Origin: Herbaspirillum sp. DW155
GTDB lineage: Bacteria > Pseudomonadota > Gammaproteobacteria > Burkholderiales > Burkholderiaceae_D
Direction of reading: 5' to 3'
NCBI RefSeq assembly: GCF_037076565.1
Contig: NZ_AP029028.1
Location: forward strand, 4,836,001-4,900,000
Length of the DNA: 64,000 nucleotides
Shown: piece by piece, positions 1-64,000 of the stretch
Numbering within the stretch: position 1 is the stretch's first letter
Layout: each line of letters starts with the position of its first letter
The notes under the pieces: model-generated
The model's input: only the letters and a program-made list of their open reading frames with translations
Told to the model about the DNA's origin: nothing
The model's database searches: none
Translations under genes and position numbers: made by a program

Positions 1-1209
1 GCTGCGCACTTCGGCAGCGACCACCGCAAATCCCCGTCCCTCGTCGCCGGCACGCGCTGCCTCCACTGCCGCATTGAGCGCGAGAATATTGGTCTGGAAG
101 GCAATGCCATCGATGACGGCGATGATCTCCACGATACGTGCCGACGCCTGCCTGATCGCGGACATGGTGGAGACCACGCTCTGGACGACCTCGCCCGCCT
201 GCCCCGCCACCGCCGACGCATTCACGGCCAGCGCATCGGCCTGCTGCGAGTTGGCGGTGGTCTGCAAGATGCTGCCGGTGATCTGCTCCATGGCCGAGGC
301 GGTCTGCTCAAGCGAACTGGCCTGCTCCTCGGTGCGCGCCGACAGATCGATGTTGCCGCTGGCAATCTGCTGCGATGCCGTGGCCACGTTGTCCGCACCG
401 CCTTTGACGCCCTTGAGGATTTCCCGGAGATTTCCATTCATGTGCCGCAGAGCAGCGATGACCTCCCCGGTTTCATCCTTTCCGGCCAGGGCAATGTCAG
501 TGCGCAGGTCGCCTGCAGCCACGGTATTGGCGATCCTGGCCGCCAGCCTCAGCGGTGCGGCAATGGCGCGCGCAACGATCACCGAGAGCGCGCCTCCGAG
601 CAAGAGGACGGCGACAAGCGCAGCAGCGATCAAGGTTTGCGACTGCCCATAGATACGGGCCGTCTGCGCAGCGGACTGGTCACCGCCGCGGCGATTGACG
701 TCGGCCAGGACGGAGAAGTCCTTGAGCAGAGAAAAGTAGACATCCGAAGAGTCGCCCGCAAAGAGGGAAGCGGCCCTGTCGGGACGGCCGCCTTCCAGTG
801 CTTCCATCAATTCAGCATGCTGACGCAACAGCATGTCGATGCGGCGGCTGGCATCCGGATAGACGGCTTTTTCCTCGGGCTCGGAAATCTGACCCTGATA
901 GGTTTCAAGGGCCGCCTTGAGATCACTGAGCACATCCTGCGTGCGCCCCCGCAGCGTCTTCGTCAGCGCAGGATCGGTGGCATAGACGATCAATTGCGCC
1001 TCGTTGCTGCGCAGCCGCGCCAACAGCAGCTTGATGTCGCCCAAGGTCTTGATGCTGGGCAGCCAGTTGCTTGCCAGTTCATCGGCCGACGCGTGCACAC
1101 GATCAAGCTGCCAGAGCGAGAACGCACCGATGCAGGTTGTGAAGATCAAGATCAGGCCGAACGAGATGACGAGTTTCTTTGCGATCTTCAGATCACGGAA
1201 TTTTTTCAC
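1..1209 (-). CDS. methyl-accepting chemotaxis protein (3' end cut by window edge)
   Basis: Membrane chemoreceptor that passes ligand signals to CheA/CheW; 403 codons are present and the C-terminus lies outside the window. I translated it from a GTG at 1209, preceded by a purine-rich GGGGGT. It opens with [12 protein letters not shown] and a membrane segment ([17 protein letters not shown]), then a helical periplasmic region of 4HB_MCP type. A second membrane segment follows near residues 185-205 ([19 protein letters not shown]), then a HAMP domain and the start of the signalling domain with the typical [15 protein letters not shown] and [15 protein letters not shown] stretches. Ligand unknown. 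It is probably transcribed alone, since the next gene upstream has its own strong RBS. Confidence 0.9.
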
Positions 1210-1513
1210 ACTACCCCCGGGTTATTGTTGGACAAACCGGGGCTGATCCACATGAAAGAGGAGAGCAGGACTGCGCCGAACAACGGTATGCGCGCGTCGC
1301 GCCTTCCTCCCGGCGACGCCAGTCAAGAAGCTGCAAGAGCTGCGAGAAATGCCTGCCAGCCCATCGCAGGCTGATCGGTGAGACTGGTTCTTTGCAGTGA
1401 ATAGCCCCCGCAGAAGACTATCAGCGAGAGCCGCCAACTTCTTGCCCGAGAGCGCAGCAGTGTTGCCTCTGAGTGCAGCGATCTCACGAAATGATGACTC
1501 GGATGCGGACATC
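1210..1513. other. intergenic region, no supported gene
   Basis: This 304-bp gap separates the AraC-type regulator from the chemoreceptor, both on the minus strand. It should hold the chemoreceptor promoter. I see no convincing terminator, repeat or RNA gene. A 96-codon minus-strand frame fills it but has neither a recognisable RBS nor family features. Confidence 0.4.
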
Positions 1514-2488
1514 TCATTTTCTGTTCAGACGCTGCGCCAGAAGCCGGCGCAATTCGTTGGGCGTGTAATCGAAGGCCAGCTTGAAGACGCGGGAGAAATG
1601 GCTCATCGAGTTGAAGCCTTTGCTGTAGGCGATCTCCGAGATCTGCAGATGATTGAAGGCGGGATCGCTCAGCATGTTCTTGCAGGCTTCCAGACGCTTT
1701 TGCAGAATGAAGCGGGACACCGCCATGTCTTCATGCTGGAAAAGCAGATGCAGCTGGCGCAAGGAGATCTGATGGGCAGAGGCGATGACACCCGGACTGA
1801 GCGCGTCGTCATGCAGGTGGCGAAGAATATATTCCTGGATCAATTGCCGTTTGACGGAAGCATTGTCGCCGGCCGCCCGCGCATCATGGTGCAGCAGGGC
1901 ATTAACCAGCTCCAGCAGAGAGCGGCTGGCGGCCCCCAGCAGATGGTGCTCGAGCTGCAGCAGCTCGCTGGCCATGGCCCGCATGTGGTTGGCCAGCAGG
2001 TAGCCGATACCGTGACGGCTCTCCACCCGGCCGCCGCATGGCGGCTCCTTGTGTCCGGGGAAGCGCTCTCGCAACAGGCGCCATGGCAGCATCAGCGTGA
2101 GCTTGTGCAAGGTCCGCGTCACCTCGAAACGGGTGGCGTTGGCGGTGGTCCATACGATCAGGTCACCGGCCCCGACCTCCAGGCTGTGTCCGGCAGAATG
2201 AAAACGTTCGCTGCCGCTCTCCGAAAGCTGTATGCCGATATGTATATCGTCATCCCTTTTGACTGTCTGGTGATCGCGCTTTCCCTCGCAGGGATCACAG
2301 ATCGTATTGATGAGCGACAGATCATCGAATTCGTGTCTGACGAGATGAGCCCGAAAATCCGGCGACACCGCTTGCGTCAAGGCCCACTCCTGATACGAAC
2401 GGCATAGTGCTGTCTGCCAGGCTTCGGTTCTTTCGGCAGGCGCGATCTCTTCGCTGAGCCAGGAATAAGTCTTTCCTTTGCGATGCAT
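1514..2488 (-). CDS. AraC/XylS-family transcriptional regulator
   Basis: A 324-residue one-component regulator. The N-terminal ~200 residues resemble the AraC_binding_2 (FeaR/XylS-like) sensor fold, with typical stretches such as DDIHIGIQLSESG and AGDLIVWTT. The C-terminal ~100 residues form the double helix-turn-helix domain; ISEIAYSKGFNSMSHFSRVFK and the TPNELR end are the family signature. The start is well supported by AAGGAG eight bases upstream of the ATG. No catabolic operon is adjacent, so the inducer and target are unknown. FeaR-like proteins usually control aromatic or amine catabolism, but that is family knowledge only. Confidence 0.88.
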   Translation of the reverse strand: MHRKGKTYSWLSEEIAPAERTEAWQTALCRSYQEWALTQAVSPDFRAHLVRHEFDDLSLINTICDPCEGKRDHQTVKRDDDIHIGIQLSESGSERFHSAGHSLEVGAGDLIVWTTANATRFEVTRTLHKLTLMLPWRLLRERFPGHKEPPCGGRVESRHGIGYLLANHMRAMASELLQLEHHLLGAASRSLLELVNALLHHDARAAGDNASVKRQLIQEYILRHLHDDALSPGVIASAHQISLRQLHLLFQHEDMAVSRFILQKRLEACKNMLSDPAFNHLQISEIAYSKGFNSMSHFSRVFKLAFDYTPNELRRLLAQRLNRK

Positions 2489-2698
2489 GGCGAGCTCCTT
2501 TCATCTGAATGCTCGCATCCGATGCTGACAAAAGAATGACGAACGGATCGTCTAAACGTCGCTCATGATGTTAGAAAAACCATGTTTTCCTCGTGGAACA
2601 AGCGTTGACCACAGGACTTTCCAGACGGTCTGTCATCATATTGACGTTATAAAATCGCAACTACGCGGCAGGAAAAAAGAAGCGACGATGCAGATAAC

Positions 2699-3385
2699 TC
2701 AATCCATAGCTCGCTTATCAAATCCCCCTGCATTGAGAATGAAGGCCCGCGTAGTGAGATAGAGCACGGCGCCATTCAATACGTGCCAGAACATGTGCGT
2801 TCCGATGCTGACGTACTGGCAAGCCACCATATCAAGCGACCGCAACACCAGCGACAGCGTAAATACCCCTGCCGCCAGCAGCAGGATCATGGGCTCTACC
2901 TTGCGCATACGCCAGTGATACACACCCAGTCCGCCAATGAACAGCCAGGCCGATCCATATGACGCCACCGAGCCATTGAGCCACTGCTCCGGCAGCATGC
3001 CCACCCCATAGGTGACGACAAAGAAGAACAAGACCCAGCCCATCGTCGCGAGCCCGCCGCAGCGCGCCACCTTGCGCAGGTAGAACGCCAGGAACAGCAC
3101 CTGATAGACCGAAATGGGAATGACATCGGCAAACAATGCCCAGCGCACGGTAAAGGTGTGGAAAAGAAAACTGCCCACGCCGATCACGGCCACCATCAGC
3201 GTCAATAGCCGTGACATCGCCACCGTGCCGCGCCCATCGGGCAGCGGCAAGCGCCACAGGCAAAACGCGGCCAGCAGGAAAGCGAGATTGGAAAGCGCAT
3301 TGACGGGCTCAGCCCAGAAGGCGGTGCTGAGACGTTCGCAATACAGGTCTACCGGGGCAAACAGCGATTCGTTCATGGTGAGCAT
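2699..3385 (-). CDS. ceramidase-family (CREST superfamily) membrane protein
   Basis: A 228-residue integral membrane protein with about seven hydrophobic segments. It matches the alkaline ceramidase/CREST layout: an early E-x2-NALSNLAF motif, the GVGSFLFHTF histidine motif after the second helix, DVIPISVYQ, and a C-terminal GTHMFWHVLNG with two more histidines. In this superfamily the conserved Ser, Asp and three His residues form a zinc-dependent amide-hydrolase centre, so lipid amide hydrolysis is plausible; the actual substrate is unknown. The start could be the ATG at 3385 or at 3376; neither has a clear Shine-Dalgarno. No operon partner is evident. Confidence 0.8.
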   Translation of the reverse strand: MLTMNESLFAPVDLYCERLSTAFWAEPVNALSNLAFLLAAFCLWRLPLPDGRGTVAMSRLLTLMVAVIGVGSFLFHTFTVRWALFADVIPISVYQVLFLAFYLRKVARCGGLATMGWVLFFFVVTYGVGMLPEQWLNGSVASYGSAWLFIGGLGVYHWRMRKVEPMILLLAAGVFTLSLVLRSLDMVACQYVSIGTHMFWHVLNGAVLYLTTRAFILNAGGFDKRAMD

Positions 3386-3507
3386 TAGCAGAAAGTCGAC
3401 GGGCAGCAGGATGAGATCGAAAACAGCGGCCAGCAGATCGCACGTTCACGATGCAGCCGCCATCATCCGCGAAGCCGCCGGTTTTTGCCAGTCGCGGCTG
3501 CCGCCCT

Positions 3508-4719
3508 CTATGCTGTCGCCCCGATCACCCTGCCCGGTCGCCCGGCCAGCCATCCCAGCACGCCCATCAACACCGCTGCACCGGCACACAAGATGAGGAC
3601 CACGCTCCACCCGCCACTGACATCGTGCAGCCGCCCCATGAGGATAGGCCCCGCCGCCGCCAGCAGGTAACCCACGCACTGCGCCATGGCTGACAGCGCC
3701 GCCGCCTGCGGTGGCGTGGAGACGCGCGTGCCGACGAAGGCCAGGCCCAGGATCAGCACCGCGCCGGTGCCGAATCCGAACAGCGGCACCCAGACGATGG
3801 AAGCCTGCGGCCAGATGATCAGGCCGGCCAGGCTGAGCACGGTAGCGGCCGACATGCCTGCCGCCACCGGGCGATGGTCACGCAGGCGCGGGGCCAGCGG
3901 TACCAGCAGCAGGCCCGGCAGGGCCGAGGCCAGCTGCATCAGGCCATGCAGGTTGCCGGCCTCCACGGCGCTATGGCCATTGGCCGCGAGGATCGAAGGC
4001 AGCCAGGCCGTGACCACGTAATACACCAGCGAATTGGTCCCCAGAAAGAAAGTCACCTGCCAGGCCAGCGGCTGGCGCCACATCGAAGCAGCCCGCACGG
4101 GAGCGCTGGTCGGGCGGATCGCGCTCCGCCATTGCGGCAGCCAGGCCAGCATCGTCACCAATGGCAGCGCAACGAAAGAGACCAACGCCCAAGACCAGCC
4201 CAGGCCGGCCGCCAGCGGCACGGCACAGACCGAGCCCAGCGCGGATGCACCGCCCATGGTGAGGGCATAGATGGCGGTCATGCGCGTGAGGTCATCGGGA
4301 AAGTCACGCTTGAGCAGACTGGGCAAGAGCACGTTGCCGCCGGCAATCCCGCAGCCGATGAGACCGGTGCCGGCCAGCAAGGCCGCCACCGAGCCGGAGG
4401 AACGCAGCAGGATGCCACCGGCGATCAACAGCAAGGCCAGCAGCAGGGTGCGTTCCAGACCGAGGCCGCGTGCCACCCGCGCGGCCAGCGGCGACACCAG
4501 CGCGAAGCACAGCAGCGGCAAGCTCAGCATCAGGCCCGCCGCACCGGCCGAGAGCGCAAAGCTCTGCTGCAGCAAGCCCATCAACGGCCCCACGGCAGTG
4601 ACCGGCGCCCGCAGATTGGCGGCAATCAGAAGAATGCCGACGATCAGCCAGGCCCGGCCCTGGGCAGGGCGGCGATCATCGGGATCATCGGAGGGGATAG
4701 CGTGCACGGGCTGGGTCAT
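3508..4719 (-). CDS. nimT: MFS exporter, CynX/NimT family
   Basis: A 403-residue major facilitator with about 12 membrane segments. The early ANLRAPVTAVGPL segment is typical of the CynX/NimT (YeaN) branch, which includes the cyanate transporter CynX and the E. coli 2-nitroimidazole exporter NimT. It is divergent from an AraC-type regulator with an 82- to 106-bp shared promoter region. This matches the nimR-nimT pair of E. coli, which supports the exporter reading over cyanate uptake; there is no cynS nearby. Substrate specificity is inferred from family and context only. Confidence 0.8.
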   Translation of the reverse strand: MTQPVHAIPSDDPDDRRPAQGRAWLIVGILLIAANLRAPVTAVGPLMGLLQQSFALSAGAAGLMLSLPLLCFALVSPLAARVARGLGLERTLLLALLLIAGGILLRSSGSVAALLAGTGLIGCGIAGGNVLLPSLLKRDFPDDLTRMTAIYALTMGGASALGSVCAVPLAAGLGWSWALVSFVALPLVTMLAWLPQWRSAIRPTSAPVRAASMWRQPLAWQVTFFLGTNSLVYYVVTAWLPSILAANGHSAVEAGNLHGLMQLASALPGLLLVPLAPRLRDHRPVAAGMSAATVLSLAGLIIWPQASIVWVPLFGFGTGAVLILGLAFVGTRVSTPPQAAALSAMAQCVGYLLAAAGPILMGRLHDVSGGWSVVLILCAGAAVLMGVLGWLAGRPGRVIGATA

Positions 4720-4757
4720 CGGAGCCGGATTTGATCAGAAGCAGTGAGCGCCCAGCT

Positions 4758-4788
4758 TAGCCAATCGCGCTCTGCACGTATTTGGCTA
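4758..4788. promoter_or_regulatory. inverted repeat in the nimT/nimR divergent promoter
   Basis: TAGCCAA (4758-4764) and TTGGCTA (4782-4788) form a perfect 7-bp inverted repeat with a 17-nt spacer, midway between the divergent genes. A TACAAT hexamer (4787-4792) overlapping the right arm can serve as a -10 box for the regulator. A regulator bound here could act on both genes. Confidence 0.5.
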
Positions 4789-4825
4789 CAATGCCAGGAT
4801 ATTGCTAAAAACGGTCAATACCCTC

Positions 4826-5698
4826 ATGGCCTCCCTCTACGCCAGCCTGGTCGAACATGATCCGGACCGCCTCGATGCAGCGGTCACGGCCTTGCGCGTC
4901 CACACCTGCCAGAACGAACGCGAGACGCCGTTCCACAGCCATCGCAAGGGCCAGCTGGTGGTCGCGCTGCGCGGCGCGGTGACCTGCGAAACGGCCCAGG
5001 GGATGTGGATCGTGCCGCCGCAATCGGCGGTGTGGGTGCCACCGGGCGTGCCGCACAGCAACCGCGTCACGCTCGACGGGCAGCTGTGTTTTCTCTTCAT
5101 CGCACCGCAGGCGGCCAGCATGCCGGACCAGTGCTGCACGCTGGCGCTCTCGCCGCTGTTGGTCCAGATGATCTGCCACCTGGCCGAGCAGCGCCAGGAC
5201 TATGCGCCCCACGAGCGCACCGCGCGCCTGGCAGCGGTGCTGGTGGAGGAACTGGAACACAGCCAGCGCCACGCCCTGCCCTTGCATTTGCCGGTGCCGC
5301 AGCATTCGCGCCTGCGCGCCATTGCGCGCCATCTGGCCGAGCACCCCGCCGACCGCAGCACGGTGGCCGAATGGGGGCAGCGCCATGCGATGAGCGAGCG
5401 CAGCTTTGCCCGCTTCGTGCAGGCCGAGACCGGCATGAGCTTCGGCCGCTGGCGTCGCCAGATCCACCTGATGCTGGCGCTGCAGCGGCTGGCCTCGGGC
5501 TGTTCGGTGCAGCGCGTCTCGCAGGACCTGGGCTATGACTCGGTGAGCGCCTTCATCACCATGTTCAGGAAAACCCTGGGCAAGCCGCCCGCGCGCTACA
5601 TGGCGCAACGCCGGGCGGCACCTTCTCCTGCGCCGCTGGCCCGGCCCGCGGCGCCCTACTTCCAACCGACACGGCAAGCCTCATGGAAACCGAACTGA
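4826..5698 (+). CDS. nimR: AraC-family regulator, NimR-like
   Basis: Roughly 290 residues: an N-terminal cupin-type sensor (HSHRKGQLVVALRG, then WVPPGVPHSN) and a C-terminal AraC helix-turn-helix domain (VQRVSQDLGYDSVSAFITMF, then RKTLGKPPARYM). It likely represses or activates the divergent exporter, as NimR does for nimT in E. coli. I chose the ATG at 4826. A TTG at 4802 in frame sits only ten bases after the candidate -10 box and two bases after AGGA, which is too close. The last 16 bases overlap the downstream CYTH-CHAD gene. Confidence 0.82.
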   Translation: MASLYASLVEHDPDRLDAAVTALRVHTCQNERETPFHSHRKGQLVVALRGAVTCETAQGMWIVPPQSAVWVPPGVPHSNRVTLDGQLCFLFIAPQAASMPDQCCTLALSPLLVQMICHLAEQRQDYAPHERTARLAAVLVEELEHSQRHALPLHLPVPQHSRLRAIARHLAEHPADRSTVAEWGQRHAMSERSFARFVQAETGMSFGRWRRQIHLMLALQRLASGCSVQRVSQDLGYDSVSAFITMFRKTLGKPPARYMAQRRAAPSPAPLARPAAPYFQPTRQASWKPN

Positions 5699-7239
5699 AA
5701 CTGCTGCTCGCCCCCGAGCACACCAAGGCCTTCATCGGCCATCCGCTGATCAAGCGCCACGCCCTGGCCGCACCGCGCCTCAAGGACCAGACCGGCACCT
5801 ATTTCGATACGCCCGACCTGCTGCTGCGCCAGCACGAAGCCGGCCTGCGGGTGCGCCGGACCGGAAGTGAATATATCCAGACCCTCAAGGCCGGCGGCGG
5901 CGTCAGTGGCGGCCTGCACCAGCGCAATGAATGGGAGTCCCTGGTGGAAGGTGAACAACCCGACCTGCCGGTGCTGCGCGAGCTGGCAGCCTCCGACGAA
6001 GCCTGGGCCAGGAAGGTGTTTTCCGACAAGACCGCCGCGCAGTTGACGCCCATCTTCAGCACGCGCATCCAGCGCATGGTGTGGGATCTGGTGCTGGCCG
6101 ACGGCGCCGAGGTCGAATGCGTGCTCGACCAGGGCAGCGTCGAACATGGCGCACTCACGGCGGAGGTCTGCGAAATCGAACTGGAACTCAAACAGGGCGA
6201 GGCCAGTGCCCTCTTCGACTTCGCGTTGCAGTTGCTGCAGGACCTGCCGCTGCGCATCGGCATCCAGAGCAAGGCACAACGTGGCTATGCGCTGTTCCAT
6301 CAGGCCCGCCGCGCCCAGAGCGGGGCGGCCGCCGTGTCTTCGGCCAGTCGCGCCAGGCCGCTGGAACTGGCACGCAAGATGCCGGTGGAGCAGGCTTTCC
6401 TGGCGGTGGTCAACAATTGCATGGCGCAGATTCAGGCCAATGACATCGCCGACCAGGACAGCGAGGACATCGAACGCCTGCACCAGATGCGCGTGGGTCT
6501 GCGTCGCCTGCGATCGGCCTTCACCCTGTTTGAACCCGAGATCGTCCTGCCCGCACCTCTGGCGGCCGAATTCGATTGGGTCTCACAAGCCATCGGTAAC
6601 GCACGCGACTGGGATGTGCTGGCGACCCAGACCCTGACGACCCTGCCACCACAGGCCATCGGCGCCATCGATCTGGAACGGGTACGTCACGCCGCACTGG
6701 TGGAGGCCGGCAAGGAACATGCGCGGGCGGTGCAAGCCGTGGCCTCCCCGCGCTACACCGCACTGGTACTGCAGTTCAGCCGCTGGCTGTTGCTGGCGGG
6801 CTGGCGCGAGGGACTCGATGCAGCCGGGCAGAAGGCGCTGGCACAACCGTTGTCACGCTTTGCGCAGCAGCGGCTGCGGCGGGATGAGAAGCGGCTCAAC
6901 AAGCGCGGCGAACATCTGGAAGAGAATGACCGCGCGCGCCACCGTGCCCGCATTGCCGCCAAGAAGATGCGCTACGACATCGAGTTCTTCCAGGCCCTGT
7001 ATGGGGAAAAGAGCAGCCGCCCCTACCTGAAGGCGCTGTCGCGCCTGCAGGACCAGCTCGGCCTGCAGAATGACCTGGTGGTCGCCGATGCCCTGCTGCA
7101 GCAACTGCAGCAGAAGCAGGCGCGTATTGCACCCAGCATCGCCTATGCGCGCGGCTACCTGGCCGGGCAGGTCAGGGATGGCCACGAGCGCACGCGGCGC
7201 CTGTGGAAAAAATGGAAAGCGCAGGAACTGCCGCAATGA
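5683..7239 (+). CDS. CYTH and CHAD domain-containing protein
   Basis: A 518-residue protein. It begins with the CYTH signature ExExK (E2, E4, K6) and a triphosphate-tunnel domain of about 200 residues, followed from about residue 225 by a helical CHAD domain rich in conserved His/Arg (LHQMRVGLRRLRSAFTLF, RHRARIAAKKMRYDIEFF). CYTH domains bind or hydrolyse inorganic triphosphates and CHAD domains bind polyphosphate, so a role in polyphosphate metabolism is likely. The gene overlaps the end of the NimR-like gene and converges on pelG with only 12 bp between them. Confidence 0.9.
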   Translation: METELKLLLAPEHTKAFIGHPLIKRHALAAPRLKDQTGTYFDTPDLLLRQHEAGLRVRRTGSEYIQTLKAGGGVSGGLHQRNEWESLVEGEQPDLPVLRELAASDEAWARKVFSDKTAAQLTPIFSTRIQRMVWDLVLADGAEVECVLDQGSVEHGALTAEVCEIELELKQGEASALFDFALQLLQDLPLRIGIQSKAQRGYALFHQARRAQSGAAAVSSASRARPLELARKMPVEQAFLAVVNNCMAQIQANDIADQDSEDIERLHQMRVGLRRLRSAFTLFEPEIVLPAPLAAEFDWVSQAIGNARDWDVLATQTLTTLPPQAIGAIDLERVRHAALVEAGKEHARAVQAVASPRYTALVLQFSRWLLLAGWREGLDAAGQKALAQPLSRFAQQRLRRDEKRLNKRGEHLEENDRARHRARIAAKKMRYDIEFFQALYGEKSSRPYLKALSRLQDQLGLQNDLVVADALLQQLQQKQARIAPSIAYARGYLAGQVRDGHERTRRLWKKWKAQELPQ

Positions 7240-7251
7240 ACGGGCAAGCGT

Positions 7252-8622
7252 TCACTGCAGCATGAAGGTCTCGTACTCCAGCAGTTCCAGCTTGCGCGTG
7301 AGCAGCACGAAACCGGCCAGCACCACCACGAACACCGCCAGCGCAAAACCGAAGCCGTAAAAGGTCGGCCCCAGGTGCAGCGACAGCGCGGTGAAGCCGA
7401 TGTTGAGCAGCACCAGACTGCCGCACAGGCCCAGCACGATGGGGCGCTTGTCGAGATAGAAGAAGACGTTGAGGATGCCCAGCAGCACCACCTGCAGGCT
7501 GGCGGCGATGACGTCGATGTAGAGCAGCGGCAGGTAGAGCGTGGAGATGCCCAGCCACTTCAGGATGGCTTCGCCCGTCACCATCAGCAGCAAGGTGGTG
7601 ATGGCCTGGATCTTGATGATTTCCAGCAGGCCCAGGCGTACCGTCTCCACCATGCCGTTGCGATGCTTCTCGATGGTTTCCAGCGAGGCGCCGGTGCGCA
7701 CCGCTTCGTAGAAGGCATCGTAGTCCTCGACGAAATCGGTCTCCATGCGCAGCAGGAAAATGGCCATGCCGGGGATGATGGAGAGGTAGGCCAGAAACAC
7801 CGGCAGGTCATAGATCACCGAGGCGCGCAGCGGGCCGATGATGGCCTGGCTGGTCTCCGGGGTGTACCAGAACATGGCCTTGTCGATCCAGATCGCGGTG
7901 TTGTAGAGCAGGCCGATGGCCATGAGCGAGGGATAGAGTTTCTTGCGCTCATAGAACTCGAAGGAGATGAAGCGATCGGAAGGAAAATTACGCAGGATCA
8001 GCGCCATCATCGCCATCAGCAACACTGCCTGGCCGATCACGAAGCCCCCCATCAAGCCCTCCAGTCCGAGCGGACGCAGCAGCAGCGCGGCCACCACGGT
8101 CACCGTGTAACCCAGGGCATAAATCCAGAAGATGGCCTGGTACTGCTTCATCCCCGACAGGAAGATGGTGGCGATCCAGATGTTGCACATGATGATGAAG
8201 GCCGCCAGCAGGAGCAGCCGGTACAGCGCGCTCTGCTGCGGGAACAGGAAAGCTACCGCCAGCAATCCCGGCACCCCGCCCAGCACGGTCACGGCCAATG
8301 ACACCGAATGAAAATTGGGCAGGATGGCGTGGTTGTCCTTCTCGAACAGGCGGTCGGCGGCAAAGCGCGTCAGGGCCAGCTGGAAGATGCCGGTAAAGAT
8401 CAGCGACAGCGAAATCACGTAGGTGATGCTGACCTGGAACTGCACGATGGCTAGCTTGGGGATGTTGACCGTATAGCTGACCAGGCCGATGACCAGGATG
8501 CCGACGATGGACATGATCCACGGCCCCGAACTGATCAGGGCTGCGTAAGAATATGCCTGCATCAGCGAGAGCAGGCTGTCGCGCTTCAATATCTTGCGCA
8601 GTTCAAAACCGATACCGGCCAT
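7252..8622 (-). CDS. pelG: Pel exopolysaccharide inner-membrane transporter PelG
   Basis: Last gene of the pel operon, 456 residues, with about 12 hydrophobic helices in the Wzx-like/MOP flippase fold. The start MAGIGFELRKILKRDSL is characteristic of PelG. In the known Pseudomonas aeruginosa system, PelG works with PelD, PelE and PelF in the inner membrane to move the GalNAc/GlcNAc-type polymer into the periplasm. A clear AAGGAAG lies upstream of the ATG, and only 11 bp separate it from pelF. Its 3' end converges on the CYTH-CHAD gene. Confidence 0.93.
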   Translation of the reverse strand: MAGIGFELRKILKRDSLLSLMQAYSYAALISSGPWIMSIVGILVIGLVSYTVNIPKLAIVQFQVSITYVISLSLIFTGIFQLALTRFAADRLFEKDNHAILPNFHSVSLAVTVLGGVPGLLAVAFLFPQQSALYRLLLLAAFIIMCNIWIATIFLSGMKQYQAIFWIYALGYTVTVVAALLLRPLGLEGLMGGFVIGQAVLLMAMMALILRNFPSDRFISFEFYERKKLYPSLMAIGLLYNTAIWIDKAMFWYTPETSQAIIGPLRASVIYDLPVFLAYLSIIPGMAIFLLRMETDFVEDYDAFYEAVRTGASLETIEKHRNGMVETVRLGLLEIIKIQAITTLLLMVTGEAILKWLGISTLYLPLLYIDVIAASLQVVLLGILNVFFYLDKRPIVLGLCGSLVLLNIGFTALSLHLGPTFYGFGFALAVFVVVLAGFVLLTRKLELLEYETFMLQ

Positions 8623-8633
8623 GTTCTTCCTTG

Positions 8634-10256
8634 TCAGTGCCGCACCGGGCAGCGCAGCGGCTGGCCGGATGCGGCGTCGGTGTCCTGGCCGCTCTGCAGC
8701 GAACGCTGGTACAGCTCGCGGTAGGCGCCAAACATCATGTCCTGGGTGTAGTAGCGCTCCACGCGTGCGATGCCTGCGGCCTGGGCGGCATACCAGCGCG
8801 CCGGATCGGTCAGCAGTGCCAGGGCCGCATCGGCCAGCGCCTGCGGCTGGGCGATGCCCACCACATCACCGGCGGCACCGAGCGCCTTGTCTTCTTCAGT
8901 GAGACCATGAATCAGCTGTCGACACGACCCCACGTCGGTAGCCACGGCCGGCACACCCGCAGCAAAGCCTTCCAGCAGCACCAGCGGCAAGGCCTCACTA
9001 ATGCTGGAGAGCACTACCAGTCCGATCTTGGGCATGAGTTCATCGATCTTCTGGAAGCCCAGGAACCTGACCTTCTCGCTCAGGCCGAGACCCTCGGCGA
9101 TGGCGTGGCATTCGCCGGCATAGGCCGGGTCTTCGTCCTCGGGCCCGGCGATCCAGGCTTCGGCCTCGGGATACTGGTTGACCACGGTACGCATGGCGCG
9201 GATGAAGGTCTTGACGTCCTTGATCGGCACCACCCGGCCCAGCAGACAGAGCACCGGCGGAATCTTCTCGCTGCGCAAGGCGCGCAGCTTCGACAGGCGC
9301 GGCAGGTCGATGCCATTGGGGATGTTGCGGGTACGCTCGGCCGGCGCGCCGTCCTGCACCTGGCGCAGGCGGTTGGTCTCGTAGAGCGCGACGATCTCGT
9401 TGGAAGCCTGATAGCACAGCCGGCCCAGGGCCTCGAAGAAACGAATCCACATCTCGCGGAAGTAAGGGATCTGCGAGGCATCCTTTTCAAAGACGTTGCG
9501 GTTGTCGCGGATCCATTCGCTCTGGAACAGGTCGATCTTGCGTTCCTTGGTGTAGATGCCGTGCTCGGAGAGGATCAGCGGACGGCCGGTCTGCATCTTC
9601 ATCAGCGCCCCGAGGAAACCCGCATAACCGGTGGAGATGGTGTGGTAGCAGCGTGCCGGGATCAGCTGGCGCGCCACGCGGGCCAGCGTCCACACCGGCT
9701 GGTGCATGATGCGCACGGTCCAGAAGTAATCCACGAAGGACGGGTCGGTACAGAAGATGCGGTATTGCGAAGCCAGATAGTCCCAGGAACGTTTGCTGAA
9801 GAGGAAGGTGTCCTGGTCCATCTTGCCGCCATCGGCCATCAGCGGTATCAGCTCGCCCAGCTGGTTCACCAGGGCCTGATGGGAGGAGGCATCGGTACGG
9901 TCGTAGGCACGAAACATGGCATGCAGTTCGTCCACACGCTCGAACGCTTCGGCATCGCCGCGCGAGCGGACCACTTGCGTGGCCGAGAGATGTTCGTGGA
10001 TGAAGTGGGTTTCGAGATGGACCACGTTGTCCGGCAACGCATACTTGGGCGTGCCGTAGTCCTCCGGCCGGCTGCCGATGAAGCACAGGCCGAAACGGAT
10101 CTCGGGAAAGCCCTTGATGATCTGGTTGACCCAGCTGGAGACGCCACCGCTGACATAGGGGAAAGTACCTTCGAGCAGCAGCATGACATCGCAGTCGCTG
10201 GCACGCCGCTGGTAGGACGCATCGCCGGCAACGGGCTTGATCGCAGGGGCAGTCAT
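8634..10256 (-). CDS. pelF: Pel polysaccharide glycosyltransferase PelF
   Basis: A 540-residue cytoplasmic GT4-family glycosyltransferase. Two Rossmann halves are visible: an N-terminal VMLLLEGTFPYVSGGVSSW motif at about residues 24-42 and a C-terminal donor-binding half with the EX7E motif in SEALPLVLLEG near residue 420. PelF is the polymerase that uses UDP-sugars in Pel synthesis. The start codon overlaps the stop of pelE by four bases (ATGA), so translation is probably coupled. It is slightly longer than P. aeruginosa PelF (507 residues). Confidence 0.95.
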   Translation of the reverse strand: MTAPAIKPVAGDASYQRRASDCDVMLLLEGTFPYVSGGVSSWVNQIIKGFPEIRFGLCFIGSRPEDYGTPKYALPDNVVHLETHFIHEHLSATQVVRSRGDAEAFERVDELHAMFRAYDRTDASSHQALVNQLGELIPLMADGGKMDQDTFLFSKRSWDYLASQYRIFCTDPSFVDYFWTVRIMHQPVWTLARVARQLIPARCYHTISTGYAGFLGALMKMQTGRPLILSEHGIYTKERKIDLFQSEWIRDNRNVFEKDASQIPYFREMWIRFFEALGRLCYQASNEIVALYETNRLRQVQDGAPAERTRNIPNGIDLPRLSKLRALRSEKIPPVLCLLGRVVPIKDVKTFIRAMRTVVNQYPEAEAWIAGPEDEDPAYAGECHAIAEGLGLSEKVRFLGFQKIDELMPKIGLVVLSSISEALPLVLLEGFAAGVPAVATDVGSCRQLIHGLTEEDKALGAAGDVVGIAQPQALADAALALLTDPARWYAAQAAGIARVERYYTQDMMFGAYRELYQRSLQSGQDTDAASGQPLRCPVRH

Positions 10257-11317
10257 CGGCGGCCTCCGGTAGGACGTGCAGCGGGTGCGGCAGTGTAGGT
10301 GTCGGGCCGGTTGGCGATGGTGCGCCGGCCGTGGCGCCAGTAACGGTGCAGTTGCGGCTGCGAGGACACGCTGGGATCGTATTGCATTTCGATGAAGAGC
10401 TTGCGCACTTGTTCGTAGTCGCGTTCGAGGAAACTGAGCTCGGCCAGGTAAGGCAGCAGCCGCACCCGCGAGAAGCCATGGTCATGCGCGCGCCGGAACG
10501 CCTCGGCGGCCTCGGCCAGGTTGCCATTGGCCAGCTCCAGCCGGCCCAGCATGAACCACAGGCCGGGCTGGGCGGCATCGATCTGCAGCGCCGCCCGGGC
10601 ATGCTCGCGCATCTGGGTATAGGAGTAGTGCAGCAGGTCGCCCTGCACCAGGTTCTGGTAGATCAGTTCCTGATACAGCTCGGCAACCTGCTGGTGCAGG
10701 ATGCTCAGGGTTTCGGCATCGGTGACCGTCTTGAGATGATTGCGCATGTCGACGATGCGCTGGGTGATCTTCTTTTCCTTGCCGTCCAGAATGCCGTAGG
10801 CCAGCAGCCGCACATCATCGGCCGGGTCGCCCAGCAGGCCGCGCAGCGAAGCGCCGCTGGCGCGCGTCGGGGTACTCTGGATCGCCACCAGGGCGTTCAA
10901 GCGCTTGTCCACGGGCGTGGCCACGTTGCCCAGCTGGGCGCGCACGCGGTTGCCGGAAAAGCCGCTGCCCTCGCGCCGCCGCGCGGTGACGAAGGCCGGT
11001 GCCTGACTGGTGTCGAAATGATCTTCCGGCTTGTCCTTGGGCCAGAGCACTGCCACCAGCAGCGCCACCACGGCACACAGCACGCCGCCGATGGGAATGA
11101 AGAAATTGAAAGCGAACAGGTACACCAGCAAGGCCCTGCCCGGGCGCCGATATTGCGGCGGCGCCACCCGGGCGATGGCCAGCGCGAACAGCCCCGATGA
11201 GACCAGATGCAGCAGCAGATAGCCAACCAGCACGGGCAGCCCGGTGCCGCCCTGCAGCAGCAGGATCACGGAGGCGGTCTCGAAACTCAGACCGGCAGCG
11301 GAGAGTTTAAGCAGCAC
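10253..11317 (-). CDS. pelE: Pel biosynthesis inner-membrane protein PelE
   Basis: A 354-residue protein: two or three N-terminal membrane segments (about residues 10-90) and a cytoplasmic helical, TPR-like region (for example LWFMLGRLELANGNLAEAAEAF). PelE is a component of the PelDEFG inner-membrane synthase complex. The start is a GTG at 11317 inside the 3' end of pelD, with GGTGG upstream; it overlaps pelD by 11 bases and pelF by four. Sequence is poorly conserved in this family, so the call rests on operon position and topology. Confidence 0.88.
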   Translation of the reverse strand: MLLKLSAAGLSFETASVILLLQGGTGLPVLVGYLLLHLVSSGLFALAIARVAPPQYRRPGRALLVYLFAFNFFIPIGGVLCAVVALLVAVLWPKDKPEDHFDTSQAPAFVTARRREGSGFSGNRVRAQLGNVATPVDKRLNALVAIQSTPTRASGASLRGLLGDPADDVRLLAYGILDGKEKKITQRIVDMRNHLKTVTDAETLSILHQQVAELYQELIYQNLVQGDLLHYSYTQMREHARAALQIDAAQPGLWFMLGRLELANGNLAEAAEAFRRAHDHGFSRVRLLPYLAELSFLERDYEQVRKLFIEMQYDPSVSSQPQLHRYWRHGRRTIANRPDTYTAAPAARPTGGRR

Positions 11318-12794
11318 AGCGTTCCACCAGATTGATCAGCAGGCGCATCGGCTCATCGCTGCCCAGCGCAGCGGTGTGGGCAGCGGCGAAGTTGGCCAGG
11401 GACTTGTTGTCGAACTGGGCGTGGGAGGCGGCCTCGATACGCATCAGGTAGCCATCCACCGCTGCCGGTCCGGCCAGTGGCAGCAGTGTCATCAACACGT
11501 TGCGTCCGCCTGCCTTGTAGGTCCAGACCACATCGGCAGCGCGCTTCAAGCGGCGGATCTGGTCGTACATGTCACGCGAGAGTTCGTCGTCGCCGAACAC
11601 CAGCGCCACCAGCGAAGAATCGATGTCGGTGCTGCGCTTGAGGCGATGCAGGCGCACCAGGTCCACCGCCAGTTCGGGCGGGCAGGTCGGCAGCTGCTGC
11701 AGGATGGCACGGGCGCTGTCGCCCATCTCGATGCCATCGGCATAGTAGTCGATGAGCACCGACATGAGTTGCAGCGTGTCTTCGTTCAGCGCCAGGAAGG
11801 GCAGCTTCTCCACCACCAGCAGACCGAACTGGCGACCCTCGTAGTTGCGCAGCGGCGCGCACACCAGATAGCGGCTCTGGTTGCGCAGGTTCTGGTTCAG
11901 GCTCTCGGTCTGGATGTGGCCCAGCTTCTGCTGTTCCCGGCAATAGCGCACCAGAGGATCCTCGATCTCCAGCGGTGTGACCTTGCCCACACTGGCCGCA
12001 GGCTCCGGCAGTACATGGCCCTGTGCATCGCAGGCGAATACCGAGGCCGACTCCACCTGGCAGCTCTGCACCAGGATCTGCAAGAACGCATCCGGCGCCG
12101 GCATGCGGGCCGGGTCCAGCAGGTATTGCGTGAGCGTCAGCGCACGCATGCGGTCCAACGATTCGCGCAGGGTCAGTGGCTTGGAGAGCAGATCCTGCTC
12201 CAGCCGCTCATGGGACAGACGCAGCAGGAAGTGATTCTTGGTGAGCATGGTCAGGCGCTCTTCCAGATAGGCGTTGACCCCGCGCAGACGGCGGCTGCGC
12301 GCATTCCAGACCTCGGCGAACTGGCCGCACAGCAGCGTCAATATCAGACCGCCCAGGAAATACGCTTGCGGAAACGCCCGCGCCGCCGACACCACGGCCT
12401 GGGCCGCATCCTCGTGACTGCCATGCATGAGCAGGTACCAGCCGCCCAGCATGGTGGCCACCGCCACCACACCCAGCGTGCTGCCATAGCGCATGGCCAG
12501 GATGGCCGGCATCAGCCACAGCCAGGGGAACTGCGCATTCAGGCCGAAGGGATCTTCCGGTGCCAGCCACCAGGCCACCGCCAGCGCTGCCGCCACCAGG
12601 GCAATGGTCTCAACGATGCGCAGGGCCGCCTTGCGCGGTGAACCGCTGTCAGTATCAAAACGCGTGAACATGCGCGCCCAGAACTTCTGACGCTTCTGCG
12701 CTGCCGTGGCGGCCGGACGAGGACTGGCCGCCCACGGCCGGGCGGGCGGCGATGCGGAGGTGCGCCGTTGGCGATCGTTCACGTTCTCTCCCAT
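11307..12794 (-). CDS. pelD: c-di-GMP receptor of the Pel system, PelD
   Basis: A 495-residue inner-membrane protein with four N-terminal helices, a GAF domain (about residues 230-360) and a C-terminal degenerate GGDEF domain. The degenerate domain retains RSTD at about 387-390, matching the RxxD inhibitory-site motif through which P. aeruginosa PelD binds cyclic di-GMP; further arginines 27-31 residues on could supply the second contact. I chose the ATG at 12794 because it overlaps the pelC stop as TGATG. A longer upstream frame would run through pelC and is not membrane-like. The GGDEF active-site motif itself is absent, as expected. Confidence 0.94.
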   Translation of the reverse strand: MGENVNDRQRRTSASPPARPWAASPRPAATAAQKRQKFWARMFTRFDTDSGSPRKAALRIVETIALVAAALAVAWWLAPEDPFGLNAQFPWLWLMPAILAMRYGSTLGVVAVATMLGGWYLLMHGSHEDAAQAVVSAARAFPQAYFLGGLILTLLCGQFAEVWNARSRRLRGVNAYLEERLTMLTKNHFLLRLSHERLEQDLLSKPLTLRESLDRMRALTLTQYLLDPARMPAPDAFLQILVQSCQVESASVFACDAQGHVLPEPAASVGKVTPLEIEDPLVRYCREQQKLGHIQTESLNQNLRNQSRYLVCAPLRNYEGRQFGLLVVEKLPFLALNEDTLQLMSVLIDYYADGIEMGDSARAILQQLPTCPPELAVDLVRLHRLKRSTDIDSSLVALVFGDDELSRDMYDQIRRLKRAADVVWTYKAGGRNVLMTLLPLAGPAAVDGYLMRIEAASHAQFDNKSLANFAAAHTAALGSDEPMRLLINLVERCAA

Positions 12795-13423
12795 CAGGGG
12801 CGCTGCTGCTCGGGGTTGGCACTTGCGGGCAGGGCCTCCGCCGCGCTCGCCGATCCCGCGTTGATCGCCGCCGCTGTCCGGGCCAGCGAACGCAGGGGCG
12901 AGAGCAGGCTGCGCATCAACTTCTGCGCCACCGCCGACAGGGCTTCGCGGCTCCAGCCGCTCCTGGCGCCGGCAGCGGCCCAGACCACCCGGCCACTGGA
13001 GACTTCGATCAGTTGCAGGGTCATGCCCACCGCCGGTTCGCCATCGATACCCACCTTGTAGCGCCATTCATCGACCGTGCCGGACAGCGCATAGGCGATG
13101 TTTTCGCTGCGCGCCCAGTCGAGGGCGGCATCGAACTGCTTGCGGTCCATCGGTTCGAACAGGGTTTCATTGTTGAGCGAGGCCGGATAGCGGCGCAGCT
13201 CGGTCAGGCCGTCGGCCCGCAGGATGCTTTCCGAGATCGATTCAGCGCGCAGTCCGGCCTGTGGCGTCTCGGTGTGATTGGCAAAGGGCAGCAAGCCCCA
13301 GCGTGCATCGGCGGCGATCGACGGCGCCTGGCCGATGTCGGTGGTGGAGCAGGCGGCCAGGCTCAGGGCCAGGGCTGCAACGCTGCCGAGTTTGAAGAGA
13401 AGGGAGCGGATCTTGGTTGTCAT
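12794..13423 (-). CDS. pelC: Pel outer-membrane lipoprotein PelC
   Basis: Roughly 209 residues with a lipoprotein signal peptide ending in the lipobox LAAC (Cys25). PelC forms a periplasmic ring under the outer membrane that guides Pel to the PelB pore. I chose the ATG at 13423: AGGTGA lies five bases upstream and it gives a compact signal peptide; the frame is open 14 codons further. An Ala-rich tail follows the folded domain. The gene is translationally coupled to pelD through TGATG. Confidence 0.92.
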   Translation of the reverse strand: MTTKIRSLLFKLGSVAALALSLAACSTTDIGQAPSIAADARWGLLPFANHTETPQAGLRAESISESILRADGLTELRRYPASLNNETLFEPMDRKQFDAALDWARSENIAYALSGTVDEWRYKVGIDGEPAVGMTLQLIEVSSGRVVWAAAGARSGWSREALSAVAQKLMRSLLSPLRSLARTAAAINAGSASAAEALPASANPEQQRP

Positions 13424-13538
13424 GGTGGTCACCTGGGAGCAATGTCTGAGTGGGAAGGGCCACAAATTAATGAGGCCAATTCATCGGTTTCATGGATCAA
13501 TCGGTTTCGTTATGGTTCGGGTGCCGGCCTCATGGAAT

Positions 13539-16500
13539 TCAATAGAACCACTTGTAGAGCACGTTCAGTTCAAACCCGCGCTGCGGAGTATTGGGGGTGG
13601 CGCTGGTGCTTTGCGCATCCACCGACAGCACATCCTGTCCCACCACACCGCCCGCGAAGCCGGCGCGCAGGTTGCGGCCCCAGCCGATATCGGAGGTACG
13701 GGTCATGCCGACCTCGACATAGGGACGCCAGGCACGCGTGTAAGTATTTTCCACGACCGTGCCCGCCCCCAGCGCCACGCCCCAGGAGCGCGCATCCACC
13801 GGCATGATGCGAAAGGCCGCAGGATCGGTACCGGCCGGGACCAGCCGCGCGATCTGCGCATCGCTGGCTCCACGGTTGCTGTACTTGGCATCGGTGACGA
13901 AGCCGCGCAGGGTCAGGTTCGGATATTCCACGCGCAGGTGGGTACCGATCTCGGCATTGAGCGTGCGGCCATTGCCCAGCGCCGTGCCGATCTGCGACTG
14001 GTAGCGCTGCAGGCCGCCGCCCAGGCGCAGGTATTCGGTGCGGCTCAGTTGCAGGTTCAGATTCAGTTCGCCACCGCTGCGCCGCCCGCCGACGCGAATG
14101 AGCGCCGAGTCGGTGGCCGCCAGGTTCAGACCGCCATTGCCGGAGAGGGTGAGACTGGGGGTGAACTGCTGCAAGAATTGCAGACGCAGGCCATTGAAGG
14201 AGGCCATGGCATCGCGGTGCTGCAGGCCGGCGCTGACGAAGCCGTCTTCGATGCGCCGCCGCAGCGTGAATTCGAACAGCCGGTCCACTGCGGGCACATC
14301 ACCCAGCAAGGTGGTGTCGTCCACGGTCTGGTGCCGTTCGGTGTAGCCGAAGGAGAAACGCGTCCCCGGCGTGATGGCCACTCCGGTATTGACCGTGAAA
14401 AGTTTGGTGGCCAGCGGAAATTCACGCGTGGCCGTGTAGCCGGCTGCCAGACGTGGCGGCTCGTCGGTGACCAGACCGCTCAGGCGGGCATGCAGTTCAT
14501 CGTCGTCCGGCAGGCGTTGCAGCTGGTCGAAGGCCAGCGTCTGCGCCAGACCGACGCGGCCGGCCACCCGCGCGGCTTCAACCCGGTCATACATGGGCAG
14601 CCAGTCGGCCACGTTGTCCAGCATCGCATTGAGGCGCTGGCGGTCATTGCTGCCCAAGGCCATCGCCAGTTCGCCCCACAGCGGCTTGTCGAGCTGACGG
14701 GCAAAGCGCGTCGCCAGCCAGGCGCGGGCCAGGTCGGACTGGTTCTGATTCATCGCATAGGCCAGCGCCAGTTCGCGCACGCCGGCGGACAAGCGCGCAT
14801 CGTCCAATGGTCGCTGACCGCTGTCACGGGTGCGTGCAAACAATGCCGCCGGTCCCTGGGCCAGGCGCTGCGCGATTGCCTCGTTCTCCACGCGCTCGGC
14901 GGTATCGCTGCGGGCAGCCTGCTGCATGTCCCTGAGCAGGGTGGGACCATCGGCGGGAATGGGCGTGGTGTCCGGCACCGACAGGCGCGTCACGTCGCTT
15001 TGCAAGAGTGCGCGCATCACGCCGGCGCTCTCGTCAGCGCCCATGAAGAGCGGCGCCATCGCGGCCAGGCGGTCGCGCCATTCGTGCAGCTGTGCGGGCG
15101 GAACGTTGCGCAGCAATTGCGGGTCGCGCAGTTCCAGCCAGGCATGGCGGCGGATGCGCCAGGCCAGGTCCGCCTGGCCGGTCGCCTCGAGGACTTCGGC
15201 ATAGCTCATCAGCCACAGGTAGTCGTTATGCGGAAATCCGGATTTGCGGAACCAGTGCAATGCCAGGTCGTGCCGGTTCAGTGACATGTTGGCCGCCGCG
15301 TATGGCCCCCACAATTGCGGCATGGTTTCGGCGTCATGCGCCCACATCGTCAGCGCACGGTTGAGCAGCGCGGTGTCACGCGTGGCGATCAACAACCACA
15401 GCGTCTCGGCGCGCACATCGGGCGAACGTGGCGCCAGCGACAGCGCCAGGCGCATGTCGGCGAGTGCGGCGTCGAAGTCGCGCTGCAGCTGCCTGAGCGA
15501 GGCCCGCACGAGGAGGAAAGGCAGGTTTTTTTCCAGCACTGCATTCTGCCTGGGGGTGATGCTGGCGAGGAAGCTGCGCGCGCCTTCCAGGTCATTCAGA
15601 CGCAGCCGGTAGGTCAGCGCCTGCACCGCGAAATTGGGCACGCCGGTGCGCTGGAATCCGAACTCGGCCAGCTCGGCGGCGGCACGCGGTTCGCGCTCCT
15701 GGATGACCACCATCATGTTGCTCATGTCGCCTTCGTTGGCCTGGTCACTGGCCAGCAGGCGATCATAGCCGAGCCGGGCCTCCTCGTTCAGGTCCAGGTA
15801 GCGCGCCACTTCGGCGTAGGTGCGCCAGAAGTCGACGTTGCCATCCGGGGCGACTCTGGCGGCGCCGCGCATGACCTCCAGCGCTTCCTGCAGGCGGCCA
15901 CGCAGATAGAGCGGACTGGATGTCATCAGCGCATTGGCGGCGGAGGGACCGAACTCCTCACGCTGGCGCCGCAAGGTGGCCAGGGCATCGTCATCACGCC
16001 CCATGCGCAGGTAGAGCCTGGCCAGCGCGTCCATCTCGCCGTTGCGTTCGGTGCTGGCATCGGCACTGCGACCAGACTGCCTGCGCAGGCGCTCTTCCAG
16101 CAAGGTGGCGGCGCGTTCGGGCTGGCCGATGTTTTCGTATTGCGCCACCAGCAGGTTGACCCACTGCGCATTGCCGGGTTCGGCCTGCATCTTGTGCTGC
16201 AGGGCTTCGACCAGGATGTCTTGCTCAAAGGTACCGGCGGCGATGCGCAGCACGGTATCCCAGGCCGCCTCATCCCCGGTCAGACGCGCATAGGCCAGCC
16301 AGTGCGGCGTGGCCTGTTCCGGTACGCCGCTCCATTCGCACACCTCGGCCAGGCGCTTGTGCCAGGCAGCGTCATCGGGCCGCTGGCGAACCGCCGATTG
16401 CGCCAGCAGGCGTGCATCGGTCAGGTTGCGATTGGCGAGGAATACGTTGTAGGCCAGCGTGTAGATCTCATCATCAAAGGACAGCCGTGCCAGCGCGCGG

Positions 16501-17633
16501 CTGGAGGCCTCATCCGCAGCGGAAGGCCGGGTGGGGTCGGCCACCTGCATCACGCGGCCCTGCTGCATGGCACGGCGCAGTTGCCACTGCAAACGCTGCG
16601 GCTGGTGCAGCAGGGACTGCATCTGGCGCAGGCGATGCTGGAAGTCGCGCATGGATACTGCCACCATGCCGCCCTGCCCGGTCCGCGCAGCGGCCAGCGA
16701 GCCCATTGAGTGCGCCATCGACAGTTGCAGCAACTGCCTGACGTAGCGCTCGGCAACGTCGGGCCGGTTGGCGGCCTGGGCCAGATGGGTCAGGAACAGC
16801 AGCACGGCCTTGTCATTGGCGAGGACACCGAGATTGGCGTCGGCAGCAGCCAGCGCCTCCTGATACAAGCCACCGGCTTGCAAGGTGCGCATGGCATCGA
16901 GGAAATTCTCGCGACGCGCAGCCAGTGAACCGGCATGCTGCATGGCCAGCAGGTAGAAGGAGGCGCTGCTGTGGTAATCCCCTACCCCCAGGCTCTGGTT
17001 CCCCAGGCGCACGGCCTGGGCATAAGACATGTCGGTCGCGCCGCCATCGGAGAGCAGGCGCGCGAACGCGGCCCGGGCCGATGCGCTGTCGCCCAGCGCC
17101 AGCGCATCCTGCGAGAGGGTCAGCCATTGCTGCGCCGTGAGCGGATAGGTCATCAGCACGGTGAGCTGCTCATGCAACTGCGCCAGCATGGACGCACGCG
17201 CGGGTGAGTTCTGCGGCAGCGCGAAGGCTTCCTGCTGACGGATGCGGTATTCCAGCCAGGCGGCCGACAGGCGTGCTGCTGCGGTGCTGTCCATCTGCAG
17301 CAGGGCCAGTTGCTGGCGCGCCTCCGCGAACTGCCCGAGATCGATCATCTGCTTGACCAGCTCCGCACGCAGGGCGGCGTTGCCCGGCTGGGCCTTGAGA
17401 AAGACCTTGATGTACTCGACCGTCAGCTGGTCCGAACGGCCACTGGCATTGGCCACTTCCAGCCGCTGCTGCAGCGAGACCTTGGGATAGACCAGGGCGA
17501 GCACCGTCCCGACCGCCAGGGCAAAGCCGGCAATCGTCCAGGGCGAGAACAGCCTGGCCCGTTCATAAGGTGCATTGAACGAGTACCAGGTGCCGTGTTG
17601 TCGAGAGCGGGGCGGTTGCGGAGCCGATGTCAT
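13539..17633 (-). CDS. pelB: Pel export porin and TPR scaffold PelB
   Basis: A protein of about 1364 residues: a single membrane helix near residues 31-50, a long periplasmic TPR superhelix (roughly 70-1050), and a C-terminal beta-barrel of about 300 residues ending in aromatic NVLYKWFY, as outer-membrane porins do. PelB is the Pel secretion pore. It is clearly longer than P. aeruginosa PelB (1193 residues), with the excess apparently in the TPR region. The ATG at 17633 lies 71 bases inside pelA and lacks an obvious Shine-Dalgarno, so it may rely on coupling to pelA; the frame is open further upstream but that part is out-of-frame pelA. Confidence 0.93.
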   Translation of the reverse strand: MTSAPQPPRSRQHGTWYSFNAPYERARLFSPWTIAGFALAVGTVLALVYPKVSLQQRLEVANASGRSDQLTVEYIKVFLKAQPGNAALRAELVKQMIDLGQFAEARQQLALLQMDSTAAARLSAAWLEYRIRQQEAFALPQNSPARASMLAQLHEQLTVLMTYPLTAQQWLTLSQDALALGDSASARAAFARLLSDGGATDMSYAQAVRLGNQSLGVGDYHSSASFYLLAMQHAGSLAARRENFLDAMRTLQAGGLYQEALAAADANLGVLANDKAVLLFLTHLAQAANRPDVAERYVRQLLQLSMAHSMGSLAAARTGQGGMVAVSMRDFQHRLRQMQSLLHQPQRLQWQLRRAMQQGRVMQVADPTRPSAADEASSRALARLSFDDEIYTLAYNVFLANRNLTDARLLAQSAVRQRPDDAAWHKRLAEVCEWSGVPEQATPHWLAYARLTGDEAAWDTVLRIAAGTFEQDILVEALQHKMQAEPGNAQWVNLLVAQYENIGQPERAATLLEERLRRQSGRSADASTERNGEMDALARLYLRMGRDDDALATLRRQREEFGPSAANALMTSSPLYLRGRLQEALEVMRGAARVAPDGNVDFWRTYAEVARYLDLNEEARLGYDRLLASDQANEGDMSNMMVVIQEREPRAAAELAEFGFQRTGVPNFAVQALTYRLRLNDLEGARSFLASITPRQNAVLEKNLPFLLVRASLRQLQRDFDAALADMRLALSLAPRSPDVRAETLWLLIATRDTALLNRALTMWAHDAETMPQLWGPYAAANMSLNRHDLALHWFRKSGFPHNDYLWLMSYAEVLEATGQADLAWRIRRHAWLELRDPQLLRNVPPAQLHEWRDRLAAMAPLFMGADESAGVMRALLQSDVTRLSVPDTTPIPADGPTLLRDMQQAARSDTAERVENEAIAQRLAQGPAALFARTRDSGQRPLDDARLSAGVRELALAYAMNQNQSDLARAWLATRFARQLDKPLWGELAMALGSNDRQRLNAMLDNVADWLPMYDRVEAARVAGRVGLAQTLAFDQLQRLPDDDELHARLSGLVTDEPPRLAAGYTATREFPLATKLFTVNTGVAITPGTRFSFGYTERHQTVDDTTLLGDVPAVDRLFEFTLRRRIEDGFVSAGLQHRDAMASFNGLRLQFLQQFTPSLTLSGNGGLNLAATDSALIRVGGRRSGGELNLNLQLSRTEYLRLGGGLQRYQSQIGTALGNGRTLNAEIGTHLRVEYPNLTLRGFVTDAKYSNRGASDAQIARLVPAGTDPAAFRIMPVDARSWGVALGAGTVVENTYTRAWRPYVEVGMTRTSDIGWGRNLRAGFAGGVVGQDVLSVDAQSTSATPNTPQRGFELNVLYKWFY

Positions 17634-20598
17634 AGGAATGTACTGCGGATGAAACTGCGGACTTGCCCGCGGCATCGCGATACCACGGCTGGCCGGTGAT
17701 GCTGACCGACTTGCCCTTGGGCAGCGCCACGCCGTCGGCGGTGGCGCTACAGCTGCGCGCACCGGTGATGCTGAAAGTGGAAGCACCATTGGCCGTGAGC
17801 GAGAAGCGCAGCTCGGCCTTGTTGCCGTTGATGCTGCGCTGGAAGTCGCCCACCTGGCCGGCAGCCTCGAGCAGCATCGGCAAGGCCGGCGAGGCGTCGG
17901 GCTGGGTGGATTCACTGCGCTGGCGGATGCGCACTTCGCCCGCCGAGGTGATGAGATAGCGGCCACTGGGGCCGGGCGCGATACCGGCGATGCCGGGCAC
18001 GGACAGGTCCACGTCGGCGGCCCCGGCGGGAATGCGCAGTGTGCGCAGATAGGCGCCGGTCCGATAGACCAGCGTGCCATCGGCGGTGCGGGCGATGCTG
18101 GTGTTTTCGAAGTCGAGCACCTTGCGGATGTATTGCGAGACATACAGGCGCGTGAACGGCTGCGCCTGCGCCCACTGATGGATCTTGTGCAGCGCCGCCA
18201 CCGAGGCCGGCTTGGTACCGGCGTAGAAATGGTAGTAGATGTCCACGGCCTTGAAGCGCACCGGCTCACCGGTCAGTTCATAGCTTTCGATGGCGCGCTG
18301 GAAGCCGTAGAAGGGACCGGTCCAGTTGCCGGTATAGACGTTCTCGTCCTGGTTGGGCGCGAACACCTGGTACCAGCCCTGCTTGCGCACGCCCTGCGCG
18401 GCGATGTCGGTCCAGGTATTGCGGCTCCGGGTGATCATGGTGTCGCCGCCGTTCATGTTGAGAAAACCGTCCAGGTAAGTCTGGGCGATGGCTTCCGGGG
18501 GCGGCACGCAATCACCGGTCCAGAGGAAGACCTCGGCCTTCTTGCCGGGCGGCAGCAAGGTCTTGTTGATGTAATCCATCGAGCCCTTGATCTCGCGCTG
18601 CAAATTGAACTTGTAGTTGGGAATGTCCAGCGTGTGCGAGGCGTCGCCATCCATCTGGCTGATGTCGGCGGTACGGGTGTCATGCATCGCATCGGCCCAG
18701 CTGAAGGGATGCGAGAAGGAATGGCTGGCCGGCTCGATGTAGGGCAGCGTGAACATCTTGCGCGCCAGCGCCGTGGTCTGCGCGGACAGCTGCGGATAGA
18801 CGCCTTGCGGGCTCAGCTCGCCCTCCACCACCGAGACCGTGACCGGAAAGCGATAGCGATCCCAGATTTCACGCTGCAGCACTTCGACCGCAAAGGGCGA
18901 GCCCGGATATTCCGCCTTGGAAGGAAAACCGTCGCCATCGAGATGGCTGGTCTGGATGCGGCGGCCACCTTCGGTGGTCACGTCCGGCACGGGAATGTCG
19001 GGCAGACGCAGCGCGCGCTTCAAGAACAGCATGGGCTGCAGCACCCAGCGCGGCGGGTCCATCACCTGCAGCGTGGTGGTGGCAAACGGCGCCAGTGCAA
19101 AGCCGCCCCACGGCGTGAGGGCAGCGGCATCGTAGGTATTGTTGTGGCCGTCCTTCATGCGCAGCAAGGATTTGCCGGCTGGATCGGTCAGGCGCACCGC
19201 CTCCAGTTGGGTGCGGTCTACCCGTGGCGTGGTCTCGAATCCCATCAGCTCGGGGTCTGATTGGGTCACTTCCAGATGCTCCGGCACGGGCGCGGCAAAG
19301 CTGGTCAGCCCCAGCATCCCGGCACTGAGCCTGGTCATCTGGAAACCGAAGGCATTGAAGATGGCCACCGGCACGCCCTCCTTGATGCGCTGGGCGATCC
19401 ACGGCCCCAGCGCCTGGTGGTCGGTGCCGCTGCGGAACCACGTCACCACGCCCGCATAGCGTCCTGCCAGCGGTTCAGTGGGCAAGCCTTCGTGACTGAC
19501 ATCGCGGAATTCGTAGCGCAATCCCAGATGGTTGAGCTGGATACCCAGGAAACGCTGGGCCTCGCTGGTGTGCAGGTCGCTGCCCTCAGGCACGTCCAGC
19601 AGCACCAGCACGTTGCGCGGCACCAGTTCAACCGTGGACAAGCCCATGGACATCAGCGTGCCATCGGCCACCCAAGGGAGGAAGCCATCGGCACTGATCT
19701 TCCTGGCGGTCTCCCGTGCCAGTGCACGGGCGCCGGGCTGCAGAGGGTCGACGTAATCGATGGCGATCACCGGTATGCCGTAGCGGTCGCGCACGGTGCG
19801 CATCTGGCCCGACAGCCAGGCACGGTCACTGTCGCTGACGGTGCCATAGCTGCGACGGCCGGCATCATAGCCGCGATAGAGCGATTCGGCGGCCACTGCA
19901 TAGGTCAGCGGTGCCACCTCCGGAAACAGTTCGAAGCCGCGATTGAGAATCAGCCTGGCCTGCGGATAGCGGCGCTTGAATTCACGCAACGTGGCGATCA
20001 TGGCGCGGGTCTGGGCGGCGCGCTCAACATCGGTCTTGGCGAAGAGCTGATAGGAATCCAGGGTATCGAGGAAGAAGCCGCGCCAACCCTGCGCCCACAG
20101 CGGTGCCACGATCTTGTCGAGGAAGAAGTCGCGCCAGCCGGGGGCGGTCTGGTCGATCACGCGGCTGCCCCAGGCGGCGTTGTCGCCCTTGAGCAGGCCA
20201 GGCGGCATCTGCTTGTAATAGGGTCGGGACGGTTGCACCTCGCCCAACGAGACGTAGGCAAACAATTCATGCGCGCCATTGGCGGCGCTGCGCGTGCGGG
20301 CCGCGGGATCGCGCACGAAGGCCGGCTCCACCACCGCCACGTCAAAGGCCTGCAGATCGGCCAGCGGCGGATTGGGGCCGTAATAGAAGGCGATCGAGCC
20401 CGGCGCTGGTGCCGACACCGCAGGCGTTGCCGCCCCTGGGCTCTGCGCCGGCGCGGCGCCGGTAAGCAAGGCGGCCGCTGCGGCGGCCAAGGTCCGGAGC
20501 AGCGTGCGCACGATGCGCCGGCTTCGGCCTGCTTTCCCCTGAGGTGTGTTGCTTGCTGCAGAGCGCGGCACGTGCTCCCCCGAATAATTTGCTGTCAT
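17563..20598 (-). CDS. pelA: Pel polysaccharide deacetylase/hydrolase PelA
   Basis: First gene of the pel operon, 1011 residues, periplasmic with an N-terminal signal sequence. The N-terminal glycoside hydrolase domain carries FFLDTLD (about 175-181) and a Glu at 238 (AAESLYRG) that fits the catalytic Glu reported for P. aeruginosa PelA (E218). The deacetylase domain has D554 in HLDGDG and H626/H630 in SHSFSH. Their spacing of 72 and 76 residues equals that of the metal-binding D528/H600/H604 of P. aeruginosa PelA. Both activities should therefore be intact. The operon order pelABCDEFG is the standard one. Confidence 0.95.
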   Translation of the reverse strand: MTANYSGEHVPRSAASNTPQGKAGRSRRIVRTLLRTLAAAAAALLTGAAPAQSPGAATPAVSAPAPGSIAFYYGPNPPLADLQAFDVAVVEPAFVRDPAARTRSAANGAHELFAYVSLGEVQPSRPYYKQMPPGLLKGDNAAWGSRVIDQTAPGWRDFFLDKIVAPLWAQGWRGFFLDTLDSYQLFAKTDVERAAQTRAMIATLREFKRRYPQARLILNRGFELFPEVAPLTYAVAAESLYRGYDAGRRSYGTVSDSDRAWLSGQMRTVRDRYGIPVIAIDYVDPLQPGARALARETARKISADGFLPWVADGTLMSMGLSTVELVPRNVLVLLDVPEGSDLHTSEAQRFLGIQLNHLGLRYEFRDVSHEGLPTEPLAGRYAGVVTWFRSGTDHQALGPWIAQRIKEGVPVAIFNAFGFQMTRLSAGMLGLTSFAAPVPEHLEVTQSDPELMGFETTPRVDRTQLEAVRLTDPAGKSLLRMKDGHNNTYDAAALTPWGGFALAPFATTTLQVMDPPRWVLQPMLFLKRALRLPDIPVPDVTTEGGRRIQTSHLDGDGFPSKAEYPGSPFAVEVLQREIWDRYRFPVTVSVVEGELSPQGVYPQLSAQTTALARKMFTLPYIEPASHSFSHPFSWADAMHDTRTADISQMDGDASHTLDIPNYKFNLQREIKGSMDYINKTLLPPGKKAEVFLWTGDCVPPPEAIAQTYLDGFLNMNGGDTMITRSRNTWTDIAAQGVRKQGWYQVFAPNQDENVYTGNWTGPFYGFQRAIESYELTGEPVRFKAVDIYYHFYAGTKPASVAALHKIHQWAQAQPFTRLYVSQYIRKVLDFENTSIARTADGTLVYRTGAYLRTLRIPAGAADVDLSVPGIAGIAPGPSGRYLITSAGEVRIRQRSESTQPDASPALPMLLEAAGQVGDFQRSINGNKAELRFSLTANGASTFSITGARSCSATADGVALPKGKSVSITGQPWYRDAAGKSAVSSAVHSYDIGSATAPLSTTRHLVLVQCTL

Positions 20599-20718
20599 CT
20601 TGAGACTTGATTGAGACCACCATCGCTGCCCCGCAAGGGGGAAGAATCCTGCGCCGGAATCGACGTCCTTACCTGGTGACGTAAAGACGGACCGGAAATA
20701 CCCTGTGTACTTGTTAGC

Positions 20719-20733
20719 AATCTGTATCAGATT
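20719..20733. promoter_or_regulatory. 15-nt palindrome upstream of pelA
   Basis: AATCTG-TAT-CAGATT is a perfect palindrome in the AT-rich patch about 125 bp upstream of the pelA start. It is a candidate binding site for a pel regulator; nothing in the sequence identifies that protein. Confidence 0.4.
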
Positions 20734-21058
20734 TTAACTAGATTCAACTTCAAATTTATTACCTAAAAGGAAATAGATGTCTTAGGGAATGAAAATGTTG
20801 TCGGGCAACCGCGTCCGCATGCCGATCAAAATCGACAAGTTTGTTCACATTTGACAACACAGTGCACAAAAGCGGGGCGCCTCTGTCGCGCTGCCGGCCG
20901 CCAGCGGCGCACCAAAAGCAGGCACCACCAGTCCTTGCGCGTGCATACCGGCGCTTTTGCACCGCGTCCACGGCATCGGCGCCACCGTGACCGCACCGCG
21001 ACAACCGCCGCAAACCCTTGCCAGAGCGCCACCACGGCGCCAATAATCGTCGCCACCG

Positions 21059-21096
21059 GTTGTATGCCAATCTTGTATATCAGCGTGGCACACAAC
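21059..21096. promoter_or_regulatory. inverted repeat upstream of the GntR/FCD gene
   Basis: GTTGTATGCCA (21059-21069) pairs with TGGCACACAAC (21086-21096) at 10 of 11 positions across a 16-nt spacer. The repeat ends 16 bp before the regulator's start codon, a suitable place for autoregulation. Confidence 0.5.
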
Positions 21097-21112
21097 TTGC
21101 TGATGAGAGGGC

Positions 21113-21859
21113 ATGAGCATCGATCCTTCCGTCAAGTCGTCGTCGCAGATTGCGGTCCGCATCACCGAGGCCATCCTCGCCAAGCAACTGGCGCCGGGGA
21201 CCCGGTTGGGCGAGCAGCAGCTGGCCGACCTGTTCGGCGTCTCGCGCACCCAGGTACGCGAAGCGCTGACCCGGCTGATGGCACGCGGCATCGTCACCGT
21301 CAGTGCGCGGCGCGGCTGGTTCGTCATCGAGCCGACTGCGCAGCAGGCGCGCGAAGCCTTCGAGGCGCGCCGCGTGATCGAGCTGGGCCTGTTGCGCCAG
21401 GCGCGGGTGCGGCCGATCAGCGCAGAGGCCATCGGCCAGTTGCGCGACCATATCGCGCGTGAAGAAGCGGCCATTGCGGGGGCCGACGTGGGGGCACGCA
21501 GCTATTTGCTGGGGGACTTCCATGTCTGCCTGTGTGAATGCCTGGGCAACTCGCTGCTGTCGGAAACGCTGCGCGACCTGACCGCCCGCACCACCCTGAC
21601 GGCCATGCTGCACCAGTCGTCGGAGCAGGCCGAGGATTCGTGTTCGGAACATGTATTGATCGTCGAGGCGCTGGAACGCGGCGATCTGGAACAGGCAGAG
21701 CAACTGATGCAGGACCATCTGCAACATGTGGAATCAGGGCTCACCCAGATGCGCAGCAGCGATCCGCTGGAACCGCTGCGGCAGGCGCTGGCTTCGGTAT
21801 CGCGGCAGGGGGTTGCCGGCGATGCTGCAGCGCTGCGCCAGGAAAACAAACGGCCCTAG
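21113..21859 (+). CDS. GntR-family regulator with FCD domain
   Basis: A 248-residue regulator: an N-terminal winged helix (LADLFGVSRTQVREALTRL is the recognition helix region, then GRxx-type wing RRGWFVIEP) and a C-terminal all-helical FCD domain of about 150 residues with metal/ligand His residues (DFHVCLCECLGN, CSEHVLIVEAL, MQDHLQHVESG). It lies just upstream of, and co-directional with, an amino-acid type ABC transporter, so it probably controls that operon. An inverted repeat immediately upstream suggests autoregulation. Ligand unknown. Confidence 0.9.
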   Translation: MSIDPSVKSSSQIAVRITEAILAKQLAPGTRLGEQQLADLFGVSRTQVREALTRLMARGIVTVSARRGWFVIEPTAQQAREAFEARRVIELGLLRQARVRPISAEAIGQLRDHIAREEAAIAGADVGARSYLLGDFHVCLCECLGNSLLSETLRDLTARTTLTAMLHQSSEQAEDSCSEHVLIVEALERGDLEQAEQLMQDHLQHVESGLTQMRSSDPLEPLRQALASVSRQGVAGDAAALRQENKRP

Positions 21860-21921
21860 CCGGCGCATCGCACGGGCCGCTCATCAACGTAGTCAACGAC
21901 ATCAACCCAAGGGAAACTGCT

Positions 21922-22704
21922 ATGAAACTGACCAAACTCCTGCTCGGCCTGATGGCCGGCGCCATGATGTTCTCCGCGTCGGCTGCCCGCGCCGACGCCC
22001 TGGACGATATCCAGAAGCACGGCACGCTGCGCGTGGCGGTGCCGGCTGACTTCCCGCCGTTTGGCTCGGTCGACAGCGACCTGAAACCCCAGGGCCTGGA
22101 CATCGACGTGGCCACCCTGATCGCCAAGAAATTGGGCGTGAAGGTCGAACTGATCCCGGTTTCCAGCGCCAACCGCATTCCCTACCTGACCACGAAGAAG
22201 GTCGATCTGGTCATCTCCAGCATGGGCAAGAATGCCGAGCGTGAAAAAGTGATCGACTTCAGCGCCGCCTATGCGCCCTTCTTCAATGGCGTGTTCGGTC
22301 CGGCCGACCTGCCGGTCAAGAGCGCGGCCGATCTGGCCGGCAAGACCATTGCGGTGACCCGCGGTTCGGTGGAAGACCTGGAACTGACCAAGATCGTGCC
22401 GGCCTCGGCCACCGTGAAGCGCTACGAAGACAACAACAGCACCATCAGCTCCTTCCTCTCCGGCCAGGTGCAACTGGTGGCGACCGGCAACGTGGTGGCT
22501 GCGGCCATCATCGCCAAGAACCCGCCCAAGAAGCCCGAAACCAAGTTCCTCATCAAGGATTCGCCCTGCTTCATCGGCCTGAACAAGGATGAGAAGAAGC
22601 TGCAGGAAAAGGTCGACGCCATCCTGGCCGAATCCAAGAAGGACGGCAGCCTCAACGCCATCTCGCAAAAGTGGCTGGGTCTGCCTCTGCCAGCTGGCCT
22701 GTAA
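21922..22704 (+). CDS. ABC transporter substrate-binding protein, polar amino-acid family
   Basis: A 260-residue periplasmic binding protein of the SBP_bac_3 family. It has a cleavable signal peptide (cut after SAARA), then HGTLRVAVPADFPPFGSVD and the typical GLDIDVATLIAKKLGVKVELIPV and DLVISSMGKNAERE motifs. The ATG at 21922 follows AAGGGA. It probably delivers a polar amino acid or opine-like compound to the two permeases downstream. It is separated from them by about 250 bp of structured DNA, which may serve to make the binding protein more abundant than the membrane parts. Confidence 0.9.
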   Translation: MKLTKLLLGLMAGAMMFSASAARADALDDIQKHGTLRVAVPADFPPFGSVDSDLKPQGLDIDVATLIAKKLGVKVELIPVSSANRIPYLTTKKVDLVISSMGKNAEREKVIDFSAAYAPFFNGVFGPADLPVKSAADLAGKTIAVTRGSVEDLELTKIVPASATVKRYEDNNSTISSFLSGQVQLVATGNVVAAAIIAKNPPKKPETKFLIKDSPCFIGLNKDEKKLQEKVDAILAESKKDGSLNAISQKWLGLPLPAGL

Positions 22705-22720
22705 TTTGCAGTAGTCCCGG

Positions 22721-22782
22721 ACTGTCGTGCCTGCTGCCTGGCTGTCACAGTGCAGTAGGCAACGGGCAACAGGCACGACAGT
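22721..22782 (+). other. large hairpin after the binding-protein gene
   Basis: ACTGTCGTGCCTG (22721-22733) and CAGGCACGACAGT (22770-22782) are perfect 13-bp inverted arms. The stem can be extended inward by TGCCTG/CGGGCA-type pairing with one mismatch. No T-run follows, so it is not a simple terminator. In this position such hairpins often protect the 3' end of the binding-protein mRNA. Confidence 0.65.
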
Positions 22783-22807
22783 GAGCGCACACCTGGGGGG
22801 TGTGCAC

Positions 22808-22883
22808 CAATACAGTCGCACCAGGGCCGCCAATACAGTTGGCAACACCGCCCAATACAGTAGCAACACACTTGCAATACGGT
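22808..22883 (+). repeat. four direct repeats, 22-23 bp period
   Basis: CAATACAGT starts at 22808, 22831 and 22853, and CAATACGGT at 22875, giving steps of 23, 22 and 22 bp. The bases after each copy are partly conserved (GCA/GCAACA). The period is two helical turns, so the copies lie on one face of the DNA. They sit between the hairpin and the first permease gene. Confidence 0.6.
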
Positions 22884-22954
22884 TTCACCCAGGCAGCAGG
22901 CAGGCGGACAACCCGGCAAACGCAGCATCTTGAAGGCAGGGCAGACACGACATC

Positions 22955-23626
22955 ATGGCTTATCAATTCGATTTTCTTTCCACGCTCGACTACACCGACG
23001 TCATCGTCAAGGGTGTGGCGACCACCACCGAGCTTATCGCCATCGGCGGCGTGCTGGGCGTGGCCGTGGGCATCTTCGGTGCCTGGGCACGCACGCAGGG
23101 GCCGGGCTGGCTCAAACCCATCGTCAGCGCTTATGTGGAGATCATCCGCAATACGCCCTTCCTGGTGCAGCTGTTCTTCATCTTCTTCGGCCTGCCTTCG
23201 CTGGACATCCACATCAGCGAAATCACCGCCGCCATCCTGGCCATGGTGATCAACCTGGGCGCCTACAGCACCGAGATCATCCGTGCCGGCGTGCAGGCCA
23301 TCCCGCGCGGGCAGATCGAGGCGGCGCAATCGCTGTCGATGTCGCGCAGCCAGATCTTCCGCCACATCATCCTGCGCCCGGCGCTGCAGAAGATCTGGCC
23401 GGCGCTGTCCTCGCAGGTGGTCATCGTCATGCTGGGCTCGGCGGTGTGTTCGCAGATCGCGGTGGAAGAACTGTCCTTCGCGGCCAACTACATCCAGGGC
23501 CGCAACTTCCGCGCCTTTGAAGCCTACATCGTCGCCACCGCCATCTATCTGGTGCTGGCCATCCTGCTGCGCCAGCTGCTGCGCCTGATCGGCCACTACT
23601 TCATCACCGCCCGGAGGACCGCATGA
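22955..23626 (+). CDS. ABC transporter permease, polar amino-acid family
   Basis: A 223-residue inner-membrane permease of the HisMQ family with about five helices. It carries the EAA loop (GVQAIPRGQIEAAQSLSMSR) that docks with the ATPase, and the upstream IEIIRNTPFLVQLFF-type motif (EIIRNTPFLVQLFFIFFGLP). It overlaps the next permease by four bases (ATGA), showing translational coupling. It should form a heterodimer with that permease. Confidence 0.92.
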   Translation: MAYQFDFLSTLDYTDVIVKGVATTTELIAIGGVLGVAVGIFGAWARTQGPGWLKPIVSAYVEIIRNTPFLVQLFFIFFGLPSLDIHISEITAAILAMVINLGAYSTEIIRAGVQAIPRGQIEAAQSLSMSRSQIFRHIILRPALQKIWPALSSQVVIVMLGSAVCSQIAVEELSFAANYIQGRNFRAFEAYIVATAIYLVLAILLRQLLRLIGHYFITARRTA

Positions 23627-24279
23627 TTTCGTTCACCACCTGGGATATCGTCCGCAACCTCATGCTGGCCTGGCGCTGGACCATTCTCCTGTCGCTGGTC
23701 ACCTTCCTGCTGGGCGGCGCGCTGGGCCTGGTCATCCTCTTCATGCGCACCTCGCGCCAGAACTGGCTGCGCCAGATCGCACGGCTCTACATCGAACTGT
23801 TCCAGGGCACGCCGCTGCTGATGCAGCTGTTCCTGGTCTTCTTTGGCATCGCACTGTTCGGTATCGAGGTACCCGCCTGGCTGGCGGCCGGGCTGGCGCT
23901 GATGTGCTGGAGCGCCTCGTATCTGGCCGAAATCTGGCGCGGCTGCGTGGAAGCCATTCCCAAGGGGCAGTGGGAAGCCTCCTCGGTGCTGGCCATGGGC
24001 TACTTCCAGCAGATGCGCTACATCGTGCTGCCGCAGGCTTTCCGTATTGCGATTGCACCGACGGTGGGATTTGGCGTGCAGATCATCAAGTCCACGGCGG
24101 TGACTTCCATCATCGGCTTCATCGAATTGTCCAAGGCAGGTACCGTCATCACCAATGCCACCTTCCGCCCCTTCACGGTGTTTGCCATCGTGGGCGCCTT
24201 CTACTTCGTGCTTTGCTGGCCGCTGTCCAAGTACAGCCAGTCTTTAGAAAGGAAATACAATGCCGCTCATCGCCATTGA
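23623..24279 (+). CDS. ABC transporter permease, polar amino-acid family
   Basis: A 218-residue HisMQ-type permease, partner of the preceding one. The EAA loop reads CVEAIPKGQWEASSVLAMGY, and YIELFQGTPLLMQLFLVFFG is the conserved N-terminal motif. The ATPase gene starts 20 bases before its end. It is part of the operon 21922-24994. Confidence 0.92.
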   Translation: MISFTTWDIVRNLMLAWRWTILLSLVTFLLGGALGLVILFMRTSRQNWLRQIARLYIELFQGTPLLMQLFLVFFGIALFGIEVPAWLAAGLALMCWSASYLAEIWRGCVEAIPKGQWEASSVLAMGYFQQMRYIVLPQAFRIAIAPTVGFGVQIIKSTAVTSIIGFIELSKAGTVITNATFRPFTVFAIVGAFYFVLCWPLSKYSQSLERKYNAAHRH

Positions 24280-24994
24280 TAACGTCAAGAAACGCTTCGG
24301 CGACAACGAAGTCCTCAAGGGCATCAGCCTGGACGTCGAACCGGGTGAAGTGATCGCCATCATCGGCAAGAGCGGCTCGGGCAAGTCCACTCTCCTGCGC
24401 TGTATCAACGGCCTGGAGAGCATCGACGAAGGCAACATCAGCGTGGCCGGCGCCAAGCTGGGGGCGAGCGAACTGGAACTGCGCAACCTTCGGCTGAAGG
24501 TCGGCATGATCTTCCAGCAGTTCAATCTGTTCCCGCATCTCTCGGTGGGGCGCAACGTAATGATTGCGCCGATGATCGTCAAGGGCACGAGCGAAGCCGA
24601 GGCCATGGCGACGGCCAAGGCCAATCTGGAAAAGGTTGGTCTGGGTCACAAGTTCGATGCCTATCCGGACCAGCTCTCCGGCGGCCAGCAGCAGCGCGTG
24701 GCGATTGCACGTGCGCTGTCGATGAACCCGCAGGCCCTGCTGTGCGACGAGATCACCTCGGCGCTGGACCCGGAACTGGTCAATGAAGTGCTGACCGTCA
24801 TGCGCGGCCTGGCCAAGGAGGGCATGACGCTGTTGATGGTGACGCACGAGATGCGCTTTGCGCGCGAGGTCTGCAACCGGCTGGTGTTCATGCACCAGGG
24901 CAAGGTGCATGAGATCGGCCCGCCGGAGGAATTGTTCGGCAATCCCAAGACGCCGGAATTGCAGCAGTTCATCGGGATGACGCAGGGGGCTTGA
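24260..24994 (+). CDS. ABC transporter ATP-binding protein, polar amino-acid family
   Basis: A 244-residue GlnQ/HisP-type ATPase with Walker [10 protein letters not shown] (about residues 36-44), the signature [15 protein letters not shown], Walker [15 protein letters not shown] and the switch histidine (VTHEM). It energises import by the two permeases just upstream. It is the last gene of the transporter operon and is followed by a rho-independent terminator. Confidence 0.95.
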
Positions 24995-25072
24995 AACCTG
25001 CGCTGGCTGCGGTTCTGCCGGTCAAGCTTGCAACGGTCTGATCAATCCGTTTTTACGCATCATCTGCAATCA

Positions 25073-25100
25073 AAAAGCCCCGGCTGAAACCGGGGCTTTT
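25073..25100. terminator. bidirectional rho-independent terminator
   Basis: AAAAGCCCCGG (25073-25083) and CCGGGGCTTTT (25090-25100) form a perfect 11-bp stem with T-runs on both strands. It serves the ABC operon on the plus strand and the convergent lipoprotein gene on the minus strand. Confidence 0.9.
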
Positions 25101-25126
25101 GCAGGATGCGATAACGCCATCGCAAC

Positions 25127-25672
25127 TCACCGCTCCACTTCACACACCTTCCGGTCATTCTCATAAAACACCACCGGCCCCGTGGTGAAGCGATCCTTGG
25201 GAATGGACACCATCAGATAGTCCTTGACGCGATATGAGGCGCCCGAAGCCGGTGCGCGATAGAGATAGTTCAGCCGCAGGGAGCCGTCGCGCAAACGCAC
25301 CGACAGCGGCGTGAAAACGTGCGGCCGCTCGGCGGCGTCGGGGGCGGTCATGCTGCGTGCCACCACCAGATATTGCTTGCGCTCGAAATGATCGGACGAA
25401 GGTCCGAAGGGGCGCTTGTCGTTCATCACCGGGGCCGGCTGCATCCAGCGGTCCCATTCTTCGCGGCTGCGGATCAGGGCGCAGAAGACCGGCTGGCGCT
25501 GTTCATCCCAGTTCCTCAGAAAACCCTGGTAAGAACCGCTCAGGACAGTCTTGTACGGCACCACCGTCGGATCCTCAGCCTCCGTCCACGGCATCATGGA
25601 ACAGCCTGCCATGGCCGCCAGCACGGCACCACCCAACATCCACTGCATGGTTTCCCTGATCGAATTGCGCAT
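25127..25672 (-). CDS. putative lipoprotein of unknown function
   Basis: About 181 residues. From the ATG at 25672, preceded by GGGGGAAA, the protein has a lipoprotein signal peptide with lipobox AMAGC (Cys24). The frame stays open 71 codons further upstream, but that part is not signal-like. The mature part has no family I recognise; it is mixed alpha/beta in look, with PVFCALIRSREEWDRWMQP and FYENDRKVCEVER as notable stretches. It is monocistronic and convergent to the ABC operon. Function unknown. Confidence 0.75.
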   Translation of the reverse strand: MRNSIRETMQWMLGGAVLAAMAGCSMMPWTEAEDPTVVPYKTVLSGSYQGFLRNWDEQRQPVFCALIRSREEWDRWMQPAPVMNDKRPFGPSSDHFERKQYLVVARSMTAPDAAERPHVFTPLSVRLRDGSLRLNYLYRAPASGASYRVKDYLMVSIPKDRFTTGPVVFYENDRKVCEVER

Positions 25673-25961
25673 TGGTTTCCCCCAAGAAGCGTAGCATTTA
25701 ATCATGTCTTGCCCGTTGCTGGCGAGATTTCGATGCATCTCCGCCAAAGTCCCGCCCCGCAGGACGGAATCGCGCTGCCCTTCAGAGCAACCGGCGCGCC
25801 ATTGGTTCAGCGAACTACCCGGTTTTACCTTTGTGGAGCCAGGTACGGGATTTGCGTGATAATGCGGGGTCCGGAAGGCGGCCATGCTGGCGCGATGGGG
25901 TATTGCGCCACGCCCGCCGGGACTGCATCCAGCGCCCGCCTTCCCTGTTTCTCATTTTTGA

Positions 25962-27032
<1,071 letters not shown>

Positions 27033-27066
27033 GCACGCTACGCTATTGATCTGCTGTTGATCTTCC

Positions 27067-27092
27067 CGCCCGGCCACTGCGCCGGGCGTTTT
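27067..27092 (+). terminator. rho-independent terminator after adenine deaminase
   Basis: CGCCCGGC (27067-27074) and GCCGGGCG (27081-27088) make an 8-bp stem with a 6-nt loop, followed by TTTT. It separates the deaminase transcript from the GntR gene. Confidence 0.85.
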
Positions 27093-27218
27093 CATATCTC
27101 CCGACGGTCAAGCACGCTTCTTGCATGGAAGTTGAAGGAGATTGGCGACGGTCCGGCTGCCTATTGCAGCACACCACCGACACCATTGACCACCCTGTTT
27201 TGCCGCAATCGAGCGCAC

Positions 27219-27234
27219 AAATTGACAACAATTT
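27219..27234. promoter_or_regulatory. palindrome AAATTG-N4-CAATTT
   Basis: AAATTG (27219-27224), ACAA, CAATTT (27229-27234). It contains TTGACAACAA, whose reverse complement TTGTTGTCAA fits the TTGTYGWCAA pattern seen at other sites in this island. The TTGACA inside it could be a promoter -35 box. Confidence 0.5.
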
Positions 27235-27388
27235 TTGGAACAAAGATTACGCCATGCAGCATGGGCTCCACTATTGGCTACAAGGGAAGAACAGGCCCCC
27301 GGCGCTGCGTCGCAGCATCGAAAGTCCGTTCTGCCGTGACCCAAAGCGGATCACCCAGCTTTCTTTTTGGTGCAGAATGAGCCCCATT

Positions 27389-27423
27389 TTGTTGCAAATC
27401 CATTTTCAGATTGTTGACGATCC
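27389..27423. promoter_or_regulatory. composite operator-like element before the GntR gene
   Basis: TTGTTGCAAAT starts at 27389 and TTGTTGACGA at 27411. The whole 35-nt stretch aligns without gaps with 35435-35469 upstream of the NMT1-type transporter, matching at about two thirds of positions. It probably binds the same regulator, most simply the GntR protein encoded next. Confidence 0.5.
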
Positions 27424-27477
27424 ATGCGCCTCGTTGTTGACCGGCAAGCCCTTCCAGACAGTCATTCCAGCCAGAGC

Positions 27478-28227
27478 ATGAGCATCATGAACAAAGCCAG
27501 CAAAACCGCACGTTCCCCAGCCGCCCCGGCCCGCGCCAGTGCGCGCGAGCGCGACAGCACGGGAGCGGTCGAGGAAAGGATGTACCAGGACATCTATGAC
27601 GCAATCATGGAACACCGCCTGCCGCCGCGTACCAAGCTGACCGAGCAGACCCTGTGCCAGATCTACGACACGGCCCGCCACACGGTGCGCAAGGTGCTCT
27701 CGCGCCTGGCTTCCGAGGGCATGGTCGATCTGGAAGCCAACCGGGGCGCCTTCATCGCCAGCCCCTCGCATGCGGAGGTGCGCGACATGTTCGAGCTGCG
27801 CAACATCCTCGAACATGCGGTGCTGGAGAAGGTCGGACGCGAGGCAGGCACGCGCCAGATCGCCGGCCTGCGGCGCATGGTGGAGGAGGAACGGGATTGT
27901 TATCTGAACGGCGACCGGCCGCGCTGGATCAGGCTTTCCGCCCAGTTCCACCTGGCACTGGCGGAGCTGACCGGCAATGCGCTATTGGTGGAAACGCTGC
28001 GCAAGCTGGTCTCGCGCACCACGCTGATGATCGCCAAGACGGAGGCACCGGGCCACAACGCCTGCTCCTTCGATGAACACGAGACCGTGCTGGAAGCGCT
28101 GGAAAAAGGCGATGTTGCCGCCGCCCAGTCGCATATGGCACATCACTTGCATTTGTGCGAGGACCGGGTACGGCCGGATGCGGATGATCAGTTCGATCTG
28201 CGTGCCGTGCTCGGCAAGGGACTGTGA
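27478..28227 (+). CDS. GntR-family regulator with FCD domain (purine/ureide island)
   Basis: About 249 residues: an N-terminal Ala/Arg-rich arm, a winged helix (LCQIYDTARHTVRKVLSRL, wing NRGAFIASPS) and a C-terminal FCD helical ligand domain (SAQFHLALAELTGN, FDEHETVLEALEKGD, HMAHHLHLCEDRV). The start is uncertain: ATGs at 27424, 27478 and 27487 are in frame, and 27424 would overlap the operator-like element. It lies just upstream of the NCS1 permease, racemase and allantoinase genes and is the obvious candidate local regulator. Homologues near allantoin genes sense ureides or purines; that ligand is an inference here. Confidence 0.87.
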   Translation: MSIMNKASKTARSPAAPARASARERDSTGAVEERMYQDIYDAIMEHRLPPRTKLTEQTLCQIYDTARHTVRKVLSRLASEGMVDLEANRGAFIASPSHAEVRDMFELRNILEHAVLEKVGREAGTRQIAGLRRMVEEERDCYLNGDRPRWIRLSAQFHLALAELTGNALLVETLRKLVSRTTLMIAKTEAPGHNACSFDEHETVLEALEKGDVAAAQSHMAHHLHLCEDRVRPDADDQFDLRAVLGKGL

Positions 28228-28279
28228 CCCACGGGCCGGCGCGCACATCCTGATTTTCCCGCCTAGGAGGATCGGGAAG

Positions 28280-28411
28280 ATGGAAGAAGGAAGTGAGAAA
28301 CAAACAGGGCCACGTCGCGCGGCTCGATGCAGTACCGACCGTGTGACCACCACCATGCCGACAAGAGCATGCAGGAAGTCCGTTGAACAGCCCGGCCGTG
28401 GCCGGGCGTGA
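28280..28411 (+). CDS. possible 43-codon ORF
   Basis: An ATG at 28280 follows AGGAGG-like sequence (GGAGGATCGGGAAG) and opens a 43-codon frame with many Arg and Thr residues. It ends 40 bases before the permease start. It has no recognisable family and may be only the 5' leader of the permease mRNA; a GC-rich hairpin (CCCGGCC-GT-GGCCGGG) overlaps its end. Confidence 0.2.
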   Translation: MEEGSEKQTGPRRAARCSTDRVTTTMPTRACRKSVEQPGRGRA

Positions 28412-28450
28412 TTCGTTTCACCCAACCTTTCTCTCTGATGGAGACCGGCC

Positions 28451-29902
28451 ATGACTACCGACGCTTCCCCCTCCGCTGCACCCGGCACCTATCTCGCCGG
28501 CGCCGACGATGCGCGCCTGACCAATGAAGACCTCGCCCCGCTGAAGAAACAGACCTGGGGTTCCTACAACATCTTTGCCTTCTGGATGTCCGACGTGCAC
28601 AGCGTGGGCGGCTACGTGTTCGCCGGCAGCCTGTTCGCGCTGGGCCTGACCAGCTGGCAGGTGCTGATCTCGCTGCTGATCGGCATCAGCATCGTCTATC
28701 TGCTGTGCAATCTGGTGGCGCGTCCCAGCCAGGCGCACGGCGTGCCCTATCCGGTGATGAGCCGCCTGTCCTTCGGCGTCTTGGGCGCCAACGTGCCGGC
28801 CATGATCCGCGGCCTGATCGCGGTGGCCTGGTATGGCATCCAGACCTATCTGGCTTCGGCCGCTTTCGTGGTGGTGGTGCTGAAGTTCTTCCCGGAATTG
28901 AAGCCCTATGCCGATGTCCACGTACACTCCTTCGCCGGCCTCTCCACGCTGGGCTGGGGCGGCTTCCTGCTGCTGTGGGTATTGCAGGCGCTGGTGTTCT
29001 GGAACGGCATGGAGACCATCAAGAAATTCATCGACTTCGCCGGTCCGGCGGTCTATGTGGTCATGTTCGTCCTGGCGGGCTGGATGATCTACAAGGCAGG
29101 CTGGCAGAACGTCGGCCTGAACCTGGGCGAGATCAAGTACAGCGGCTGGGCGGCGGTCTCGGTGATGATCACGGCCATCTCGCTGGTGGTGTCCTACTTC
29201 TCGGGGCCGATGCTCAACTTCGGCGACTTCTCGCGCTACTGCCACACCTTTGCCGATGTGAAGCGCGGCAATTTCTGGGGCCTGCCAGTCAATTTCCTGG
29301 CCTTCTCGATAGTAACGGTCGTTACTACTTCGGCCACCATTGCCGTGTTCGGTGAGCTGATCACCGATCCGGTGGAAACGGTTTCGCGCATCGACAGCAC
29401 CACGGCGGCCGTGATCGGCGCGCTGACCTTCCTCACGGCCACCATCGGCATCAACATCGTGGCCAATTTCGTCTCGGCTGCCTTTGACTTTTCCAACCTC
29501 TCGCCCAGCCGCATCAGCTGGCGCGCCGGCGGCATGATGGCGGCCACGGCCTCGATCTTCATCACGCCCTGGAACCTGTTCGGCAATCCGGAAGTGATCC
29601 ATTACACGCTGGACGTGCTGGGCGGCTTCATCGGACCGTTGTATGGCATCCTGCTGGCTGATTACTACCTGGTCAAACAGCGCCAGGTGAAGGTGGAAGA
29701 TCTCTACACCCTGCGTCCCGAGGGCCGCTACTGGTACACCAACGGCATCAACCGTGATGCGGTCAAGGCGCTGGTGCTGGCCGCTGCGGTCTGCGTGGCC
29801 TGCGTCATGCTGCCGCAGCTGCGTAAAGCAGCGGACTTCTCCTGGTTCATCGGTGCGGCGCTGGGCGCGGTGTTCTACCTGATGTTCGCGCGCAAGCGTT
29901 GA
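28451..29902 (+). CDS. NCS1-family nucleobase/allantoin permease
   Basis: A 483-residue inner-membrane symporter with about 12 helices. The N-terminal LTNEDLAPLKKQTWGSYN and the motif VSYFSGPMLNFGDFSRY are diagnostic of the NCS1 family (PucI, hydantoin and cytosine permeases). With racemase and allantoinase genes directly downstream, allantoin or a hydantoin is the likeliest substrate, taken up with Na+ or H+. It is first in the operon 28451-31662, with 28 bp to the racemase gene. Confidence 0.9.
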   Translation: MTTDASPSAAPGTYLAGADDARLTNEDLAPLKKQTWGSYNIFAFWMSDVHSVGGYVFAGSLFALGLTSWQVLISLLIGISIVYLLCNLVARPSQAHGVPYPVMSRLSFGVLGANVPAMIRGLIAVAWYGIQTYLASAAFVVVVLKFFPELKPYADVHVHSFAGLSTLGWGGFLLLWVLQALVFWNGMETIKKFIDFAGPAVYVVMFVLAGWMIYKAGWQNVGLNLGEIKYSGWAAVSVMITAISLVVSYFSGPMLNFGDFSRYCHTFADVKRGNFWGLPVNFLAFSIVTVVTTSATIAVFGELITDPVETVSRIDSTTAAVIGALTFLTATIGINIVANFVSAAFDFSNLSPSRISWRAGGMMAATASIFITPWNLFGNPEVIHYTLDVLGGFIGPLYGILLADYYLVKQRQVKVEDLYTLRPEGRYWYTNGINRDAVKALVLAAAVCVACVMLPQLRKAADFSWFIGAALGAVFYLMFARKR

Positions 29903-29930
29903 ATACAATCCGCTGTCTCAAGGAACAAGC

Positions 29931-30665
29931 ATGCGTATCAAGCTGATCAATCCCAACACCACCATGAGCATGACCGAGGCCATGACCGCGTGTGCGCGGG
30001 CGGTGGCCGCGCCCGGTACCGAGATCACGGGCGTGAGTCCGCAGATGGGACCGGCCTCGATTGAAAGCCACTATGACGAAGCGCTGGCCGTGCCCGGTCT
30101 GCTGCAGGAAATCGAACAGGGTGAGCGCGACGGCTATGACGCCTACGTGATCGCCTGCTTCGGTGATCCTGGCCTGTCGGCCGCGCGCGAGCTGGCCCGT
30201 GGTCCGGTGATCGGAATTGCGGAAGCGGCGATGCACATGGCCAGCCTGGTCGCCCCGTCCTTCTCGGTGGTGACCACGCTGGCGCGCACCAGCGGCATGG
30301 CCTGGCACCTGGCCGAGCGTTACGGCATGCAGCGTTTTTGCCGCAACGTGCGGGCCTGCGAGATTGCGGTGCTGGAGCTGGAGAACCCGGCCTCCGACGC
30401 ACGTGCCCGTATCACCGACGAATGTCGGCGCGCGCTGGCCGAGGATGATGCCGAGGCCATCGTCCTGGGGTGTGCCGGTATGGCGGACCTGTGTGCGGCG
30501 ATTGGCCGCGACATTGGTGCGCCGGTGATCGATGGTGTCACTGCGGCGGTCAAGCTGGCCGAATCGCTGGTGGCGCTCGGACTGGGCACGGCCAAGGGGG
30601 GCGAGTGGGCAAGGCCTTTGCCGAAGGCTTATCATGGTTTGCTGAGCGGCTTTGCCCGTGTCTGA
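29931..30665 (+). CDS. Asp/Glu/hydantoin racemase family protein, likely allantoin racemase
   Basis: A 244-residue cofactor-independent racemase. The N-terminal IKLINPNTTMSMTEAM is the family start motif. The two catalytic cysteines sit in ACFGDPGL (about residue 79) and GCAGMADL (about 181). Members beside allantoin genes (HpxA type) interconvert R- and S-allantoin so that the stereospecific allantoinase can use both; hydantoin racemase is the alternative. It is well placed between the permease and the PuuE gene. Confidence 0.88.
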   Translation: MRIKLINPNTTMSMTEAMTACARAVAAPGTEITGVSPQMGPASIESHYDEALAVPGLLQEIEQGERDGYDAYVIACFGDPGLSAARELARGPVIGIAEAAMHMASLVAPSFSVVTTLARTSGMAWHLAERYGMQRFCRNVRACEIAVLELENPASDARARITDECRRALAEDDAEAIVLGCAGMADLCAAIGRDIGAPVIDGVTAAVKLAESLVALGLGTAKGGEWARPLPKAYHGLLSGFARV

Positions 30666-30729
30666 TTTCCAAGGCGGCGCTGTGGTCGGGCGCTGCGATT
30701 TTCTTTCCTGACAGCCAAACGAAGAACTT

Positions 30730-31662
30730 ATGTCCCAGCAACAAACTTATCCCCGCGACCTGGCCGGCTACGGCCGCAACCCGCCGCAAGCGCGCTGGCC
30801 CGGCCAGGCGCGGGTGGCTTTGCAATTCGTGCTCAATTATGAAGAAGGCGGCGAGAATTGCGTCCTGCATGGTGATCCTGCATCCGAGCAATTCCTGTCG
30901 GAGATCGTGGGGGCGGCGGCTTATCCGGCGCGGCACATGTCGATGGAATCGATTTACGAATATGGTTCGCGCGTCGGCGTGTGGCGTATCCTGCGCGAGT
31001 TCGAAAAGCGTGGTCTGCCGATGACCATCTTTGGCGTGGCCACGGCCTTGCAGCGTTCGCCGGAGGTGACGCAGGCGTTCCTGGAGCTGGGGCATGAGAT
31101 TGCCTGCCACGGCTTGAAGTGGATTCATTATCAGAACATCGATATCGAGACCGAGCGCGCGCATATGAGGGAGGCGGTGCAGATCTTCCGGGAGCTGACG
31201 GGGAGCGCGCCGCTGGGCTGGTATACGGGGCGGGATTCGCCCAATACGCGGCAGCTGGTGGTGGAGCATGGGGGCTTTGCGTATGACTCGGATTATTACG
31301 GGGATGATCTGCCGTTCTGGATGGAAGTGGAAACCAGTGACGGGGTGAAGGCGCCGCATCTGGTGGTGCCGTATACCCTGGATTCCAACGACATGCGCTT
31401 TGCGACGCCGCAGGGGTTCAATACCAGCGAGCATTTCTATCAGTATCTGAAGGATAGTTTCGACGTGCTCTATGCGGAGGGCGAAGAGGCACCGAAGATG
31501 CTGTCGGTGGGGATGCACTGCCGCTTGCTGGGGCGGCCGGGGCGGTTCCGGGCCTTGCAGCGATTCCTTGATTATGTTCAGTCACATGATCAGGTTTGGA
31601 TTTGCCGGCGGATTGATATTGCTGAGCATTGGAGGAAGACGCATCCTTTTTCGGAGCGCTGA
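30730..31662 (+). CDS. puuE: allantoinase PuuE (polysaccharide deacetylase fold)
   Basis: A 310-residue enzyme of the polysaccharide-deacetylase superfamily. The start YPRDLAGYGRNPPQARWP and the FVLNYEEGGE segment are typical of PuuE, the metal-independent allantoinase that opens allantoin to allantoate. Other marks are EIACHGLKWIHYQ and WYTGRDSPNTR. It ends the permease-racemase-allantoinase operon and is followed by a strong terminator. From about 31150 onward its codons change style, with many GGG, GAT, TAT and ATT, unlike the neighbouring genes. Confidence 0.92.
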   Translation: MSQQQTYPRDLAGYGRNPPQARWPGQARVALQFVLNYEEGGENCVLHGDPASEQFLSEIVGAAAYPARHMSMESIYEYGSRVGVWRILREFEKRGLPMTIFGVATALQRSPEVTQAFLELGHEIACHGLKWIHYQNIDIETERAHMREAVQIFRELTGSAPLGWYTGRDSPNTRQLVVEHGGFAYDSDYYGDDLPFWMEVETSDGVKAPHLVVPYTLDSNDMRFATPQGFNTSEHFYQYLKDSFDVLYAEGEEAPKMLSVGMHCRLLGRPGRFRALQRFLDYVQSHDQVWICRRIDIAEHWRKTHPFSER

Positions 31663-31686
31663 TTTATTCTTTTTTGGAATGAATTG

Positions 31687-31724
31687 ATACCGCTTGGGGA
31701 TTTATCCTTGGGCGGTATTTTTTT
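31687..31724 (+). terminator. rho-independent terminator after puuE
   Basis: ATACCGC (31687-31693) pairs with GCGGTAT (31712-31718), followed by a run of seven T residues. An inner GGGA/TCC pairing can extend the hairpin. Confidence 0.85.
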
Positions 31725-31740
31725 CTTTGTTGGTTTGCGG

Positions 31741-31916
31741 TTTGGGGTAGTCTGCACGGATTACTGTCCTGCGCTCTAGCTTAATTCTTATCATTCTCCG
31801 GTCGGAAGAACGCGCCGGGGGCGGCCCGGCAGCCGCTCACTTTTCTTGTCTCGCCAAGAAAAGTAAGCAAAAGAAGGCGACCGCAGCTGCACCGCCCTCC
31901 TTCGGAGGGTCCCCGC
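31741..31916 (+). repeat. left arm of the long inverted repeat
   Basis: It matches the reverse complement of 32367-32540 over nearly its whole length. It starts at TTTGGGGTAGTCTGCACGG and passes through GCGCTCTAGCTTAATTCTTA to CCCTCCTTCGGAGGGTCCCC. Only a short block near 31768 and another around 31887-31893 differ. It contains its own hairpin, ACTTTTCTTG (31839-31848) with CAAGAAAAGT (31855-31864). Confidence 0.88.
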
Positions 31917-31996
31917 TTCAGAGAGCAACAAAACGGGGAAAATAGAGTCGCTTCGCTCCGACTATTTTCCTGATCCGTTTTGTTGCTCTCTGAAGC
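31915..31996. repeat. 82-nt hairpin/cruciform sequence
   Basis: A perfect 22-bp outer stem (31915-31936 with 31975-31996, starting GCTTCAGAGAGCAACAAAAC) is followed inward by GGAAAATAG/CTATTTTCC pairing and a loop around CTTCGCTC. Confidence 0.85.
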
Positions 31997-32085
31997 GGCG
32001 GCGCAGATGCGGACTGCCTGACTGCCTCGCCTTCGGCATCGTGAGACCTCCTACTCGCCTTCGGCTTTGCGTTGGCGTTCTCTAG

Positions 32086-32124
32086 CCTTCGATACGTCGC
32101 TGCGCGACTACTCAGGTCGAACGG
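32086..32124. repeat. dispersed-repeat-like motif with GTCGC-TGC-GCGAC core
   Basis: CCTTCGATACGTCGCTGCGC continues to ACTCAGGTCGAACGG. It resembles a short intergenic motif common in Burkholderiales and other bacteria (CTTCGATACG...CTACTCAGG..GAACGG); this is from memory, not from a search. It has a 5-bp inverted core, GTCGC/GCGAC. Confidence 0.55.
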
Positions 32125-32217
32125 ACGGAAATTATTTAAACAATAAAAACTAAAAAAAGAAAAACCCGAAATCCGAAATTCGAAACACAGAGCGGAAGTG
32201 TGAATGTGCAAAAGGTC

Positions 32218-32257
32218 GAGGCCGCAGGCGAGCCCCCGCGAGGCCGCAGGCGAGCCC
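32218..32257. repeat. tandem 18-bp repeat
   Basis: GAGGCCGCAGGCGAGCCC occurs at 32218-32235 and again at 32240-32257, a 22-bp step with a 4-nt spacer. Confidence 0.8.
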
Positions 32258-32282
32258 GTTTGGTTTTTCCCCATAGAGCCAG

Positions 32283-32368
32283 CCGCCGCAGCGGAGCGAA
32301 AAGTGGATCAGAAGAATAGTGGGAGCGAAGCGACTCTATTCTTCCCACTTTTCGCTTCGCTGCGGCGG
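32283..32368. repeat. second large hairpin, next to the right arm
   Basis: CCGCCGCAGCGGAGCGAAAA (from 32283) pairs with the complement ending near 32368, with small mismatches. An inner stem AGAAGAATAG/CTATTCTTC (32310-32319 with about 32336-32344) encloses a GGAGCGAAGCGA loop. It mirrors the 31915-31996 hairpin in layout but not in sequence. Confidence 0.78.
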
Positions 32369-32540
32369 GGACCCTCCGAAGGAGGGCTGGCTCTCTGGGG
32401 TCGCCTTCTTTTGCTTACTTTTCTTGGCGAGACAAGAAAAGTGAGCGGCTGCCGGGCCGCCCCCGGCGCTCCGCTCCGACCGGAGAATGATAAGAATTAA
32501 GCTAGAGCGCAGAAAAGCAATCCGTGCAGACTACGCCAAA
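32367..32540 (-). repeat. right arm of the long inverted repeat
   Basis: This is the inverted copy of 31741-31916. It includes GGGACCCTCCGAAGGAGGGC, the ACTTTTCTTGG/CGAGACAAGAAAAGT hairpin and TAAGAATTAAGCTAGAGCGC, and ends in CTACGCCAAA. It ends about 50 bp from the puuD stop codon. Confidence 0.88.
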
Positions 32541-32589
32541 CGGAACAACCAGAAAAACAGCCCGCCAAGACAAACCAACAATCAAAACA

Positions 32590-33831
32590 TCACCGAACGG
32601 CAGCACCGCTTTCAAACCACTTCCCGATAATGGCGCGTTCATCATCGGTGATATGAGTCATGTTCCCAAGCGGCATAGCCTTCTGCACCACGGCTTGTTG
32701 ATAAATCTGCTGAGCATGCTGCGAGATATGTTCAGGCGAATCGAGCAGAACGCCCTTGCCGGGAACGGGCATGAGGGTAGGTTGCGCCGAATGACACTGA
32801 ATGCATCGCGCCTGAATGACTTGCTGTACTTGAGCAAACGCCCCACCCGCCTCAGCAACAGCGGCAGGAGCAGAAGCACCAGCAACGGGCGAAGAAGCAG
32901 CAACCGGCCTGGCCTGCATGGCAGGACTCATCCAGACGATCACCGCCAGCAACAAACCAACAGCAATCCCCGGATACCACCAGTTATAAACCCCCTTGTG
33001 CCGCAACACGAAGAACTGCCGGATCAAGGCCCCCGCCGCCATGATGCACAACAGCACCACCCAGTTATGCGGCGCCGAATAAGTCATGCTGTAGTGATTG
33101 GACAGCATCGCAAACAACACCGGCAAGGTGAAGTAAGTGTTGTGCACGCTACGCTGCTTGCCGCGCTTGCCATGAATCGGATCGGGTGCTTGTCCGGCCC
33201 GCATGGAAGCCACCATCTTGCGCTGCCCCGGAATGATCCACACCAGCACGTTCGCGCTCATGATCGTCGCCAGCGACGCCCCGCTGATGAGGAAAGCCGC
33301 CCGCCCCGAGAACAGATGACAAGCCGCCCACACCGACACGATCACCTGCAACCCCACCAGCAGATTGACCAGCCGGTCCGCCCCCGGCCGATCCCCGATG
33401 GTGCTGCAGATCGCGTCATAGATCAGCCAGTTGAACACCAGGAACGCAATGGCGGTGCCGCCGGCCATCGACGCCGACATGTCGAACACGTTGCGGTCCA
33501 CCAGAAACACGTTCGCATTGAACAGATACAACAAGGAAAACAGCGCAAAGCCCGACAGCCAGGTACTGTAGGACTCCCAATAAAACCAGTGCAGATGCTC
33601 CGGCAACACCTTCGGCGCCAGCAGGTACTTCTGCGGATTGTAGAAACCGCCACCGTGCACCGCCCACAACTCGCCGCCGACGCCCTTCTCCTTCAACTCG
33701 GGATCGGTCGGTGCCACCAGACTGTTGTCCAGCCAGACGAAATAAAACGAAGAACCGATCCAGGCAATTGCCGTGATCACGTGCAGCCAGCGCAGCAGCA
33801 GATTCAGCCAGTCAAGTAGGTATGCTTCCAT
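32590..33831 (-). CDS. puuD: membrane urate oxidase PuuD with cytochrome c domain
   Basis: A 413-residue inner-membrane protein. About eight helices make up the PuuD urate hydroxylase domain (LRWLHVITAIAWIGSSFYFV, WAVHGGGFYNPQKYLLAP, SVHNTYFTLPVLFAMLSNHY). A C-terminal periplasmic c-type cytochrome domain follows, with CIQCH near residues 341-345 and a Met ligand in AMPLGNMTH. PuuD oxidises urate and passes electrons to the respiratory chain instead of making H2O2. It converges on puuE across the repeat element, which links urate oxidation to the allantoin steps. GGGCGGAG lies upstream of the ATG. Confidence 0.93.
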   Translation of the reverse strand: MEAYLLDWLNLLLRWLHVITAIAWIGSSFYFVWLDNSLVAPTDPELKEKGVGGELWAVHGGGFYNPQKYLLAPKVLPEHLHWFYWESYSTWLSGFALFSLLYLFNANVFLVDRNVFDMSASMAGGTAIAFLVFNWLIYDAICSTIGDRPGADRLVNLLVGLQVIVSVWAACHLFSGRAAFLISGASLATIMSANVLVWIIPGQRKMVASMRAGQAPDPIHGKRGKQRSVHNTYFTLPVLFAMLSNHYSMTYSAPHNWVVLLCIMAAGALIRQFFVLRHKGVYNWWYPGIAVGLLLAVIVWMSPAMQARPVAASSPVAGASAPAAVAEAGGAFAQVQQVIQARCIQCHSAQPTLMPVPGKGVLLDSPEHISQHAQQIYQQAVVQKAMPLGNMTHITDDERAIIGKWFESGAAVR

Positions 33832-34062
33832 GATGCTCCGCCCTCATATTCCAATCGATGGACCAAGGCCGCCACACAGCCAGCCCGCCCGCTTCAAAAC
33901 CAGCCATTAAATCTCAAGGCGACCGCTGCCATATGTCGCCATTCCTATAACCCACATACGCCAACAAACATATCAAGAGCACCCTGAGCACTCCCGACAG
34001 TGTAGCCATTTCCCGCCCGGCCCATGCGGGCTGAGCGCTGCCGCGCCGGACGCCCAATAAAA
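33832..34062. other. puuD upstream region, nothing further seen
   Basis: These 230 bp upstream of puuD should contain its promoter. I found no convincing operator matching the TTGTYGWCAA pattern, no RNA gene and no conserved ORF. Confidence 0.35.
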
Positions 34063-34086
34063 ATGCCGGATCCGAAGACCCGGCAT
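34059..34086 (-). terminator. rho-independent terminator of the Tsx-like gene
   Basis: Read on the minus strand, ATGCCGG-N10-CCGGCAT is followed by TTTTTA. On the plus strand the arms are 34063-34069 and 34080-34086. It lies about 40 bp after the stop codon of the channel gene. Confidence 0.85.
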
Positions 34087-34124
34087 CGCCACGACGCTGC
34101 AAGCAGCCGGACCGAACCGACCGG

Positions 34125-34949
34125 TCAGAAGTGGTACTCGGCGCGCACCATCGGGGTCTTGGCCAGCGAACCCGGAACGTAGTTCGGGTTGCCGAACTTG
34201 TTGCGCCAGTATTGATATTCCAGACCCACGCGCAAGGTGTTCTTGCCCATGCCCATGGTCGTGCCCAGGTCATACATGATCTGGCCGTCGAAGTTCAGCT
34301 CGGCCGAAGTCGGACCGCCGAACTCGTTCTTGCCCTTGGACGCGATGTAGTTCGTGTAGCCTTCGAAAGACAGGCCGGTCGAACCCAGCGGAATGCCCCA
34401 GGACAGATTCAGCATCGGGTGGGTGTCATAGGTGTAGCGGCTGGAAACGCCGATGGGCTGGTTGCTTTCGAACAGCGCCAGCACGCTCACATTCAGGAAA
34501 CCAGGCACGTCCATCATCAGGGTCGGACCGACCACCCACATGCGCTTCTTGGAAGCGTAGCTCTTGTCGTTCTTGGTGTTCCAGTCAAAGCCCAATGTCA
34601 GACCCACGCCGCGTGCCGGGCCGAACGACAGGTCCTTGCCGCTGATCTTGCCGATATCGAGGGTGTTGCGGTAGACGATGTAGGCTTCCTGGGCATTGTC
34701 ATCCTTGCTGTTGGACATCAGCAGGTCCACGTTCAGGAAGTTGGTGCCGTACTTGTAGCCGCTGGCATGCGTGAAATTGATGATGCTCTTGGCGATGTCC
34801 TGCGAATTGAAGGGCTCGGCAAACTTCGTGCCGTAACGGTAGCCGATCGAATTGTCCGACCAGTCAGCGGCTTGCGCCGACAGGCTGCCTGCGGCCGAAG
34901 CGACCACCGCTGCCATCATCCAGTACTTCCCCTTGATACCCTTCTTCAT
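34125..34949 (-). CDS. Tsx-like nucleoside-specific outer-membrane channel
   Basis: About 274 residues. From the ATG at 34949 (GGGAG upstream) there is a signal peptide cut after SAQA, then mature ADWSDNSIGYRYGTKFAEPF, characteristic of the Tsx/OmpA-like nucleoside channel family (Channel_Tsx). Alternating beta-strands run to the terminal aromatic RAEYHF, as in outer-membrane barrels. It probably lets nucleosides or purine-like compounds cross the outer membrane for the ABC transporters encoded next door. An ATG 20 codons upstream is in frame but less signal-like. Confidence 0.88.
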   Translation of the reverse strand: MKKGIKGKYWMMAAVVASAAGSLSAQAADWSDNSIGYRYGTKFAEPFNSQDIAKSIINFTHASGYKYGTNFLNVDLLMSNSKDDNAQEAYIVYRNTLDIGKISGKDLSFGPARGVGLTLGFDWNTKNDKSYASKKRMWVVGPTLMMDVPGFLNVSVLALFESNQPIGVSSRYTYDTHPMLNLSWGIPLGSTGLSFEGYTNYIASKGKNEFGGPTSAELNFDGQIMYDLGTTMGMGKNTLRVGLEYQYWRNKFGNPNYVPGSLAKTPMVRAEYHF

Positions 34950-35302
34950 AAGTTTCTCCCTGTGTTGCTTCTCTAAAAAATAGCGATTGAATCGGAGTCC
35001 GATTCGCATCCTGCGGCACCTTGCACTCTCCCCGCCGCAATATGGAAATCAGCACCCCGCGTGTGCTTGCCTTTGTCAAATAAGGTCTGGCAAATTGCAG
35101 ACAGCGCTGCCGACACCCGCACCGACGGCAGCGTTTACGCAAAGCCCGTGCCAGCCCCCCAGGCCAGCAGTTGATGCCTGCGGCAACGCGAGCCGATATC
35201 GACCGATATCGACCATACGCTGCGCGCGCGGGGCGCAATCCTAGCCGAACCGGGGCGGTTTCCCAAGCCCCCGCGCCATGCGCAGCAGGAGGGTAGCTCG
35301 CA

Positions 35303-35312
35303 TTGTTGACAA
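35303..35312. promoter_or_regulatory. operator-like site TTGTTGACAA
   Basis: Exact match to the TTGTYGWCAA pattern, within ATTGTTGACAATCGCAT, about 340 bp before the NMT1-type binding-protein gene and about 355 bp before the Tsx-like gene on the other strand. Confidence 0.45.
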
Positions 35313-35434
35313 TCGCATCTGCCGGGCGCGCAACGACAAAAAACAGCAGAAGGCGCGCTCCATCTGCCTTACAGCCCTGCCAGCCAAATTTTTTTAGTGC
35401 ACTTTTTTCTACTTAGGTGCAGCGAAGCACCAAA

Positions 35435-35469
35435 TTGTCGCAAATGGATTTTTTAATTGTCGACAAAAA
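35435..35469. promoter_or_regulatory. composite operator-like element before the NMT1-type ABC operon
   Basis: TTGTCGCAAATGGATTTT starts at 35435 and the perfect palindrome TTGTCGACAA lies at 35457-35466. The 35 bases align without gaps with 27389-27423 in front of the purine-island GntR gene. A common regulator is the simplest explanation. Confidence 0.55.
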
Positions 35470-35640
35470 ATACCACGCCTGTCGATCATCGCGAGGACAG
35501 CTTGCTGACCGCATTCGCCTGCTGCGAGCGCGAGCAGCCGGGGCAATACGGCGCGCACCGCTCCTGCGGATGCTTGGCACATTAAATGCTATTGAAGCTG
35601 CGGGATCTCACATTCAAACGTACAGAGAAGGAAGTCCACC

Positions 35641-36672
35641 GTGCATTCCAGCAAGTTCTTCAAACTCGGCATCAGCCTTCTGCTCAGCGCCAGCTGCTCG
35701 CTCGCCCTGGCGCAGGAAACCCGGATCAAATTCCAGCTGGACTGGCGCTTCGAAGGCCCGGCCGCGCTCTTTCTGGTGGCCAAGTCCAAGGGTTACTTCG
35801 CGCAGGAAAAACTGGATGTCACCATCGATGCCGGCAACGGTTCGGGCAACGCCGTCAATCGCGTGGCCTCGGGTACCTATGACATGGGCTTTGCCGACAT
35901 GGCCGCGCTGATGGAATTCACGGCCAACAATCCCGATGCACCGGGCAAGCCGGTGGCGGTGATGATGGTCTACAACGACACCCCGGCCGCGGTGTTCTCG
36001 CTCAAGAAATCCGGCATCAAGAAGCCCGCCGACCTGGCCGGCAAGAAACTGGGCGCGCCGGTGTTCGACGCCGGCCGTCGCGCCTATCCGATTTTTGCCA
36101 AGGCCAACGGTCTCGATGCCGCCAAGGCGCAGTGGACCAGCATGGACCCGCCGCTGCGCGAGACCATGCTGGCGCGTGGCGATGTGGATGCCATCACCGG
36201 TTTCTATTTCACGTCGCTGCTGAACCTCAATGCACGCGGCATCAAGGATGAAGACATCAACGTGATGATGTACCCGGACTATGGCGTGCGCCTGTATGGC
36301 AATACCATCATCGCTTCCGAGGCCATGGTCAAGAGCAGGCCGGAAGCCGTCAAGGGCTTCCTGCGCGCCTTCGCCAAGGCCAGCCGCGACGTCATGGCCA
36401 ATCCCGAAGCCGCCATCAAAGTTCTGAAGGAACGCGATGGCCTCATCGACGAGAAGCTGGAACTGCGCCGCCTGAAGCTGGCCATAACCAGCGCCATCGC
36501 CACGCCGCATGCCAAGGCCGAAGGCTATGGCCAGGTCTACGGTCCGCGCCTGACCCTGATGGCCTCGCAGGTCTCGGACGCCTATGGCACCAAGACCCGC
36601 GTCAATGCGGACAAGATCTGGAACGGCAGCTTCCTGCCGAGCAAGGCCGAGCTGGACGTATTCCCCAAGTAA
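35641..36672 (+). CDS. ABC transporter substrate-binding protein, NMT1/TauA family
   Basis: A 343-residue periplasmic protein starting at a GTG with AAGGAAG upstream. It has a signal peptide cut after LALA and then the NMT1/THI5-like fold: IKFQLDWRFEGPAALFLVAK, GYFAQEKLDVTIDAGNGSGN, RVASGTYDMGFADMAALMEF. This family binds sulfonates, pyrimidine precursors of thiamine, riboflavin or nucleobase-like compounds. Its place between PuuD/Tsx and a nucleoside-type ABC transporter, and the operator shared with the purine-island regulator, suggest a purine or pyrimidine breakdown compound. That is inference. Confidence 0.85.
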   Translation: MHSSKFFKLGISLLLSASCSLALAQETRIKFQLDWRFEGPAALFLVAKSKGYFAQEKLDVTIDAGNGSGNAVNRVASGTYDMGFADMAALMEFTANNPDAPGKPVAVMMVYNDTPAAVFSLKKSGIKKPADLAGKKLGAPVFDAGRRAYPIFAKANGLDAAKAQWTSMDPPLRETMLARGDVDAITGFYFTSLLNLNARGIKDEDINVMMYPDYGVRLYGNTIIASEAMVKSRPEAVKGFLRAFAKASRDVMANPEAAIKVLKERDGLIDEKLELRRLKLAITSAIATPHAKAEGYGQVYGPRLTLMASQVSDAYGTKTRVNADKIWNGSFLPSKAELDVFPK

Positions 36673-36761
36673 ATCATTTATATCGTTTCAGCAACACCCT
36701 CCCCGGCAGGCCGGATCACGCCGTGCCAGCCGGGGCCGCACGCCCCAACCTGACTGCATTC

Positions 36762-37547
36762 ATGAGCGAACCTTTCGTCGATTTCCGCCACGTCTACCTG
36801 GCCTATGATGGCGCCACCGAATTTGCGGTGGAAGACATCGACCTGCAGACCCGCGCAGGCGAATTCATCGCCATCGTCGGGCCGTCCGGCTGCGGCAAAT
36901 CCACCTTCATGAAGCTGGCCACGGGCTTGAAGCAACCCAATCGCGGCAGTGTCGTCATCAATGGCCAGGCGGTCACAGGTCCGCTCAAGTTCGTCGGCAT
37001 GGCCTTCCAGGCGCCGACCCTGTTGCCCTGGCGCACGACGCTGGACAATGTGCTGTTGCCGCTGGAGATCGTTGAACCCTATCGGCGCGACTTCAAGCAG
37101 AAGAAGGCCGAATACACCGAGCGCGCCCTCAAGCTCCTCAAGACCGTGGGCCTGGACGGCTATGCCGACAAGTTTCCCTGGCAACTCTCGGGTGGCATGC
37201 AGCAGCGCGCCTCGATCTGCCGCGCGCTGATCCACGAACCCAAGATGCTGTTGCTGGACGAACCCTTCGGCGCGCTCGATGCCTTCACCCGCGAGGAACT
37301 GTGGTGCGTGCTGCGCGACCTGTGGGCCGAGCGTCGCTTCAACGTCATCCTGGTCACGCACGACCTGCGCGAAGCGGCCTTCCTGGCCGACACCATCTAC
37401 GTGATGAGCAAGCGCCCGGGACGTATCGTGGTGCGACGGGAAAATCCGCTGCCGCGTCCCTGCCCGCTGGAAACGACTTATACCGACGGCTTCAACGCGC
37501 TGGTGCATGAACTGCGCGAGCACATCGGCCACGTGCGCAATACCTGA
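36762..37547 (+). CDS. ABC transporter ATP-binding protein, TauB/SsuB type
   Basis: About 261 residues, with Walker A GPSGCGKST, signature LSGGMQQRASICRAL, Walker B LLLDEPFGALDAFTRE and switch H in VTHDLREA. I chose the ATG at 36762; a GTG at 36723 would add 13 residues that do not resemble the family. It energises the permease encoded immediately downstream. Confidence 0.92.
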   Translation: MSEPFVDFRHVYLAYDGATEFAVEDIDLQTRAGEFIAIVGPSGCGKSTFMKLATGLKQPNRGSVVINGQAVTGPLKFVGMAFQAPTLLPWRTTLDNVLLPLEIVEPYRRDFKQKKAEYTERALKLLKTVGLDGYADKFPWQLSGGMQQRASICRALIHEPKMLLLDEPFGALDAFTREELWCVLRDLWAERRFNVILVTHDLREAAFLADTIYVMSKRPGRIVVRRENPLPRPCPLETTYTDGFNALVHELREHIGHVRNT

Positions 37548-37576
37548 CGAGCCCATCGCCCCGGCCAAGGATACTC

Positions 37577-38356
37577 ATGAAAACTCCCTTCAACGGCAAA
37601 CTCAACCGCGCCGCCACCACGCTGGCGCCCTGGTTCCTGCTGCTCGCCATCCTGGGCGTGTGGCAATTCATCTGCAGCGTGTGGCAGGTCTCGGACTTCA
37701 TCTTTCCGAGCCCCGCGTCCATCCTGCAGGCCATGGTGGACTATGCCGGTCCGATCACCGAGCATGCCCTGTCGACCTTTTGGGTCACCATGGTGGGCTT
37801 TGCCATTGCCGTGGTGGTCGGTGTGACGCTGGGCTTCGTGATCGGTTCTTCACCCATGCTGTATGCCGCCGCCTATCCGCTCATGACGGCTTTCAATGCC
37901 TTGCCCAAGGCGGCTTTCGTGCCGGTGCTGGTGGTCTGGTTCGGTATCGGTGCAGGGCCGGCGATCCTGACGGCCTTCCTGATTTCCTTCTTCCCCATCA
38001 TGGTCAACATCGCCACCGGCCTGGCCACGCTGGAGCCGGAACTGGAAGACGTACTGCGCGTGCTGGGCGCGCGCCGCATGGATATCCTGCTCAAGGTCGG
38101 CCTGCCGCGCTCCATGCCTTATTTCTTTGCCTCGCTCAAAGTCGCCATCACGCTGGCCTTCGTCGGCTCGACCGTCTCCGAGATGAACGCCTCCAATCAG
38201 GGCATCGGTTATCTGCTGGTGTCGGCCGGGTCGTCGATGAAGATGCCGCTGGCCTTTGCCGGACTGGTGGTGATCGGCGCCATGGCCATGGCGATGTACG
38301 AGCTGTTTGCCATCATCGAGAAGCGCACCACGGCCTGGGCGCATCGCGGAAAATGA
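37577..38356 (+). CDS. ABC transporter permease, TauC/SsuC type
   Basis: A 259-residue permease of the BPD_transp_1 family with about six helices; the EAA-like loop is VLRVLGARRMDILLKVGLPR. AAGG lies upstream of the ATG. It completes the three-gene NMT1-type transporter (35641-38356). The gap to the next ABC operon is 172 bp. Confidence 0.92.
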   Translation: MKTPFNGKLNRAATTLAPWFLLLAILGVWQFICSVWQVSDFIFPSPASILQAMVDYAGPITEHALSTFWVTMVGFAIAVVVGVTLGFVIGSSPMLYAAAYPLMTAFNALPKAAFVPVLVVWFGIGAGPAILTAFLISFFPIMVNIATGLATLEPELEDVLRVLGARRMDILLKVGLPRSMPYFFASLKVAITLAFVGSTVSEMNASNQGIGYLLVSAGSSMKMPLAFAGLVVIGAMAMAMYELFAIIEKRTTAWAHRGK

Positions 38357-38528
38357 GATAAATCGGACCTTTGCGCGGCGGAAGCGGCGCAAATCCCGGC
38401 AAAAGCGGTAGGCGGCGCGGCGCAATTTGTCTATGATGTCGCGCGTGCGAGCCGCAGGGGGCGCTCGCGGCGGCAGCAGGTACGCAGGCTGCGTTGCATT
38501 ACGACATACATCACCACAGGGAAATCAC

Positions 38529-40079
38529 GTGAGCGCAGTTCCACTCCGTCTTGAAATCAGCCATGTGCGCAAGGCCTATCCGGGCGTGCTGGCCAACGAT
38601 GACGTCAGCCTGGCGGTGGCGCCCGGCGAGATCCACGCCGTACTCGGGGAGAACGGCGCGGGCAAGTCCACCCTGATGAAAATCATCTTCGGTGCGGTCA
38701 AGCCCGATGCCGGCGAACTGCGCTGGAACGGTGAGACGGTGCAGATCGCCAATCCGCAGGTGGCGCGCAAGCTGGGCATTGCGATGGTGTTCCAGCATTT
38801 CTCGCTGTTCGATACCCTCACCGTGACCGAGAACATCGCCTTAGGCCTGGACGCCAAAACCGATCTCAAGGAACTGGCCGAGCGCATCACCCGCACCGGC
38901 GAGAAATACGGTCTGGAGCTGGAACCGCAGCGCCACGTCCATACCTTGTCGGTGGGTGAGCGCCAGCGTGTGGAGATCGTGCGGGCGCTGCTGACCGAAC
39001 CGCAATTGCTGATCCTGGATGAACCGACCTCGGTGCTGACCCCGCAGGCGGTGGAAAAACTCTTCGTGACCCTACGCCGCCTGGCCGACGAGGGCTGCAG
39101 CATTCTCTACATCAGCCACAAGCTCGACGAAATCCGCGCGCTGTGCCACAGCGCCACCGTCATGCGTGGTGGCCGCGTGACCGGCAACTGTGATCCGCGC
39201 AACGAAAGCAGTGCCAGCCTCTCGCGCATGATGATCGGTGACGAACTGGTGCGCCTGCAGCGCGAGCGCAATCCGGAATCGCTGCGCAATGAGCGCAAGC
39301 TGCACGTGAACCGGCTCTCGCTGCCCAAGGCACATCTGTTTGCCACCGAACTCAAGGACATCGAATGCGAGGTACGGGCCGGTGAGATCGTCGGTATCGC
39401 CGGGGTTTCGGGCAATGGCCAGCAGGAGCTGCTGGCGGCGCTCTCCGGCGAAGACCAGCGCGCCGCGCCCAACATGATCATGCTGGCCGGTAAGGCCGTG
39501 GGCGACCTCTCGCCCAATCCGCGCCGCGCGGCGGGCCTGGGCCTGGTGCCGGAAGAACGCCTGGGGCGCGGTGCCGTGCCTACGCTTTCGCTCACGGCCA
39601 ACATGCTGCTGTCGCATCAGAAAGCGCCCTACGTAAAACGCGGCATGATCGATTTCGGTTTTACGCGGCGTGCTGCGGCATCCATCATCGAACGCTTCAA
39701 GGTCAAGGCGGCCGGACCGGATGCGCCGGCCAAGAGCCTCTCGGGCGGCAATCTGCAGAAATTCATCGTCGGCCGCGAAATGGAACGCAAGCCTGCGGTC
39801 TTCGTGGTGGCGCAGCCGACCTGGGGCGTGGACGTGGGCGCAGCCGCCCAGATCCACGGCGAAATCTTGAAACTGAAACAGGAAGGTTGTGCCGTGCTGG
39901 TGATCTCGGAAGAACTTGACGAATTATTCGCATTATGTGATCGCCTGCACGTCATCGCCAAGGGCCGCCTGTCGCCTTCGATCCCGATCGAGCAGGCCAC
40001 CCGCGAGCAGGTCGGCGTGTGGATGAGCGGCTTGTGGGATGAAGCCAGGGCCACCGGTGCGGAGGTGCAGCATGGCTGA
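38529..40079 (+). CDS. ABC transporter ATP-binding protein, nucleoside (BMP) type, two ATPase domains
   Basis: About 516 residues with two ABC cassettes. The first has GENGAGKST, LSVGERQRVEIVRAL and LILDEPTSV. The second has the degenerate Walker A GVSGNGQQ and signature LSGGNLQKFIVGRE. This is the YufO/NupO type that works with two permeases and a BMP lipoprotein to import nucleosides or purines. I chose the GTG at 38529 because AGGGAAA lies just upstream; the frame is open 34 codons further without similarity. Its end overlaps the permease start. Confidence 0.93.
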   Translation: MSAVPLRLEISHVRKAYPGVLANDDVSLAVAPGEIHAVLGENGAGKSTLMKIIFGAVKPDAGELRWNGETVQIANPQVARKLGIAMVFQHFSLFDTLTVTENIALGLDAKTDLKELAERITRTGEKYGLELEPQRHVHTLSVGERQRVEIVRALLTEPQLLILDEPTSVLTPQAVEKLFVTLRRLADEGCSILYISHKLDEIRALCHSATVMRGGRVTGNCDPRNESSASLSRMMIGDELVRLQRERNPESLRNERKLHVNRLSLPKAHLFATELKDIECEVRAGEIVGIAGVSGNGQQELLAALSGEDQRAAPNMIMLAGKAVGDLSPNPRRAAGLGLVPEERLGRGAVPTLSLTANMLLSHQKAPYVKRGMIDFGFTRRAAASIIERFKVKAAGPDAPAKSLSGGNLQKFIVGREMERKPAVFVVAQPTWGVDVGAAAQIHGEILKLKQEGCAVLVISEELDELFALCDRLHVIAKGRLSPSIPIEQATREQVGVWMSGLWDEARATGAEVQHG

Positions 40080-41166
40080 ACGCTTGAGCTTCCCGCTGCG
40101 TCTGGAACTGCGCGCAGCGCCGTCCAAGACGATGACCTATCTTTCGCCGGTCATCGCCATCGTCGCCACGCTGTTCCTGGGCGCGCTGCTGTTCCTGGCG
40201 CTGGGCAAGGATCCGCTGGCCGGGCTGAAGGTGTTCCTGGTCGATCCCTTCAATGGCAAGCGCGCCATCAGTGAGCTGTTGCTCAAATCAGTGCCGCTGA
40301 TCCTCTGCGCGTTGGGGCTGGCCGTGTGCTTCCGCGCCAGCATCTGGAACATCGGTGCCGAAGGGCAATTCACCATCGGCGCACTGTGCTCGGGGGCCAT
40401 GCTGGTGTGGCTGGATGTGCCCGGCCACGCGATCTCCGGCGGCATGGGGCTGGTGCTCATGATCGTGGCCGGTGTGATCGGCGGTGCGCTGTGGGCGGCC
40501 ATCACGGCGTTTCTGCGCGACCAGTTCAATGCCAATGAAATCCTGGTCTCGCTGATGCTGACCTATGTGGCGCAGTTGCTGCTGATGTGGGCCGTCAATG
40601 GTCCGCTGAAGGACCCCAACGGCATGAACTTCCCGCAGTCCAAGGTGTTCTCCGGCGAATTCATGCTGCCCATGCTGATGTCGGGCACGCGCCTGCATAT
40701 CGGCTTTGCGGTGGCCATCGTGGCGGCCATCCTGATGGCGATCTTCATGATGCGCAGCCTGCGCGGCTTCTCGTTGATGGTCGGCGGCGTGGCCCCGCAT
40801 GCGGCGCGCTATGCGGGCTTTTCGGCGCGTTCGGCCTTGTGGGTGTCGCTGCTGATCTCGGGGGCGTTTGCCGGACTGGCAGGCGCATTCGAAATCGCCG
40901 GGCCGATCGGCCAGTTGCTGCCTTCGGTGTCGCCGGGCTATGGTTTCGCGGCCATCATCGTCGCCTTCATCGGCCGCCTGCATCCGCTGGGCGCCATTCT
41001 GGGCGGACTGATCATGTCGCTGCTGTATCTGGGGGGTGAGCTGGCGCAGTCGCGCCTGGGGCTGCCTTCGGCAATCACCGGGGTATTCCAGGGCATGCTG
41101 CTGTTCCTGCTGCTGGCCTGCGATACCCTGATCGATTACCGTCTGGCGTGGAAAAAGAAAGTCTAA
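40072..41166 (+). CDS. ABC transporter permease, nucleoside type (YufP-like)
   Basis: About 364 residues with roughly ten helices, BPD_transp_2 family. FRASIWNIGAEGQFTIGALC and the FNANEILVSLMLTY segment are typical of YufP/NupP. The ATG at 40072 lies within the last eight bases of the ATPase gene, so translation is coupled. It pairs with the next permease. Confidence 0.92.
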   Translation: MAERLSFPLRLELRAAPSKTMTYLSPVIAIVATLFLGALLFLALGKDPLAGLKVFLVDPFNGKRAISELLLKSVPLILCALGLAVCFRASIWNIGAEGQFTIGALCSGAMLVWLDVPGHAISGGMGLVLMIVAGVIGGALWAAITAFLRDQFNANEILVSLMLTYVAQLLLMWAVNGPLKDPNGMNFPQSKVFSGEFMLPMLMSGTRLHIGFAVAIVAAILMAIFMMRSLRGFSLMVGGVAPHAARYAGFSARSALWVSLLISGAFAGLAGAFEIAGPIGQLLPSVSPGYGFAAIIVAFIGRLHPLGAILGGLIMSLLYLGGELAQSRLGLPSAITGVFQGMLLFLLLACDTLIDYRLAWKKKV

Positions 41167-41182
41167 GGAATCAGGACAGGAC

Positions 41183-42103
41183 ATGGAACAACTCGCTCCT
41201 CTCATCGCCGCCTCCATCAACGCGGGCACACCCCTGTTGCTGGCCGCCATCGGGCTCTTGATCAATGAACGCTCGGGCGTGCTCAATCTGGGTGCCGAAG
41301 GCATGATGCTGGTGGCGGCCATCGCCGGCTTTGCGGTCGGCTATACCACCAAGAGTCCGCTGCTGGGCTTCGCTGCCGGCGCCGTGTGCGGCATGCTCAT
41401 GGCCACGCTCTTTGCCTGGCTGGCGCTGCGCCTGGCCACCAACCAGGTCGCCACCGGGCTGGCGCTGTCCATCTTCGGTGCCGGCCTGTCGGCCTTCGTC
41501 GGCCAGCGCTTCGTCGGCCTGGCGCTGCCGGCGCAAGCGAATTCGATTCCGCTGCTGGGCGATATCCCCTTCCTTGGCAAGGCACTGTTCCATCAGCACT
41601 GGATGAGCTACGTGGCCTTCGCACTGTGCCTGGCCAGCATGTGGTTCCTGTATCGCACGCGCGCCGGACTGGTCTTGCGCGCAGTGGGCGAATCGCCGGA
41701 GTCGGCGCATGCGCTGGGCTATTCGGTGCGCGGCATCCGCTATCTGGCGCTGCTGTTCGGTGGCGCCTGCTGCGGCCTGGCCGGCGCCTACATGTCACTG
41801 GTCTATACCCCGATGTGGGTCGAGGGCCTGGTGGCCGGACGCGGCTGGATCGCACTGGCATTGACGGCCTTTGCCACCTGGCGTCCGGCACGGGTCTTGC
41901 TGGGGTCGCTGCTGTTTGGCGGTGTCACCATTGCGCAGTTCTACCTGCAGGGCATGGGCGTGACCATTCCTTCGCAGATTTTGTCGATGGCCCCGTATCT
42001 GGCCACCATCGTGGTGCTGGCACTGATCTCGCGCAACCCCGACTGGATCCGCCTGAACATGCCGGCCTCGCTGGGCAAGCCGTTCCGTCCGGGCGCTTCC
42101 TGA
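41183..42103 (+). CDS. ABC transporter permease, nucleoside type (YufQ-like)
   Basis: A 306-residue BPD_transp_2 permease. TPLLLAAIGLLINERSGVLN and LGAEGMMLVAAIAGFAVG are the family marks, and the AVGESPESAHALGYSV loop contacts the ATPase. AGGACAGGA precedes the ATG. A 9-bp tandem repeat follows directly after its stop codon. Confidence 0.92.
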   Translation: MEQLAPLIAASINAGTPLLLAAIGLLINERSGVLNLGAEGMMLVAAIAGFAVGYTTKSPLLGFAAGAVCGMLMATLFAWLALRLATNQVATGLALSIFGAGLSAFVGQRFVGLALPAQANSIPLLGDIPFLGKALFHQHWMSYVAFALCLASMWFLYRTRAGLVLRAVGESPESAHALGYSVRGIRYLALLFGGACCGLAGAYMSLVYTPMWVEGLVAGRGWIALALTAFATWRPARVLLGSLLFGGVTIAQFYLQGMGVTIPSQILSMAPYLATIVVLALISRNPDWIRLNMPASLGKPFRPGAS

Positions 42104-42156
42104 ACTATTTATATTGTTTATATCGTTTAAATCGTTTATTCCGTTTATTCCGTTTT
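42103..42156 (+). repeat. 9-bp tandem repeat, six units
   Basis: Units are AACTATTTA, TATTGTTTA, TATCGTTTA, AATCGTTTA, TTCCGTTTA and TTCCGTTTT, i.e. a degenerate (WWYCGTTTA)n array in an otherwise GC-rich operon. It lies between the last permease and the BMP lipoprotein gene. Confidence 0.8.
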
Positions 42157-42201
42157 TGTAGCAGCACTTGCATTTATCCACTGACCTTGAGGGAGAACAC
42201 A

Positions 42202-43341
42202 ATGAAGATTTCGCGCAGGGCATCCTTGACGATGCTCGCCACCCTGGCCGCAGCAACCCTGATTGGTTGCGGCAAGAAGGAAGAGCCCGCTGCCGCCGCG
42301 CCCGCTGCTGCGCCGGCGGCCGCTGCACCGGCAGCCGATCCGCTGAAGGTCGCCTTCGTCTACATCGGCCCGGTGGGCGACGCCGGCTGGACCTTCGCGC
42401 ATGACAAGGGCCGCAAGGCGGTCGAAGAGAAATTCGGCGACAAGGTGAAGACCACCTTCGTCGAAAACATTCCCGAATCCGCCGCGGACGCCGAGCGCGT
42501 GTTCCGCCAGCTGGCCACCGATGGCAACAAGCTGATCTTCGGCACCACCTTCGGTTACATGGAAGCCATGCTCAAGGTCGCCAAGGAATTCCCGGATGTG
42601 AAATTCGAACACGCCACCGGCTTCAAGACCGCCGACAATCTGGCGCAATACGACGTGCGCACCTATGAAGGCGCGTACCTGGCCGGCGTGGTCGCGGGCA
42701 AGATGAGCAAGTCCGGCAAGCTGGGCGTGGTGGCCTCGGTGCCGATTCCTGAAGTGATCCGCAACATCGACTCCTTCACCCTGGGTGCGCGTTCGGTCAA
42801 TCCGAAGGCGACCACCGCCGTGGTATGGGTCAACAAGTGGTTCGATCCGGGCAAGGAACGTGAAGCCGCCACCACCCTGATCGGCCAGGGAGTGGATGTG
42901 CTGATGCAGAACACCGACTCCGCTGCCGTGGTACAGACCGCGCAGGAAAAGGGTGTCTATGCCTTCGGCTGGGACAGCGACATGACCAGCTTCGGCCCCA
43001 AGGCCCACCTGGCCGCCTCCATGATCAACTGGGGCGTGTATTACACCGCGCGCGTGCAAGCCGTGCTGGATGGCTCGTGGAAGAGCAGCACCAGCTGGAT
43101 CGGCCTGAAGGAAAACGGCATCGACCTGGCCGCCTTCAATCCTGAACTGCCGGCCGACGTGAAGTCGCTGGTGGAAGAGCGCAAGAAGGGCATCGTCGAC
43201 GGCTCGGCCCCGATCTGGAAGGGTCCGATCAAGGACAACACCGGCAAGGAAGTACTGGGCAAGGACGCCGTGGCCGATGACGGCTTCCTGCATGGCATCA
43301 AGTTCTACGTCGATGGCGTGGACGGCAAGGTTCCGGGCTGA
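42202..43341 (+). CDS. BMP-family (nucleoside-binding) ABC transporter lipoprotein
   Basis: About 379 residues. From the ATG at 42202 (GAGGGAGAA upstream) there is a lipoprotein signal with lipobox LIGC (Cys23), an Ala/Pro-rich linker, then the BMP/PnrA-like domain: VAFVYIGPVGDAGWTFAHDKG, FEHATGFKT, YEGAYLAGVVAGKMSKSG, VDVLMQNTDS, YAFGWDSDM. PnrA-type members bind purine nucleosides, which fits the Tsx-like channel and purine genes nearby. It is the last gene of the BMP transporter operon, downstream of the 9-bp repeat, and is followed by a terminator. Confidence 0.92.
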   Translation: MKISRRASLTMLATLAAATLIGCGKKEEPAAAAPAAAPAAAAPAADPLKVAFVYIGPVGDAGWTFAHDKGRKAVEEKFGDKVKTTFVENIPESAADAERVFRQLATDGNKLIFGTTFGYMEAMLKVAKEFPDVKFEHATGFKTADNLAQYDVRTYEGAYLAGVVAGKMSKSGKLGVVASVPIPEVIRNIDSFTLGARSVNPKATTAVVWVNKWFDPGKEREAATTLIGQGVDVLMQNTDSAAVVQTAQEKGVYAFGWDSDMTSFGPKAHLAASMINWGVYYTARVQAVLDGSWKSSTSWIGLKENGIDLAAFNPELPADVKSLVEERKKGIVDGSAPIWKGPIKDNTGKEVLGKDAVADDGFLHGIKFYVDGVDGKVPG

Positions 43342-43396
43342 TTCCCGGCCTCTTCCCCGGCGCTGCTGTCGTGCGACCGGGGCAGGCATGATGAAG

Positions 43397-43431
43397 ACCG
43401 CTGGCATCGCGAGGTGCCGGCGGTTTTTTTT
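43397..43431 (+). terminator. rho-independent terminator of the BMP transporter operon
   Basis: ACCGCTGGCA (43397-43406) pairs with TGCCGGCGGT (43415-43424; one G-T pair), followed by a run of T residues to 43431. Confidence 0.88.
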
Positions 43432-43566
43432 GGCAATGTGCGCTCTTGCGGAGGCACTTTTCTGTCAGAAATCTTCACGACGGCAACTTTTGCCGAATCA
43501 CCGGACAGTCTTGCCCGGCGCGCCGAAAACCCCCGCTCCACCGCTATCGCAGCCGCATCCAGCCTG

Positions 43567-43572
43567 TATAAT
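43567..43572 (+). promoter_or_regulatory. -10 box TATAAT upstream of minC
   Basis: A perfect TATAAT 67 bp before the minC start codon, preceded directly by TG. No good -35 hexamer is visible at 17 bp spacing. Confidence 0.5.
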
Positions 43573-43639
43573 GCACAGCCAAACCGGGTGGAAAGCATGC
43601 ATTTTTCTTCACTTTCTGCCGCATTGAACTACAGGATTT

Positions 43640-44437
43640 ATGCAAAAAGCGCGCAAACCGATCGAAATCAAGATTTCCACTGTAGTTGCCATTTCGGCAA
43701 TCCTGCATGAAACCGATCCGACTTCGCTGGAACAAGCCCTGAAGGAAATGACCGGCGGCGTAGCCGATTTCTTCGAAGACGAATTCGCGGTGCTGGACAT
43801 CGGCACCCTGGATGCGGCGGCCGCTGCGGCCATCGACTGGAGCGCCGTGGTGGCGCTGTTCAAGCGCTTCCGCTTGAATACGGTGGCCGTGCGCAATGCG
43901 CCGGAAGAATTGCATGGCGGCATCGTCGCCCAGGGCCTGGCCATCGACAACTCGGCCGTGGCCGGTGCCGGCACTGCCAACGCGCGTGCGCAAGAGGCGG
44001 CGGCCCAGGAAGCCGCACCAGCACCAACTCCGGTAGCCGCCCCGGTGGCACCGCCTGCTCCCGCTGCGCCCGCTCCGCAGTCCGCCCCAGCCCCGGCGGC
44101 CAACACCGTGGTCATCGACACCCCGGTGCGCGCCGGCCAGCGCATCTATGCGCGCGGGGCCGACCTGGTGGTGCTGGCCGTGGTCAACAACGGCGCCGAG
44201 CTGATCGCCGATGGCTGCATCCACGTCTACGCGCCGCTGCGTGGCCGCGCCCTGGCCGGAGCGTCGGGCAATACGACGGCGCGCATCTTCGCCGCTTCAC
44301 TGGAAGCGGAACTGGTTTCCATTGCGGGGGTCTATCGGACCTTCGAGAACGGTCATGCTCCGGAGCTCGTCGGCAAGCAGGTGCAGGTGCGCCTGCAAGG
44401 CGAACGCATCGACGTGCTGCCCATGTCGGCGTCGTAA
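43640..44437 (+). CDS. minC: septum site-determining protein MinC
   Basis: A 265-residue inhibitor of FtsZ polymerisation. It has an N-terminal MinC_N domain (about 1-110), an Ala/Pro-rich linker (about 115-150) that is long for the family, and a C-terminal beta-helix domain ([20 protein letters not shown] to [16 protein letters not shown]) that binds MinD. The ATG follows AGGA. First gene of minCDE. Confidence 0.95.
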
Positions 44438-44509
44438 GACGCCGGCGTAAATCATATAAACGAATCCAGCCGGAACTGCCGGCGTACTGTTCTTCTTAAG
44501 GAGTTTTTC

Positions 44510-45325
44510 GTGGCAAAAATCATCGTTGTGACTTCGGGTAAGGGCGGCGTCGGCAAAACGACGTCCAGCGCCAGTTTCGCATCGGGCCTGGCCATGCGCG
44601 GCCACAAGACGGCCGTGATCGACTTCGACGTCGGTCTGCGCAACCTGGACCTGATCATGGGCTGCGAACGCCGCGTGGTCTACGACCTGATCAACGTGAT
44701 CAACAAGGAAGCCACGCTGAACCAGGCCCTGATCAAGGATAAGCACTGCGACAACCTGTTCATCCTGCCGGCCTCGCAAACCCGCGACAAGGACGCCCTG
44801 ACCGAAGAAGGCGTGGAGCGTGTATTGAACGACCTCGCCAAGATGGACTTCGAATACATCATCTGCGACTCCCCCGCCGGTATCGAACACGGTGCGGTGA
44901 TGGCGCTGACCTTTGCCGACGAAGCCATCGTGGTGTCCAACCCGGAAGTGTCGTCGGTGCGTGACTCGGACCGCATCCTGGGCATCATCCAGGCCAAGTC
45001 GCGCCGCGCCTCCTCGGGCGGCGAGCCGGTCAAGGAACATCTGCTCATCACCCGTTATTCGCCCAAGCGCGTGGAAGACGGCGAGATGCTGTCCTATACC
45101 GATGTGCAGGAAATCCTGCGCATTCCCCTCATCGGCATCATCCCCGAATCGGAAACCGTGTTGCAGGCTTCCAACCAGGGCTCGCCGGCGATCCATATGA
45201 AGGATACCGACGTGGCCCAGGCCTACCAGGACGTGGTGTCGCGCTTCCTCGGCGAGACCGTCGAGCTGCGTTTCACCACCTATGAAAAGCCGGGCCTCCT
45301 GCAGCGCATCTTCGGAGGTAAGTGA
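44510..45325 (+). CDS. minD: septum site-determining ATPase MinD
   Basis: A 271-residue ParA-type membrane ATPase with the deviant Walker [11 protein letters not shown], Walker B-like [11 protein letters not shown], and a C-terminal amphipathic membrane-targeting helix ([12 protein letters not shown]). It starts at a GTG with AAGGAG upstream. It recruits MinC to the membrane and oscillates with MinE. Confidence 0.97.
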
Positions 45326-45326
45326 C

Positions 45327-45596
45327 ATGTCCCTGCTTTCTTTCCTGTTCCCCAGCAAGCCCAAAAGTGCGGTGGCGGCGAAGGAGCGGCTGCAGATCAT
45401 CATCGCCCGCGAGCGTTCCAACGGCCGCCAGGGTCCGGACTTCCTGCCGGCCCTGCACAAGGAACTCATCGAGGTCATCTCCAAGTACACCAAGGTCAAT
45501 GCCGACGACATCAAGATCTCGCTGGACCGCCAGGGCAACCTGGAAGTGCTGGACGTGAACGTGGTGCTGCCCGACAGCGACGTGCCGGCAGCCTGA
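45327..45596 (+). CDS. minE: cell division topological specificity factor MinE
   Basis: An 89-residue protein starting [15 protein letters not shown] (membrane-binding end), then [13 protein letters not shown] (MinD-interacting helix) and the dimerisation domain. Its ATG lies one base after the minD stop codon. It stimulates MinD ATPase and is the last gene of minCDE. Confidence 0.96.
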
Positions 45597-45621
45597 ACGC
45601 GGCCACACGTCACAGACGAAC

Positions 45622-45647
45622 AAAGGGCAGCTGCGGCTGCCCTTTTT
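45622..45647 (+). terminator. rho-independent terminator after minE
   Basis: AAAGGGCAGC (45622-45631) and GCTGCCCTTT (45636-45645) form a 10-bp stem with a 4-nt loop and trailing T residues. Confidence 0.9.
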
Positions 45648-45716
45648 GCCAATACGGTGCACCAGTGGGGGACGCTGCGCGTTGATCCCCCTTTACATCA
45701 TTCCTGAACTGATGCG

Positions 45717-46454
45717 ATGAAAATCGGGATCATTTCCAAAGACGCCGATACCGTGACCCTGGTCACGCAGCTGGCCGAGCGCCACGAATGCCAGGTCTAC
45801 AGCGGCGTGGAGGGCTTTGCGGCCGCCTGCGCCGAGCGCGCCAATCTGGTCGTGCTGGACCTGGACGACCTGCAGCGCCATCAACATGCGGTCACCATGC
45901 TCGTGCAACAGCACCGTCCCCCGGCAGCAGCCAAGGCCCGGCCGGTGGTGTTGCTGCTGTGCACTCCGGCCCATCAGCACTGGCTGCGCAACCTGCGCAT
46001 GGCGGGGGCGGACGATTTCCTGGTCAAGCCGGTCGAACGTCAAGAGCTGGCCTTGCGGCTGGATCTGCTGTTGCTGGCAGCGCAGCCCTATGAGGCACCG
46101 CCCAGCGTGGTCGAAGCCGGTGGTTTCATGGTCGACCTGGCGCGCCTGCGCATCACCCATCCCGAGCGCCCCGGCATGGATGCCACCCTGACCCGCAAGG
46201 AAGTCGAACTGGCCCTGCTGTTCATGCAGCACCTGGGGCGTCCGCTGTCGCGCGCCTTCCTGCAGGAGCGCATCTGGGGCGCCGAACCGGACACCCCCAC
46301 CCGCACCATCGATACCCACGTCTCGCGTATCCGGACCAAGCTGGGCCTGCACCCCGGCAATGGCTACCAGCTGGCCACGGTCTATGGCTATGGCTACCAG
46401 CTGGAACGGCTGGAAGGAACGCAGGCGATGGAAGAGCTGCACGCACGGGAATAA
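45717..46454 (+). CDS. OmpR-type response regulator without adjacent kinase
   Basis: A 245-residue protein with an N-terminal receiver-like domain and a C-terminal winged helix (LTRKEVELALLFMQHLGRPL, RTIDTHVSRIRTKLGL, GYGYQLER). The phospho-acceptor position is D48 in VVLDLDD and the conserved Lys lies in FLVKPVE. The usual acidic pair after beta-1 (as in VVDDD) is replaced by IISKDAD, so metal binding may be altered. No sensor kinase is adjacent. The start lacks a clear RBS. Confidence 0.85.
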   Translation: MKIGIISKDADTVTLVTQLAERHECQVYSGVEGFAAACAERANLVVLDLDDLQRHQHAVTMLVQQHRPPAAAKARPVVLLLCTPAHQHWLRNLRMAGADDFLVKPVERQELALRLDLLLLAAQPYEAPPSVVEAGGFMVDLARLRITHPERPGMDATLTRKEVELALLFMQHLGRPLSRAFLQERIWGAEPDTPTRTIDTHVSRIRTKLGLHPGNGYQLATVYGYGYQLERLEGTQAMEELHARE

Positions 46455-46735
46455 AGACCCGGGCGGAAAAGACGCGCGCCCAGAAAACCGGAAAAGGTGT
46501 TGCCCCGGCGCACCTGTCATCTGCACCAAGCGTGATCCATATCAGGGACATCGACCGATTATCAGGACGCGCCGGACCGCAGATTGGGCAAAGAGTATAA
46601 TTATTCCCATAACCGGGGCCGAATCTGTCTGATTTTGTTCGAATTGCGCTGCAATGATCGATTTCCATTCAGTTTCGCGGCCATAGAAGTGAATTTCCAG
46701 CTCATCGGCACTGCTGCCTTATAGTCGATTCCTCC
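46455..46735. other. intergenic region upstream of hemA
   Basis: These 281 bp include AT-rich AGTATAATTATTCCC (about 46592-46606), which could hold a -10 box. I see no terminator for the response regulator, no RNA gene and no ORF. Confidence 0.4.
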
Positions 46736-48028
46736 ATGCATTTGCTCGCCGTCGGACTCAACCACACTACCGCGCCGGTCTCGCTGCGCGAGAAAGTGGC
46801 TTTCCCTGCTGACCAGATCGGTCAGGCAGTGGCGTCCGCGCGCGCATGGTTCGGTGGGCACGACAAGGTGGTGGCTTCGGGCGAGGCCGCCATCCTCTCC
46901 ACCTGCAACCGCACCGAGCTGTATGCCGCTGCCGCAGCGGGCCCGGATGGCGTGGAATTCGCCATCGACCGTACTGCGCAGTTCCTGGCCGAATATCACC
47001 GGATTCCCTACGCCGATCTGCGTCCCTATCTCTATTGGCTGCCGCAGGACAATGCCGTGCGCCATGCCTTCCGCGTCGCCTCCGGGCTGGACTCGATGGT
47101 GCTGGGCGAGCCGCAGATCCTGGGCCAGATGAAGGATGCGGTGCGTCAGGCCGATGCCGCCGGTGGCCTGGGCACTTATCTGCATCAACTGTTCCAGCGC
47201 ACCTTCGCGGTAGCCAAGGAAGTGCGCAGCACCACGGAAATTGGCGCACACAGCGTCTCGATGGCTGCTGCTGCCGTGCGTCTGTCGCAGCGCATCTTCG
47301 ATTCGGTCTCTGGCCAGAACGTGCTCTTCATCGGCGCGGGCGAGATGATCGAGCTGTGCGCCACCCACTTCGCGGCCCAGAATCCCAAGACCCTGACGGT
47401 GGCCAACCGCACCATGGAGCGTGGCGAAAACCTGGCCCATCGCTTCAGTGGCCGCGCCATCCGCCTGGCCGACCTGCCGGCGCAACTGGCCAGTTTCGAC
47501 ATCGTGGTTTCCTGTACCGCCTCGCAGCTGCCCATCATCGGCCTGGGGCTGGTCGAACGCGCGGTCAAGGCGCGCCGCCACAAACCCATCTTCATGGTCG
47601 ACCTGGCCGTGCCGCGCGATATCGAGGCCGAAGTCGGGCGCCTGGATGACGTCTTCCTTTATACCGTGGACGATCTGGCCTCGGTGGTCCAGAGCGGCGT
47701 GGAAAACCGCCAGGCGGCGGTCGCCCAGGCCGAAGCCATCATCGAAACCCGGGTGCAATCCTTCATGCACTGGATCGACAGCCGCGCCATGGTGCCGCTG
47801 ATCCAGGATCTGCAGGAAACCGGCGAGGCCCTGCGCCTGGCCGAATTGGAGCGCGCGCGCCGCATGCTGGCCAGGGGCGAGGATGTGGACGCGGTGCTCG
47901 ATGCGCTCTCCAAGGGCCTGACCGCCAAGTTCCTGCACGGCCCGCAACAGGCCCTGCATCACGCCCAGGGTGAACAGCGCAGCCAGCTGGCCTCGCTGCT
48001 GCCGCAACTGTTCCGCGCCAAGCGTTAG
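46736..48028 (+). CDS. hemA: glutamyl-tRNA reductase
   Basis: A 430-residue enzyme that reduces glutamyl-tRNA(Glu) to glutamate-1-semialdehyde, the first step of tetrapyrrole synthesis. The catalytic Cys57 lies in [22 protein letters not shown], the NADPH-binding [11 protein letters not shown] and the C-terminal dimerisation helix are all present. Full length for the family. It is followed by prfA after 95 bp, the common proteobacterial arrangement. Confidence 0.97.
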
Positions 48029-48123
48029 CGTTTTCCTTTCCTGCCGGCCTGCCCTGGCCGGCCCTGCGCGCCGCTCCCCCGCGAGCTGCCGACGTCTCTC
48101 TTTTTTACCGGATTCGACCACCC

Positions 48124-49203
48124 ATGAAACCCTCGATGCTCGCCAAACTGGACCAGCTCGCCGAACGGCTGGAAGAGCTCAACAGCCTGCTGGCCCAGGA
48201 AGATGCCACCGCCAGTATGGACAACTTCCGCAAGATGACCCGCGAGCATGCCGAACTGGGCCCCCTGGTGGCGCTGTACCACGACTATGTGCAGGCAAGT
48301 GAAGATATCCGCACCGCCGGCGAGCTGCTGTCGGACCCCGATATGAAGGTGTTCGCGCAGGAAGAAATCGATGCCGCCAGAGCCCGCATGGAGGCGCTGG
48401 AGCTGGATCTGCAGAAGATGCTGCTGCCCAAGGATCCCAATGATGAACGAAACATCTTTCTGGAAATCCGCGCCGGAACGGGAGGTGACGAATCGGCCCT
48501 GTTTGCCGGCGACCTGCTGCGCATGTACACGCGCTATGCCGAACGCCAGCGCTGGCAGGTGGAAATCGTCTCGGCCTCCGAATCGGAACTGGGCGGCTAC
48601 AAGGAAGTGATTGCCCGCATCGCCGGCTTCGGGGCCTATTCACGCCTGAAGTTCGAATCCGGCGGCCACCGCGTGCAGCGCGTACCGGCCACCGAAACCC
48701 AGGGCCGCATCCACACCTCCGCCTGCACGGTGGCGGTGATGCCCGAGGCCGATGAAGTCGAGGACGTCGACATCAACCCGGCCGACCTGCGCATCGATAC
48801 CTACCGCGCCTCCGGTGCCGGCGGCCAGCACATCAACAAGACCGATTCGGCCGTGCGCATCACCCACCTGCCCACCGGCATCGTGGTGGAATGCCAGGAC
48901 GACCGCAGCCAGCACAAGAACAAGGCGCAGGCGATGAAAGTGCTGGCAGCCCGGATCAAGGACGTGCAATTGCGCGAACAGCAATCCAAAGAGGCGGCCA
49001 CCCGCAAGTCGCTCATCGGCTCCGGCGACCGCAGCGAGCGCATCCGCACCTACAACTTCCCGCAGGGGCGCATGACCGACCACCGCATCAACCTGACGCT
49101 CTACAAGCTGGACTTCATCATGGATGGCGACCTGGATGAACTGACCAATGCTCTCATCACCGAGCACCAGGCCGAACTGCTGGCGCAACTGGGCGACGAC
49201 TGA
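48124..49203 (+). CDS. prfA: peptide chain release factor 1
   Basis: A 359-residue RF1 that reads UAA and UAG. The codon-recognition tripeptide PAT (about residues 187-189) and the catalytic GGQ (about 234-236, in [11 protein letters not shown]) are both visible, and there is no internal frameshift as in RF2. Full length. PrmC, encoded two genes downstream, should methylate the GGQ glutamine. Confidence 0.98.
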
Positions 49204-49304
49204 AACCGGGTGGAACCAAGCCGGGACGGCGGGTTCAGAGACGCTTTCCGGTCATTTGGCTGATTTGCCTGTGCGGCCAGCATGCACACAGGCAAGGACT
49301 TCTC

Positions 49305-49310
49305 TACAAT
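49305..49310 (+). promoter_or_regulatory. candidate -10 box TACAAT before dsbB
   Basis: TACAAT matches the consensus at five of six positions. A transcript from it would begin near 49317, at or next to the ATG of the 28-codon ORF. A 7-bp inverted repeat, GCCTGTG (49267-49273) with CACAGGC (49287-49293), lies just upstream. Confidence 0.4.
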
Positions 49311-49316
49311 CGCGGG

Positions 49317-49403
49317 ATGGTGGAAAATCCGCATGCCCATTCGTATCGGCCAGCTCCTGGCCCCTCCGCCCCCATTAATGAATCACTGACTCCTCAACCA
49401 TGA
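49317..49403 (+). CDS. 28-codon ORF overlapping the dsbB start
   Basis: An ATG-started frame (MVENPHAHSYRPAPGPSA, Pro-rich) whose TGA overlaps the dsbB ATG as ATGA. dsbB itself lacks a Shine-Dalgarno (CTCCTCAACC before its ATG), so coupling to this ORF is plausible. With the TACAAT box at 49305 the ORF would be leaderless or nearly so. It has no known family. Confidence 0.3.
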   Translation: MVENPHAHSYRPAPGPSAPINESLTPQP

Positions 49404-49894
49404 AATCATCCAAAGCGGTTTTCCTGCTGGTGGCGCTGGCCTGCGCCGCCCTGCTGGGCGTTGCCATGTACCTGCAGATCGTCGAAGAAATGCAGCCCTG
49501 CCCGCTGTGCATCATCCAGCGCTACATGTTCATGCTGATCGGCGTCTTCGCCCTGATCGGCGCGGTGATGCCCGAAGCTGCCCGCCGCGGCAGCGCCGGC
49601 CTGGGCCTGCTGGCCGCACTGGGCGGTGCTGGCACGGCCATCTGGCATCTGTACGTGAAGGCGCATCCGGGCGTGTCCTGCACCACCGATCCGCTGGAAA
49701 CGGCACTGAACCAGCTGCCCACGGTCAAGCTGTGGCCGCAGATGTTCATGGCCGACGGTTTCTGCTCGGCCCCGTGGCCGCCCGTGTTCGGCCTGCAGAT
49801 TCCCACCTGGTCGCTGATCTGGTTTGGCGTGCTGGCCGTGGTGCTGGCGGTGCAACTGTTCAAGCGCGCCCCGCGCACCACCCTCTGGAAGTGA
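49400..49894 (+). CDS. dsbB: disulfide bond formation protein DsbB
   Basis: A 164-residue inner-membrane quinone reductase that reoxidises DsbA. It has four helices, CPLC in the first periplasmic loop and a second cysteine pair in SCTTDPLE and DGFCSAP in the second loop. The stop codon overlaps the prmC start as TGATG. Its location between prfA and prmC is uncommon. Confidence 0.95.
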   Translation: MKSSKAVFLLVALACAALLGVAMYLQIVEEMQPCPLCIIQRYMFMLIGVFALIGAVMPEAARRGSAGLGLLAALGGAGTAIWHLYVKAHPGVSCTTDPLETALNQLPTVKLWPQMFMADGFCSAPWPPVFGLQIPTWSLIWFGVLAVVLAVQLFKRAPRTTLWK

Positions 49895-50727
49895 TGGAGC
49901 CGCTCTCCAGCTATGCCGGCTGCACGCTGGCCACCGTGCTGAAGACGGCGCCGCTGGACCCGCTGGAGAACCGCATCCTGCTCTGCCACGCGCTGCGCAT
50001 GACGCGCGTGCAGCTGATCACCCAATCCGAACGCCGTCTCAGCTCCGAAGAATCGGCGCAGCTCACGGCCCTCTACGCCCGCCGCCTGCGCGGCGAACCG
50101 ATTGCCTACATCATCGGCCAGCGCGAATTCTATGGACTGGACTTGCGCGTCACGCCGGACGTGCTGATCCCCCGCCCCGATACCGAGCTGCTGGTGGAGC
50201 TGGCCATGGAAAGATTGCCGCGGGGTGGCGCGCTGCTGGACATGGGCACCGGTTCTGGCGCCATTGCCATTGCCATCGCCCATACCCGCCCCGATGCGCA
50301 GATCACGGCGCTGGACGCCAGTGCTGCCGCCCTCGCCATCGCACGCGAGAATGCCGCGATCAATCAGGTGCGCGTGCAATTTCTGGAAAGCGACTGGTAC
50401 GCCGCCCTGCCCCAGGACCAGCGCTTTGCCGTGATCGCGTCCAACCCGCCCTACATCGTCGCGGGCGACGTCCACCTGTCCCAGGGCGACCTGCGCTTCG
50501 AACCGGTCGATGCGCTGACCGACCATGCCGATGGCTTGAGCGACCTGCGCAGCATCATTGACGGAGCGCCGGCGCACCTGATGCCGGGCGGCTGGCTGCT
50601 GATGGAACATGGCTATGACCAGGCTGGCGCCGTACGGGCGCTGCTGGCCGGCACCGGTTTCCAGGAAGTCCGGAGCTGGCGCGACCTGGCCGGCATCGAG
50701 CGGGTCAGCGGCGGCCGCCTGGCCTGA
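49894..50727 (+). CDS. prmC: release factor glutamine N5-methyltransferase
   Basis: A 277-residue SAM-dependent methyltransferase that modifies the GGQ glutamine of RF1 and RF2. The N-terminal helical domain is followed by IPRPDTELLVE, the SAM motif LLDMGTGSGAIAIAIA and the catalytic NPPY (about residue 184). It starts at the ATG in TGATG overlapping dsbB; the frame continues upstream but as out-of-frame dsbB. It converges on the ferredoxin oxidoreductase gene, leaving 32 bp. Confidence 0.96.
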   Translation: MEPLSSYAGCTLATVLKTAPLDPLENRILLCHALRMTRVQLITQSERRLSSEESAQLTALYARRLRGEPIAYIIGQREFYGLDLRVTPDVLIPRPDTELLVELAMERLPRGGALLDMGTGSGAIAIAIAHTRPDAQITALDASAAALAIARENAAINQVRVQFLESDWYAALPQDQRFAVIASNPPYIVAGDVHLSQGDLRFEPVDALTDHADGLSDLRSIIDGAPAHLMPGGWLLMEHGYDQAGAVRALLAGTGFQEVRSWRDLAGIERVSGGRLA

Positions 50728-50759
50728 CGCGCTGCCCGGCATCGGCTTTCCCGTCCTCC

Positions 50760-53700
50760 TCAGGCCGCCTGCTTGCCGCCGCCTTGCGGTGATTGCGGCC
50801 GGCCTGTCGTCTCCCCCTGTTCGAATTGCGCCAGCAAGACCGCCTGCTTCTGCATGGCCGCCTGCAGATGACGTTGCTTGACGTGGCCATAACCGCGAAT
50901 CTCTTCCGGGATGCGGGCCAGGGCGACGACCTGCTCCAGGTTCTCCGGCGTGAGTCGCTCCAGCAGGCGCGACATCATCTGACGATATTGCGTAATGAGC
51001 GCGCGCTCCTGCTTGCGCTCTTCGGTGTAACCAAAGGGATCGAAGGCGGTACCGCGCAGGAAGCGCAACCTGGCCAGTACCCCGAAGGCCGGCATCATCC
51101 AGCTGCCGAAGGCCTGCTTGCGCAGATGGCCCTGGTCATCGCGCCTGGCCAGCAACGGCGGCGCCAGATGGAAGCGCAGTTTGTAATCGCCCTCGAACAT
51201 GCCGGCGATCTTGGCGCGGAAGGCCGGTTCGGTATAGAGGCGGGCGACTTCGTACTCATCCTTGTAGGCCATCAGCTTGAACAGCGAGGTCGCCACGGCG
51301 CGGCTCAGTTTCAGGCCACGCCCGGCCTCCCCCAGCGCACTCTCGCGCTCACGCACCTGCTCCACGGCATCGCGATAGCGACGCGCATAGGCGGCGTTCT
51401 GGTAGTCGGTCAGGAAAGCCTCGCGCCGTTGCACCAGTTCTTCCAGGGTCGGCGTGCGCTTGAACTCGATCACTTGCGCCGTAATGCCATTGCGGCCGGC
51501 GGCCGCCAGCGCGAAATCGATGTCATGCGCGGCCACCCGGCCCCAGGCGAAGGCCTGCTTGTTGAAGTCCACCTGCAACGCATTGAGTTCGATGGCCCGC
51601 AGCAGTGCTGCTTCCGACAGCGGCACCCAACCCTTTTGCCAGGCATAGCCGAGCATGAACATGTTGGTCGCGATCGCATCCCCCATCAATGCCGTGGCGA
51701 TGCGGCCGGCATCGACCAGGGCCAGGTTGTCGCGGCCGCAGGCCCGGGCGATCTCGCCTTCGCTGGAGGCGGTCGGGAACTGCCAGTCCGGATTGCGCAC
51801 GAAGGCGGCCGTCGGCAGCTGGGTCGAATTGACGGCAGCATGCGTACGTCCCTCGCCCATGCGCGAGAGCGCATCGCGCCCGGCGGTGACGATGACGTCG
51901 CAGCCGATCACCAGGTCCGCCATCCCGGTACCCACGCGGGTGGAATGGATGTGCCCGGCATCTTCGGCCACGCGCACGTGCGACATCACCGGCCCGCCTT
52001 TTTGCGCCAGCCCGCTCATGTCGAGCACCGAGCAGGCGCGGCCTTCGACATGCGCGGCCATGGCGATGATCTGGCCGATGGTGATGACACCCGTACCGCC
52101 CACCCCGGTGACCAGAATGCCGTAAGGCTGCGCCAGTCCCGGCAGCACCGGCTCCGGCAGTATCGGCATGGCAGGAGCCGACTGCGCCTTGGCCCGCGCG
52201 GGCTTCTTCAGCTGACCGCCCTCGACCGTCACGAAGCTGGGGCAGAAACCGTTCACACAGGAATAATCCTTGTTGCAGGAAGACTGGTTGATCTGGCGCT
52301 TGCGGCCGAACTCGGTTTCCAGCGGCTCCACCGACAGGCAATTGGACTGCACGCTGCAATCGCCGCAGCCTTCGCATACCGCCTCGTTGATGACAGCGCG
52401 CTTGGCCGGATCGGGATAGGCATTGCGTTTGCGGCGGCGGCGCTTTTCGGAAGCGCAGGTCTGGTCATAGATCATGGCCGACACGCCCGGCTGTTCGCGC
52501 AGTTCGCGCTGCACGGCATCGAGTTCGCTGCGATGGCGGATGGTCACGCCCTCGGCCCATTGGGTGCCTGCCGGATATTTGTCGGGCTCGTCGGTGACCA
52601 CGATGATGGGCCGCACGTTTTCCGCTGCGAGCTGGCGCGAGATCATGGCCGGATCGAGCGGGCCATCGAACTCCTGCCCGCCTGTCATCGCTACGGCATC
52701 GTTATAGAGAATCTTGTAGGTGATATTGACCTTGGCCGCGACCGAGGCCCGCACCGCCAGCAGGCCGGAATGGAAGTAGGTGCCATCGCCCAGGTTGGCG
52801 AACACATGCTTTTCATTCGTGAACGGCGCCTGCCCGACCCATGTCACGCCCTCGCCGCCCATGTGGGTGAAGAGCTTGGTCTCGCGGTCCATCCAGGTGA
52901 CCATGTAGTGGCAGCCGATGCCAGCCAGGCCACGGCTGCCCTCGGGCAGTTTGGTGGAGGTATTGTGCGGGCAGCCCGAACAGAAATGCGGCACGCGGTC
53001 CTTGTCGGGATCGGGCTTGCTGCTGATGTTGAGGGCCGCCTCCTTGGCTTCGAGATAGGCCACACGCGTACGCACGCGTTGCTCCACCGGATGGCCTGCG
53101 AAGTAGCGCGAGATGCGCGTGGCAATCGCGCGTGCGATCTGCGCCGGATTGAGTTCATAGGTGGCCGGCAACAGCCAGTTGCCGTGGCCTTCGCGCTGCG
53201 AGCCGCTCCATTCGCCGGTGTCATCGAATTTGCCGACCACGCGGGGACGAACATCGTCGCGCCAGTTGTAGAGTTCTTCCTTTAACTGGTATTCAAGAAT
53301 CTGCCGCTTCTCCTCGACCACCAGGATTTCATCCAGGCCCTGTGCAAATTCGCGCACGCCCTCGGCCTCCAGCGGCCAGGTCATGCCGACCTTGTAGAGA
53401 CGGATACCGATATCGGCCGCGACCTGTTCATCGATGCCCAGGTCTTCCAGCGCCTGGCGCGTATCGAGATAGGACTTGCCGGCGGTGATGATGCCGATGC
53501 GCGCGCGCGGGCTGTCCCAGATGATGCGATTGAGCTTGTTCACGCGTGCATAGGCCAGCGCGGCATACCACTTGTAGTTGATCATCCGCGCTTCCTGGCC
53601 CAGCACGGTGTCGGGCAGGCGGATGTTGAGGCCATCGGGCGGCAGGGCGAAATCTTCGGGCAGCTGGATCTTCACGCGCTCCGGATCGATCATCACCGAC

Positions 53701-54359
53701 ATGCCCGATTCCACCAGGTCGGTCACGCATTTCATCGCCACCCACAAGCCGGTGTAGCGGCTCATGGCCCAGCCATGCAGGCCGTAGTCGAGATACTCCT
53801 GCACCGAGGACGGATAGAGCACCGGAATGCCGCAGGCCTTGAGGATGTGTTCGCTCTGGTGGGCCGCGGTGGAGGATTTTGCGGCGTGGTCATCGCCGGC
53901 AATCACCAGCACGCCGCCGTGCTTTGACGTACCCGCCATGTTGGCATGCTTGAAGACATCGCCGCAGCGATCCACGCCCGGCCCCTTGCCATACCACAGC
54001 GAGAACACGCCATCGTATTGCGCACCGTGGAAGAGATTGACCTGCTGCGTGCCCCACACGCTGGTGGCGGCCAGGTCTTCGTTCATGCCGGGGTGAAATC
54101 TGACCTGTTTGGCTTGCAGGTACTTGCGCGCCTTCTCGGCGGTCTGGTCCACCGATCCCAACGGGGAGCCGCGATAGCCGGTGATGAAGCCGGCGGTATT
54201 GAGTCCTGCGCGTTCATCGTATTGCCGCTGCAGCATCGGCAGGCGGATCAGCGCCTGGATGCCGGTCATGAAGACGCGGCCGCGTTCCAATGCAAATTTG
54301 TCGTCCAGGGATACATCGTCCAGCAGCAGGCGTTGCCCGGCGGGTAGGGGTGCGTTCAT
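50760..54359 (-). CDS. indolepyruvate ferredoxin oxidoreductase family protein (fused)
   Basis: A 1199-residue fusion enzyme of the 2-oxoacid:acceptor oxidoreductase family. In order: pyrimidine-binding TPP domain (N-terminal FITGYRGSPLGSVDQ), TPP pyrophosphate-binding domain (CSGCPHNTSTK, GLAGIGCHYMV, GDGTYFHSGLLA), a ferredoxin-like cluster CEGCGDCSVQSNC, and a gamma domain starting GVGGTGVITIGQI. It likely decarboxylates aryl-pyruvates (indolepyruvate, phenylpyruvate) to aryl-acetyl-CoA. Large fused forms like this are found in aerobic proteobacteria. It is transcribed alone; phenylalanine hydroxylase lies 2 kb away. Confidence 0.92.
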   Translation of the reverse strand: MNAPLPAGQRLLLDDVSLDDKFALERGRVFMTGIQALIRLPMLQRQYDERAGLNTAGFITGYRGSPLGSVDQTAEKARKYLQAKQVRFHPGMNEDLAATSVWGTQQVNLFHGAQYDGVFSLWYGKGPGVDRCGDVFKHANMAGTSKHGGVLVIAGDDHAAKSSTAAHQSEHILKACGIPVLYPSSVQEYLDYGLHGWAMSRYTGLWVAMKCVTDLVESGMSVMIDPERVKIQLPEDFALPPDGLNIRLPDTVLGQEARMINYKWYAALAYARVNKLNRIIWDSPRARIGIITAGKSYLDTRQALEDLGIDEQVAADIGIRLYKVGMTWPLEAEGVREFAQGLDEILVVEEKRQILEYQLKEELYNWRDDVRPRVVGKFDDTGEWSGSQREGHGNWLLPATYELNPAQIARAIATRISRYFAGHPVEQRVRTRVAYLEAKEAALNISSKPDPDKDRVPHFCSGCPHNTSTKLPEGSRGLAGIGCHYMVTWMDRETKLFTHMGGEGVTWVGQAPFTNEKHVFANLGDGTYFHSGLLAVRASVAAKVNITYKILYNDAVAMTGGQEFDGPLDPAMISRQLAAENVRPIIVVTDEPDKYPAGTQWAEGVTIRHRSELDAVQRELREQPGVSAMIYDQTCASEKRRRRKRNAYPDPAKRAVINEAVCEGCGDCSVQSNCLSVEPLETEFGRKRQINQSSCNKDYSCVNGFCPSFVTVEGGQLKKPARAKAQSAPAMPILPEPVLPGLAQPYGILVTGVGGTGVITIGQIIAMAAHVEGRACSVLDMSGLAQKGGPVMSHVRVAEDAGHIHSTRVGTGMADLVIGCDVIVTAGRDALSRMGEGRTHAAVNSTQLPTAAFVRNPDWQFPTASSEGEIARACGRDNLALVDAGRIATALMGDAIATNMFMLGYAWQKGWVPLSEAALLRAIELNALQVDFNKQAFAWGRVAAHDIDFALAAAGRNGITAQVIEFKRTPTLEELVQRREAFLTDYQNAAYARRYRDAVEQVRERESALGEAGRGLKLSRAVATSLFKLMAYKDEYEVARLYTEPAFRAKIAGMFEGDYKLRFHLAPPLLARRDDQGHLRKQAFGSWMMPAFGVLARLRFLRGTAFDPFGYTEERKQERALITQYRQMMSRLLERLTPENLEQVVALARIPEEIRGYGHVKQRHLQAAMQKQAVLLAQFEQGETTGRPQSPQGGGKQAA

Positions 54360-54766
54360 GTGGTCTCCGTGCCAAAAATCTTGTTTTTGCCTTGCACATG
54401 GTCCCGGCAGTCACGCTCGACGCAGTGTCGCTGCATCGCTACGCCAATCTGTCGGGATTCGGGAACACCTCGGTCTTGTGAACCGGGTGTCTTCAAGTTG
54501 TGGTCTCAAGTTAGCACAAGGGGGAGCACCCCGCTACGCGCGCCGCAGCAGGGTTTCCGGGCTTTTTTGGCACACAGGAAACAGTTTCCGCAAGTCCTGC
54601 GGCATTCACGTCGGTGCAAAGAAGAAAATGCCGGAAAGAGAAAAAGAACAACATTTCCGGCTGAAAAAAAAGGCTGCAGAACCGTTCATCTGTTACAAGC
54701 AAGACGTGAATGTAACAGCCCGTAAAAGACATTGGAGGAGCCCGACGGCTGACGTTTAATAGACCT

Positions 54767-54878
54767 CACTTGAACAGCGATTGATTGGTATCCGTTACTG
54801 TGCAAGGTTCCTCCCCTCTAGTGTTGAAAGCACCACTAGCTCGCGGATCCGGCCTCCCCCTGCCGGATCCGTTTTTTT
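54767..54878 (+). ncRNA. candidate small RNA with rho-independent terminator
   Basis: A promoter-like TTGGAG (54732-54737), 17 bp, TTTAAT (54755-54760) predicts a start near 54767. The transcript would hold a small hairpin, CTAGTG (54818-54823) with CACTAG (54834-54839), and end at the terminator 54844-54878. No plus-strand gene lies upstream that the terminator could serve: the gene to the left is on the minus strand and reads away. Predicted length is about 112 nt. The promoter is weak by sequence. Confidence 0.4.
54844..54878 (+). terminator. orphan rho-independent terminator
   Basis: CGGATCCGGC (54844-54853) and GCCGGATCCG (54862-54871) form a perfect 10-bp stem with an 8-nt loop, followed by seven T residues. 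On the minus strand no T-run follows, so it does not serve the cytochrome c peroxidase gene. Confidence 0.88.
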
Positions 54879-54886
54879 ATGTGCGC

Positions 54887-55891
54887 TCAGTTCGTCCCGA
54901 AGGGACGGGGCGGGGGAGTGTGCTCCGAGGAGGGCGGCAATATCGGCAACACAATGCGGGGCTGCTCACCCGTGAGCGTCTTCAGGAACGCCACTACCTT
55001 GGCGTTGTCCTCTGCGCTGAATTGACGGCCAAGCTGGATGCGGGCCATGGTATCGACCGCTTGCGACAAGGTAGCCGCCGCCCCATCGTGGAAATACGGA
55101 TAGGTCAGTTCGATATTGCGCAAGGTCGGCACCTTGAAGGTGAAACGATCGGCATCTTTGCCCGTGACGCCCGCCCTGCCCTGCGCCGCATTGGCGGTGA
55201 CATAGGGTTCCGCCAGGCCCATTTTCTGGAATGAACTGCCGCCCACGGCCGCCCCGTTGTGACAGGCCACGCAACCGGCCGACTTGAAGAGCTGGTAGCC
55301 CTCCCGCTCGGTGCGCGTGAGCGCCTTGCGGTCGCCCTTGAGCCATTTGTCGAAACGCGAATTGGGCGTGACCAGGGTCTCTTCGAAGGCGGCAATGGCT
55401 TGCGTGATTTCATCGATGCCCAGCTTGTCGTTGCCAAAGACCTGCTTGAACGCGGCCACATACGCCGGTATCGATTGCAGGACATCCACCGCCAGGGCGT
55501 GCGATAACGCCATCTCGCCGGGATTGGCGATAGGCCCGCCGGCCTGTGCCTTCAGGTCGGCCGCACGGCCATCCCAGAATTGCGCAATATTGAGTTTGGC
55601 ATTGAGTACCGTGGGCGCATTGATCGGTCCCTCATGCCAGTTGTGGCCGATGGAGGTCTTGAGGTTGTCGCTCCCTCCCATGGACAGGTTATGGCATGAG
55701 TTACAGGAAATGAACCCGGACCTGGACAGACGCGGATCGAAAAACAGCTTCTTGCCCAACTCGACCATGGCCGGTTTGCTGACCCGGGCAGGCTGGATGG
55801 GAGTGATAGGTTCCTTGCCTGCGGCAAGGACAGGTGCGGCCAGCGAGATGCCGGTGGCAAGCAGGACAGACAGCGTGAATCGGTGATGCAT
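54887..55891 (-). CDS. di-heme cytochrome c peroxidase family protein
   Basis: About 334 residues, periplasmic. From the ATG at 55891 (GAGGAAGGAG upstream) there is a signal peptide cut after VLAA. Two heme c motifs are visible: CNSCH (about residues 64-68) and CVACH (about 207-211). MauG/CcpA-type enzymes reduce H2O2 in the periplasm with electrons from small cytochromes. The C-terminal half contains FFDPRLSRSG-like and YPYFHDGAAATLSQAV motifs typical of the family. It is monocistronic. Confidence 0.92.
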   Translation of the reverse strand: MHHRFTLSVLLATGISLAAPVLAAGKEPITPIQPARVSKPAMVELGKKLFFDPRLSRSGFISCNSCHNLSMGGSDNLKTSIGHNWHEGPINAPTVLNAKLNIAQFWDGRAADLKAQAGGPIANPGEMALSHALAVDVLQSIPAYVAAFKQVFGNDKLGIDEITQAIAAFEETLVTPNSRFDKWLKGDRKALTRTEREGYQLFKSAGCVACHNGAAVGGSSFQKMGLAEPYVTANAAQGRAGVTGKDADRFTFKVPTLRNIELTYPYFHDGAAATLSQAVDTMARIQLGRQFSAEDNAKVVAFLKTLTGEQPRIVLPILPPSSEHTPPPRPFGTN

Positions 55892-56041
55892 GACGTGCTC
55901 CTTCCTCAAGGGTGGGGATGTCTGCATTGTCCTTGCGCAGATCAGCGGCCCCTTGACCTGGATCACCGCGAGGGTCTGGGGTCAGCAAGCTGACCACATT
56001 TCTCGCATTACTTCGATGGTGCCTGCGCTCTCCGCCAATAG

Positions 56042-56077
56042 AAAAACGCCGTCCATGACAACAGGGACGGCGTTTTT
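56042..56077 (-). terminator. rho-independent terminator, phhA/peroxidase gap
   Basis: AAAAACGCCGTCC (56042-56054) pairs with GGGACGGCGTTTTT, which ends near 56077, an almost perfect stem of at least 12 bp with T-runs on both strands. It lies about 32 bp after the phhA stop. Confidence 0.88.
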
Positions 56078-56108
56078 CATTTCGCTGGCCAAGACCGGCC
56101 CGGCGGAA

Positions 56109-56990
56109 TCAGGGGTTGGGAGGAAGATTGGACTCACCCGCCAGCAGCGTATTGGCCGGCAAGGCCTCCTGCTGCTTGAGCCGCTCGTAGAGCGGCGTGA
56201 AATCCGGTGCCGTGTCGTTGAAGAGCTGCTCGAAATCCTTGATGACGAAATAGGTCTCCTGATAGGTGTCGATCTTGTAGAGCGTGCGCATGATGCGTTC
56301 CACCTGAAACGGCACGCGGCGCGGCTGAGCGCTGGAGAGGCAATACTCGACCTCGCCGCCCGAGGACAGGATGCCGGCGCCGTAGATGCGCAAACCCTCC
56401 TTGCTCTGGATCAGTCCGAACTCGATGGTGTACCAGTACAGGCGCGCCAGATAAGCCAGCCCGTCGAGCTTGAGCGCCTTCAGGCCACCCTTGCCATATT
56501 CCTGCAGGTGATTGGCGAAGACCGGATTGAACAGCAGCGGCACATGGCCGAAGAAGTCATGGAACAGATCGGGCTCGACGATGTAGTCGAACTCGTGCTC
56601 TTCACGCAGCCATACCGTGACCGGAAAGCGGCGGTTGGCCAGATGCTCGAAGAAGGTCTGGTCCGGCACCAGGCCCGGCACCGCCACCAGCTGCCAGCCG
56701 GTGGCCTTGTAGAGCGCCTCGGTGGTGCGGTCGAAGCGCGGGATGCCTTGCGAGACGTCGAGCGCCTTGAGGCTGTCGATAAAGACGTCACAGGCGCGGC
56801 CGGGAATCAACTTGGCCTGGCGCTCGTAGAGGCGACGCCACAGCGCATGCTGGGCCGGCGTGTAGCCATCCCAGTTCTGTGCCACGACGTAGTTGGCGTC
56901 GGCCTGGCTGTAGTCGCCACGCAAGGCTCCGCTATCGGACTTGGTGGCGACGGTGGCGAAGAAATCATCGGTGTTGGGATTGGTGCTCAT
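56109..56990 (-). CDS. phhA: phenylalanine 4-hydroxylase
   Basis: A 293-residue pterin- and iron-dependent monooxygenase that converts phenylalanine to tyrosine. The iron ligands are H144 and H149 (DLFHDFFGHVPLL) and E190 (YWYTIEFGL), with exactly the spacing of H138/H143/E184 in the Chromobacterium enzyme. It is full length for bacterial PAH and monomeric in type. No pterin dehydratase (phhB) is adjacent. Confidence 0.96.
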   Translation of the reverse strand: MSTNPNTDDFFATVATKSDSGALRGDYSQADANYVVAQNWDGYTPAQHALWRRLYERQAKLIPGRACDVFIDSLKALDVSQGIPRFDRTTEALYKATGWQLVAVPGLVPDQTFFEHLANRRFPVTVWLREEHEFDYIVEPDLFHDFFGHVPLLFNPVFANHLQEYGKGGLKALKLDGLAYLARLYWYTIEFGLIQSKEGLRIYGAGILSSGGEVEYCLSSAQPRRVPFQVERIMRTLYKIDTYQETYFVIKDFEQLFNDTAPDFTPLYERLKQQEALPANTLLAGESNLPPNP

Positions 56991-57070
56991 GGCATACCCG
57001 TTATCAAAGTGAGGCGCATATTATGCGCCCCGCAGCCGGGATGGTCATGTGCGCTTGCGCAAGAAGCGCA

Positions 57071-57808
57071 TCAGGCGGCCGGCGGTGGCGCGCCGTCGTC
57101 CTTCTTTCTGGTGCCGATGCCGGTCACGCGCGCCCCCCATTTCAGCAGCGCCCTGAAGTTGGCCTTGACGATGTAGTCCAGCATGGCGACCTGCTCTTCC
57201 AGTGCTTCCTGAAACACCGTGGCCGAATTGGCCGGCTTGATCTTGAGATAGGCATCGGCCTCGCCATAATCGCGGTGGATTTCCATGCCGGCCTTCTTGG
57301 CGATGTGCATCATCACCTTGTTCGACGAGAGGCAGTGCATGTACAGCGTATCGACGTCGGCATTGCGACAATGCACCGAGGCCCGCATGAACAGGCGCGT
57401 GCCCACGCCCAGTCCGCGCGCAGCGGCCGTCACGGACACACCGAACTCGGCCACCACCGGCTTGATGGTGGCGCCACTGATGCGCGTGCTTTCCTTGGGC
57501 GCAAACGCCAGATGGCCCACGCCCAGCAAACGCAGGCGACGGTCATAGACGCCGAAGACGGTATCGCGTTCGAAGTTGATGCCCTCCACGTAGCGCGTCA
57601 CCATCTCGTCGGAGAGCTTGGAGCCGAAGCGCAGCAGCCGGTCCTTCTCTTCCAACGCGAGGAAGTGGCGCAGCAGATGGCGGCGCGCGCGCGGCGACAG
57701 CTCCTTGACGAAGACATGCGGCTTCTCCTGTCTGCCGTCCTGCGCGGGCAGTGGCGCGGGCTGCTGGCCACGCAGGCGCTGCAGCAGTCGTGACAAAGGA
57801 TGGCTCAT
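57071..57808 (-). CDS. GNAT-family N-acetyltransferase
   Basis: About 245 residues. From the ATG at 57808, with GGAGA upstream, it has a basic N-terminus and a GNAT domain with the acetyl-CoA loop RGLGVGTRLFMRA (about residue 135). The preceding FGVSVTAAA strand and the AKKAGMEIHRDYGEADAYL end are typical of the fold. The C-terminal ~40 residues are extra. Substrate unknown. It is followed by phhA after about 80 bp and preceded closely by cca (13 bp), so it probably shares the cca transcript. Confidence 0.82.
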   Translation of the reverse strand: MSHPLSRLLQRLRGQQPAPLPAQDGRQEKPHVFVKELSPRARRHLLRHFLALEEKDRLLRFGSKLSDEMVTRYVEGINFERDTVFGVYDRRLRLLGVGHLAFAPKESTRISGATIKPVVAEFGVSVTAAARGLGVGTRLFMRASVHCRNADVDTLYMHCLSSNKVMMHIAKKAGMEIHRDYGEADAYLKIKPANSATVFQEALEEQVAMLDYIVKANFRALLKWGARVTGIGTRKKDDGAPPPAA

Positions 57809-57821
57809 CAGGCGGTCTCCT

Positions 57822-59057
57822 TCATGGCTGCTGCGACGGACGATGCTGCTCGACGTAAGCGGCCACCTGCGCGGTGCGCGCCGCCAGGATGGCCTCGGGA
57901 ATGCGTTGCGGCTGTGTATGCTGCTGCGCGATGGCACCGGCATCGATGGCTTGCGCAGCCTGCAGCGCGCCTTCGAGATAGGCGGCCTGCGGGAAAGGCT
58001 GTTGCTCCAGTCCGGTACGGCCGCGATGATCGCATTCCGAGGCGCGCAGCATGTCGATGAAGCGCTGCGGCTTGCGGAAGGCATCGCAGCGCGCGAAGAA
58101 CCTGACCAGGGTATCGGGGCGCATCTCGAAGCAGCGCCCCACGTTGCCATGTTCGCGTGCCGTCATCAGGGCCAGGTCACGGCATTCGCCGGGCACCTTC
58201 AGGCGCGCACAGACCTGCTCGGCCAGGCGCTCGCTGCGCGCTTCATGGCCGTGATGGCGCGGCCACATCTCGGGTGGGGTGCTGCCCTTGCCGAGGTCGT
58301 GCAAGAGCGCGGCAAAACGGATCGGCAGGGAAAAGCCTTGCGCTGCCGCCCAATCCACCACCAGCATCACATGCACGCCGGTGTCGATCTCGGGATGCCA
58401 TTTCTCCGGCTGCGGCACGCCCCACAGCGCATCGAGCTCGGGCAGGATGCGCTGCAAGGCGCCGCAGGCGCGCAAGACCCCGAACATGCGCGACGGCTTG
58501 TGCTCCATCAGGCCGCGCGCCAGTTCCTGCCAGACGCGTTCGGGTACCAGGGCATCGACCTCGCCCTCTTCCACCATGCGCTGCATGAGCGTATTGGTTT
58601 CCGGCGCCACCGTGAAGTCGGCGAAGCGCGCGGCAAAACGCGCTACGCGCAGAATGCGTACCGGGTCTTCGACGAAGGCCTCGGAGACATGCCGAAATAC
58701 GCGCGCCTCCAGATCGGCACGACCGTGATACGGGTCGACCAGCGTGCCATCCTCATCCTGTGCAATCGCATTGATGGTGAGGTCACGGCGCGCAAGATCA
58801 TCTTCCAGCGTGACATCAGGCGCGGCGTGGAAGGCGAAGCCCTTGTAGCCGGGCGCGGTCTTGCGCTCGGTGCGGGCAAGCGCATATTCCTCGTGGGTCC
58901 GGGGATGGAGGAACACCGGAAAATCCTTGCCCACCGGGCGGAAACCCAGTGCCAGCAACTGCTCCGGCGTAGCACCCACGACCACGTGGTCGCGGTCCTT
59001 CACCGGCAGGCCCAGCAAGCCGTCGCGCACTGCGCCGCCGACGGTGTAGGTCTTCAT
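57822..59057 (-). CDS. cca: CCA tRNA nucleotidyltransferase with HD domain
   Basis: About 411 residues; adds or repairs the 3'-CCA of tRNAs. The class II nucleotidyltransferase head has GGAVRD, the catalytic DRD (metal-binding Asp pair) and RRDLTINAIA. The C-terminal HD phosphohydrolase domain is marked by LLHDLGKG, as in E. coli Cca. I chose the ATG at 59057, preceded by GAGG; the longer frame is unlike the family. It lies ten bases from the end of the GST gene. Confidence 0.95.
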   Translation of the reverse strand: MKTYTVGGAVRDGLLGLPVKDRDHVVVGATPEQLLALGFRPVGKDFPVFLHPRTHEEYALARTERKTAPGYKGFAFHAAPDVTLEDDLARRDLTINAIAQDEDGTLVDPYHGRADLEARVFRHVSEAFVEDPVRILRVARFAARFADFTVAPETNTLMQRMVEEGEVDALVPERVWQELARGLMEHKPSRMFGVLRACGALQRILPELDALWGVPQPEKWHPEIDTGVHVMLVVDWAAAQGFSLPIRFAALLHDLGKGSTPPEMWPRHHGHEARSERLAEQVCARLKVPGECRDLALMTAREHGNVGRCFEMRPDTLVRFFARCDAFRKPQRFIDMLRASECDHRGRTGLEQQPFPQAAYLEGALQAAQAIDAGAIAQQHTQPQRIPEAILAARTAQVAAYVEQHRPSQQP

Positions 59058-59067
59058 CGGCCCGACC

Positions 59068-59709
59068 TCACTTGTGGTCCGGCAGGATTTCCTTCTCGGC
59101 CAGCGCCTCGGCGATCCAGCGTGCCACCGCCGGGTGCTCGCGCACGCGATCGGCATAGGCTTGCAGGGCCGGCGCCAGTGGCACCTGGTAGCTGACGAAA
59201 CGCATCACTACCGGGGCATAGAAGGCATCGGCGATGGAGAAATCGCCGAAGAGGAAATCATGATGGCCGAATTGCGACAGGCATTCTTCCCAGATCTCGC
59301 ACACGCGCGCGATGTCGGCCTGCGCTTCGGGCGTGCGGCCCTTGCCGGGATAGCGGCCACGGATGTCCATGCTCATGGCGCTGCGCAGGCCGGTGAAACC
59401 GGAGTGCATCTCGGCACAGATGCTGCGGGCGATGGCGCGCGCATCGGTACGGGCCGGCCACAGGTGGCGGTCGGGGAATTGCTCGGCCAGGTATTCGCAG
59501 ATGGACAGCGAATCCCAGATCGCGATGTCGCCATCGAGCAGCACCGGTACGCGGCCCGAGCCGGTGTAGCGGGCGATCTCGTTGGCGGTCTCGGGCTGGT
59601 CCAGCAGCACGCGCACTTCCTTGAAAGGAATGTCGAAGGCCACGGCGGTGACCCAGGGGCGCATCGACCATGACGAATAATTCTTGTTGGCGATCACCAG
59701 GGTGGGCAT
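59068..59709 (-). CDS. glutathione S-transferase family protein
   Basis: About 213 residues. The N-terminal thioredoxin-like domain has NKNYSSWSMRPW (Ser in the active-site position) and SGRVPVLLDGD. The alpha-helical C-terminal domain ends in WIAEALAEKEILPD. I chose the ATG at 59709 because the family begins there; an ATG at 59769 and a TTG at 59793 are in frame and would add 20-28 residues. It is tightly spaced with cca. The substrate is unknown. Confidence 0.88.
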   Translation of the reverse strand: MPTLVIANKNYSSWSMRPWVTAVAFDIPFKEVRVLLDQPETANEIARYTGSGRVPVLLDGDIAIWDSLSICEYLAEQFPDRHLWPARTDARAIARSICAEMHSGFTGLRSAMSMDIRGRYPGKGRTPEAQADIARVCEIWEECLSQFGHHDFLFGDFSIADAFYAPVVMRFVSYQVPLAPALQAYADRVREHPAVARWIAEALAEKEILPDHK

Positions 59710-59813
59710 GTGTCGTCCGGCTTTGCGCAGCGTTTCGGACAATACCGGATCCAGTTCTGTATCTTGCATGAGGGCTCGTTTCTCGAAGATCAAGGACGCA
59801 GCGGCTGAACCAT

Positions 59814-60782
59814 TCAGCGCCGCGCGGTGCTGCGGAAGAAGTCGAATTGCTGTTGCGGGCTGCGCGGCAGGAGATAGCCGGGAATGACCTCCTCCAGCGC
59901 ACGCGGCGCAAGTTGCAATTCGGGCGCGAGGGGGCCATGCAGGACGTTATCTACCTGCATCGAAGCCACGTTGTCGCGGCTCATCAGCTTGCCCGGCAGG
60001 TGTTCCAGCGCAAAGGCCTGCAGCCAGCCCAGCGCATCGGGCAAGCCGATGACGGGGCGCGGATGGCCGCTGTACCAGCCCGACAGGCGCACCAGTTCGC
60101 GCAGCGTGTACTGTTTGGGTCCGCCCAGTTCGAACACCTTGCCGCCCAGGTGCGGCAGCGCCAGCGCATTGACGAAGGCCTGCGCCACATCGCCGACATA
60201 CACCGGCTGGAAGCGTGCATCGGGACTGCCCAGCGGGATCACCGGGAACATGCGGTTCAGGCCGGCGAACATGTTGATGAAATTGTCGCCCTCGCCAAAC
60301 ACCACCGAAGGACGGAAGATCGCCACGTCCAGCGCCGGCGCAGCCAGGGCTTCCTTCTCGCCGGCGGCCTTGGAACGCAGGTACATCGACGGCGCTTGTG
60401 CATCGGCGCACAGCGCGCTCATGTGCAGGTAGCGCGGCACGCCCTGCTGTATGCAGGCCGCCACGATGCGGCGCGGCAGCAGCACGTGCTGGCGTTCGAA
60501 ATCCGGACCATAGGCGGCACCGCCGCGCGCCGGGCGCGATTGCAGGATGCCGACCAGGTTGATGACAACATCGGCCTCGGCCACCAGGCGCGCCAGCACG
60601 GCATCGTCATGGATGTTGGCCTGGACCACGCTGACCACGGGCGACACCAGCAGGTGCTTGGCGCGTTCGTAGCGGCGCGTCGGCACCATGATGCGATAGC
60701 CGGTGGTACTGCCCAGCAGTTCGATCAGGCGCGTGCCGATGAAGCCGGAACCGCCGATGACGAGGATCTTCTTGACTGTCAT
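59814..60782 (-). CDS. complex I NDUFA9-like NAD(P)-binding protein
   Basis: A 322-residue atypical short-chain dehydrogenase/epimerase fold. The dinucleotide motif GGSGFIGTRL is at residues 10-19, and YLRSKAAGE holds the family's Tyr-xxx-Lys. It resembles the NDUFA9 subfamily, which bacteria use as a free NADPH-binding protein or quinone-linked factor. The start has GGAGAGAGACAA directly upstream. The GST gene lies downstream on the same strand. Confidence 0.88.
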   Translation of the reverse strand: MTVKKILVIGGSGFIGTRLIELLGSTTGYRIMVPTRRYERAKHLLVSPVVSVVQANIHDDAVLARLVAEADVVINLVGILQSRPARGGAAYGPDFERQHVLLPRRIVAACIQQGVPRYLHMSALCADAQAPSMYLRSKAAGEKEALAAPALDVAIFRPSVVFGEGDNFINMFAGLNRMFPVIPLGSPDARFQPVYVGDVAQAFVNALALPHLGGKVFELGGPKQYTLRELVRLSGWYSGHPRPVIGLPDALGWLQAFALEHLPGKLMSRDNVASMQVDNVLHGPLAPELQLAPRALEEVIPGYLLPRSPQQQFDFFRSTARR

Positions 60783-60846
60783 TTGTCTCTCTCCGATTTC
60801 CAGGGGCGTCTGGCCGCCGCGTGGGCTGGCGGCCAGGGCGATGGCA

Positions 60847-62847
60847 TCAGGGCAGGTCGGTGGCGACGTTGGCGTTGGGTGCGACCGTGCCCATGCGTTG
60901 CTTCAGGGATTGCGGGCGGTTCTCGAACATGGCCGCATAGTAAGTCGCATTGGACATCACGTTCTTGACATAGCCCCGGGTTTCATTGAAAGGAATGATC
61001 TCGGCGAAGATCGCCCCTTCCACCGGGCGCGGCAAGCTCGCACGCCAGGTACGCGGGCGGCCGGGGCCGGCGTTGTAACCGGCGGTGGCCAGGGTCTCCG
61101 AGCCGTCCAGGTTGTTCAACACCATGTCGAGGTAGCTGGTGCCCAGCAGCAGGTTGGTGTTGATGTCGTTGACCTGATCGGCGGTGAATTCGGTCATGCC
61201 GATCTTCCTGGCGACGAACTTGGCGGTGGCCGGCATGAGCTGCATCAGGCCCGACGCACCCACATGCGAACGGGCCGACTTGATGAAGCGCGACTCCTGG
61301 CGGATCAGGCCATAGACCCAGGCGTTCTCCATGCCCAGCGGACGCGTGGCCGCATTCATCTCGGGCAGGTGCGGTGCCGGGAAGCGCTGGGTGAAATCGA
61401 ACTCGGTTTTGGTGCGGTCGGAGGTGTTGACCATGCGGTCCAGCACGTCGTTCTGGCGCGCGTATTCGGCTGCGGCCAGCAACTGGCGGTCGGTCATATT
61501 GCGCAGTTCCCAGTTCCATTCGCGGATCGCTTCGAAACGCAGGTTCAGCTGGTAAAACTTGAGCGAGCGCTTGAAACCGGCATTCTGCGAATACAACGCC
61601 ACTTCACCGGCTCCCGGCGGGGTCGGGCCGGGCGGGATGGTGATCTGCTGGCCCAGTTCTTCCAGCGCCAGCTGGCCGTAGAAGCTGAAATTGGGCGCGA
61701 TGGATTCGAACAGACGGCGCGACGCATCGGTCTGCCCCTCGGCCTTCAACGCGCGGCCGAGCCAGTAGACCCAGGTGATGTCGCTACGCAGCGGCGCGGG
61801 CATGGCTTCGATGGTCTTGCGTACGGTCTTCCAGTCACCGTCGCGCAGGGCCATGCGCACCTTCCACTGCATCGCATCCTGGGTCAGCGGCGCATCCTTG
61901 GCCTTGCGCCAATAATCGGAAGCTTCCGGGGCCAGCTTGTAGGAGGCGGCCAGGGCGATCTGCGCCCAGCCCTGCGCGACTTCCAGCGAGCTCATGTTGC
62001 GCCCGGCATCGTTCAGATAGCTCGCGGCCTGGGTCGGATTGTTCTTTGCGATGCGCCCCAGGGCGATGATGTAGAGCTGATGGTTGGCAGCCCCCCGGCC
62101 CGGCCCCTTGGCCAGCATCAGCGCCGGACGGTCCATCACCTGGGTCACGCTGACATCCCCGCCATCGACCAGCACGGCCGCACGGCGCGCCACGGTGGCA
62201 TTGCCATTCTCGGCGGCCTGGCGGATCTGGAACCAGACGTCGGCATCGGTGAACTGACCGTTCTGCGCCAGCGTGGCGATCAGGTCGCTGCAACCCTGGC
62301 CGTAGTCCTTGGGATTGCTCAGCAGGGTGCGCGCCTCATCGGCGACATTGGCCCCCTTGAGCGCGCGCGAGTTCAGGGCGAAGCACTTGACCTGGGTATC
62401 GTCATTGAGCACGAACTTGGGATACTGCTCATCGAAAACGGTCCAGTTGCCGGTCTTGCCCAGCGCCAGCAGCCAGTCGTTGCGCAGCCGGTCGGCGATG
62501 GCCTGGCCATCCCAGCGCGCCAGGAAATCGCGGATCTCCTGCTCGCTGGCGCTGTAGTCGCGCACGCGCGGCTTCAAGCGGTAGTAATCGACGTAGGATG
62601 CCAGCTCGTAGCCCGACAGGCGCGCGGCCAAGTCTTGCGCCAGGGCGGCATTGTCGCTGGCGGCGGCCTGGCGCAGGGCCAGGAAGATGTCGTCAGGACT
62701 GGCGTCCGGCGCCAGACGCTTCTGGGCGTGGGCGGCGGGCGCAGCGGTGAGCATGACGCCGCTCGCCAGGGCCAGGGGGAGCGCCAGCGAGGCGGCCAGC
62801 GCACGCAGGCGCTGGTTGAACGGATGATTCTTCGGACGCATACTCAT
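60847..62847 (-). CDS. slt: soluble lytic murein transglycosylase
   Basis: About 666 residues, periplasmic: signal peptide cut after AHA, then a long alpha-superhelical U-domain and a C-terminal SLT domain. The catalytic Glu lies in LIRQESRF, followed by HVGASGLMQLMPATA and GYNAGPGRP. It cleaves peptidoglycan to 1,6-anhydromuropeptides. The ATG at 62847 or 62841 are alternatives. It is divergent from the folate gene across about 34 bp. Confidence 0.94.
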   Translation of the reverse strand: MSMRPKNHPFNQRLRALAASLALPLALASGVMLTAAPAAHAQKRLAPDASPDDIFLALRQAAASDNAALAQDLAARLSGYELASYVDYYRLKPRVRDYSASEQEIRDFLARWDGQAIADRLRNDWLLALGKTGNWTVFDEQYPKFVLNDDTQVKCFALNSRALKGANVADEARTLLSNPKDYGQGCSDLIATLAQNGQFTDADVWFQIRQAAENGNATVARRAAVLVDGGDVSVTQVMDRPALMLAKGPGRGAANHQLYIIALGRIAKNNPTQAASYLNDAGRNMSSLEVAQGWAQIALAASYKLAPEASDYWRKAKDAPLTQDAMQWKVRMALRDGDWKTVRKTIEAMPAPLRSDITWVYWLGRALKAEGQTDASRRLFESIAPNFSFYGQLALEELGQQITIPPGPTPPGAGEVALYSQNAGFKRSLKFYQLNLRFEAIREWNWELRNMTDRQLLAAAEYARQNDVLDRMVNTSDRTKTEFDFTQRFPAPHLPEMNAATRPLGMENAWVYGLIRQESRFIKSARSHVGASGLMQLMPATAKFVARKIGMTEFTADQVNDINTNLLLGTSYLDMVLNNLDGSETLATAGYNAGPGRPRTWRASLPRPVEGAIFAEIIPFNETRGYVKNVMSNATYYAAMFENRPQSLKQRMGTVAPNANVATDLP

Positions 62848-62881
62848 GCAAGCTTTTTCATGCAGATTGTTGGAACAAATA

Positions 62882-63499
62882 ATGAACCCAAGCATAGCAC
62901 GCGACACGCTCCCTCCACCGACGCAAGAGGAGGCGGCCGCCCTTCACAAACAGCGGCTGCGCGCCGAACTGCTGGCGCGCCGCAAGGCCCTGGGCGAGGA
63001 GGACAAGGCCGCCGCCGATGCGCTCATCGGGCAGCGCGTGCTGCACTGGTGCGCCGCGCAGGCGATCCACAGCCTGGCGGTCTATCAGCCGATCCGGCGT
63101 GAACCGGATCTGTCTGCGGCCTATAACGCGCTGACCGCACGCGGCGTGCACCTGTGCCTGCCGGTCGTGGTGGACAAACAGGCGGCGCTGCAATTTCGTG
63201 CCTGGCATCCCGGCGACATCCTGGAAAAAGACGCCATGGGCACCATGGTGCCGCCCGCCGGCGCGGCCGTCGTGCAGCCGCAAGCCTTGCTGATTCCTTG
63301 CGTGGGCTTCAATGCCCAGCGCTTCCGGCTCGGCTATGGCGGCGGTTTCTATGACCGCACGCTGGCAGCCGTACCGCCGCCGCTGGCCATCGGGGTCTGC
63401 TATGGCTTCGGGCGCGCGGACTTTGCCGCGCAGGCGCATGACAGGCCGCTGGACGTCATCTTCACCGAGGCCGGGCCCGAGGGCGGCGCAACGGGCTGA
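62882..63499 (+). CDS. 5-formyltetrahydrofolate cyclo-ligase
   Basis: About 205 residues. It converts 5-formyl-THF to 5,10-methenyl-THF using ATP. Marks are RAELLARRKAL, YQPIRREPDL, and the signature GFNAQRFRLGYGGGFYDRTL near the C-terminus. I chose the ATG at 62882 over 62846, which would overlap the divergent slt start. No 6S RNA gene is visible beside it, though this gene often lies next to one (ygfA/ssrS arrangement). Confidence 0.93.
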   Translation: MNPSIARDTLPPPTQEEAAALHKQRLRAELLARRKALGEEDKAAADALIGQRVLHWCAAQAIHSLAVYQPIRREPDLSAAYNALTARGVHLCLPVVVDKQAALQFRAWHPGDILEKDAMGTMVPPAGAAVVQPQALLIPCVGFNAQRFRLGYGGGFYDRTLAAVPPPLAIGVCYGFGRADFAAQAHDRPLDVIFTEAGPEGGATG

Positions 63500-63684
63500 G
63501 CAAAATTTCCCCGTTTTGACATAAGACGTCACATCTCATCGAACATATCTGGCGCCCGGCCACGCGGACGGGTGATGCCCTGACTTTTCCTTCATATCGT
63601 CGTTTTTCCACGTATTAGCTGCACTGCAACACGAAAGCGCCTTGACAGCGCCCGGTCCGAATGAGAGCATTTTGATGTTAGACA

Positions 63685-63736
63685 TCTGATGACCAACAAC
63701 TTGACCATAAGTCAGACTACCTGACCGTTCATCAGA
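63685..63736. promoter_or_regulatory. nested inverted repeats, operator-like
   Basis: TCTGATGA (63685-63692) pairs with TCATCAGA (63729-63736). Inside, GTCAG (63711-63715) pairs with CTGAC (63721-63725) over a 5-nt centre. Repeated TCAGAC/TGATGAC words are typical of dimeric repressor sites. Confidence 0.5.
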
Positions 63737-63781
63737 CCGCATTTGCCGCCAGAGCAAAGCTCATTGACCCGGAGACCCGCC

Positions 63782-63859
63782 ATGCCCATTTCGCCCTGCC
63801 TCTTGCCGGTGGCCTGCCGCCCCGCGTCATCCGTCTTCACTGTGCCGCCATTGCCCTGA
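63782..63859 (+). CDS. 25-codon possible leader peptide
   Basis: An ATG with GGAG nine bases upstream starts MPISPCLLPVACRPASSV and stops at 63859. It is Pro- and Cys-containing and has no family. Two hairpins, CGCCCCG/CGGGGCG (63893-63899 with 63912-63918) and CCGATGG/CCATCGG (63924-63930 with 63950-63956), follow it, as in attenuated leaders. Confidence 0.3.
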   Translation: MPISPCLLPVACRPASSVFTVPPLP

Positions 63860-64000
63860 TCCGGGGCCTTGTGCCGGCCAGCCAGTCTTTTTCGCCCCGC
63901 TCATCGCTGGACGGGGCGGCAAGCCGATGGGCGCCGCCGCTGTGCGGGGCCATCGGACCGGGGCGGTGACGCCGCCAACAGCCGCGCCCGGACCACCGGG

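Follow-up and report, generated by a model that had tools for sequence, protein, structure and literature searches.

Paired intergenic modules with a predicted triple-helix pseudoknot as the ends of a candidate cassette-like mobile repeat in Herbaspirillum and other bacteria

Introduction

The closest described counterparts of the element reported here are the REP/BIME sequences – intergenic palindromic units arranged as inverted pairs and tandem arrays, in which complementary changes have been documented (PMC2817692). With these sequences, and with REPINs, the element shares its intergenic palindromic units, their inverted pairs and tandem arrays, changes that preserve pairing and a non-autonomous character; it differs in that its unit is a fold of 200 nt that includes two pseudoknots and a predicted triple helix, that its units form an A/B heterodimer and that it carries single-gene cargo. 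It resembles MITEs in being short and multicopy, with inverted ends and a transposase-free interior, but its ends appear to be kept as single-strand folds rather than as protein-binding sequence. Integron attC cassettes likewise have single accessory genes as cargo, and their recognition by shape over sequence offers a fitting analogy, whereas the module described here comes in inverted outward pairs and has a multi-stem fold of about 200 nt. In Neisseria, minimal mobile elements and repeat-flanked intergenic mosaics hold, according to strain, different genes at a single position flanked by conserved ones. Such alternatives are also found here (at the locus pairs L158/L249 and L152/L205), with the difference that the boundaries of the element are one conserved, structurally defined module that recurs across a whole class.

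For the fold itself, the nearest parallels are the pseudoknots of telomerase RNA and the SAM-II riboswitch, which share with the module U.A-U and C.G-C triples and a pyrimidine loop 1 in parallel orientation to the purine strand in stem 2. In the predicted geometry, as in telomerase RNA, loop 1 of the H-type pseudoknot occupies the major groove of stem 2. The module departs from both in that its 6–8 triples are deduced from three-strand covariation and lie in a repetitive intergenic element, for which no template, reverse transcriptase or ligand is known.

The element between puuE and puuD

The window – the whole 64,000-nt stretch of DNA analysed – belongs to the 5.47-Mb genome of the Herbaspirillum host (G000). 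Between the convergent genes puuE (30730–31662, forward strand) and puuD (32590–33831, reverse strand), the initial annotation had placed a nested inverted-repeat element free of plausible open reading frames; the element is real, lacks any plausible ORF and is larger than proposed, extending from 31726 to 32555 as an A module (reverse strand), a core and a B module (forward strand), that is, as an outward-facing heterodimer. Its arms (31726–31981 and 32300–32555) are inverted near-copies, as had been seen, yet 256 nt long each rather than about 175 nt, and 85% complementary; each does carry its own ACTTTTCTTG/CAAGAAAAGT hairpin (31837–31866 and 32415–32444). Alignment of the arms of the genus identified both as outward-read copies of a single module of about 200 nt with a lineage-specific tail, occurring in two homologous but distinct types: A, on the left at puuE/puuD, and B, on the right.

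An outer stem, one long and one short hairpin and two pseudoknots make up the fold of the module. In the B module, whose folded 200-nt core (32268–32467, forward) matches our covariance model R1 – built without the two pseudoknot helices – at 234 bits, the outer stem P1 (32269–32400; 32269–32282 with 32387–32400) encloses the long hairpin P2 and the short hairpin P3 (32372–32386). P2 (32283–32368; 24 bp, 96% paired) joins 32283–32305 to 32346–32368 and has a 5' bulge GATCAG (32306–32311) and a tip stem P2b (32312–32319 with 32336–32343). The pseudoknot with the predicted triple helix follows at 32401–32444: S1 pairs TCGC (32401–32404) with GCGA (32427–32430), the third strand CTTCTTTTG occupies 32405–32413, and P4 joins 32415–32426 to 32433–32444. 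A second pseudoknot (32445–32467) consists of P5 (32445–32449 with 32456–32460) and P6 (32451–32455 with 32463–32467), after which a species-group-specific tail (32468–32533) runs up to a conserved GTGCAGACTAC end and into A/C-rich DNA, all on the forward strand.

The A module lies on the reverse strand, with its folded 200-nt core at 31814–32013 (226 bits), its predicted triple-helix pseudoknot at 31837–31876 (third strand 31868–31876; P4 31855–31866 with 31837–31848) and a tail (31741–31813) that is the mirror image of the B tail. Its long hairpin, P2 with tip P2b (31913–31998), has a perfect stem of 24 bp where 22 bp had been noted. The long-hairpin stems of A and B are unrelated in sequence and yet each fully paired, so that the two large hairpins represent one structure with covarying stems; their earlier description as unrelated in sequence holds for the lower stems, whereas the structures are homologous and their tip is conserved.

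The core (32014–32267) contains a dispersed repeat, TTCGATACG..CGAACGG (32085–32124), with some 30 further matches across the host genome, and a direct repeat in tandem (32217–32257); both had been recognised beforehand and now measure 40 bp instead of 39 bp and, for the direct repeat, 19 bp at a 22-bp spacing instead of 18 bp. In other genera, the core position spans 15–1800 bp and often holds one gene. No sigma-70 promoter was found inside or around the puuE/puuD copy, and cores as short as 15–50 bp in other genomes leave scant room for two promoters. Beyond both tails (32534–32600 and 31660–31745), G and T are scarce on the outward strand, which is rich in A and C and includes short tandem repeats, CCCAAAA among them; similar A/C-rich outer DNA flanks the copies at loci L091, L093 and L095, and it resembles Rho-loading sequence or a product of slippage.

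A search of the host genome for the same layout, as the initial annotation had advised, recovered the whole element at 4546810, 1659782 and 1673083 (88–93% identical) and its right-hand half alone at 3725367 – in all, four outward A/B pairs, with an identical A–core–B order, and one lone B module. A separate 26-nt search for the arm hairpin returned exactly nine hairpins, all within these five loci. As single strands, the folds are far more stable than their shuffles (z = -10.2 and -10.8), which, together with the recurrence at three loci plus the half copy and the confinement of all arm hairpins to the five loci, argues against a chance structure.

The outer arm of the fourth dimer (L042:5610–6773, equal to G000 C1:1673609–1674772) is interrupted by a segment resembling an insertion sequence, with a transposase-like reading frame and with CTATTTATGAAAT terminal repeats that border the break; it seems to have severed the outer end of the 1673083 copy, now a 61-bp fragment at 1674712. 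Three of the five sites adjoin purine-related genes, namely puuE/puuD (window 30730–33831), a uraD-type/guanine deaminase-like pair (G000 C1:3723337–3727240) and purU (1671947–1672990), an adjacency that is possibly coincidental.

A conserved fold on the outward strand

In an initial set of 25 modules, standard pairs filled 94.4% of the cells at 75 proposed pairs, compared with 45–50% when the partners were slid, and two-sided changes affected 45 of the 75. R1 was then used to gather 150 modules from 91 loci (140 distinct rows), in which compensatory, two-sided changes were present at 75 of 75 pairs and 90.5% of cells were paired, as opposed to 38–43% on sliding. The two pseudoknot helices, which lie outside R1, were still 92% and 88% paired in these 150 modules; P5 and P6 both covary, P6 being absent from the search model. 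This comparative record establishes the fold as a conserved one, and it also indicates which strand folds: cells with G.U outnumber those with A.C by 75 to 18 and 293 to 129, and the outward strand is therefore read as the folded one. The suggestion of a structured RNA locus thus stands as to its fold, which is strongly supported and selected on the outward-reading strand, while the molecule may be RNA or single-stranded DNA. At L074:3641–3793 (genome G015), the tip of the long hairpin is inverted relative to all other modules, as if the loop had been flipped between its own stem arms.

A predicted triple helix

Between S1 and P4 lies a pyrimidine run that matches the purine strand of P4 letter for letter in parallel, making it a third strand that covaries, within the central pseudoknot, with the purine strand of a stem. 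The types encountered include TTCTTTT/AAGAAAA, TTTCTTT/AAAGAAA, TTTTCTTT/AAAAGAAA and TTTTTT/AAAAAA (third strand/purine strand), as well as TTCTCTT/AAGAGAA and TTCCTTT/AAGGAAA, and the two strands vary together in length. The rule is obeyed in 144 of 147 modules; matching runs average 6.57 across the 37 distinct types, whereas permuting the types gives 4.20 ± 0.27 and, in 2000 permutations, never more than 5.14. Asymmetric types exclude ordinary antiparallel pairing.

Sixteen loci fetched later carry the motif in nearly all arms, and in them S1 covaries as TCGCC/GGCGA, TGTCC/GGACA, TGCCC/GGGCA, CGGCC/GGCCG and CGCGC/GCGCG. Two features of triple-helix H-type pseudoknots are thus present – parallel covariation between loop 1 and the stem 2 purine strand, and pairing of stem 1 with the hairpin loop – and the central pseudoknot probably forms a triple helix of 6–8 layers in the real molecule. 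The three-strand covariation also opens this triplex to direct test.

Distribution and novelty

R1 matches at E ≤ 1e-4 occur in 106 of 300 genomes, representing 54 of 134 genera, of the host's order, and matches at E ≤ 1e-5 in 80 of the 369 class-level genomes, nearly all from outside that order; these counts are lower bounds, since the filters were strict and few candidates were scored per genome, and the E-values are rough because the calibration was short. The hits have high bit scores, and neither the pairing check nor the triplex check depends on E-values. Carriers include Herbaspirillum, Herminiimonas, Collimonas, Undibacterium, Thiobacillus, Variovorax, Roseateles, Paucibacter and Deefgea; the arm hairpin is, as the initial annotation suggested, widespread among betaproteobacteria. 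Copy number per carrier genome ranges from 1 to 83, the highest counts of R1 hits being those of G321 (83) and G078 (54), two genomes without any Y1 transposase. Carriage on a plasmid was seen in one record only, and none of the phages and viral contigs searched contained the element.

At the Rfam gathering score, neither the window element (whose best score fell far below the cut-off) nor 16 further loci gave a match, and no description was found in Rfam 15, in the protein and element families tested or in the open-access literature searched. The element thus apparently represents an undescribed one: a module with a long predicted triple helix, matching no Rfam family, in about a third of the sampled genomes of the order and about a fifth of those of the class.

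Paired modules, cargo and arrays

Modules with a neighbour within 3 kb point outward in 82 of 100 cases, stand in tandem in 13 and point inward in five; 15 further class-level genomes showed the same pattern on inspection. The outward A/B arrangement is thereby well documented, and with it the inverted unit pairs typical of REP/BIME. Inward-facing pairs, all with low scores, are confined to L184, L193, L216 and L238 of Pseudorhodoferax and L198 of Paucibacter, and may belong to a different subfamily.

Paired modules are separated by anything from a few bases to about 1.8 kb, and the long interiors usually consist of one gene, though some contain no convincing gene. The cargo includes a macro domain, a methyltransferase, Mrr, an HNH endonuclease, PDC-S52/DUF6988, a bacterial PH domain, a SnoaL-like protein and unknown lipoproteins; a DUF433/DUF5615 pair sits between tandem modules. 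No transposase recurs in the interiors as a MITE parent transposon might, the one IS481-like gene, seen by eye, being limited to L157.

In genome G015, three to five modules follow one another head to tail in arrays whose period is about 480 bp (L106:3136–5500, L107, L108 and L109). Each array unit is fused to two other common intergenic repeats, and the repeat type found at 32085–32124 of the window is built into every one; two adjacent L106 units are identical and therefore reflect a recent duplication.

Occupied sites, exchange and polarity

Orthologous sites were compared at the level of the genus in about 25 genomes. The puuE/puuD site is occupied in seven species, whereas nine sister species – the empty sites whose search had been recommended – have 80–170 bp of ordinary intergenic DNA there. 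A module pair is present in G000, G008, G019 and G020, and single or tandem modules lie downstream of puuE in G010, G015 and G003. At the pcaC site, at least five species carry the element and two have an empty site. Five sites are common to several Herbaspirillum species, and most copies are therefore old.

The cargo at a given site can differ. One site is bounded by an SNF2-type helicase gene and an MFS gene: its interior is a methyltransferase in L152 and a different gene in L205, and the empty pair L195 and the tandem array L188 have the MFS-side flank in common with these two loci. The Thiobacillus loci L158 and L249 share both flanks (84–87%) and arms, with unrelated interiors, and L155 and L206 differ by about 420 bp. 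Such swaps could have arisen by ordinary homologous recombination through the conserved flanks. L157 and L160, both beside a GST gene, were rejected as a shared site, the element lying on opposite sides of that gene.

Modules of the same type are 93.3% alike across sites within a genome, compared with 84.9% for one site across genomes, and a module tree groups them mostly by species within type; this higher likeness and the grouping indicate concerted evolution within genomes, A with A and B with B.

In two Herbaspirillum genomes, orientation is fixed with respect to the replication origin: the single and array clusters face the origin in 16 of 16 cases in G015 and 7 of 7 in G005 (23/23 in total; sign test by hand, about 2e-7). 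The strand of the flanking genes was rejected as the source of this polarity, as these strands are near even (20 leading, 25 lagging). The polarity does not extend to other genera, with 9 of 16 (G229) and 9 of 26 (G078) toward the origin by hand count.

A candidate cassette-like mobile repeat and its alternatives

The combination of a conserved fold, an outward heterodimer, a replaceable interior, insertion polymorphism and homogenisation fits a non-autonomous, cassette-like mobile repeat whose ends would work in folded, single-stranded form, most probably as RNA; we hold this explanation with about even confidence. Ends A and B would be homologous, distinct outward-facing modules of about 200 nt, in which P1, P2 and P3 are followed by the H-type pseudoknot with its pyrimidine-motif triple helix and then by the second pseudoknot. 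An enzyme acting in trans, encoded by host or element, would read the fold and not the sequence, and the fold would be the recognition signal for mobility; this could be why the stems drift freely while their pairing stays. The interior would be passive, either empty, as in the puuE/puuD copy, or holding one accessory gene. Copies would enter intergenic regions, pass on vertically and be homogenised within each genome, and the repeated ends at fixed sites would permit interiors to be exchanged. If the modules do delimit exchangeable gene cassettes, they would give defence genes and other accessory genes a so far unnoticed means of moving from one chromosomal site to another.

The earlier proposal of a composite mobile element of MITE type is accordingly borne out in its inverted ends, multiple copies, occupied and empty orthologous sites and swappable interiors, while no autonomous partner was found. 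The element has no linked transposase, recombinase or reverse transcriptase, and, with element ends placed approximately, no target-site duplication was recognised at puuE/puuD, at pcaC or within G434. The putative enzyme would best be sought in the genomes with the most copies. The near-absence from plasmids and phages sits oddly with an actively spreading element.

The main rival, unlikely in our judgement though the most credible of the alternatives, is a structured RNA that serves the host at the 3' ends of genes as a knotted barrier, insulating or stabilising transcripts against read-through and exonucleases, with copies selectively kept at favoured sites; an outward pair would ensure one sense module on read-through from either convergent gene. 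It would account for the strong selection for an RNA-like, G.U-tolerant fold, the placement of copies downstream of genes and terminators, the A/C-rich, G-poor tails outside the Herbaspirillum modules and the long persistence at five sites, but it is hard to square with the ordinary intergenic region of the nine sister species, the wide range of copy number, the unrelated genes in the interiors and the copies found between tandem genes as well. Moreover, puuE retains an intrinsic terminator of its own (31686–31725, forward), upstream of the element and distinct from it: termination was rejected as the sole function, and because this terminator precedes the element and copies also occur between tandem genes, the bidirectional transcription block once suggested is unproven. 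Since each direction of read-through across an outward pair yields one sense module, a 3'-end role could coexist with a mobile repeat.

Less credible, and again unlikely, is a fold that acts not as RNA but as single-stranded DNA at the replication fork, in the manner of IS200/IS605 elements or integrons. DNA, too, forms pyrimidine triplexes and G.T pairs, and the origin-facing clusters of the two Herbaspirillum genomes hold their direction whatever the gene strand; yet that polarity is not general, two pseudoknots with a long triple helix are commoner in RNA, and a Y1 transposase is missing from nine carrier genomes, including those with 54 and 83 copies. RYYYAAC/GTTRRRY core sites were absent from the first and last 40 nt of all 150 modules (0/150), so that identity with attC was rejected; the direct orientation of integron cassettes is likewise replaced by mostly outward inverted pairs, direct arrays (G015, L188) being in the minority.

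Doubtful, and ranked below both of these, is the boldest form of the cassette-like mobile repeat: a new class of RNA-mobilised cassette, in which a reverse transcriptase or recombinase acting in trans would recognise outward A/B transcripts with telomerase-like triple-helix pseudoknots and deliver copies of the enclosed gene to intergenic sites oriented with replication.

A REP/BIME/REPIN system moved by a RAYT (Y1) transposase is very improbable. The element's palindromic units, intergenic and arranged as inverted pairs or in tandem, recall BIMEs, for which complementary mutations are also reported (PMC2817692), but a 200-nt unit with two pseudoknots and a triplex differs from a short head-plus-hairpin. 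Barring an unrelated substitute for RAYT, the mechanism is contradicted by the distribution of Y1 genes and was rejected: none occurs in G028, G078, G267, G292, G051, G048, G275, G321 or G195, all of which have R1 hits, and the sole one of G000 (at 4486715) lies about 60 kb from the nearest module (4546899) and is not flanked by repeats. Membership of RAYT systems, of integrons and of Rfam families was thus not borne out by the features tested.

Finally, an accidental pile-up of ordinary intergenic repeats, which the initial annotation had foreseen should the arms never be found as a pair, has next to no probability: an unrelated 40-bp dispersed repeat does lie inside the core and the G015 arrays do fuse the module to other common repeats, but the covariation within the modules speaks against it, and the recurrence of the pair, in A–core–B order at four host loci and in dozens of genera, refutes it.
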